Positions 1-32,698 of a stretch of DNA of 32,698 nt are shown piece after piece (within the stretch, counting starts at the first letter, position 1; every line of letters begins with the position of its first letter). This DNA comes from Acidobacteriota bacterium. Its GTDB lineage: Bacteria; Acidobacteriota; Terriglobia; Acidiferrales; UBA7541. The position numbers and the translations under genes were made by a program. Below the pieces are notes generated by a model that did no database searches, was not told the DNA's origin, and worked only from the letters and a program-made list of their open reading frames with translations. Location of the stretch: positions 1-32,698 of the forward strand of contig QHZB01000074.1 of assembly GCA_003224525.1 (NCBI GenBank). Reading direction: 5' to 3'.

Positions 1-2
1 TT

Positions 3-413
3 GCGTGCGGCGTCCTGGACATTACTGCCGCGTTCGTCGTCTACGGCTTCTTCGGGGCCAAGCCGGTGCCCCTGCTGCAAGGAATTGCCAGTGGATTACT
101 GGGACCAAAGGCATTCCAAGGCGGACTCGCGACCGCGCTGCTCGGCCTTCTCTGTCACTTCGTCATCGCATTTGGGGCGGCTGCCGTCTATTTTGTGGCG
201 AGCCGCACAATTCCCATGTTGGTGCAGCACGCAGTCGTTTCAGGTGTGTTCTATGGCGTGGCCGTCTATTTCTTCATGAACCGTATGGTGGTGCCACTGT
301 CCGCTGCCGCCAAACGTCCGTTTTCCTTGAAGTTGATGATCGTCGGCGTGGTCATACACATCTTCTGTGTCGGACTTCCGATATCTCTTAGCGTGCGCAG
401 ATTCTCTAAATGA
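3..413 (+). CDS. small integral membrane protein, 5' end missing
   Basis: The open frame runs in from the left edge and stops at TGA 411-413. It encodes at least 136 residues dominated by hydrophobic stretches. About four membrane segments are visible: one near the truncated start (LDITAAFVVYGFFG), one around ATALLGLLCHFVIAFGAAAV, one around VVSGVFYGVAVYFF, and one near the C-terminus (LMIVGVVIHIFCVGLPI). No catalytic motif is seen and I do not recognise a named family. An internal ATG at position 66 exists, but the hydrophobic sequence upstream stays in frame, so the true start is probably outside the window. The next gene follows in the same direction after about 58 bases. Confidence 0.6.
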   Translation, partial: ACGVLDITAAFVVYGFFGAKPVPLLQGIASGLLGPKAFQGGLATALLGLLCHFVIAFGAAAVYFVASRTIPMLVQHAVVSGVFYGVAVYFFMNRMVVPLSAAAKRPFSLKLMIVGVVIHIFCVGLPISLSVRRFSK

Positions 414-471
414 CGATCAGACCAAATTGTTTGGAGCGCGGCGTCGCGCGGACTTTGCTATCCTACGCCCC

Positions 472-1437
472 GTGAAACCTCTTTTCCTGATTGATACCGA
501 CACGGCTTCTGATGACGCGGTGGCTTTGATCATGGCGCTTCGCTCGCCCCAGGTGCGCGTGCTGGCGATTACCACCGTTGCCGGCAACGTCGCCGTTCAG
601 CAATCCACCCGCAACGCGCTCTGTACGGCGGAACTTTGCGGCGCGGATGTTCCCGTTTTCATGGGCGCGGAAAAACCGCTCCATCGCCCGCACCAGAGTG
701 CGGACTGGTTCCATGGCCGCGATGGCTTGGGAGACCACGGCTACCCGGCCCCGAAGAGGGCGCCCGAAAAACTCCACGCAGCCGATGCGATCATCGCGAC
801 GATCGAATCCAACCCAGGCTTGGTATTGGTGACTCTGGGACCATTGACAAATGTTGCATTAGCATTGCAGCGAAATCCCGGCATCGCGGGCAAGGTCGGC
901 CGCTGCGTGATCATGGGCGGAGCGCCCTGTTGCGAAGGGAACGTAACTCCCGCAGCCGAGTACAACATTTGGTGCGACCCCGAGGCGGCACGAATCGTTT
1001 TGCGCAGCGGCCTTCCGGTAGAGTTGGTCGGCTGGCACCTCTGCCGCGGCGAAGCCGCATTGAAGCCGGCCGACACCAAGCAGGTACTGAGTTTTGGCAC
1101 ACCGCAGGCGCGCTTCGCCATCGAATGCAACAGTCGCGCCCAGGAAGCCTACTTCGAGCAAACCGGCGAACATGGAATCTCATTGCCGGACCCGGTCGCG
1201 ATGTCCATTGCCCTGGATCCCACGATAGCGACTCAGCAAAGCGAACACTATGTGGAGGTCGAAACCTCGAGCGAACTAACCTTGGGTATGACCGTGGTCG
1301 ATCGCCTAAACGTGGCAGCCAACGACCGAAATCGAGCGGTTTGGGCCCCGATTTTCGATCGTGGCAAGAAAACCAAAGTCTACTGGACCATCGATAACGA
1401 GCGGTGGAAGCAAGCCCTCTATTCCGCGTTAAGGTAG
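472..1437 (+). CDS. nucleoside hydrolase (inosine-uridine type)
   Basis: This is predicted to cleave the N-glycosidic bond of ribonucleosides to free base and ribose, a purine/pyrimidine salvage step in the cytoplasm. With the GTG start at 472 the protein is 321 residues, normal for the IUNH family. The N-terminus carries the signature DTDTASDDAVAL (residues 8-19), whose aspartates bind the catalytic calcium and ribose. Further family features are the VTLGPLTN segment, GCVIMGG-like CVIMGGA, EYNIWCDPEAA, and the C-terminal LPDPVAM with the last metal-binding Asp. The frame stays open upstream of 472, but homology to the family begins exactly there. The substrate base cannot be read from sequence. 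Confidence 0.92.
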   Translation: MKPLFLIDTDTASDDAVALIMALRSPQVRVLAITTVAGNVAVQQSTRNALCTAELCGADVPVFMGAEKPLHRPHQSADWFHGRDGLGDHGYPAPKRAPEKLHAADAIIATIESNPGLVLVTLGPLTNVALALQRNPGIAGKVGRCVIMGGAPCCEGNVTPAAEYNIWCDPEAARIVLRSGLPVELVGWHLCRGEAALKPADTKQVLSFGTPQARFAIECNSRAQEAYFEQTGEHGISLPDPVAMSIALDPTIATQQSEHYVEVETSSELTLGMTVVDRLNVAANDRNRAVWAPIFDRGKKTKVYWTIDNERWKQALYSALR

Positions 1438-1549
1438 CACTTTCAGGGGTCCCTGGCATAACGTATAGGTATCACACAACTTATTGAAAATGAGGAGGCT
1501 GGTTTCGGCTTACCCCTTGGCCCGATTGCACACACGATGGCAACTTCTT

Positions 1550-1577
1550 TCCCATTGTGGGGTTCTATCCAATGGGA
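1550..1577 (+). promoter_or_regulatory. inverted repeat in the leader of the first FecR gene
   Basis: TCCCATTG at 1550-1557 and CAATGGGA at 1570-1577 form a perfect 8-bp stem with a 12-nt loop, about 90 nt before the FecR-protein start. There is no T-tract, so it is not an obvious terminator. It could be an operator or a leader hairpin. The rest of 1438-1668 holds no gene I can support. Confidence 0.3.
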
Positions 1578-1668
1578 GCCATAATTGATGTTACGCTCCC
1601 ATCGGCTGGAACGTCTCAATTAGAGGGCCAGAGCGGCCCACGTCCAGACCGAGGACAGGGGATTCGTC

Positions 1669-3855
1669 ATGAAGACGATGACTTTTACAGGTAAGAGCAG
1701 CTTGAGCCTGCTGCTGTGTTTCGCCGGTCTTTTGAGTTTTGCCGCTCCGAAGGCGCGTGCGGATGAAGAAAAGAATCCCCCAACGCGCGTCGCACGCATC
1801 AGCTATGTTGACGGTTCCGTCTCCCTGCAACCCGGTGGGGAAGGTGACTGGGGTAGCGCGGCCAGAAATCGTCCGATCACTATCGGCGACAAGCTTTGGG
1901 TGGACAAAGATTCTCGAGCTGAATTGCAAGCCGGCACAGCCTCCATCCATCTCGGCAGTTTGACAGCTCTCTCCTTTCTGAACCTTGACCAAGGCATCAC
2001 GCAGATGCGCCTTGCCGAAGGCAGCATCAACTTCCGCGTCAGTGAATTGCGCGAAGGTGACCTCTACGAAGTGGACGCTCCGAATCTGGCTTTCACCGTG
2101 AAGCAGGCTGGGGCATTTCGCATTGACGTAGATGAAACCGGCGATTCCGCCCGCGTGACCGTGATCCGCGGCGAAGGGGAAGTTACCGCCGGCGGCAAGA
2201 CCTATGAAGTGCACTCCGGTGAGCGCGGGGAATTCACCGGCACGGACAACGTCGACAACATTATGGACAAGGCTCCCGCTCCGGACGGCCTCGACCGCTG
2301 GGCCGCTGACCGCGACCGGAAAGAAGACAACTCCGTTTCGGCGAAGTACGTGTCGCGCGACATGGATGGTTATAGCGACCTCGACGATTCCGGTACGTGG
2401 CAAGACGAGCCGCAATATGGCCATGTCTGGTATCCCAACGACGTCGCGCCGGACTGGGCTCCCTACAGCAATGGCTATTGGAACTGGGTAGGCCCTTGGG
2501 GGTGGACTTGGGTTGACTATGCACCTTGGGGATTTGCTCCGTTCCACTATGGCCGATGGAACTATTTTGGCAGCAGGTGGGGCTGGTGCCCCGGTCCGTT
2601 TTATGGTCCCTCGATTTACGGTCCTGCTTTTGTGGGCTTTTTCGGCGGCGGTTTCGGGTTTGGAGTCGGCTGGTTCCCGCTGGGCTTTGGCGAACCGTTC
2701 TTCCCGTGGTTCCACTGCCGTCACGAGTTCTTTGAGAGGATCAATGAACGGAATACTTTTATCCGCAACAGAAATGTTTTCAACACCAACGTTCGCAACT
2801 TCAATTTTGTGAATGCGCACAACGTGCATGCGGTGACCACGGCCAATCGCAACGCCTTCAGGAACGGCCAAGCCATCAACCGCGGGGCCACACACCTGAC
2901 GGCAGCCTCTTTGAGAGGCGCCCAAGTGACCAACTCCGTCGGGATCAAGCCGACGCAGCACAGCTCGCTCGGCTCGGTAAACACCAGATCGCATGTCGCC
3001 ACGCCGTCGGCAGCGGTTCAAAACCGCACGGTGATCGCGCGCACGGCCCCGGCGCAAGGTGCGTCCCAGGCGCGTGTTCGTACGCTCAACAGCGCTGGCC
3101 TGCCTGCGGGCCACGTTGGCAACGGGCCTGCGAACAGCACCATGAATCAGCATGCGGTCACGCCGAATGCGTCATCGCGCAACGCGCCTGCGATGAATGG
3201 CCGTCAGGGCAACATGCCCAACACTTCCGGGATGACCTCCCGGCAGCGGGAGCTGTCGCAGAGCCGGCCGCCTTCGTCCATGACGAACTCGAACCGGACA
3301 TCAGCCGCTGCTACGGGCAACAATGCCTCGCAGCGCGCGGGCAATGCCCCACGCACCTGGGCAGCGCAGGGAAATACAACTGATCGCGGCCGCGCCCCGG
3401 CAGGTTTCGGAAGCTCGAATCAGCCGGGAAACTCGCGGGCGCAAACAACTCGCGAGACTCAAGGCAATCGTCCTCCATGGGCACGCGGTGATTCGCAGTC
3501 CGGAGCGGTCAGCGGCCAGACATCGCGGCCTTCGACGCCAAGCTACAACGGTAACCGCCCAAGCTCTTCCAACAACGGCCGCTCTTACCAGCCACCGCAG
3601 CGGACCTACAACAACACGCAGTCCTACGGGGGGAACCGTGGCTACTCGCAGCCTCGGTCGTACAATTCATCTCCGAACCAGTCTTACTCATCGCCCCGGA
3701 CATACTCCGCACCTAGCCGTAGCTATCCCGCTCCTTCACGCTCCTACTCGGCACCGAGTCGCGGCAACGGCGGAGGGGGTGGCGGCAATCGGGGCGGCGG
3801 TGGCGGCGGAAGCCCGCACGGCGGCGGGGGCTCTTCCTCTCACGGCCGGCACTAA
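1669..3855 (+). CDS. secreted FecR-domain / DUF6600 Trp-rich protein
   Basis: A 728-residue exported protein. An N-terminal signal peptide (about 1-32, hydrophobic core SLSLLLCFAGLLSFAAP) is followed by a FecR-like beta domain (about 40-195: RVARISYVDGSVSLQPGG, then a stretch on threshold, inertness and an FRVSELREGDLYEVDAPN strand set). Residues about 235-315 hold the aromatic DUF6600-type region with repeated W-W-P-Y units (GHVWYPNDVAPDWAPYSNGYW, WGWTWVDYAPWGFAPFHYGRW). The remaining half is low-complexity N/S/Q/P/R, ending in a Gly-rich, His-terminated tail. AGGGG lies 7 nt before the ATG. This domain combination recurs in acidobacterial genomes, but its function is unknown; a cell-surface or matrix role is inference. 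It is a paralogue of the next gene. Confidence 0.85.
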   Translation: MKTMTFTGKSSLSLLLCFAGLLSFAAPKARADEEKNPPTRVARISYVDGSVSLQPGGEGDWGSAARNRPITIGDKLWVDKDSRAELQAGTASIHLGSLTALSFLNLDQGITQMRLAEGSINFRVSELREGDLYEVDAPNLAFTVKQAGAFRIDVDETGDSARVTVIRGEGEVTAGGKTYEVHSGERGEFTGTDNVDNIMDKAPAPDGLDRWAADRDRKEDNSVSAKYVSRDMDGYSDLDDSGTWQDEPQYGHVWYPNDVAPDWAPYSNGYWNWVGPWGWTWVDYAPWGFAPFHYGRWNYFGSRWGWCPGPFYGPSIYGPAFVGFFGGGFGFGVGWFPLGFGEPFFPWFHCRHEFFERINERNTFIRNRNVFNTNVRNFNFVNAHNVHAVTTANRNAFRNGQAINRGATHLTAASLRGAQVTNSVGIKPTQHSSLGSVNTRSHVATPSAAVQNRTVIARTAPAQGASQARVRTLNSAGLPAGHVGNGPANSTMNQHAVTPNASSRNAPAMNGRQGNMPNTSGMTSRQRELSQSRPPSSMTNSNRTSAAATGNNASQRAGNAPRTWAAQGNTTDRGRAPAGFGSSNQPGNSRAQTTRETQGNRPPWARGDSQSGAVSGQTSRPSTPSYNGNRPSSSNNGRSYQPPQRTYNNTQSYGGNRGYSQPRSYNSSPNQSYSSPRTYSAPSRSYPAPSRSYSAPSRGNGGGGGGNRGGGGGGSPHGGGGSSSHGRH

Positions 3856-3870
3856 TCTCTTTGCCAACTC

Positions 3871-3907
3871 AAGCGCCCGTCCGGATCTTCCGGGCGAGCG
3901 CTTTTTG
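3871..3907 (+). terminator. rho-independent terminator of the first FecR gene
   Basis: A 15-bp near-perfect stem (AAGCGCCCGTCCGGA against TCCGGGCGAGCGCTT, one mismatch and one G-U pair) closes a 3-nt loop and runs into TTTTTG. It lies 15 nt after the stop of the FecR-domain gene. Confidence 0.85.
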
Positions 3908-4249
3908 TTTGGAAGTGATGCTTAGAAAGTTCTTCTTCTTCCACATCTGATACTGTAAAAACCTCTCGGTCCGTGTCTTTGGTTCTAGCTGTAGTCCTTC
4001 CTGCAGATCCGAGAGTCGCCAACGCCACCCAGAAATGCGTCGTCCGCAACTCTCTCTCTTGCCATGTGTTAGATGAAGTGACGCACTTCTTGTCAGGCGT
4101 TTCCTGTTTCGACAAGCAGAAAGGACCTGACAGGTGCCCCACGCCATTGAAGTGCTAGTGTGCCAAGGGGGCAGAAACCAGGTACCAGGGCCTTAGAAAA
4201 TGCGGCAGAAAGTAAAAGATGCCGCTCGTGATTCAGGAGAGATTTCGAA
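3908..4249. other. intergenic region between the FecR paralogues
   Basis: No gene is supported here. A small perfect palindrome, GAAGTG-acg-CACTTC, lies at 4075-4089. AGGAGA about 10 nt before the ATG at 4250 is the likely ribosome binding site of the second FecR gene. The promoter of that gene must lie here, but no clear -35/-10 pair stands out. Confidence 0.5.
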
Positions 4250-6372
4250 ATGAGAAAACATGTGCTCAAATTGGCGAGCCTCCTCAGCATGGCGCTGGCG
4301 GTGGCTCTCTTTGCGCCGCAACGCGCCGCAGCCGATGATGACGAGGATCCGCCAAGCCGCGTGGCACGACTGAGCTACGCTAACGGCACCGTTTCGTTTA
4401 ATCCGGGAGGCACCGACGATTGGGTTTCCGCGGTCGTCAACCGTCCGATTACTACGGGCGACAAGCTTTGGACCGACAACGACGCGCGCGCCGAGCTGCA
4501 CATCGGCTCCGCGGCGATCCGCCTTTCCGACAACACTGGGTTTTCCTTCTTGAATCTGGATGACCGCATGGCGCAGATCCGGCTTACCGAAGGCACTCTT
4601 AACGTGCGCGTGCGGCGGCTCGAACAGGACGAAACTTTCGAAATCGATACGCCCAACCTTGCTTTCTCGATCCTTCGTCCGGGCAACTACAAGATCAACG
4701 TCAACGAAGCGGGCGATGCCACTGTCGTGGTTGTCCGCGACGGTGAAGGTGAAGTCACCGGCGGTGGCTCCGCTTATGCCATTCATCCTCGGGAAACCGG
4801 CACGTTTTCCGGGGCCGACCAACTGGACGCCGACATTCACAGACTCGGCGATAACGATGACGACTTCGATCATTGGTGCGGTGACCGCGACCGCCGCGAA
4901 GATCGCTCGCAATCCTCGCGCTATGTTTCTTCCGATGTCATTGGTTATGAAGACCTCGACGACAACGGAGGCTGGCGCCCGGTGCCCGAGTACGGCGCCG
5001 TTTGGTTTCCCCACACCACCATCGTCGGTTGGGCGCCTTATCGCTATGGCCACTGGGTGTGGATTTCACCCTGGGGCTGGACTTGGGTAGATGATGCCCC
5101 TTGGGGGTTTGCGCCATTCCATTACGGCCGTTGGGTTACGGTCGGCGGTGTTTGGGGTTGGGTGCCATGCGCGCCTCGCGCGGTCGTAGGTGTCGCCTAC
5201 GTGCGCCCGGTTTACGCCCCGGCCCTCGTCGCGTGGGTCGGCGGGCCACACTTCAGCATTGGCATAGGAATCGGAGGAGGCGGTGGGGTCGGCGTGGCCT
5301 GGTTCCCGCTTGGGCCGCGTGAGGTCTTCGTGCCTTCTTATCACGTGAGCCGCACTTACGTTACAAACGTGAACGTCTCCAATACGACGGTGAACAACAC
5401 GGTTGTGAACAACTACTACAACAACGTGGTTGTCAACAAAAACGTCACCAACATCAAGTACGTGAATCAGACCGCGCCGAACGGGGTAACCGCCACATCG
5501 CAGCAGAATTTCACGTCGGCTCAGCCCGTCGGACGAAACATGATGAGGGTCGATCGCCGGGAAGTTGAGTCCGCGCAGGTCAATCCGACCACGCCGACGG
5601 TCGCGCCGCAACAAAGAAGCGTGCTTGGCGCTGGCGGTGCGGCAAGGCCTCCAGCGAGGTTTCAGGAACGCTCCGTCGTGGCCAAAATGCCTCCGCCCCC
5701 TGCTCCTGTATCCTTCGTAAAACAACAGCAGGCCATTCAAGCCAATGGAAGCAGGCCGCCGGTCCGAACATCAAGATCGCACCACCCTCCCAGCCCGCGA
5801 CTCCGCAAAACGTCCGTGCCAACGGGTCCGGTCAGTCACAGAACAACAACGGCTATCGTCCGGGTCAGCCACAGATGAATGTTCAGCCCAATTTACAAAA
5901 CAATTCGAACAGGCCGGCGGCCTCCAATAACGCCGGACAGCAGCCACAAGGCAATCAACCGGGAAACTCGCCCGCAAACAATGGCCGAAACAAGTCGTTT
6001 AACGACCGTCCTCCGACCTCAAGGCCGGCAGGAGGAAATCCGAACTCCACCGTGAACCCGCAGCTCGATCAGAAGCACCAGCAGCAGCAGGAACAGCTCC
6101 GCCAGAAGCAGGATCAGGAGCGCCAGAAGATCGAGCAGAAGCAGGTCCAGGAGCAACAGAAGGTTCAGCAGAAAAATGCTGAGGACGCCAGAAAGCAGCA
6201 AGTCGACCGGAGACAACAGCAGCAGCTCCAGCAACTCGAGCAAAAACACGGGCAGGAGCAGCAGAAGCTGGAGCAAAAACAGCAGCAGGAACGCCAGAAG
6301 CAGCAGGCACCCCCGAAGGACAAGCCCTCCAGCAAGCCGCCGAAGGACGACAAGCCTCCGCACCGCGGCTAG
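4250..6372 (+). CDS. second FecR / DUF6600 secreted protein, split by a frameshift
   Basis: The first frame (4250-5878) encodes a signal peptide (about 1-28), a FecR-like domain (about 35-190, VARLSYANGTVSFNPGG, NRPITTGDKLWTDNDARAEL) and a DUF6600 Trp-rich region (about 225-305) closely matching the upstream paralogue. It ends in an atypical basic tail. From about 5755 another frame continues naturally (GPNIKIAPPSQPATPQNVR) through 5875 and to TAG 6370-6372. That part is N/Q/P-rich and then a long Q/K/E coiled-coil-like tract, ending PPKDDKPPHRG. Joining the frames between about 5745 and 5772 needs one missing base and gives a product of about 707 residues, close to the 728 of the paralogue. 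The break may be a real mutation or a sequence error. Confidence 0.78.
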
Positions 6373-6504
6373 ACCCGCTGTTTTGCGAACAGCAACCCGG
6401 GCGGGCGCTTGTTGAAAATCAGGCGCTCGCACGTTTTCTTGATTCCAGGTATCTTCACAGGTGAAACGTCTTGCTGTGTCGCGTAAGATTCCTTCTCTGC
6501 GCTC

Positions 6505-7305
6505 ATGGCGAAACGATTTAAGTCCCGCTCCTCCTCCGCTGACAGCCCGGCGGCATCTCCGGAGTTGCGGCTGTTTCGAATTCCAGGCATTCCAGAGATT
6601 CGCCCTGGCAATGATCTTGTCAAATGCGTGGCCAGCGCTGCGACTCGGGCCGCAATTCACTTCGAAGACGGCGACATCCTTGTCTTTGCTCAGAAAATTG
6701 TGTCAAAGGCGGAAGGCACTCTCGTTCGGTTGGCAAGCGTAAGGCCTTCCCCGGAAGCCCTCGCGATCGCCGGGCGTCTGAAAAAAGATCCTCGTGCCAT
6801 CGAAGTCGTCTTTAGGGAGTCGCGGCGCATCGTCCGCAGCGATCATGTACTGATCTCCGAAACGCGCCACGGTTTCGTCTGCGCCAACGCGGGCGTCGAC
6901 CATTCGAACGTTCCCGGTAACGATGTGGTGACTTTGCTCCCGCTAAATCCAGATCGATCCGCAAAAAAACTCGCTGCCGCGCTCCGCAAACGGACCCACA
7001 AACGCATCGCCGTCATCATCAGTGACACCTTCGGCCGCCCCTGGCGCCTTGGACTGACGAACGTGGCCATCGGCGCTTCAGGCGTGCCGGTTCTCCTCGA
7101 TTTGCGCGGTTCGCCCGACCGTCAAGGAAAGCCTCTGACTGCAACGATTCTCGCGGTCGCCGACGAACTCGCCGCCGCCGCCGGCCTCTTGATGGGCAAA
7201 TCGGAAGGCTTCCCTGTTGTTCTCATTCGTGGCTATCGCTTCAAGCCCGTGTCCGAGCCGGCGGCCCGCATCATCCGTCCCGCCGCCGAGGATCTATTCC
7301 GCTAA
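6505..7305 (+). CDS. cofE: coenzyme F420-0:L-glutamate ligase
   Basis: CofE adds one or more L-glutamates to F420-0 using GTP and a divalent metal, the tail-forming step of coenzyme F420 synthesis. The 266-residue protein shows the family signatures in order: IPGIPEIRPGNDL (26-38), DGDILVFAQKIVSKAEG (55-71), ETRHGFVCANAGVDHSNVPG (119-138), and ISDTFGRPWRLGLTNVAIG (172-190). The C-terminal nitroreductase/FMN domain of mycobacterial FbiB is absent, so this is the single-domain archaeal-type form. No strong ribosome binding site precedes the ATG. It is followed by a decayed gene on the other strand and then by cofG and cofD, so the F420 genes were probably once closer together. Confidence 0.93.
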   Translation: MAKRFKSRSSSADSPAASPELRLFRIPGIPEIRPGNDLVKCVASAATRAAIHFEDGDILVFAQKIVSKAEGTLVRLASVRPSPEALAIAGRLKKDPRAIEVVFRESRRIVRSDHVLISETRHGFVCANAGVDHSNVPGNDVVTLLPLNPDRSAKKLAAALRKRTHKRIAVIISDTFGRPWRLGLTNVAIGASGVPVLLDLRGSPDRQGKPLTATILAVADELAAAAGLLMGKSEGFPVVLIRGYRFKPVSEPAARIIRPAAEDLFR

Positions 7306-7386
7306 TCTCCTCTTCTCTGCGGCCTCAACGTTCTCTGGGCCCTCTGTACTACTAATCCGAAGTTTCTTTGCTTCGTGCGACGAATT

Positions 7387-8943
7387 TCATGCGGCCTCCG
7401 GCAGCAGTTCTCGAACTTTGGAGCGTAAGGCGGTGAGTAGGGCGGTGACGGCTTTCCGCCCGGTCTCCGTCACTTGGTAGCGATAGGTGCCGGAGACCTT
7501 GCGGATAATTCCGTGGGCCCGGAGCAGCCGGAGTTTCCGACTGACCCACGCCGAGCGCCGACGGGTCTCTCGCAGATCCTGGGTCGCCTCAGGAAAGAAG
7601 AATTTCTGCAAATCCCGATTACGAAAACCGTTGAGCATGAATTCTCCGCGGCAAATGGTCTCCAACAGCGCACGATCTCCTCCTAAGGGATGCAAGGCGC
7701 GCACTCGCCGCCCTTTCCATTGCTTGGGCTGTCCGAGCCGGTCGAGCAATTCCTGTAAGGTGGTCTGTTCATCTACACCTGCCAGCGCATCCAGATAGCG
7801 CTCCGTAGCTCGTTGCGAAATCTCCGCGCGGCGGTGCAGATCTGCCACCCCACCCCGCAACACACGCCACGATTTCTTCCCTTTGCTATCGCCCTCTTTC
7901 CGGCGGTACACGCGAAACTCTCCGCCGTGGTGGATGGTGGTCTCCGCCCGTAACACGCTGCCTACCGCCGTGAACGCCTTGTCGTACAGCTTCACCGAGT
8001 TCCCATTCACGCTGTGCTTGATGCGCATTCCTTCTTCGCGCCATTTCAAAGCGCTGCTCACTTCCCCACGAAACGATTTCGGCACTTCACCGTCCAGCCG
8101 GACCGGCCGACCCAGATAGCGCAGCACGTCGGTGCTCCCCAGCGTGGTTATCCCGTAGTGCACCAGCCGTGGGTACAATCGCCGCAATACTTGCGCCTGC
8201 CGAAACACTACGTCGATGGCCCACTCGCTCTGATACGTCGTCCAGTAATAATTCATGGGAAAGTCCTCAAAGATCTGCGCGTGCACCGGGTTCAACGCTC
8301 GCGCCAGCGGCTCCAGCGCCTTCGGCCAGTTCGTCCGCAGTTGTCCATCCAGCAACCTTTGGGCCCGGCCCCATTCTTCCACTCATGGAAAACAATTATC
8401 CTGCCGCACGTACTTCCTCCCCACTCGATCCATCTGACGCGCCAGCCACTCCCGCCCGTTCACGCACACCTGCACCGAAAACGGAAACCACGTTTGCATC
8501 CGCGCGTTTAAAAATCCAAACTCCCGATGCATCCAGTACTGATACAAGAACAAGCACTTCCGGATGCGCGATACCAACTCCAGCTTGCGCTTCTCCCGGT
8601 TGCGATAGACATCCAAGGTCCGGCAAGGCTCTACGCAACTCAGCACGCATACCAACCCTTACTCAATCTTGTCCCGGGCGGCGATCCCCCGCGCTACCTC
8701 TTCCTTGCTCTCCCCCGCCGAGACCAGATACTTCACCGGCCGCCCCAGGGCCTCGGCCTTGGCCTTACAGGCTTGCTTCCATCTCTCGCTCACCCGCAGC
8801 ACATGCTTGCCAAATTCCGTCAACCGCACCTGCTTCGCCCACAGGTAGCCCATCATTCCTTCCGCATAGCTGATCGACCGCAGGGTCCCTCGAAAGACCA
8901 GCCGGTCAATCTCTTCCGTATGTTTCGCGATAAACTCTTGCAT
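7387..8943 (-). pseudogene. decayed multi-copy-type gene with C-terminal winged-helix region, two in-frame stops
   Basis: Three stretches in one minus-strand frame join into a single protein of about 518 codons, beginning MQEFIAKHTEEIDRLVFRGT. It is interrupted by TAA (8659-8661, after ARDKIE) and TGA (8383-8385, after RQDNCFP). Both can arise by single substitutions: the TGA sits between CFP and VEEW, where I recall homologues having Trp, and the TAA where they have Glu. The last 120 residues look like a winged-helix DNA-binding region (RRRSAWVSRKLRLLRAHGI, then YRYQVTETGRKAVTALL). I recall this family as repeated, unnamed proteins in Acidobacteriota and others. A mobile or transposase-like nature is inference; no terminal inverted repeats were found. 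It lies between cofE and cofG. Confidence 0.75.
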
Positions 8944-9079
8944 GGCGTTTCCGTCCCTCCCAAGATATGGCGTTCTTGCCGAACCACCACATCTTATCGA
9001 GAACGGAAGCGCCTTCTACGTTTGGTTGCGGCTCTGCCGCGCTGTGTTAAATTCTTTCTGTCAATCTCTACCACGAACC

Positions 9080-10297
9080 ATGAGCATTCCGCCCCACGAC
9101 GCTCCCGGTCACCCCGCCATGAATCCTGAAGTCGATGAGTCACTCGCTCGTGCGCGCGCGAGCGGCTCTGTCGGCCGCGAAGCTGCCCTTCAGTTTGCGC
9201 AAGCCCCGTTGCCAAATCTGCTGGCCGCTGCTACGGAAATCCGCGCCGCCGGGAAGGGAAATGAAATCAGCTTCTCAAAAAAAGTATTCATCCCTCTCAC
9301 CACCCTTTGCCGCGACTATTGTAGCTACTGCACTTTTCGTAAGGACCCCGGCCAGCCTGGCGCTCACTTCATGACACCGAACGAAGTCCTCGCGCTTGCA
9401 GAACAAGGCCGCCAGGCCGGCTGCAAGGAAGCTCTCTTCAGCCTTGGCGATCAACCCGAACGGATCTTTCCCGAAGCCAGCGAATTCCTGAGCAAACAGG
9501 GTTTTACGCGCACGCTCGACTATCTTGCCGCCATGTGCGAACTCGTTCTGGAAAAAACCGGCTTGCTCCCGCACGCCAATCCCGGCGTCATGGACCGCGC
9601 CGCCCTGATGCATCTGAAAGAGTCGAACGCCAGTGTCGGCCTGATGCTCGAAAACGTCAGCCCGCGCCTGATGCGCGACGACTTGCCGCATGCCAAAGCC
9701 CCAGACAAGGTGCCCGCGCTGCGTCTCCGCACCATCGAAGAAGCGGGGAAGCTCTCCATCGCTTTCACCACTGGAATTTTGATTGGCATCGGCGAAACCA
9801 TGGAAGAACGCATCGACTCCCTCCTTGCGATTCGAACACTCCATGAAGAGTACGGTCACATCCAGGAAGTCATCATTCAGAATTTCCGCGCCAAGCCGGA
9901 AATTCCCATGGCCGCGCACGCGGAGCCGTCTCTTGAAGATATGCTGCGCACCATCGCTCTCGCCCGCCTGATCCTTGGCCCGCACATGAACGTCCAAGCT
10001 CCGCCAAACCTGAGCTACGGCGATTTCCCCCGTTTGCTGGAAGCGGGCATCAACGATTGGGGCGGCATTTCCCCCGTCACCAAAGATTTCATCAATCCCG
10101 AAGCGGCTTGGCCGCAGATCGCGCGGTTGCAAGCCGAGACCGAATCTCGCGGTTTCGTTTTGCGCGAACGCCTGGCGCTCTATCCGGAGTTTGTCCGCCG
10201 GGAAGAATTTCTTTCGCCTCGCGTCCGCGATCGGGTTGCACCCCTATCGGGCGCGGACGGATTTGCGCGGTGCACCGGGCTTGCGGCCCGCATCTGA
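9080..10297 (+). CDS. cofG: 7,8-didemethyl-8-hydroxy-5-deazariboflavin (FO) synthase subunit CofG
   Basis: A radical-SAM enzyme that, with CofH, makes the deazaflavin core FO of coenzyme F420. With the start at 9080 (405 residues) the [4Fe-4S] motif CxxxCxxC is Cys77, Cys81, Cys84 in LCRDYCSYCTF. It is preceded by the typical ISFSKKVFIPLT and followed by ALFSLGDQPE, LPHANPGVM, SVGLMLENVS and TTGILIGIGET. The C-terminal half has IIQNFRAKPEIPM and NDWGGISPVTKDFINPE, diagnostic of CofG rather than CofH. The frame is open upstream to 8942, but that part overlaps the pseudogene and has no homology; ATG 9119 is another possible start. The stop is 7 nt before cofD. No CofH partner lies in the window. 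Confidence 0.93.
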   Translation: MSIPPHDAPGHPAMNPEVDESLARARASGSVGREAALQFAQAPLPNLLAAATEIRAAGKGNEISFSKKVFIPLTTLCRDYCSYCTFRKDPGQPGAHFMTPNEVLALAEQGRQAGCKEALFSLGDQPERIFPEASEFLSKQGFTRTLDYLAAMCELVLEKTGLLPHANPGVMDRAALMHLKESNASVGLMLENVSPRLMRDDLPHAKAPDKVPALRLRTIEEAGKLSIAFTTGILIGIGETMEERIDSLLAIRTLHEEYGHIQEVIIQNFRAKPEIPMAAHAEPSLEDMLRTIALARLILGPHMNVQAPPNLSYGDFPRLLEAGINDWGGISPVTKDFINPEAAWPQIARLQAETESRGFVLRERLALYPEFVRREEFLSPRVRDRVAPLSGADGFARCTGLAARI

Positions 10298-10304
10298 CTC
10301 TTCT

Positions 10305-11261
10305 ATGCCTCCAGCCAAAAAACTCAAAATCACCGCTCTCGCCGGTGGCGTAGGCGCTTCAAAACTGCTCCTCGGTCTCTATGAAGTGATGGACCCAGGC
10401 TTGTTGACCATCATCGTCAACACCGGCGACGACATCGCTCTCCACGGCTTGAAGATTTCGCCGGACCTCGACATCGTGACGTATACCCTGGCGGGAGTCG
10501 TCGATTCCGCAAAAGGCTGGGGCATTCGCGGGGAAACTTTTCATGCCCTGAAACGCCTCGCCGGCTACGGGCGCGCCAACTGGTTCAACCTGGGCGACCG
10601 CGACCTCGCCACGCACATCCATCGCACCGGCATGCTCGCCGAGGGAAAGACGTTGTCCCAGGCCGCGGATTCGATTCGAACGGCCCTGCGCGTGAAATCC
10701 CGGATCCTCCCGATGTCCGATGACCCCATCCCGACGATGATCGATTCGAACGAGGGCTCGCTGCATTTTCAGGAATACCTGGTGAAGCGCCGCACCGAGC
10801 CTGTCGTCCGCGGCATCCGTTTTGCCGGTGCGGAATCCGCGCGGCCTGCCCCGGGCGTCCTCGAAGCCATTCGCGATGCCGACCGCGTCATCATCTGCCC
10901 CAGCAATCCGCTGATCAGCATCGGCCCGATTCTTGCCGTGCCGGGAATTCGTGAGCAGTTACGAACTCACAAAGAAAAAGTGTTCGCCGTGTGTCCCATC
11001 GTCGGAGGGAAATCGCTCAAGGGCCCCTCTGACAAAATGCTAGTCCAGCTCGGCCTCAAGCCGGCAGCCCTGGGCGTCGCCAAACTCTACGCCGATTTCA
11101 CCAGCATCTTCGTGATCGATCCCGCGGACAAATCGCAATCCGCCGCTATCTCCGCGCTCGGCATGAAAGTTGTTATTCTTCCGACGGTAATGAAAACGCG
11201 TGCGCAGAAACGCAAACTCGCCCGCGCTCTCCTGTCTTTATCTCCCTCTTCGGCGTTGTAG
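10305..11261 (+). CDS. cofD: phospholactate/phosphoenolpyruvate:FO transferase CofD (FbiA)
   Basis: CofD joins the activated phospho-acid-guanosine intermediate to FO, giving F420-0 or dehydro-F420-0. The 318-residue product is the usual family length. It shows ALAGGVGASKLLLGLYEV (11-28, the nucleotide/FO-binding loop, with ASK where many homologues have GAK), VNTGDDIALHGLKISPDLD (38-56), WFNLGDRDLATHIHR (93-107), CPSNPLISIGPILAVPGIR, and KGPSDKML. It starts 7 nt after the cofG stop, so the two form an operon. The frame is open upstream into cofG, but the family match begins at the ATG used here. The natural phospho-acid donor cannot be read from the sequence; the partner guanylyltransferase CofC/FbiD is not in the window. 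Confidence 0.93.
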   Translation: MPPAKKLKITALAGGVGASKLLLGLYEVMDPGLLTIIVNTGDDIALHGLKISPDLDIVTYTLAGVVDSAKGWGIRGETFHALKRLAGYGRANWFNLGDRDLATHIHRTGMLAEGKTLSQAADSIRTALRVKSRILPMSDDPIPTMIDSNEGSLHFQEYLVKRRTEPVVRGIRFAGAESARPAPGVLEAIRDADRVIICPSNPLISIGPILAVPGIREQLRTHKEKVFAVCPIVGGKSLKGPSDKMLVQLGLKPAALGVAKLYADFTSIFVIDPADKSQSAAISALGMKVVILPTVMKTRAQKRKLARALLSLSPSSAL

Positions 11262-11386
11262 GGGCGAACTTCAGTGCTCTCTGTTTTCTCTCCGTTCGCA
11301 GCTCAGCCGACCAGCAGGTAGCGTGTCAAATTCCCGTTACCGTGTTATTCAGGCATGAAATCAGTCGGCGCAACAAAATTCTTAAA

Positions 11387-12091
11387 TCATTCGTGAACGC
11401 CAACCGTTGTCTGTCCCGGCAGCGTCGTATGAATCCAAGCTTCCGCCGCGATGAGGTGCAGCACAAAGCCGATCCAGAATCCGATGCCGAAGAATTCATA
11501 CGGCGTCAAGCCTGAAAAACGGCTCGTAGCAAAGAACATTCCAATGATGGGGCGGATGGTGGCCACGGCAAGCCCCACCGAGTAGGAACGAATCATCCAC
11601 TCGCGGTGCAGTGCGATTTCACGCCGCCGGATATGCCAAAACGCCTTGCACAGCGCGAATAGAAAGAATATGGCGAACAGTGTCGTCGCCGCCGCCTGAT
11701 TTATTCCGCCGATAGCGGGCATGCCAAAGCTCATCACCAGCGCCGAAATTCCGATGACCAGGCCGCAAATCACAAAAATGCGGCCACTCCAGCGGTGCCA
11801 TCGGAGGTGGCGCGCCCGAATGGTTGAACTAAACTGCAATGGACCCAGCATCATGAAAAGCAAGCCAGGCGCAATATGAACAAGAGTCAGGATCGGATAG
11901 TGCGCGAACAAATCATCCAGCGCAGCAAACCGTGCAGCCACGGGATTGCATGTGGCCGCGGGTGGATGATAGCCTCTGACCACAATAGGCAGCAGATGCA
12001 CCATCCTCCGCACTGCGACGGCAACTCCAATAAACGCCAGAAAAATGACCACGCTCCATAGCGTTCGCCGGAGACGAATACCAGGCTTCAT
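11387..12091 (-). CDS. DUF2306 integral membrane protein
   Basis: A 234-residue multi-pass membrane protein with about six or seven hydrophobic segments, beginning with LWSVVIFLAFIGVAVAV at about 11-27. The family signature is clear: LVHIAPGLLFMMLGPLQF, then RARHLRWHRWSGRIFV, and the later HREWMIRSYSVGLAVATIRPI. The conserved histidines and arginines in the loops are typical of DUF2306, whose function is not established; haem or quinone binding is only a guess. It lies on the strand opposite to cofD and in the same direction as the downstream-lying selenoprotein gene, about 116 nt after that gene's stop. Confidence 0.82.
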   Translation of the reverse strand: MKPGIRLRRTLWSVVIFLAFIGVAVAVRRMVHLLPIVVRGYHPPAATCNPVAARFAALDDLFAHYPILTLVHIAPGLLFMMLGPLQFSSTIRARHLRWHRWSGRIFVICGLVIGISALVMSFGMPAIGGINQAAATTLFAIFFLFALCKAFWHIRRREIALHREWMIRSYSVGLAVATIRPIIGMFFATSRFSGLTPYEFFGIGFWIGFVLHLIAAEAWIHTTLPGQTTVGVHE

Positions 12092-12176
12092 ACCACGTAC
12101 TACGTTTAATTCATCAGATCTCTTTCAGGACGGAGATAGCGCCACCGGCCAGATCAGCGGGGTTGGAGGGCTTCCG

Positions 12177-12204
12177 GGCGGTTGGACGTGTGGTTTGAAC
12201 CGCC
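12177..12204 (-). terminator. possible hairpin after the selenoprotein gene
   Basis: GGCGGTT (12177-12183) and AACCGCC (12198-12204) form a perfect 7-bp stem with a 14-nt loop, beginning 3 nt past the stop codon. No T-tract follows on either strand, so termination activity is doubtful. Confidence 0.3.
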
Positions 12205-12207
12205 TCC

Positions 12208-13569
12208 TTATTTGTGTCGGATGTTCACGGGGGCTCGGGTCCGATCCAGTGGGAACACCTGCAGTTCCCATTTCGCCGGGACGGACGTTGGCAGGTAGCA
12301 GATGGTTTTGTCGCAAGCCTGATACTCAAGCTTTCCCGTAATGATGAAGAGTTTCCCGTCTTTCCCCAGCGAGCCCCAGAACTCTGACCCGGAGTTCACC
12401 TTCACATCCTGGCTGATGCGGAACGTCCCTTCGAGAACGGGTACCTTCTCCTTGATCGCGGGCAAATAGAGAATTTTAGACGCTGGGTAAACCGCCGGTT
12501 TGAACTCCAACTGCGCGACAGGTTCAATCAGGAGCTGAATGGGCTTATAACCCTGGGTGCCGGGCGCATACACATGCACATCGGGGGGCAACCGCACTTC
12601 GGCAGCGAGGGTGACGCGAGTACCGGGTACGCCGATGGGATCGGATTGTTCGAGTGCCAGTTGAAGATGCGGAGCTTCGACCGTTTCCGTTACTTCTTGG
12701 CCCAATTCCGGGAAAAGCTTGGAAATAATGCTATTTCCGGTAAGCCGTTCCCGGTATTTTGCTTCGAAGAACTTTTCTCGAATGATGCCGTTGGGATCAA
12801 TGAAAAAATATCCGGGGCGAGCAAAGCCCTTCTGCATCCCGGTAGCTTCCTGATTGAGGACTCCATAAGCCTGGATGGTCTTCGAGTCAGGGTCCGCGAG
12901 CATCGGATATGCGATCTTGTGCCGGTCGGCAAAATATTTCAGGATTTCTTCCGTGTCATAGCTGATGGCCGCCAGCTTGACCCCTTGCTTTTCGAATCGC
13001 GGGATGGCGCTTTGCAGCTGGACCAGCTGCCCTTTGCAGAACGGTCACCAGTCCGCCGAACGGAAAAAGAGAAGAACGGTGCCGTTCGTTCCTTTCAAGG
13101 TATCGAGAGTTTGCACCCGGCCAGACTGGTCGTGAACTGAAAAAGCAGGCGCCTTTTGACCGACGGCGAGTCCAATCGACATCAACTCGATGGAAGCCAT
13201 CCGAATTGTACTGTCATCGAGTGTCCCCCGGACGGTCACCGCGTCTCCCAAGTGAGCGGCTACCTTTTCCTGTGGCTCAAGGCCGTACATCATCCTGTTC
13301 GTATCGTCATACAGCGCCAGCTTCGCGCCCGGCACGTTCTTGGTGCACTCGGGAGATTCGGCAAACGCTTCGTCTGCGTTGCAGCTGCTGAACACCAGGA
13401 TTCCGGACCACGATCCGGACTTTGTTGCGGAGTTTATTGAATTGTTCTGCCCAGCTACTGCGAGAGGGGCTATTGAAAAAAGCGCTGCCAGACAGAGGAA
13501 GAAGCGTTTCGCCGTAGAATCAGTTCCGACCGAGAACACCGCACAGTCTCGTCGCACAACGCCTGCCAA
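12208..13569 (-). CDS. predicted selenoprotein: peroxiredoxin-like domain fused to DsbD-alpha-like domain
   Basis: One minus-strand frame of 453 codons is interrupted only by TGA at 13045-13047, in FFRSADW-TGA-PFCKGQLVQLQ. Related AhpC/TSA-type proteins have Cys there, so it reads as Sec175 in a UxxC motif with Cys178. A SECIS-like hairpin follows. Layout: export signal (about 15-40, FFLCLAALFSIAPLAVA); a small beta domain (about 45-120); a thioredoxin-fold peroxiredoxin domain (about 125-270: VGQKAPAFSVHDQSGRVQTL, UPFC, AAISYDTEEILKYFADRH, YPMLADPDSKTIQAYGV); and a DsbD-alpha-like domain (about 290-445) with YQACDKTICYLP supplying Cys419 and Cys424. The start is uncertain: TTG 13569, or GTG 13557, which has GGCAGG 4 nt upstream. 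It follows npdG by about 10 nt, so the two are probably cotranscribed. A disabled Cys gene is the alternative. Ordinary gene callers would split it. Confidence 0.82.
13014..13030 (-). promoter_or_regulatory. bacterial SECIS-like hairpin after the in-frame UGA
   Basis: On the coding (minus) strand GCAGCTG-GTC-CAGCTGC is a perfect 7-bp stem with a GUC loop; opening the top pair gives a GGUCC loop. The stem begins 15 nt after the UGA, and the loop G is the 22nd nt. Known bacterial SECIS elements place a small G/GU-containing apical loop roughly 16-37 nt after the UGA, and the E. coli fdhF element has GGUC in its loop. The hairpin lies inside coding sequence (G-Q-L-V-Q-L-Q), as in other bacterial selenoprotein genes. 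Confidence 0.75.
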
Positions 13570-13579
13570 TGAAGAAGTG

Positions 13580-14257
13580 TCACTTCAAGGGAAGTCCGGT
13601 AAACCGAATCCCTGCCCCGTGAACTTTGTAGCGCATATTCAATCCAATCAACAACGCCGTCAGCGACTCCACAATGCGCGCATTCTCCAATGTTCCTCCA
13701 TTCAATGGCCGCGCTCCCGGAATCTTGCTGACCAATTCGAATGTCACCTGCTTGGCTTTCTCATCGTCGCTGCATACCAAAACGTCGCAATCCACTGGTG
13801 CATCTCCGGCAAGCAATTCCGCTCCAAGATTCTGCAACGCGGCTGCCAGGCTCACGCTTGCAGGCAGCAGTTCCCTCGTCTGTTCGGCCGCCGAGCCTTG
13901 CCAGACGCCGAGCAGGCGCGTTGTTGCTCCGCCGATCGTCGCGGCCAGTGGCACTGTGGTATCGATCACCATCGTGCCCGGTTTCCAAACACTCTTCAGT
14001 TGTTTGAGCAGCGCCACCACGCCGGAGAAGGGAACAGTCAACACCGCGACATGGCACGCAGCCGCGGCAGAAGGATTGTCCAGGCCTTCGACCTGCGCGG
14101 CGCCGCCAATACGCTCGCGTAGCAGTCTTGCGGTTTCTTGCGCGCGAGCCGCCTCGCGCGATCCGATCAGGACGTGTTCCCCAGCCTTCGCCATTCGAAA
14201 CGCAAGCCCGGAACCTTCGGCTCCCGTTCCGCCCAGAATCGCGATCTTTCGCGCCAT
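13580..14257 (-). CDS. npdG: F420:NADP+ oxidoreductase (NADPH-dependent F420 reductase)
   Basis: This enzyme moves hydride between F420H2 and NADP+ in the cytoplasm, supplying or draining reduced F420. The 225-residue protein opens with the Rossmann dinucleotide site KIAILGGTGAEGSGLAFRMA (4-23) and VLIGSRE (29-35), whose SR is typical of NADP(H) binding. The middle has AVLTVPFSGV and DTTVPL. The C-terminal third carries the family signature ENARIVESLTALLIGLNMRY followed by GIRFTGLP. It is divergent from the flavin reductase and lies directly upstream of the selenoprotein gene on the same strand. With cofE, cofG and cofD within 8 kb, an F420 role is well supported; an F420-independent oxidoreductase of the same fold is the main alternative. 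Confidence 0.88.
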   Translation of the reverse strand: MARKIAILGGTGAEGSGLAFRMAKAGEHVLIGSREAARAQETARLLRERIGGAAQVEGLDNPSAAAACHVAVLTVPFSGVVALLKQLKSVWKPGTMVIDTTVPLAATIGGATTRLLGVWQGSAAEQTRELLPASVSLAAALQNLGAELLAGDAPVDCDVLVCSDDEKAKQVTFELVSKIPGARPLNGGTLENARIVESLTALLIGLNMRYKVHGAGIRFTGLPLK

Positions 14258-14352
14258 GATGGTTCGCTCCGTTTCGCATTGCGCCGGTCATTCGAATCGC
14301 CGCCACGGCAAATTCGATTCGAATCCGCCGCTTCGCTTTTCCCGCACCCAGT
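14258..14352. promoter_or_regulatory. divergent promoter region with two ATTCGAAT palindromes
   Basis: This 95-bp gap separates npdG (minus) from the flavin reductase gene (plus), so both promoters should lie here. ATTCGAAT occurs at 14290-14297 and 14317-14324, 27 bp apart, each followed by a CGCCGCC/CCGCCGC-like run. The motif also occurs at 14400 inside the next gene and TTCGAA is common in the window, so operator function is weakly supported. Confidence 0.35.
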
Positions 14353-14880
14353 ATGGTATCTTCAAAAACTTCCAAGATGCTAACGCCACATCTCACGGCA
14401 TTCGAATTCCGTCAAGCACTCGGTCATTTCACCACTGGCGTGACCGTGGTTACCGTCGAGCGCGAGCCCGGCAAGATCCACGGCATGACCGCCAACTCGT
14501 TCACCTCGGTTTCGCTCGATCCCATGCTGATTCTCGTTTGTGTCGACCACCGCGCGAAGATGCTTCCCTTGCTGGAGAAGAAAAAACGCTTTGGCATCAG
14601 CGTTCTCAGAGCAGGGCAGGAGGCTATTTCCGAGTATTTCGCCAAAAGCGAGCAGAGTGCGGAAGCGGAGGAGCGATTGTCGATTCGATATCGATGGACC
14701 CCGGGGGGCATCCCGGTCCTCGAGAATACGCTACTCCAGTTGAGCTGCCAGGTGACCGCGTCGCATATTGCCGGCGACCACAGCATCTTTGTCGGGGAAG
14801 TGGAGGAAGCTGAAATGCACGAGGGCGAGCCGCTGCTTTATTTCCGCGGAGAGTACCTGCGCATCGCGCGCCACTCCTAG
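14353..14880 (+). CDS. flavin reductase-like FMN-binding split-barrel protein
   Basis: The 175-residue protein matches the flavin_reduct (DIM6/NTAB, HpaC-like) family, which reduces free FMN/FAD with NAD(P)H or binds FMN in small oxidoreductases. Visible motifs are EFRQALGHFTTGVTVVTVE (about 18-36), the FMN-contacting HGMTANSFTSVSLDPMLILV (43-62), KRFGISVLRAGQE (78-90), and the final GEPLLYFRGEYLRI (157-170). MLTPHLT at 14377 is an alternative start. The F420 reductase gene runs divergently next to it. F420-binding split-barrel proteins share this fold, so a deazaflavin role is possible, but the motifs fit the ordinary flavin reductase branch better. Confidence 0.88.
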   Translation: MVSSKTSKMLTPHLTAFEFRQALGHFTTGVTVVTVEREPGKIHGMTANSFTSVSLDPMLILVCVDHRAKMLPLLEKKKRFGISVLRAGQEAISEYFAKSEQSAEAEERLSIRYRWTPGGIPVLENTLLQLSCQVTASHIAGDHSIFVGEVEEAEMHEGEPLLYFRGEYLRIARHS

Positions 14881-14901
14881 AGAATTATTTTTTGCGGAGA
14901 G

Positions 14902-14928
14902 TTCGCTTTCACAGCGAAACGTTTTTTT
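14902..14928 (+). terminator. rho-independent terminator of the flavin reductase gene
   Basis: TTCGCT-ttcac-AGCGAA forms a perfect 6-bp stem (an outer G-C pair is possible with a bulged A) followed by seven Ts at 14922-14928. It lies 21 nt after the stop. The opposite strand has no T-tract, so it serves the plus-strand gene. Confidence 0.8.
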
Positions 14929-14940
14929 GTGAAGAGTTTG

Positions 14941-15963
14941 CTACCGTTCGGAATTGCCGGAAGGCCGCGGTGACTCGGCCGAATCGCCCATCTCTTTGCG
15001 ATGGCTTTTCACTTCGCGCAGCGCGTAGATCGGCTTATTCTGCGATTCGTAGTAGGTGCGCGCAATGATCTCGCCGAGCAAGCCCATGGAGAAGAACTGC
15101 ACGCCGCTGATGAACAGCGCCACCGACAGCATCATTAGCGGCCCGTGTTCCGCCATGATGGCCTTGTGCAGATAAAATTTGTCGTAGGCCAGGAAGCACG
15201 CGAGCAGGGAACCCAGCCCCGCCCCGGCCACGCCCAGCAACCCGAAAAACTGGAGCGGTCGCGTCGAATAGTCCAATAAAAACTTGACGATTATTAAATC
15301 CAGGAACACGCGGATGGTGCGCCCGATCCCGTAATGGGACCTTCCGCTCTTTCGCGCGAGGTTTTCGATGGGCACTTCCGCGATTCTCGCGCCCGTCGAA
15401 CTTGCCAGCGCCGGAATGAACCGGTGCAGCTCGCCGTAAAGCTGAATTTCCTGAATGATCTCGCGGCGGTAGGCCTTGAACGTGGTTCCAAAATCGTGCA
15501 GCTCGATTCCCGAAAGCTTTGCCATCATCCAGTTGGCGGCGCGGCTGGGAAGCTGCCGCATCAACCAGTGATCCCGCCGGTTGTGGCGCCAGCCACTCAC
15601 CAGGTCGAAGCCTTCTTCTATTTTTTCCAGAAAGCGGGGAATCTCTCCGGGGTCGTGCTGCAGATCGCCGTCCATGGAGATGATGACTTCGCCCCGCGCG
15701 AAATCAAAACCTGCCTTCAACGCCGGAGTCTGCCCGAAATTCCGCCGCAGCCGCACCAGGTTCACGCGCCCGTCGTGCTCATAAATTTCAGCGAGCACCT
15801 TGAACGAGTCATCCTTGCTGCCGTCATCCACAAACACCAATTCGTAAGGCTCGCCGATCCCGTCCATCACCTCCGTAAGCTTCATGTACAGGGGTGGGAT
15901 GTTTTCCTGTTCGTTGTAGAACGGAACGACGATGGAATACTGGATGGGCGAATCGCTTGCCAT
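14941..15963 (-). CDS. polyprenyl-phosphate glycosyltransferase, GT2 (DPM1/ArnC/GtrB type)
   Basis: It is predicted to transfer a sugar from a nucleotide donor to undecaprenyl phosphate at the inner face of the cytoplasmic membrane. The 340-residue protein starts with the GT2 fold: YSIVVPFYNEQENI (9-22), LVFVDDGSKDDS (42-53), the RNFGQTPALKAG stretch, and the metal-binding DGDLQHDP (98-105). HDFGTTFKAYRRE and KSGRSHYG are typical of the DPM1/GtrB branch. Two membrane helices follow, around FFGLLGVAGAGLGSLLACFL and LMMLSVALFISGVQFF. It starts 21 nt after the YdjC-family gene on the same strand. The sugar cannot be assigned from sequence. Confidence 0.9.
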   Translation of the reverse strand: MASDSPIQYSIVVPFYNEQENIPPLYMKLTEVMDGIGEPYELVFVDDGSKDDSFKVLAEIYEHDGRVNLVRLRRNFGQTPALKAGFDFARGEVIISMDGDLQHDPGEIPRFLEKIEEGFDLVSGWRHNRRDHWLMRQLPSRAANWMMAKLSGIELHDFGTTFKAYRREIIQEIQLYGELHRFIPALASSTGARIAEVPIENLARKSGRSHYGIGRTIRVFLDLIIVKFLLDYSTRPLQFFGLLGVAGAGLGSLLACFLAYDKFYLHKAIMAEHGPLMMLSVALFISGVQFFSMGLLGEIIARTYYESQNKPIYALREVKSHRKEMGDSAESPRPSGNSER

Positions 15964-15984
15964 TCTTTCTCGCGACGTCCTTTT

Positions 15985-16869
15985 CTAAGCTTCCTGGGTT
16001 ACAAAGCCATAGTCTATCAGGCGAATCCCCAGCGATGCGACAAGATTTCGGATCCCGGTGTCTGTCAGGATTTGCAGTTCGGTCTGCCGCGAATCCTGCA
16101 GCCGGGTCCGCGTTTTCTCGAGCGCCGCATCCGCGTACCCCGGGTGGCATATCAGCTCGGTCGTGCCGTCTGGCAGGCTCTTCACGAATTGTGCCAGGCC
16201 CTCGCGCGTCAGCTCGCCGGTTTGCGCAAGTCCGCAAAAATAATCGGCCGTAGAAATACCCGCCTGCCCGGCTTGCTCACGCGCATCGCGCGCCAGCAGT
16301 TTCAATCCGCGCGCCTGCACTCCTTGTTTCAAGACCACAGCGGCGTGCTGTTTTTTGCCCCAAGAAAGAGCCGCGCGCAGGCTCGATGCTTCCAGCGAAA
16401 CTCGAATCGCGCCGATGTCATGGCGCTTCGCAAGCTTAAGGGCGATCTCAAACAGCCCGGGCAGCATGTGTACGTGTTTGTGCCCGTCGAGGTGCGTCGG
16501 CACGATACCAGCATCGCGGACTTTCTGAATCTGCGCGTCCCACTCGCTCTCCACTTCCGCCAGCAAGAGCCCGCGCCATGCCCGCCGCAGAAGCAGTCTT
16601 TCGGGTCCGCCCGCGAATTCGCCGTCATCATTCAGAAGGCTGGTAATGGTTTCTCGGTCGGCCACCGGGGGGCCGTCGCTCAAGTTCAAATGCACGCCCA
16701 CCCCCAGCCCGCGGGCCGAACGCGCGGCCTCCACACCCGCTGCAAACGCGGCGCCGTTGGCCAGCAGCGAAGTGCTGGTCACAATCCCGTGATGAAACGC
16801 TTCGAGGATGCCGCGGTTTACCCCATCCGTCCAACCCAGGTCATCCGCATTGACGATCAGATTCTTCAC
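15985..16869 (-). CDS. YdjC/ChbG/HpnK-family carbohydrate deacetylase
   Basis: This 294-residue metal-dependent deacetylase candidate has LIVNADDLGWTDGVNRGI (4-21), with the metal-binding Asp pair at 9-10. GVGVHLNLSDGPPV supplies His60, and THLDGHKHVHMLPGLF (125-140) holds the remaining metal and catalytic His residues. ELICHPGYAD near the C-terminus is also typical. The family removes acetyl groups from N-acetyl sugars on small or lipid-linked substrates: ChbG acts on diacetylchitobiose, NaxD of Francisella on undecaprenyl-P-GalNAc, and HpnK is hopanoid-associated. The adjoining polyprenyl-P glycosyltransferase favours a lipid-linked amino sugar. No hopanoid genes are visible, so HpnK is not used as the name. 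Confidence 0.88.
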   Translation of the reverse strand: MKNLIVNADDLGWTDGVNRGILEAFHHGIVTSTSLLANGAAFAAGVEAARSARGLGVGVHLNLSDGPPVADRETITSLLNDDGEFAGGPERLLLRRAWRGLLLAEVESEWDAQIQKVRDAGIVPTHLDGHKHVHMLPGLFEIALKLAKRHDIGAIRVSLEASSLRAALSWGKKQHAAVVLKQGVQARGLKLLARDAREQAGQAGISTADYFCGLAQTGELTREGLAQFVKSLPDGTTELICHPGYADAALEKTRTRLQDSRQTELQILTDTGIRNLVASLGIRLIDYGFVTQEA

Positions 16870-16992
16870 AGCCCGTCCCGCTCCCGCGGGCTCACCTGTC
16901 CTGTTGGACAGCTACTCTTTCGTGCTCCCACCCGCATTGGTACCATTGACCACTTTGACCCTCAACTCTAGCATGGCGTAGTAGAGGCGAAA

Positions 16993-17337
16993 ATGACGGT
17001 AAAGCTGCGTGAATCCAAGCGCATTGGTTCGCGGCACCATGAGAAGCGGCGTGGCCGCCGTATGAACTCCCGTGTGCCCGTACGCCTCGAGTGGGACGAC
17101 GAGTCCGGGAAGCGCATCCGTGTCGAAGGGCATACGCGGGTCGTCAACCCTTACGGCTGCATGGTGGTTCTCGCGGAGTCACTCAATATCGAGCACCGCC
17201 TGGCCCTCAGCAATCTCGCCACCGATACCAGCAATGCCGCGATTATCGTGTGGAAGGGCAACCAGCGCCCCGACGGCTGGGAATACGGCGTAGAACTTGT
17301 GGCCCCGGAAATGGATTTCTGGGGACTCGAGCTGTGA
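16993..17337 (+). CDS. PilZ-like protein, divergent
   Basis: A 114-residue small basic-start protein. RRMNSRVPVRLEW (22-34) supplies an RxxxR motif (Arg23, Arg27) of the c-di-GMP-binding PilZ type. The second motif, normally D/NxSxxG, appears as V-V-N-P-Y-G (50-55), so c-di-GMP binding may be weakened or lost. The rest is a short beta-barrel-like pattern ending GVELVAPEMDFWGLEL. It overlaps the next PilZ-like gene by 4 nt (GTGA), implying translational coupling. ATG 17062 inside the RRMNSR stretch is unlikely as a start since it would remove the motif. Confidence 0.7.
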   Translation: MTVKLRESKRIGSRHHEKRRGRRMNSRVPVRLEWDDESGKRIRVEGHTRVVNPYGCMVVLAESLNIEHRLALSNLATDTSNAAIIVWKGNQRPDGWEYGVELVAPEMDFWGLEL

Positions 17338-17735
17338 AACCCATTTCCCACGTGAAACCTTCGCTGTACGCGAAACCCGGTTCGATAAGTGGCGTGCACT
17401 CTGCCTTGACGACGCGCCAGCCTACCGCCGAGCAGCGGCGCCGCGCCCAGCGCGTTCTCCTGCGCATGCCCGTGCTCGTCCACGTCGCCAAAAACCCCAA
17501 GCCTATCGAGGGATTTACTCATACGGTCAGCGCTACTGGCGGGATGATCATTCTTCCCGAGGGTTTTGCCCAGGGCAGCAAGTTCACCCTGGAAAATCCA
17601 AAAACGCAGCAGCGCGTCGAGGTGAGCGTTGTCCGTTCGCCGCAGATGAATCAGGAAGGCTCACTCATCCCTGTCGAATTCCTGTCCCCCGCGCCGCTGT
17701 TTTGGAATATCGTTTTCCCCCCGAACATCAACTGA
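17334..17735 (+). CDS. second PilZ-like protein
   Basis: The GTG start at 17334 overlaps the previous stop in GTGA and gives 133 residues. QRRRAQRVLLRMPVLV carries an RxxxR motif (about 36-40), and HTVSATGGMIILPEGF carries an S-x-x-G motif with Thr in place of the usual D/N. The remainder (FTLENPKTQQRVEVSVVRS, then VEFLSPAPLFWNIVFPP) fits a small PilZ barrel. The two neighbours probably act together, perhaps as a heteromeric c-di-GMP sensor, but this is inference. No effector partner is visible nearby. Confidence 0.75.
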   Translation: MKPISHVKPSLYAKPGSISGVHSALTTRQPTAEQRRRAQRVLLRMPVLVHVAKNPKPIEGFTHTVSATGGMIILPEGFAQGSKFTLENPKTQQRVEVSVVRSPQMNQEGSLIPVEFLSPAPLFWNIVFPPNIN

Positions 17736-17786
17736 CGATCCGAGAAGAGCCGGCATCCTATTGGCCCGGGGCTCGCATTGTCCAGG

Positions 17787-17901
17787 GGCGGCGCTGCTAT
17801 GCCCGTGCATAGGGTAGGGCTGCCGCCTAATGACGGGAAAGAGCACAGCCAGGAGTGGCTGCGCCATGAAGGCGAATAGCGGGCGCTGCGGTGCTGCGCC
17901 C
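17787..17901. repeat. palindromic intergenic elements
   Basis: GGCGGC (17787-17792) and GCCGCC (17822-17827) enclose an inner perfect hairpin CTATGC-ccgt-GCATAG (17797-17812). At 17881-17901, GGGCGCTGCGGTGCTGCGCCC forms a 6-bp stem plus two inner pairs. On the minus strand the second reads like the GTAGGGGCGCAGCA... repeats I recall between genes in related genomes. Repetition elsewhere cannot be checked here. Confidence 0.5.
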
Positions 17902-17951
17902 CTACCAGGGAATTGGTGGAGATGAGATGTTTGTTGCGAGGAATGACGGGC

Positions 17952-17987
17952 AAAAAAAGAGCGGCCCCGAAAGCTTTGGGGCCGCTC
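17952..17987 (-). terminator. strong terminator of the 1515-residue protein gene
   Basis: GAGCGGCCCC (17959-17968) and GGGGCCGCTC (17978-17987) form a perfect 10-bp stem with a 9-nt loop, followed on the minus strand by seven Ts (17952-17958). It lies 19 nt beyond the stop of the gene. Confidence 0.88.
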
Positions 17988-18006
17988 GGTCTTAGAACCA
18001 GTTCAT

Positions 18007-21000
18007 TTAGTTGATCGTCAGGCTGACGCTGCCACTGGCGGTCGCGGACCCGGAGGTTCCCGTAATCGGCAACTGCGTCGTGCCGGTAACCGTGACGTCC
18101 AGCGCCCCGCTCGATGACCCCTGAGTGTAGGTCGCATCGCCAGCATAGTGTGCGGTGATCATGTGTGTTCCCACCGTGGTTAACGCAGAGGTGGTGAGCG
18201 TCGCCGTCCCTCCCGACACTGTCACCGGGATGCCTGTCGGAGAGCCGCCATCCAGCAGTTGCACCTGATCGGTCGGTGTGCCGCCCGTAACCGTCGCCGT
18301 GAATGTAAAGGTGGTGCCCGCGGCAGCCTTTGTCGCGCTCGTGACCGTGATGTGTGTAGTCGTCGCTACAGGCCCGCCTCCTCCACCGCCACTGTAGCCG
18401 CTGCAGCCCAGCATGAAGCTCAACACGCACACCAGGCCCAGCCCCAGCGCCGCGTGGAACCGTTTCCGCCCTGGCAGCAAGAGTAAGATGATGGCGGCGA
18501 GCCCCGTAATCCTGCTCAGCGTCCACCAGCTTTGGCCGCCACTTGCCGGAATCATGCCTGCCGCGTAAAGCCTCCGCTCCGTCGGAGTCACTGAGGCCAT
18601 CGCGTTCTGTGCCGACGGCGCGGTCACGTTGATCGCCAGTTGCCCGGTTCCGTTCCCGCCGCCGCTGGGCACTGTGACGTTGAGGGCCGTGCAGCTCACT
18701 CCTGGCAAGGTTGTTCCGCATGTGATCGCCACGTTACCCGCAAACCCGCCGGTCGGAGTCACCGTGATCATCGAATTGCCGCTAGCGCCAGCGGTCACCG
18801 TCGCTGCCGCCCCACTCACGGTGAACGAGCCGCTGCTCGTCACCGACGTGAACTGAAAATTGAAGACGGTCTTCCCGCCAAGAGCGACCGGATTGGGATC
18901 GGCTGGTCCGAAAGAACTGACCATGATGTAATAGGTCGTCCCCGCGTTTACGCCGAGGTTCGTCAACTGTGACTCTGTGACGATTCCCGGATTGATGTCA
19001 TCGTTGCAGGCGAACCGCGTCAAGCTGCCCGCGGAACCTGTCCAAATCGAAAGCACGCTGTCGTAGCTGCTTCCGATCGTGTCCACATCAGTGATTGTTC
19101 CGCTGGCCGCTGGCGTGAACTTGTACCAGATCGTATTCGAAACGCCGGTCACGAACGGAATTTGGACGTTCTGGGCGCAGTCGGGCACCGGGTCGCTCGT
19201 TTGGGTGGTTGCGCCGGAACTGTCTTTTGTATCTGTGAATGTGCCGGAATTCAGCGTCACCGTCATGGCGCTTGCAAAATTGTCGTTCGTTGGCGCTGGC
19301 GCGACCACAGTAAACGTCGGCAACGTCACCGTCGACGTTGTGACCGTGGTGCCGCCGCCGGGCGGAGGATTCTGCACGCCCACGGAATTCGTGCTTCCGA
19401 AGCCCGCCATGAAGCTCGCCGGAACCGTCGCGGTCAGTTGCGTTGCGCTTACAAAGCTAGTTGTAATCGTGGTGCCGCCGGTGTCCGGATTGAGGATCAC
19501 CTCAGAAGTTGAGCCGAAGTTTGTGCCGGTGACGGTGATGGTTGTCGCCGCCGAATTCACGGGAGCACTGGCTGGTGTCGAGTTCGTGATCGTCGGCGCG
19601 TGGCCAATCACGGTGAAGGGCAAGGAATTGCTCGTGTTGGCCCCGTCCTTCACGTTCACTTGTGCAACAGCTCCTGCGGCCAAGTCAGCGGCAGAAATGG
19701 CTGCTGTGAGTTGTGCAGCACTCACGAACGTGGTTGTCCTTGAGCTGCCATTCCACATCACCGCGGAGCTGCCCGTGAAACCCGTTCCATTAACAGTGAG
19801 CGTGGTCGGCGCGCCAGGAGCGTTGGCGGAAAAAGGCGAAAGTTTGCTGATCTCCAAAGCCGGTGTATTTGGCCCGGCGCCCAGGTTGATGTCCCACATG
19901 CCTCGCCCATGCGTTGCCGCGCGCAAGGTGCGCGAGGGATTATGAAGCGTCAGATCCAAGATTTCAGAAGGCGGGAGCGAATTCGCGGAACCAAGTACAG
20001 ACCAAGAGACGCCGCCATTGGTGGTGAAAAAGGCACCGATATCCGTACCTACGTAAAGCGTATTGTGAGTCAAATCATCCGGATCGATGACGATGGCATT
20101 CACGGGGATATCTGGAAGTCCCGCGGCATCGATGTCTGTCCAAACCGTGGCAGAGCCCGCAGTACCATTCACAGTCTTAAAAACGTGGCCTGTCGGACCC
20201 GTGCAGCCCACGGCGCAAGAGCCAAAGCCAGAGAAAACCACGTAGGCGATGTTATTGTTATTCGGATCCACGGCGATTCGCGTGATGGAACGAGTGGGAA
20301 GCGTGGATGTGGTGATACTTTTCCACGTCGCTCCACCATCGGACGTGACTTCGATCTCCCCGAGATCAGACCCCGTATAAATCGTGTTGGAATTGCTTGG
20401 CGCCGGCGCGATGGTGGAAAGATTCGCGCCGCCACCCGGGCATCCTGCCGGGTGCGTCGCGGAGGTTACATCCGGTGAGATGGCAACCCAAGAGTTCGCG
20501 CCATCCTTCGTTTGCCACACTCGGCAAGTCCCGAAATAGAGCGTCTGCGAATTGCTCTTGTCCACGACGAGAGGAGGAATGAAGCTACCGCGGTCGGTAC
20601 CGTCGATTCCGCTGGTTGCCAGAAAACCGTTTCCAATAAGCCCGTCCCCAGCGGTCGTTACCCCGATGATCAAAATCGTGCTCGGCAAGTATTCGCACTC
20701 GCCGTAGCTCGTGCTTGGCACGCTAGGATCGATGACAGTGAAGCCACCATCACACCCCAGCCCCGAATCCTGCCACAGCAGGGATGCGGATGGTGGTGGG
20801 ACGCTTGCCGCCTGGTCCACCTGGATCCCATTATCCTGTGAGCCTCCCAAGGCAAATCCCGGATTCGAGGGGTGGATCGAAACACCCGGATAGAATTGAG
20901 TGAGGTTCAGTGCTCCCGTGGAAGTTCCCGACTGCCCATTGAGGTTAACCCACGAGATAGTCCCAGCCGGTGTGCCCGTGCCCCATACTCCACCGTCGTT

Positions 21001-22554
21001 GCCGACGTACAGCCTGCTTCCGTCACCTGCAAAGCCAAAAGCATGGGTATCTACATGTGGGGACGTACCGCCGGCGGCTGTCACGTCAGCCCAGGATGCC
21101 GTTGTGGTTCCGTTTGTGGTTCGGATGATCGGGTGCTGTCCCGAGCCACCCGCGTAAACAACCGCGGGATTGTTGGTATCGACGGCTAGGGCCATGTCGT
21201 AGAAGCACTGACCAGTGCAAAAACCCTGGGCCGCGCTCACAAGCGGATCTGTAAGTTGCGTCCACGTCGGAGTCGCCGCGTTGGCATTGGTGGACCGCAC
21301 CACGCCCAACAGATTCGAAGAGATAGACGTTGCGTCGGCTATCGCGGCGTAAATCGTTGCGTCGCTGGAAGGGGCCAGTGCTAGCGTAATCCGTCCGATA
21401 TTGCTTGTCGTGAAAGCAGTAGGAAGCGTCTGCTGATTCCACGTAATCGCGCATGACGTGACGGGAGCGCTCGACTTGTAAATACCGTTCCCGGTGCTGG
21501 GAACTATAAATCCCAGCGCAACCCAAGCCGTGCCGTCGCTTGCAAAAGCCACATCCGTCCCAGGATCGCCGGCACCGTTCGTGAGTGCAGTTGGCAGCAC
21601 GCGTGTCCATGTGGATCCCTTATCGGCAGAACACCACACACCTGACGCAATCGCCGATCCTCTCCCGCGAACTCCAGCGAGCAAGATGTTGTTTCTCCCG
21701 GCCGAGCGGTTCACTGCAAGCGCCCCAATCATCGGGCCCCCGCGCGATTGATCGAGCGGGCTCGGCGCATGAAATGTGGTGTCTTGTGTGCAGGATGTTG
21801 TGGGCGGCGCGCCAGCCGTGATGGTGCAGTTCAAAACCCCTTCGCCGTAAATGTTTTCGCCGCCGAAATTATCTTCGCCGGTGGCCACGTAAACCGTAGT
21901 GCAAATTCCGGCTGAGCCAGAACCACATGTCGTCGGGTCCACCGCGATTGCACCGACAGCGACGCTGGGAATCCCTGTGTTCGGGGGATTATCTGTGAGT
22001 GGAGTCCACGCAGTGCCTCCATCGGCGCTGACCCAAAGACCCCCGTCCGCGCCTCCGAGGTACACGTTATTTGAATTGTTCGGGTTTACCGCGAGAGCCG
22101 TCACACGGCCAGATGTGAAGGGCGGAAAGAACGAAGAGCTCGTCGGCTGTGGGCCGATAGAAAACCAAGCCGAGGTTGGGCCCAAAGGGGGCACGACGAA
22201 GCCCGGTCCGCCTGGCACTGAGAAAAGGCTCAAACGCCCTTCGCGCTGATACATCTGTGCCTTCTTCTGCAATGCGCGTTCCCGCGCCCCCTGCGGGATG
22301 AAGCCCAGGGGAAAAGCCCGCGGCTTGAATAACCAATCTTGTCTGTGGCGAAGGAACTCAGGGCCCTCCTGAGCCGCCTCCAAGCCTGCGTCGTTTCGCG
22401 GCAATGGCCGGAATCCCTGCTGCCTCATAGAGTGTTTCTCTTGAGCGCTTGCGCTATCCGGCTTGGTTTGCGCGGCGGCCCAAAATGCCGGGAGCGCCAG
22501 AATCAAAGTAAGAAGGAACAGGGAATTGCGAAGCATCAGAGATTGAAGTTTCAT
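18007..22554 (-). CDS. large secreted propeller protein with TIG, PPC-like and Ig-like domains
   Basis: A 1515-residue exported protein. Signal peptide about 1-28 (FLLTLILALPAFWAAAQ). Residues about 100-870 look like one or more BNR/sialidase-like beta-propellers, with repeated units such as GGLWVSADGGTAW, TWTRVLPT, ATWKSITTSTL and FFTTNGGVSWSVL. Two TIG/IPT-like units follow (about 895-985 and 990-1090), then a PPC-like domain (about 1105-1235, NTIWYKFTPAASGTITDV). Near 1349-1395 there are two hydrophobic segments split by PGRKRFH and followed by an LGCSG motif and Gly-rich linker. The C-terminus is an Ig-like repeat (HYAGDATYTQGSS) and a short Ser/Thr-rich beta tail. No sialidase Asp-box set or catalytic residues can be confirmed; the role is probably surface binding. 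Confidence 0.85.
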   Translation of the reverse strand: MKLQSLMLRNSLFLLTLILALPAFWAAAQTKPDSASAQEKHSMRQQGFRPLPRNDAGLEAAQEGPEFLRHRQDWLFKPRAFPLGFIPQGARERALQKKAQMYQREGRLSLFSVPGGPGFVVPPLGPTSAWFSIGPQPTSSSFFPPFTSGRVTALAVNPNNSNNVYLGGADGGLWVSADGGTAWTPLTDNPPNTGIPSVAVGAIAVDPTTCGSGSAGICTTVYVATGEDNFGGENIYGEGVLNCTITAGAPPTTSCTQDTTFHAPSPLDQSRGGPMIGALAVNRSAGRNNILLAGVRGRGSAIASGVWCSADKGSTWTRVLPTALTNGAGDPGTDVAFASDGTAWVALGFIVPSTGNGIYKSSAPVTSCAITWNQQTLPTAFTTSNIGRITLALAPSSDATIYAAIADATSISSNLLGVVRSTNANAATPTWTQLTDPLVSAAQGFCTGQCFYDMALAVDTNNPAVVYAGGSGQHPIIRTTNGTTTASWADVTAAGGTSPHVDTHAFGFAGDGSRLYVGNDGGVWGTGTPAGTISWVNLNGQSGTSTGALNLTQFYPGVSIHPSNPGFALGGSQDNGIQVDQAASVPPPSASLLWQDSGLGCDGGFTVIDPSVPSTSYGECEYLPSTILIIGVTTAGDGLIGNGFLATSGIDGTDRGSFIPPLVVDKSNSQTLYFGTCRVWQTKDGANSWVAISPDVTSATHPAGCPGGGANLSTIAPAPSNSNTIYTGSDLGEIEVTSDGGATWKSITTSTLPTRSITRIAVDPNNNNIAYVVFSGFGSCAVGCTGPTGHVFKTVNGTAGSATVWTDIDAAGLPDIPVNAIVIDPDDLTHNTLYVGTDIGAFFTTNGGVSWSVLGSANSLPPSEILDLTLHNPSRTLRAATHGRGMWDINLGAGPNTPALEISKLSPFSANAPGAPTTLTVNGTGFTGSSAVMWNGSSRTTTFVSAAQLTAAISAADLAAGAVAQVNVKDGANTSNSLPFTVIGHAPTITNSTPASAPVNSAATTITVTGTNFGSTSEVILNPDTGGTTITTSFVSATQLTATVPASFMAGFGSTNSVGVQNPPPGGGTTVTTSTVTLPTFTVVAPAPTNDNFASAMTVTLNSGTFTDTKDSSGATTQTSDPVPDCAQNVQIPFVTGVSNTIWYKFTPAASGTITDVDTIGSSYDSVLSIWTGSAGSLTRFACNDDINPGIVTESQLTNLGVNAGTTYYIMVSSFGPADPNPVALGGKTVFNFQFTSVTSSGSFTVSGAAATVTAGASGNSMITVTPTGGFAGNVAITCGTTLPGVSCTALNVTVPSGGGNGTGQLAINVTAPSAQNAMASVTPTERRLYAAGMIPASGGQSWWTLSRITGLAAIILLLLPGRKRFHAALGLGLVCVLSFMLGCSGYSGGGGGGPVATTTHITVTSATKAAAGTTFTFTATVTGGTPTDQVQLLDGGSPTGIPVTVSGGTATLTTSALTTVGTHMITAHYAGDATYTQGSSSGALDVTVTGTTQLPITGTSGSATASGSVSLTIN

Positions 22555-23067
22555 ATCCCGTCCGCGCAGCAGATTTGGATTCGATTCCTACAAAACGCAT
22601 CCGGTCTCCCGACCGGGTCGGGAGAAATTCCGGCGTGGCCATTCGGAGAGAGGAACAACTTCCAGAAATGGCGTCTCGCAGGCTGGGGTTTGTGCCGGAA
22701 ACGACTCACCGTTGAACTTGTAAAGGCTATCACAGGCGATTAAAATACTCTCTAGTACCTCGACAGCGGATTGCGCTCGAGAGACACGCCCTTAAAATGG
22801 GGCATCACCCGCACAGCGAGCCCGTGGCCATTCTGATGCACCCAGGGATTCCGCAGGATGCTTTAGCCGATTCTTGGTGAGCGCCGCGCCTTGGGGTGAT
22901 AATTCGCGGCGCCCGCCTTCGCAGAAACTATCCCTTTGCTCAAAGCCTACCGCTTCAATGCCCCTTTTATTCCACCTGAGGCACTGCGAGCGTATTGGTT
23001 TTTTGAAATGAATTATAAAAGGGCGCACTTGCCATTTCCGTTTTCGCATCAAGCCAATTCAGCAAAC
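22555..23067. other. intergenic region between two minus-strand genes
   Basis: No gene is supported; short open frames here have no recognisable features. The promoter of the large propeller gene should lie in the first 200 bases, but no convincing -35/-10 pair was found. No clear terminator was seen for the upstream Gly-zipper protein gene. Confidence 0.5.
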
Positions 23068-24108
23068 TCAGCGACGGAAACCGCGTCGGCCATAGAAACC
23101 AGGTCCCCAGCCCCAGCCGCTATAAAATCCAACGTAACCGGGATAAGCGTAACAGGGACCATAGTAACCACACGGATAAGGTGCCGGGCCCGGATAGCCT
23201 CCGGCAACGTGGCGTGGCCCCCTGCGCAGCAATCTTCCGCCGTCCATGTCCTGCTGCGTGACGGGCAAGAAGACCTGCTGGCTTTGGGTGGTGTCAATCC
23301 TGACGGGATCGACGAGGCGGAAGCTCAATTGTTCCTCCGGCTCAAGAACGGTGGGTCTCCCTCTTGTCAGGAGCACCGCGCCAATTCCCGCTGCCGCGCC
23401 GGCTCCCGCGCCGATTGCCGCGCCTGCACCCCAGTCTGCAGCGGCCCCGATTAATGCGCCAAGCCCCGTGGTGGTGCCAACCGTCGTGGCGTCCTGCCCG
23501 TGCGAAGTTCCGCCCGAGCCTTTCCATAGCTCGGTGAGAATCGGGACTTGATGGCCATCCACGATGGTCAAGTCCGTGAGCTCAACTCCCAACTCGGAGG
23601 TGCCCTTGATGCGGCCGGCTTTGCGCACGTCCTTGACGTGGCCAACGATCATTTGGCCGCGGCGGGCCACGACCCAGCCGTTCACGACGAGCGGGTTCTC
23701 GAGCACGGCGGTAAACTGGTCGCCGATCTGGTTGCGGTCGCTGGAAAGGTATTCATTGATGCGAATGAGAAGGATTGTTCCGGCAGGTACGGTGAGCGTT
23801 CCGGGGACTGGCTGGGGTGGCTGAGCCAGCGGCGCATTCTGGGATTGTCCCTCGGGTGGGTTTTGGCGTGGCCGGTCGCGCGAATAGGGTGGCTTATCGG
23901 CGTCCTGTGGGGCGTAAGCTGGCTTGGTCTGATCTGACGTTGGCTGCGGCGATTGCGCTTGCTGCTGATCGGGCTGCTGCCCCTGCTGCTGCTCTTGCTG
24001 CTGCTCTTGCGCGTAGGCCCCTGCACTGAGGCACAATGCCAGGGCTGCCGCCCCGGTTGCGCCCCAAAATTGTCCAAATCGCTTCAAAATTGCTGGGTGG
24101 TTCGCCAT
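23068..24108 (-). CDS. exported Gln-rich, glycine-zipper envelope protein
   Basis: The ATG at 24108 has GGGAGG 8 nt upstream and gives 346 residues; an ATG 21 nt earlier lacks this site. A signal peptide ends near AGAYAQ (about 34). It is followed by a Q/P-rich linker (35-100). A beta-type domain comes next (about 105-205: LTVPAGTILLIRINEYLSSD, NGWVVARRGQMIVGHVKDV). GLGALIGAAADWGAGAAIGA and the following Gly/Ala run (about 215-255) look like a glycine zipper that may enter a membrane. EPEEQLSFRLVDPVRI closes the folded part, and the tail is Y/G/P-rich. I recall such proteins in Acidobacteriota without known function. The name TrbI-like is sometimes used for the beta domain, but that is not secure. 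Confidence 0.8.
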   Translation of the reverse strand: MANHPAILKRFGQFWGATGAAALALCLSAGAYAQEQQQEQQQGQQPDQQQAQSPQPTSDQTKPAYAPQDADKPPYSRDRPRQNPPEGQSQNAPLAQPPQPVPGTLTVPAGTILLIRINEYLSSDRNQIGDQFTAVLENPLVVNGWVVARRGQMIVGHVKDVRKAGRIKGTSELGVELTDLTIVDGHQVPILTELWKGSGGTSHGQDATTVGTTTGLGALIGAAADWGAGAAIGAGAGAAAGIGAVLLTRGRPTVLEPEEQLSFRLVDPVRIDTTQSQQVFLPVTQQDMDGGRLLRRGPRHVAGGYPGPAPYPCGYYGPCYAYPGYVGFYSGWGWGPGFYGRRGFRR

Positions 24109-24247
24109 GATCAATGCCTCCCTCGACATGTGCTTCCCGCCAATCCTCCGGACCTCTCGCGCCCTGCCCGGTTGGATGGCACCCCTTCTACCTCGGGATG
24201 CCCAAGTTCATTCAACCGTACCGAAGGTAGTAACCCCGCGGCGTCAT

Positions 24248-24493
24248 TTAAGTTGCGCGAGGAGATCCCTCGGTATCGTCATTTTTGCGCCGTTCGAACG
24301 TATCCCAATACTCCTCACCCATCTTGAGGAGTCCAGCAATTCCCAACTCCTGCCCATCGCCCCTCGAAAGCGTGCGCTGCTCCGCGCGCAGAAATAACTC
24401 GCGGTATTCCGTGTAATTCAGGAGTCCGCCGATACGCAGCGCCACGGAATTATCTGCCAAGGTAGCCAGCGTTGCATCCGCAATATCAAGCAC
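24248..24493 (-). CDS. small hypothetical protein
   Basis: An 81-residue, mostly helical, acidic protein: MLDIADATLATLADNSVALR, then GGLLNYTEYRELFLRAEQRT and GLLKMGEEYWDTFERRK. It begins 6 nt after the stop of the preceding small gene on the same strand, so the two are probably an operon. No family is recognised and no catalytic motif is present. Confidence 0.6.
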   Translation of the reverse strand: MLDIADATLATLADNSVALRIGGLLNYTEYRELFLRAEQRTLSRGDGQELGIAGLLKMGEEYWDTFERRKNDDTEGSPRAT

Positions 24494-24499
24494 GTGTTT

Positions 24500-24880
24500 C
24501 TATTCCATCGAGAGAGCGGTCTCCAATGCGCTCCAACTTAACGATTCTTCACGCCACTTGGATTGGTAGCCGGCAAGCAAGCGAGCTTCGTCTTCGCGAG
24601 TGACGCCAGCGGGAACGGAAAATTCTCCCGGCCACACCGCATAGTGAAGTACCCGTGCCGATTGCACTCCATCCAGCCGCAGAAGAAACTGCATATCCAG
24701 CGGCAGATTGTGGAATTCAAGCAAGTGATCGCTTTCCAGGTGCAGAGTAACCGTGCGCTCCAGCAGGTTGGATTGGATCGACACAATTTGTGCATCGTGC
24801 AAGCTCGTCCATAGAGAGACCTCCGGCACGCCGTGCGGCAGGTTCATCCAATCGACGATCCCCGATTGTTCGTCAGGCAT
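24500..24880 (-). CDS. small hypothetical protein
   Basis: A 126-residue soluble protein. The middle has a beta-rich pattern, DAQIVSIQSNLLERTVTLHL, then HNLPLDMQFLLRLDGVQSAR. The C-terminus is helical (EDEARLLAGYQSKWREESLS). The size and the H-D-A-Q-I/V start of the beta core resemble small immunity-type or DUF-type proteins that bind a partner, but I cannot name the family. It is followed within 6 nt by the 81-residue gene. Confidence 0.6.
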   Translation of the reverse strand: MPDEQSGIVDWMNLPHGVPEVSLWTSLHDAQIVSIQSNLLERTVTLHLESDHLLEFHNLPLDMQFLLRLDGVQSARVLHYAVWPGEFSVPAGVTREDEARLLAGYQSKWREESLSWSALETALSME

Positions 24881-24946
24881 GCATTACCGTTCTAAGTGAA
24901 ATCGCGGGCAGCGTATAACCGCACCCCGAGAAATCGAAACGCATTG

Positions 24947-24952
24947 TATAAT
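24947..24952 (+). promoter_or_regulatory. -10 box upstream of the 83-residue protein gene
   Basis: A perfect TATAAT lies 33 nt before the ATG at 24986. No good TTGACA-like -35 lies at the usual 16-18 nt distance, so this is a partial promoter call. Confidence 0.5.
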
Positions 24953-24985
24953 CCTGCCTCTATTCCATCCATCACAGGAGGCGCC

Positions 24986-25237
24986 ATGGCCGAGCCAACT
25001 TACGAAGAACTCAAAGCAAAAATCGCAGAAATGGAAAAACAGGGAGGCGGACGCCGCACCGGCGCGCTCGAATTTCGTGTCGGCGAAAAAGGGGGCGTCA
25101 GCGTGTACGGCCTCGGGCGCTTTCCCGTCACGCTCTACTACGAACAATGGATTCGCCTGCTTGAAACAGCGCCGCAACTTCGCGCGTTCCTCGACGAGAG
25201 CAAAGCCGCCGGAAAGCTGAAGCTCAAGGAAAAATAA
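24986..25237 (+). CDS. small conserved hypothetical protein
   Basis: The ATG at 24986 has a perfect AGGAGG 5 nt upstream and gives 83 residues; an upstream ATG at 24896 would fall before the -10 box. The first 20 residues form a charged helix (TYEELKAKIAEMEKQ). The core is beta-like (GALEFRVGEKGGVSVYGLGR, then FPVTLYYEQWIRLLE), and the end is LKLKEK. I recall similar short proteins in several phyla without a known function. It stands alone in direction, divergent from the two small minus-strand genes. Confidence 0.8.
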   Translation: MAEPTYEELKAKIAEMEKQGGGRRTGALEFRVGEKGGVSVYGLGRFPVTLYYEQWIRLLETAPQLRAFLDESKAAGKLKLKEK

Positions 25238-25415
25238 TACTTTGCGGCGCGGCCACCACTGTTTGCCTTGAGTTTGTGGAACGCGCCGCGCCTTTATGCT
25301 TTCGCTGCCGCTTTTCTTAGCGACGTCCGCCCGTTGCGGCTTTATCGACACGTCACAACCCTTGCGACGCGTATTCCTCCCTGTGAATTTCCCCCTACAC
25401 TATTAGAAGGATCTG

Positions 25416-25838
25416 TTGTGGACCATTCACCGCGGTGATTCGCACTCGCAATCTTCCAGTGGTATTCCTGACAAGGTCTGGAGCGGTGGCCATACCCTCG
25501 AGATCGAGGTCGAAAGCACGTCCACAGCGACCATGCGCCTCAGCTTCTCGCAGCACGATAAACCCGCGGGCGAACAGCAGACGCTCGAAACGTAGGAAAA
25601 GATCGCTGCCGACACTCGTTCCTGGACGATTGGTGTTCCCGCTCATGTCGGTGGCTACATCCAAATCGAGGCGGAGAAGCCCAACCCCGGAGACTGGCTG
25701 GCAATGAAGGTGAAGTCGAATGGCAAAGTCGTTGACGAACAGACGGAAAAACTGGATCAGCCGCTCCAGTCTGGCTACGCCCTTTTTCTCCAGGTTCATT
25801 ACGACGACTATTCGAACGCCGGTAAAAGAAGTGTCTGA
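25416..25838 (+). pseudogene. hypothetical protein gene with an in-frame amber stop
   Basis: A plus-strand frame from TTG 25416 (AAGGA 4 nt upstream) to TGA 25836-25838 reads as a coherent 140-residue protein, except for TAG at 25593-25595. Before it: WTIHRGDSHSQSSSG, VWSGGHTLEIEVESTSTATM, FSQHDKPAGEQQTLET. After it: EKIAADTRSWTIGVPAHVGG, then KPNPGDWLAMKVKSNGKVV and LQVHYDDYSN. The codon before GAA-AAG is probably a former Trp (TGG to TAG). The beta-strand rhythm suggests a small domain, family unknown. The gene has no ATG and no obvious promoter. Confidence 0.6.
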
Positions 25839-25997
25839 TGGCGGAAGCAGCAGCGCTTCATCCGGCGAGGACCGCTAGCCGCCTGACGCCGTTGTCTTTC
25901 CGCCCATGAAATTCGACGCCGGGAATCACTCACCGCGTTGACCGTAGATAGTTCCGGGAGCACAGTCCGGCAGTCAGGAGGAGAAAGTTGAGCTGCT

Positions 25998-26318
25998 ATG
26001 GATCCTGGTGACCTTTCCGAGGCGCGTGTAGCCAAGATGATCTCCGGAGTCGCGGCGTATATGCGCCAGGAACGAAATCTCTATTTCCGCGCGAGTGAGC
26101 TGCTGACTCCGGAATGGAGAACCGCCGTCCAGCCTTATTTCTCGAAGACTTTGCTTGACACCGTCAGGGCCGTAATCCTCAAGGGAGCCCGCATCCCGCC
26201 CCCGCCTTTTTATGCCGAAGCCATAGTCTTGAGCTCAGGCCATTTTCCTGACTTCGTGCATCTGGCTTCCGTCACTTACTTGGACGCCACTACTACTTCT
26301 CCGTTGAGGACGAATTGA
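25998..26318 (+). pseudogene. truncated gene ending at an IS605-like boundary
   Basis: The ATG at 25998 has AGGAGGA about 12 nt upstream. The 106-residue frame starts MDPGDLSEARVAKMISGVAA and continues RASELLTPEWRTAVQPYFSK, DTVRAVILKGARIPPPPFYA and HFPDFVHLASVTYLD. It then degrades into ATTTSPLRTN. The stop TGA (26316-26318) is the TGA of the TTGACATCC that begins the IS-like end at 26315. I vaguely recall longer versions of this protein in Acidobacteriota, so loss of the C-terminal part by insertion or deletion is inferred. Confidence 0.5.
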
Positions 26319-26590
26319 CATCCTCCTCTCCCTGAAGGAAGAGGATTCCTACGGCCTCTCGCTGGTTTTTGCGAGATGGCTTCGGTGGGTTCCTCCCACA
26401 GCGCCCTTACATCCGGCGAGGACCACGAAGAGGCTTCACTTTTGGGCTGCCCGCCGATAGGTCTTTTGGACGAAGAGGAGTTTAAAACCATGCCGCCAAG
26501 AAATCAAGCGCGCGACAGGGCCTTCAGGGCCTTATATCCCCGGCCTAAAACGCCGAGGCTTTACGGCCCGCTCGGTAAAATCATAGGCTG
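26315..26590 (-). mobile_element. IS200/IS605-like right end with omega-RNA-like tract, no tnpB
   Basis: Read on the minus strand, the segment ends in three consecutive hairpins: GTGGG-aggaa-CCCAC (26385-26399), TCTCGC-aaaaacca-GCGAGA (26357-26376), and TCCTCTTCC-ttcag-GGAGAGGA (26324-26345, one bulge). The end is GGATGTCAA (26315-26323). The last hairpin and terminal GGATGTCAA match what I remember of tnpB right ends, where the guide-bearing RNA finishes. Further palindromic tracts continue to about 26585 (GGGCCTT repeat, CCGGC/GCCG, TTTAC/GTAAA). tnpB should be read on the minus strand from the right, but no such gene is present. A relic or a non-autonomous element is likely. The left end was not found. 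Confidence 0.5.
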
Positions 26591-26650
26591 AGCAAGGCCG
26601 GTACTAGCCAAGACGGCCTCTCGTCAACCTCAAGTTCGAAATTCAAGTCG

Positions 26651-26695
26651 AAAAATAGGATGGCCCCGGGTGCCTGTGGGGAGGCACCCGGGGCC
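26651..26695 (-). terminator. terminator-like hairpin after the 69-residue gene
   Basis: GGCCCCGGGTGCC (26662-26674) and GGCACCCGGGGCC (26683-26695) form a perfect 13-bp stem with an 8-nt loop. On the minus strand ATCCTA then TTTTT (26651-26655) follow. The stop of the 26743-26952 gene is about 47 nt upstream, so this fits its terminator. Confidence 0.65.
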
Positions 26696-26742
26696 GGGGG
26701 GGAGTGACGAGGAGTCGAGGGAAGCTCTTTGCAGGGCTTGTA

Positions 26743-26952
26743 CTACTTCGAAGATTGTGCGGCTAGCAGGCAGAGTCTCTGCAGTTCGTCGTAGGTGAAA
26801 ACCACATGCTCGCCTCGGTCACCTTTTTCCAGGTGTCCCAGGCCAGATATACGCGAAAAGCGCCGGATTTCTGCCATTGGAAGTCCCAGCAGCACTGCAG
26901 CCCGGTCCTCCTCAACTAGCTCTTGGCGATTCATTCTTATTCGTAAATCCAT
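26743..26952 (-). CDS. small HTH-like protein
   Basis: A 69-residue protein; the second Met (MNRQELVEEDRAAVLLG) at 26934 is a plausible alternative start, because GGAAGGA abuts the first ATG. The sequence has two helices (ELVEEDRAAVLLGLPMAEIR and TYDELQRLCLLAAQ) around a short GHLEKGDRGEHVVF turn, like a MerR-type or small DNA-binding domain. I recall near-identical short proteins in acidobacterial genomes. A DNA-binding role is inferred only from the pattern. Confidence 0.6.
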   Translation of the reverse strand: MDLRIRMNRQELVEEDRAAVLLGLPMAEIRRFSRISGLGHLEKGDRGEHVVFTYDELQRLCLLAAQSSK

Positions 26953-27141
26953 TCCTTCCGCGGCTTATGAGAGCATGCGGTTGTCCAAACTTAGGGCAAG
27001 GTAAGTCCTGTTGTTTCTACAAGAAAGCTTTCATCGGGAGGCGTCCTTGCACAATCTGCCTATTTGCTTACACAAACAATGCACGGATTTAGCACAGATT
27101 CAGAGTTGGCAGGAGGGAGGTGGCTGTGTGTCGGCTTCCAG

Positions 27142-28161
27142 TTACTTCCACGGCAGGGAAGAAAGGTCCACGTTCCCGCCGGAACAGATTACGCCGAGCT
27201 TCGGAGCGCCTCCGTCGGGGCGTTTCGGCAGATTCAACGACGCCACGGCGCCCGGCTTCAGCAACGGGGCAATGGCCACGGCGCTCGAAGGCTCAACGAT
27301 GATTTTCATGCGCTCCCAGACCAGCCGCGCCACCGAGATGATCTCTTCCTCGCTGACCAGGAGGATGCGGTCGACAAGACGCCGCAGGATCGCAAACGTC
27401 CGCGGTGACAGCGATGCGCGCAACCCGTCAGCAATGGTGTCGCTGGAGTCCAGCGATTGCAAAGTACCGCTGGTCAGTGAGCGGTAGGCATCATCGGCGC
27501 GCTCCGGTTCGCAGCCAAACACGCGCACATCCGCGCGAATCCCCTTGCCGCCGAGGCACGTCCCGCTGAGCAATCCGCCACCGCTGACCGGCGCAAACAC
27601 CGCATCCAGGTCGCCTATTTCTTCTAGCAGCTCCTTCGCCGCCGTGGCCTGTCCGGCGATGATGCGGTCGTCGTCGTAGGGATGCACCAGGTGAGCGCCC
27701 GTTTCTCTCTGGACACGCCCGCAAGTTTCTTGGCGCGCTGTCACCGTCGGCTCGCAGAAAACAATTTTTCCGCCGTAGCCTTCGATGGCCTTGGTTTTCA
27801 CGACAGGCGCATTCTTCGGCATGACGATCCACGCTGGAACTCCACGCCACGCAGCCGCGCATGCCACGGCAGCGCCATGATTGCCACTGGATTGCGTAAC
27901 AATCCCACGCGCTACCTCTTTCTCAGTCAGTGCGAGGATTGCGTTCGAGGCCCCGCGAATCTTGAATGAGCCGGTCTTCTGCAGGTTTTCGCACTTGAAG
28001 AAGAGCTGTGCACTGGTCATGGCGTTTAAGGATGCGGACGTCAGGACCGGCGTGCGGTGAATGCGTGGGGCGATGCGCGCGTGCGCCGCGAGGATGGCCT
28101 GCCAACTGGGTGGCTGGAAGCGAGCAGCTTCGACGGATGGGGCGGTGTGCATGAAACTCAC
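27142..28161 (-). CDS. threonine dehydratase / serine racemase-like PLP enzyme
   Basis: The 339-residue protein belongs to fold-type II PLP enzymes that deaminate or racemise hydroxy-amino acids. KTGSFKIRGASNA places the Schiff-base lysine at Lys67. SSGNHGAAVA (91-100) binds the substrate carboxylate, PVSGGGLLSG (191-200) holds the PLP phosphate, and IVEPSSAVAIAPLL and ICSGGNVD close the C-terminus. There is no C-terminal ACT-like regulatory domain, so it resembles catabolic threonine dehydratase or serine racemase rather than biosynthetic IlvA. MHTAP at residue 4 is an equally good start. No neighbours suggest a pathway. Confidence 0.9.
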   Translation of the reverse strand: MSFMHTAPSVEAARFQPPSWQAILAAHARIAPRIHRTPVLTSASLNAMTSAQLFFKCENLQKTGSFKIRGASNAILALTEKEVARGIVTQSSGNHGAAVACAAAWRGVPAWIVMPKNAPVVKTKAIEGYGGKIVFCEPTVTARQETCGRVQRETGAHLVHPYDDDRIIAGQATAAKELLEEIGDLDAVFAPVSGGGLLSGTCLGGKGIRADVRVFGCEPERADDAYRSLTSGTLQSLDSSDTIADGLRASLSPRTFAILRRLVDRILLVSEEEIISVARLVWERMKIIVEPSSAVAIAPLLKPGAVASLNLPKRPDGGAPKLGVICSGGNVDLSSLPWK

Positions 28162-28429
28162 TTTGGGCCCGGAAACGCTTGCAGGTTCTTTACGTTTAGC
28201 GCACCCTTTTATAATCCCTTTGTAGCCGCTGTTAAAGAGGCATTATGGCATGCCGATACTGGCTACGTCCTCGCGGCTGCTTTAAGACCACGTGCACATC
28301 TGACTGGTACTGGTACTTCTTGGCCACGCCAAGTTTGATACTTGACCGCCCGGCTGGCTCTGCTACGCTGGAGGTCCCCTCCTGCGAGGCAAGAGTCCGC
28401 GCTGGAACCTTCGTCGCGCAAGGGACAAA

Positions 28430-28777
28430 ATGAAAGTAGCTGAACGCCGGCAACTGACACGCCTCAACCTTCGGACGCCCCTGCACTTCCGTGCACTGGG
28501 CGTGGCGGCGGACAAGACCGAGCATTTCACGGAAGCTCTGAACGTCTCGCGCGGCGGCTTTTTCTTCGCCTCATCGGCTCCCCTGCAGGTTGGCATGCCC
28601 ATCGAAGCGACCCTCCGCATGCCCGCGGAAGTGACCGGGAATTCCGCTCAGGAGATGCGCTGCACAGCGCGGGTCGTCCATGTCCGCAACGAGCCCTACG
28701 GAGACGGCCGCATCGGCTTCGGCGCCGAAATCGAAAAATTCCAAACCATCCCCGCCGTGGACCGCTGGGTCAGCTGA
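28430..28777 (+). CDS. PilZ domain protein
   Basis: A 115-residue single-domain PilZ protein, predicted to bind cyclic di-GMP. Both motifs are intact: RQLTR (Arg7, Arg11) and NVSRGG (Asn38, Ser40, Gly43). The remaining beta strands, GMPIEATLRMP, RCTARVVHVRN and RIGFGAEIEKF, are typical. AGGGA lies 5 nt before the ATG. It stands alone and is a better match to the c-di-GMP consensus than the two PilZ-like genes at 17 kb. Its target is unknown. Confidence 0.88.
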   Translation: MKVAERRQLTRLNLRTPLHFRALGVAADKTEHFTEALNVSRGGFFFASSAPLQVGMPIEATLRMPAEVTGNSAQEMRCTARVVHVRNEPYGDGRIGFGAEIEKFQTIPAVDRWVS

Positions 28778-28880
28778 AAAGCAGTTGCCAGTCGTGAGTC
28801 TTCAGTGATCAGTTAAAACACGGACATAGAAGGCTTCGAGCGTGGACTAGGCTGGGCTTCCTCCAACTGAGGTTTATAGT

Positions 28881-28972
28881 AGCCCCCACTTGAAAGCGTG
28901 GGGCTGTGTCGGCTGAGATCCTTCGCCCCAACCTCGCCGGAACAGAAGAGGCGCGCTTCGCTCAGGATGACA
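28881..28972. repeat. two palindromic intergenic elements
   Basis: AGCCCCCAC (28881-28889) and GTGGGGCT (28898-28905) form a hairpin with one bulged C. At 28915-28972, GAGATCCTTCGC ... TTCGCTCAGGATGACA has outer ATCCT/AGGAT arms and an inner CCTC/GAGG arm. On the minus strand this is TGTCATCCTGAGCGAAG ... GCGAAGGATCTC, which I recall as a very common intergenic repeat in environmental bacteria, here expanded by about 30 nt in the middle. Confidence 0.55.
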
Positions 28973-28994
28973 AAATTTTGCCTCGGGCCAGAGG

Positions 28995-31302
28995 CTAGGG
29001 TTTTGCGTCTGGCACTGTGAATGTGGTTTTCCCGCTGCCAACATTCTCAAATCGGTCATATACACGTACTGCAATCGTGTGTTCCCCGGGCGTCAAGGAC
29101 GGCAGGCTGAACTCGTAGTGCTCGACCAGCCCGTCGCTGATACCCGAACTCGGAGCTACAAGAACCCAGTCGCCACCGTCCAAGCTATATTGCGCGCGCT
29201 CTATTGCAGAAGTAGCATCGTGCGCCGTAAAGGAGGCAGGATGGCCGCCGGTCATTTTTCCAGAGGCCGGCGCTACCTTGATGTCCTCGACCATCGGCGG
29301 AGTGTTATCGACTTCGAAGCGCTCGCTTTGGCGTTCGGTCTTGAGCGCGAGGGCGGGGGGATTCGAACCTGCATCCGTAGCAACAACCTTTAAGTAGTAA
29401 GCCCCATCGGGGAGCGCGGTGGTATCCCACGAATAAAATTTCTGCTCGAGGTTTTCCTTCAATAATTTCCATTCGCGTTCGTGTTCACCGCGAAAGTAAA
29501 CCGCGTAACGAATTTCGTCGTCGTTTTCGTCATGCGCGGTCCACACCACGGATTGATAACCCTTCTGCAGTGTGGGTGATCACCATGCCGGAAATATTCG
29601 GCGACGGCGGCATCCTGATCATTACGGTTGTCGGCTGGCCCGATGACATGCCGACCATGCTCTGGGCCCGCACGCCGGGATCCTGCATTGCGATTCCGTC
29701 GATGATTGGCGCGACGTTCCGAGGCAGATACGCCAGGCTGACCCAATCCAAGCCGTCCCGCGGGTGTCCATCGTGGATGACGGCTTTCCACTGAACGAAG
29801 CGCGCGGATGGCGCTTCCATGGCACTGCCCGATTTCGTATAGGGGCCGTGCCAGCGGGACCACTCGCGGCCGGGGTCCTCCGTATTTCCCGAGCGTACAA
29901 AGAATTCCAGGCGTGGTTCATTCGAATTGGCTGAAGACTTGGCGGAGGCAGCCGACTGAGGACTCCACCACTCGAGGCGGCCCCACTGCGAAAATAGTTG
30001 CGCGTCGAAAGAGCGGGATTCGAACGTGCCTTCGGCTTCGTATTCGGGGCCGACCGAGAAAATCTTGCCAGGATTTGCCGTGCACAAGAAAACTTTGCCG
30101 GAGGAATTGCGGGCGATGCCCGTGATTTGCGCGGACCCGGACTTGGCGAGATGGGCGAAGACGCCGTGACCATCGACAGCGAGGAGAGCGCCTGCGTTGC
30201 CGGTGCCGGCAAGGAGACGTCCGTCGGAAGCGAGTCCAAGAGTATAGACAACATCTTCGCGCGAAGTCCAAAGCTCATCCGGCGCGCCCTCGGGGCTGAT
30301 GCGGTAGATGCTGCTGGAGAGAAGAGGAGGAAAGGGCACGAATGGTTGCTGCTGCGGAGGAACCTGTCCGGAACCCGCTGCGCCGCCGGGGGTAATGGTT
30401 GTCGTGCCTTGTGCGGTGGAGATGATGGCGCCGGGAGCTTGCCCGACGCGTGGCTTCTCACCAATCGCGGAGACGTAGATGGTGCCGTCGGCGGAGACGG
30501 CGAGAGAAGTGACTTCGCGTCTGGAAGTTTCGTAGAGAACGAAGCCTTCGGTTTTCGGCGCAGCGGAATCCTTGGAGTCGTTTACTGATGTCTTCGAGGA
30601 ACTCCGGGAGATGCGCAGAATGCGTCCGCTGGGTTCCGTGCCGGCGATGAGGTTGCCTTTTGCGTCGAATGCCAGAACGCGAATGTGAGCTTCGTCGCTG
30701 GAGTAGAAGAGCTCGCCCTTGCCGTCGGGCGCGACCGCGAAGACCTGCCCTTTGTCACCGGTGGCGACATAGAGAGTCCCGTCGGGCGAAAAAGCCAGGT
30801 CCCAGATGTATTTCGTTTTGGGATCGAAGAACACGGATTTCTCTCCCGTAGCAGAGACCCGGTATACCTTGCCGTCGGGAGAAGTGCCGACGTAAAGAGC
30901 GCCTTTGGAGTCAAAGGCGATGGCTTGCGCGGAGAGGTCAGTGGAATCGAAGAAGACAGCAGGCTTGCCGTTCGAATCGAAGCGAAATACTTTCGCAGGC
31001 GAGCCTCCGGCAGCGTAGAGCGTCCCCTTGGGATCGAGCCGGACGGACCAAAGGTAGGAAGCGTCCGCGTCGGCAAGTAAGGTGACTTTCGGCGCGAGTT
31101 CGAGGTGGCCGTCGCTGCGCACCGCCACGCCATGCGCGGTGCCTTTGAGGAAATCTTCGTAGGTGGACTGGCGCCAGCGGCGGGTGTGCTCGGCGAAGGA
31201 GGCCGGGAGACCGAGGACTGAAAAGAAGTAAAGGACGCTAACGAAGCAAAGGATGCGGAACAAGCCTGCTCGACGTAGCAACATAGGCATCGTGGTTTTC
31301 AC
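28995..31302 (-). CDS. secreted beta-propeller protein with C-terminal Ig/FN3-like part, frameshifted
   Basis: The GTG at 31302 overlaps the previous gene's stop (GTGA). A signal peptide (about 1-38) is followed by propeller-like repeats (about 60-440) with units such as WDLAFSPDGTLYVATGDKGQ, RVLAFDAKGNLIAGTEPSGR and YTLGLASDGRLLAGTGNAG. A second beta domain (about 450-540) precedes RNVAPIIDGIAMQDPG. The frame then ends at 29530, while another frame from about 29579 continues LQKGYQSVVWTAHDENDD and an Ig-like module (SWDTTALPDGAYYLKVVATD) to 28995. One extra base between about 29560 and 29580 joins them into about 768 residues. The gene is coupled to the SpoIVB-S55-like gene; function unknown. 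Confidence 0.78.
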
Positions 31303-32698
31303 CGGATTTGGAGATTTAGAGAAATGACGCCGGAAACGGGGCCTCCGAGCGGGATGGAAGCCTCACTGGCCAACGATTCCCGCAGCACCTGGACGCTGCC
31401 CGGAGTGGGGCGTCCGTCGACAACGTTGATCTGCGAGAACGGGATGTTTGGCAGTTCCTTGTCATCCCAGAGAAGCGTCGGGGCCGGAACGAAAAGTCCA
31501 ACGTAAAGACGGTCGTTCCTACGCTCGCGATTCAAGAGCGCAATGAGTTGATCCAGGCTTGTCGGCCCGCTGCCGGGACCGGCAAAAGCGAAGCCGCGGG
31601 AAGCCCGATTCAGCAGATCGGCGTCGCTGACAAGGATGCGGAGCATAGTGCCGCGCGCCACCTGTTCCGGGACGCGAACGGTAGTTTCTTCCACGCGGGC
31701 AGCGCCGCGATACGGGCGTAGCAGCACGCGGACGCGAAGTGTCTCGCCGGGGGCGGCTTCGCCTTTTTCGAGCCAAGCGCTCTCAATGATGAATGATTTC
31801 CGGCCCGGAACGCTTTCGACTCGGAGGGCGATGCGGTCCACCTTAGCGGGTTCGAAAGTATTGACGAAAAGGCGTGTAAAAACATTTTGCATCGTGGCGG
31901 CGATGGGGAGGCCATCGGGAGAAAGAGTATCGCCCGGAGCGAAAGTGTTTTCGATTTGAACCGGCGCGTGACCTTGCAGGCGAATCTCGCCGGAAAGATG
32001 CAGCGTGGTGCCCTCGCCGTAGAGCGAATTCTGGGTCAGCCCGTTAAAGGTGGTAATGGCGACGAGAAGCGGGGTGAACTTCGGATGATTGATGAGTTCG
32101 AAGTGGAGTTTCTTTTCCCTGACAGCGCCCTTGGAAGAATCGTCCCCGGGGACGAGAAGTGTAAGATCGAGAGGGATCATCGCGGGAGGAGCGCCGAGTT
32201 TGCCGGTCACAGCAGTGAGATGATCGCCGGTGATCGTGCCGATGGCGCCGCCGACATTGACGATCTTCGTCGAAGCGAGATTGGAGGAAAGTGTAGTGAC
32301 GACGCGGCTGCGGGCCATGGGAATTGCTACGTTGCCAAGGTTCATAAGAGGGTGGCCACAGAGATAGACCCGGTCGGCCTGCACCGCCGTGACGGTACAC
32401 GCGGAATTGATGGAGGCGTCGCCCTGGACCAGAACCATACCAGCCATGTCACCCGGAACGAGATGCGCATCCTCCGGACGCGCTGCCGCTGTGCCGCCTT
32501 GCGCTGCGACGAAGCCATAGGCCTGAAGCTGATTCGAGAATTGCTGAATCGCGGCGGGCTGAAAACCAGAGAAAACCAGCGGAGTCTCGATGCGCTCGAG
32601 GGAGGAGCCGAACGGCAGGCCGGTGCGCGAGTTGGATTCGGCGGGCAAAGAAAATTGCTGAACATCGGCTTGCGCCGAAGGGCTTTGCAAAGGAGGAT
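31299..32698 (-). CDS. SpoIVB-S55-like domain protein, N-terminus outside the window
   Basis: The frame enters from the right edge and stops at 31299-31301, giving about 466 residues. An N-terminal segment has GDMAGMVLVQGDASINSACT and VYLCGHPLMNLGNVAIPMA (about 82-131), the pattern of SpoIVB S55-peptidase domains; the GHP histidine is present, but the whole catalytic set cannot be confirmed. Downstream are beta-rich regions with VNVGGAIGTITGD and VPGDDSSKGAVREKKLHFEL, and a late IESAWLEKGEAAPGETLRVR that looks like an Ig-like fold. The TTG at 32690 is in frame, but the frame is open upstream. In Bacillus such domains process sporulation factors; a different role is likely here. Confidence 0.75.
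   Translation of the reverse strand, partial: PPLQSPSAQADVQQFSLPAESNSRTGLPFGSSLERIETPLVFSGFQPAAIQQFSNQLQAYGFVAAQGGTAAARPEDAHLVPGDMAGMVLVQGDASINSACTVTAVQADRVYLCGHPLMNLGNVAIPMARSRVVTTLSSNLASTKIVNVGGAIGTITGDHLTAVTGKLGAPPAMIPLDLTLLVPGDDSSKGAVREKKLHFELINHPKFTPLLVAITTFNGLTQNSLYGEGTTLHLSGEIRLQGHAPVQIENTFAPGDTLSPDGLPIAATMQNVFTRLFVNTFEPAKVDRIALRVESVPGRKSFIIESAWLEKGEAAPGETLRVRVLLRPYRGAARVEETTVRVPEQVARGTMLRILVSDADLLNRASRGFAFAGPGSGPTSLDQLIALLNRERRNDRLYVGLFVPAPTLLWDDKELPNIPFSQINVVDGRPTPGSVQVLRESLASEASIPLGGPVSGVISLNLQIR

Follow-up and report, generated by a model that had tools for sequence, protein, structure and literature searches.

In a soil acidobacterium, a gene that standard gene calling cuts in two is almost certainly read straight through an in-frame TGA codon, with selenium being built into a redox enzyme. 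The gene is located on the minus strand of the window, i.e. the whole stretch of 32,698 nucleotides that was analysed (table 1). The best joint explanation of our data, which we hold with high confidence, is that the TGA is decoded as selenocysteine (Sec, U) by means of a hairpin just downstream of it and that the product is a probably exported protein with a UxxC redox pair. As judged by sequence comparison, read-through coding, the identity of the site with a cysteine position, the conservation of the hairpin and the presence of the decoding machinery in the genome are all established.

An in-frame TGA in a conserved gene

When the TGA is read as U, the frame is fully open, with U175 as its single TGA and the terminal TAA as the next stop, while the TTG at 13569 represents the limit of the open reading frame only and not an established start. 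The sequence around the site is GTVLLFFRSADW-U-PFCKGQLVQLQ. A standard ORF list gives two parts, of 174 aa (13045-13569) and 231 aa (12208-12903), but a single Pfam domain, AhpC-TSA (PF00578; 115.1 bits, cut-off 26), covers residues 136-265 and spans the Sec at 175. A preliminary description of this DNA had claimed as much, i.e. one continuous frame with a single TGA, two halves that match one domain and a standard annotation of two short proteins, and all of this was confirmed when the sequence was re-read, as was the statement that related proteins have Cys at the TGA (TGC or TGT in 52 of 76 scored loci).

Table 1. Features of the gene and its product (position 1 is the first letter of the window).
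Feature	Position	Strand	Basis
Predicted selenoprotein gene	12208..13569	-	open frame, Pfam domains, homologues, structure model, dN/dS
In-frame TGA, predicted U175 of W-U-P-F-C	13045..13047	-	frame; same TGA in homologues
C178 codon (TGC), second residue of the redox pair	13036..13038	-	invariant in 13-row alignment; aligns with the Cys of AhpE TGIC
bSECIS-like hairpin GCAGCTG-GTC-CAGCTGC	13014..13030	-	loop 21 nt past the TGA; G first in loop
Protein layout (residues): leader-like N-terminal stretch; N-terminal domain (about 50-130); UxxC AhpC/TSA-like domain (136-265); DsbD_N-like domain (313-428)			

Comparison of the window gene with eight relatives gave dN/dS ratios of 0.042-0.157 for the 277 codons past the TGA, similar to the 0.073-0.158 found in the same eight pairs for the 40 codons before it; as several dS values exceed 1, single ratios are rough. 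By this measure, purifying selection acts on the part 3' of the TGA, and the downstream part is therefore translated. Other read-through frames in the window were numerous in a scan, none of them being convincing by eye; the family search was run for the gene itself only.

The same TGA occurs in the homologues of 12 of 40 relatives (L026-L037), with identities of 62-85% for 11 of these and 46% for L037. A wider scan of contigs confirmed 190 loci, of which the best 80 were kept; the motif could be scored in 76 of them (the four without it being L089, L097, L099 and L128), with Sec in 24 and Cys (TGC/TGT) in 52. Since one of the two patterns used for scanning spells Cys at this position, these counts are no census. 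The site search pattern allowed only U, C, S or T; moreover, the two Sec counts overlap, with 11 of the 24 scan loci representing the same contigs as L026-L036. The closest loci among the best 80 of 190 are from Acidobacteria, several of them from group gp2. In this otherwise mainly acidobacterial set, the contig of L062 is filed under Formivibrio and that of L107 under Bifidobacterium breve, both probably misbinned or misnamed.

Two further observations concern related sequences. In one genome, a second, fragmented copy (G018:C120:19222-19858) consists of several match pieces with one TGA and one TAG and resembles a decaying paralogue, and the match at L128 is broken likewise. In addition, related genomes contain a second AhpC/TSA group of seven loci, with the motif FYRGYWUPFC (L038-L041, L044 and L045) or FYRGHWUPFC (L042), none of which shares the RSADW motif seen in the family of the window gene.

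The hairpin downstream of the TGA

The TGA is separated by 14 bases (13044-13031) from a hairpin that starts at the 15th base, where the preliminary description had placed a 7-bp stem, and that consists of GCAGCTG (13030-13024), a GTC loop (13023-13021) and CAGCTGC (13020-13014), which pair perfectly over 7 bp. That this hairpin is SECIS-like, as had also been proposed, is upheld by its conservation, its covariation and, for the window sequence, its agreement with published limits for bacterial SECIS elements. According to the accessible part of PMC13188914, these are an upper stem of 4-16 bp, a loop of 3-9 nt with a G in the first two positions, a spacing of 16-37 nt and a minimum free energy of at most -7.5; the window hairpin has 7 bp, the GTC loop, a spacing of 21 nt and -11.2 kcal/mol on a 34-nt stretch. 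The energy limit in this source is missed by three of 24 distinct Sec sequences, i.e. two with 5 bp and -4.2 kcal/mol (L032/L065 and L033/L067) and one with -6.8 kcal/mol (L036/L080), again on 34-nt stretches.

In terms of distinct 54-base sequences, on which all our hairpin statistics are based, 24 of 24 Sec sequences form a helix of 5 bp or more at this site, and in each of them a Val codon contributes the G of the loop. Homologues that share the TGA but lack the hairpin and are otherwise disrupted, the second counterargument named in the preliminary description, were not seen among them. On the Cys side, 5 bp are reached by six of 50 sequences (L071, L072, L104, L106, L109 and L112), among which the loop G is confined to L104 and L109. 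When the structure is imposed on the 24-row Sec alignment, 92.9% of the cells pair, a value that 4 of 500 shuffles equalled or surpassed, whereas no shuffle out of 500 reproduced either the both-side changes seen at four of the seven pairs or the covariation score. RNAalifold, used unaided on the 24 Sec sequences, recovered six pairs of the stem, all but the innermost, which is unpaired in 10 of these sequences.

Does this hairpin direct Sec insertion, or is it a by-product of the QLV[QE]LQ peptide encoded here, with some other element being responsible? Partial stems are indeed to be expected from the peptide, since synonymous resampling of the Sec set yields a mean helix of 3.06 bp; the observed mean of the 24 Sec sequences, however, is 6.5 bp and lies above every one of the 2000 group means simulated (maximum 4.29 bp), although related rows are not independent and this comparison thus provides no strict probability. 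In the 50 distinct Cys sequences, 2.14 bp were observed versus 2.05 bp expected. The Cys locus L104, with a 6-bp stem and the loop G, also speaks for a by-product, but the very same peptide, PYCKTQLVELQ, is associated with 7 bp in L037 (Sec), 6 bp in L104 (Cys) and just 1 bp in L096 (Cys), i.e. the peptide permits the stem but does not force it, and there are compensatory synonymous changes in the stem, e.g. in L030. Finally, and in favour of a by-product, the 48-nt stretch past the TGA prefers a different hairpin when folded alone (z -0.21), so it is the comparative evidence and not the fold of a single sequence that reveals the element. Overall, it is very unlikely that the hairpin is only a by-product, and we consider it the element that would direct Sec insertion.

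Selenocysteine machinery and the history of the site

The genome that carries the window gene also has the machinery for Sec insertion, including the two components, selB and selC, whose absence had been named as a counterargument: selB (363.9 bits), selA (568.3), selD (350.7) and tRNA-Sec (63.8) are all over cut-off, and ARAGORN calls a tRNA-SeC(tca). Among 14 control genomes, the cut-off was passed by selB in two, selA in one, selD in two and the tRNA-Sec model in five. As this last model also found a second place over cut-off in the own genome (48.0 bits), the ARAGORN call carries more weight. The own selD frame itself contains a TGA, at AGUAAK (G000:C379, L013). Elsewhere in this genome, in-frame TGAs were seen in a classical-type peroxiredoxin (NTSGUTIEA; contig C370, L138) and in a TlpA-like protein (WASWUGC; C117, L145), and a candidate AhpC-TSA frame with a TGA on C90 was marked in one scan and not recovered by a second.

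Among the relatives, all 12 with the Sec form have selA over cut-off, but so do 37 of 41 genomes of that set with or without the gene, so its presence does not discriminate there. In 40 genomes tested via the loci, by comparison, selA is over cut-off in 9 of 13 with Sec versus 4 of 27 with Cys. For the four Sec genomes without selA, selB is over cut-off in two (L076 and L078) and not in the other two (L062 and L081), where the lack of both is likely due to misbinning or incompleteness, one being represented by a contig under an unrelated genus and the other by a genome of 3.1 Mb.

A quick tree built from 25 Sec and 27 Cys rows (52 in all), without the duplicates L026-L036 and without rows whose downstream part is short, needs at least three changes between Sec and Cys. 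The window gene falls into a cluster (support 98) of 27 rows, 24 with Sec and three with Cys (L071-L073), the latter nested among the former. The three Cys rows come from genomes without selA and without selB over cut-off, and have an Ile where elsewhere a Val codon supplies the loop G, with the loop G being absent. As read from these sequences, the absence of the machinery is as would be expected for a return to Cys, with the tree leaving the direction unfixed and the completeness of the genomes not being stated. L037, a Sec row on a long branch, groups with four Cys rows (support 99) and by its position probably represents a separate conversion of Cys to Sec. Its tree neighbour is L104, the Cys locus that already has the stem and the loop G and in whose genome selA was not found. 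One might speculate that the QLV[QE]LQ peptide so readily encodes a SECIS-like hairpin that some Cys forms are pre-adapted and a single-base change of TGC to TGA suffices; if this idea, to which we give only a small chance, were true, a coding constraint would steer where Sec arises. In any case, the family lends itself well to comparative studies, since its Sec and Cys forms share the same domains, are separated by several changes on the tree and differ in the hairpin, which accompanies Sec.

With the homologues, the hairpin and the genomes taken together, other readings of the TGA can be weighed. If it were a real stop, leaving a pseudogene or two separate genes, the two ORFs of the standard list would be accounted for, but one would have to explain why this codon is found again in many genomes where the remaining frame is open, why strong purifying selection operates on both sides of it in eight pairs and why one domain spans it, which makes this reading extremely improbable. 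The chance that TGC or TGT was mis-sequenced or misassembled here is practically negligible: the source assembly is fragmented (516 contigs, 6.47 Mb, 98.15% complete), yet the TGA is also present in other assemblies under other record names and, unlike an error, goes together with the hairpin. Suppression of the TGA without selenium, with Trp or Cys being inserted, is a subtler case, because the inserted residue cannot be identified computationally. Nevertheless, a full Sec machinery is present in the genome, the SECIS-like hairpin covaries, all of the 52 other scored loci have Cys (within a pattern that allowed only U, C, S or T) and the nested Cys subclade sits in genomes without selA and selB over cut-off, so that suppression is also highly improbable. 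Sec insertion at this TGA is thus the reading that we retain.

Domain architecture, proposed function and known relatives

Apart from PF00578, the central domain also matches PF08534 with a lower score (72.7 bits, cut-off 26.6), whereas no NCBIfam model reached its cut-off (ResA, 55.3 bits versus 170; SelL_rel_redox, 47.1 versus 120). The match of the C-terminal domain to DsbD_N (PF11412) is marginal (26.6 bits, cut-off 25), but its Cys pair, YQACDKTIC, is conserved. While Pfam was run on the window protein only, this Cys pair is missing from a single one of 25 Sec rows (L080) and a single one of 27 Cys rows (L106), and the joined domain is therefore common to both forms. An AlphaFold model has a mean pLDDT of 77.2 and a pTM of 0.54, with residues 1-48, 290-299 and 443-453 under 50. 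The 50 best solved structures listed include AhpE, other peroxiredoxins and ResA; by sequence and fold, AhpE-type peroxiredoxins are the best solved relatives.

The preliminary description had put Sec at the catalytic site of a peroxiredoxin-like protein. This is correct in so far as Sec belongs to a redox pair, but the peroxidatic position is taken by C178: in the alignment with AhpE, C178 falls on the Cys of TGIC, which we take to be the peroxidatic residue, and the Sec column falls on the Thr, which rules out Sec as the peroxidatic residue. By motif, we are thus dealing with a thioredoxin-like UxxC pair, in which the predicted Sec is the first (N-terminal) residue of a WCPxC-type redox pair.

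What could such a protein do? In our working model, the TGA would be translated as selenocysteine by the bacterial SelB/tRNA-Sec pathway under the direction of the hairpin. In the AhpC/TSA domain, which has a thioredoxin fold, the selenolate of U-x-x-C would attack the substrate, presumably a disulfide or a peroxide, and C178 would resolve the selenenyl-sulfide. By analogy to DsbD, the pair of the DsbD_N-like domain would probably exchange electrons with the UxxC pair, and these might be supplied by a DsbD/CcdA-type membrane donor, which is a guess. A hydrophobic N-terminal stretch ending in AVAGQ, as seen by eye, suggests that the protein is probably exported. Pfam found no DsbD membrane part in the window protein and no thioredoxin or DsbD-type partner among ten window ORFs tested; another contig of the genome (C12) has a frame that matches both DsbD_TM and AhpC-TSA. 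The joined DsbD_N-like domain suggests a way, open to testing, in which an exported selenoprotein could be maintained in reduced form.

Of the closest neighbouring genes, the one upstream (13580-14257, also on the minus strand) has an F420_oxidored match and the one downstream (11387-12091) a DUF2306 match. Searched with tblastn at 1e-5, the flanks of 55 homologous loci, which extend to at most 1.5 kb, contained no match to either neighbour, so gene context is of no help here. A CofD gene (F420 synthesis) is also nearby (10191-11261, plus strand).

With respect to known systems, the redox pair in a thioredoxin-like domain is shared with ResA/TlpA-type and SelL-related redox proteins, but the window protein stays below both NCBIfam cut-offs and has extra N- and C-terminal domains. 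In the N-terminal domain of E. coli DsbD the Cys pair is spaced as CxxxxxC, as compared to CxxxxC in the window protein. Classical Sec peroxiredoxins (PF00578, TxxU) belong to the same Pfam family, with AhpE-type peroxiredoxins being the best solved relatives of the window protein, but the window Sec is three residues earlier, at the Thr and outside the peroxidatic position. The Redoxin family selenoprotein (PF08534, UxxC), to which the accessible table of PMC13188914 devotes its own row, has a PF08534 match and UxxC in common with the window protein, which scores higher on PF00578, in a comparison made by description only.

The closest counterpart is the Prx-like thiol:disulfide oxidoreductase (PF00578, UxxC/UxxU), which the accessible parts of PMC1794560, PMC9312934 and PMC13188914 give as a predicted bacterial selenoprotein family. 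By its sequence, the window protein fits the UxxC form of this family, whose named members, e.g. WP_010940744.1, are known to us by description only: it has an AhpC/TSA match over the Pfam cut-off, UxxC, Cys homologues in the U column, a bSECIS element within the limits of PMC13188914 and the Sec machinery in its genome. It differs by its occurrence in Acidobacteria and by two additional domains, one N-terminal and one C-terminal, the latter being DsbD_N-like and bearing a second Cys pair. This domain combination is absent from the accessible table rows of PMC13188914, and the open-licence literature, supplements aside, when searched for the architecture and for selenoproteins of Acidobacteria, yielded no description of it. 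Thus, the kind of protein is already known, and it is the combination of domains for which no description was found. In the accessible text of PMC1794560, Acidobacteria had four selenoproteins in 2006, and in that of PMC12013277 one acidobacterium tested in 2025 had three known ones; a soil group with few selenoproteins in these sources would thus gain one, in the form of a UxxC oxidoreductase joined to a DsbD_N-like domain.
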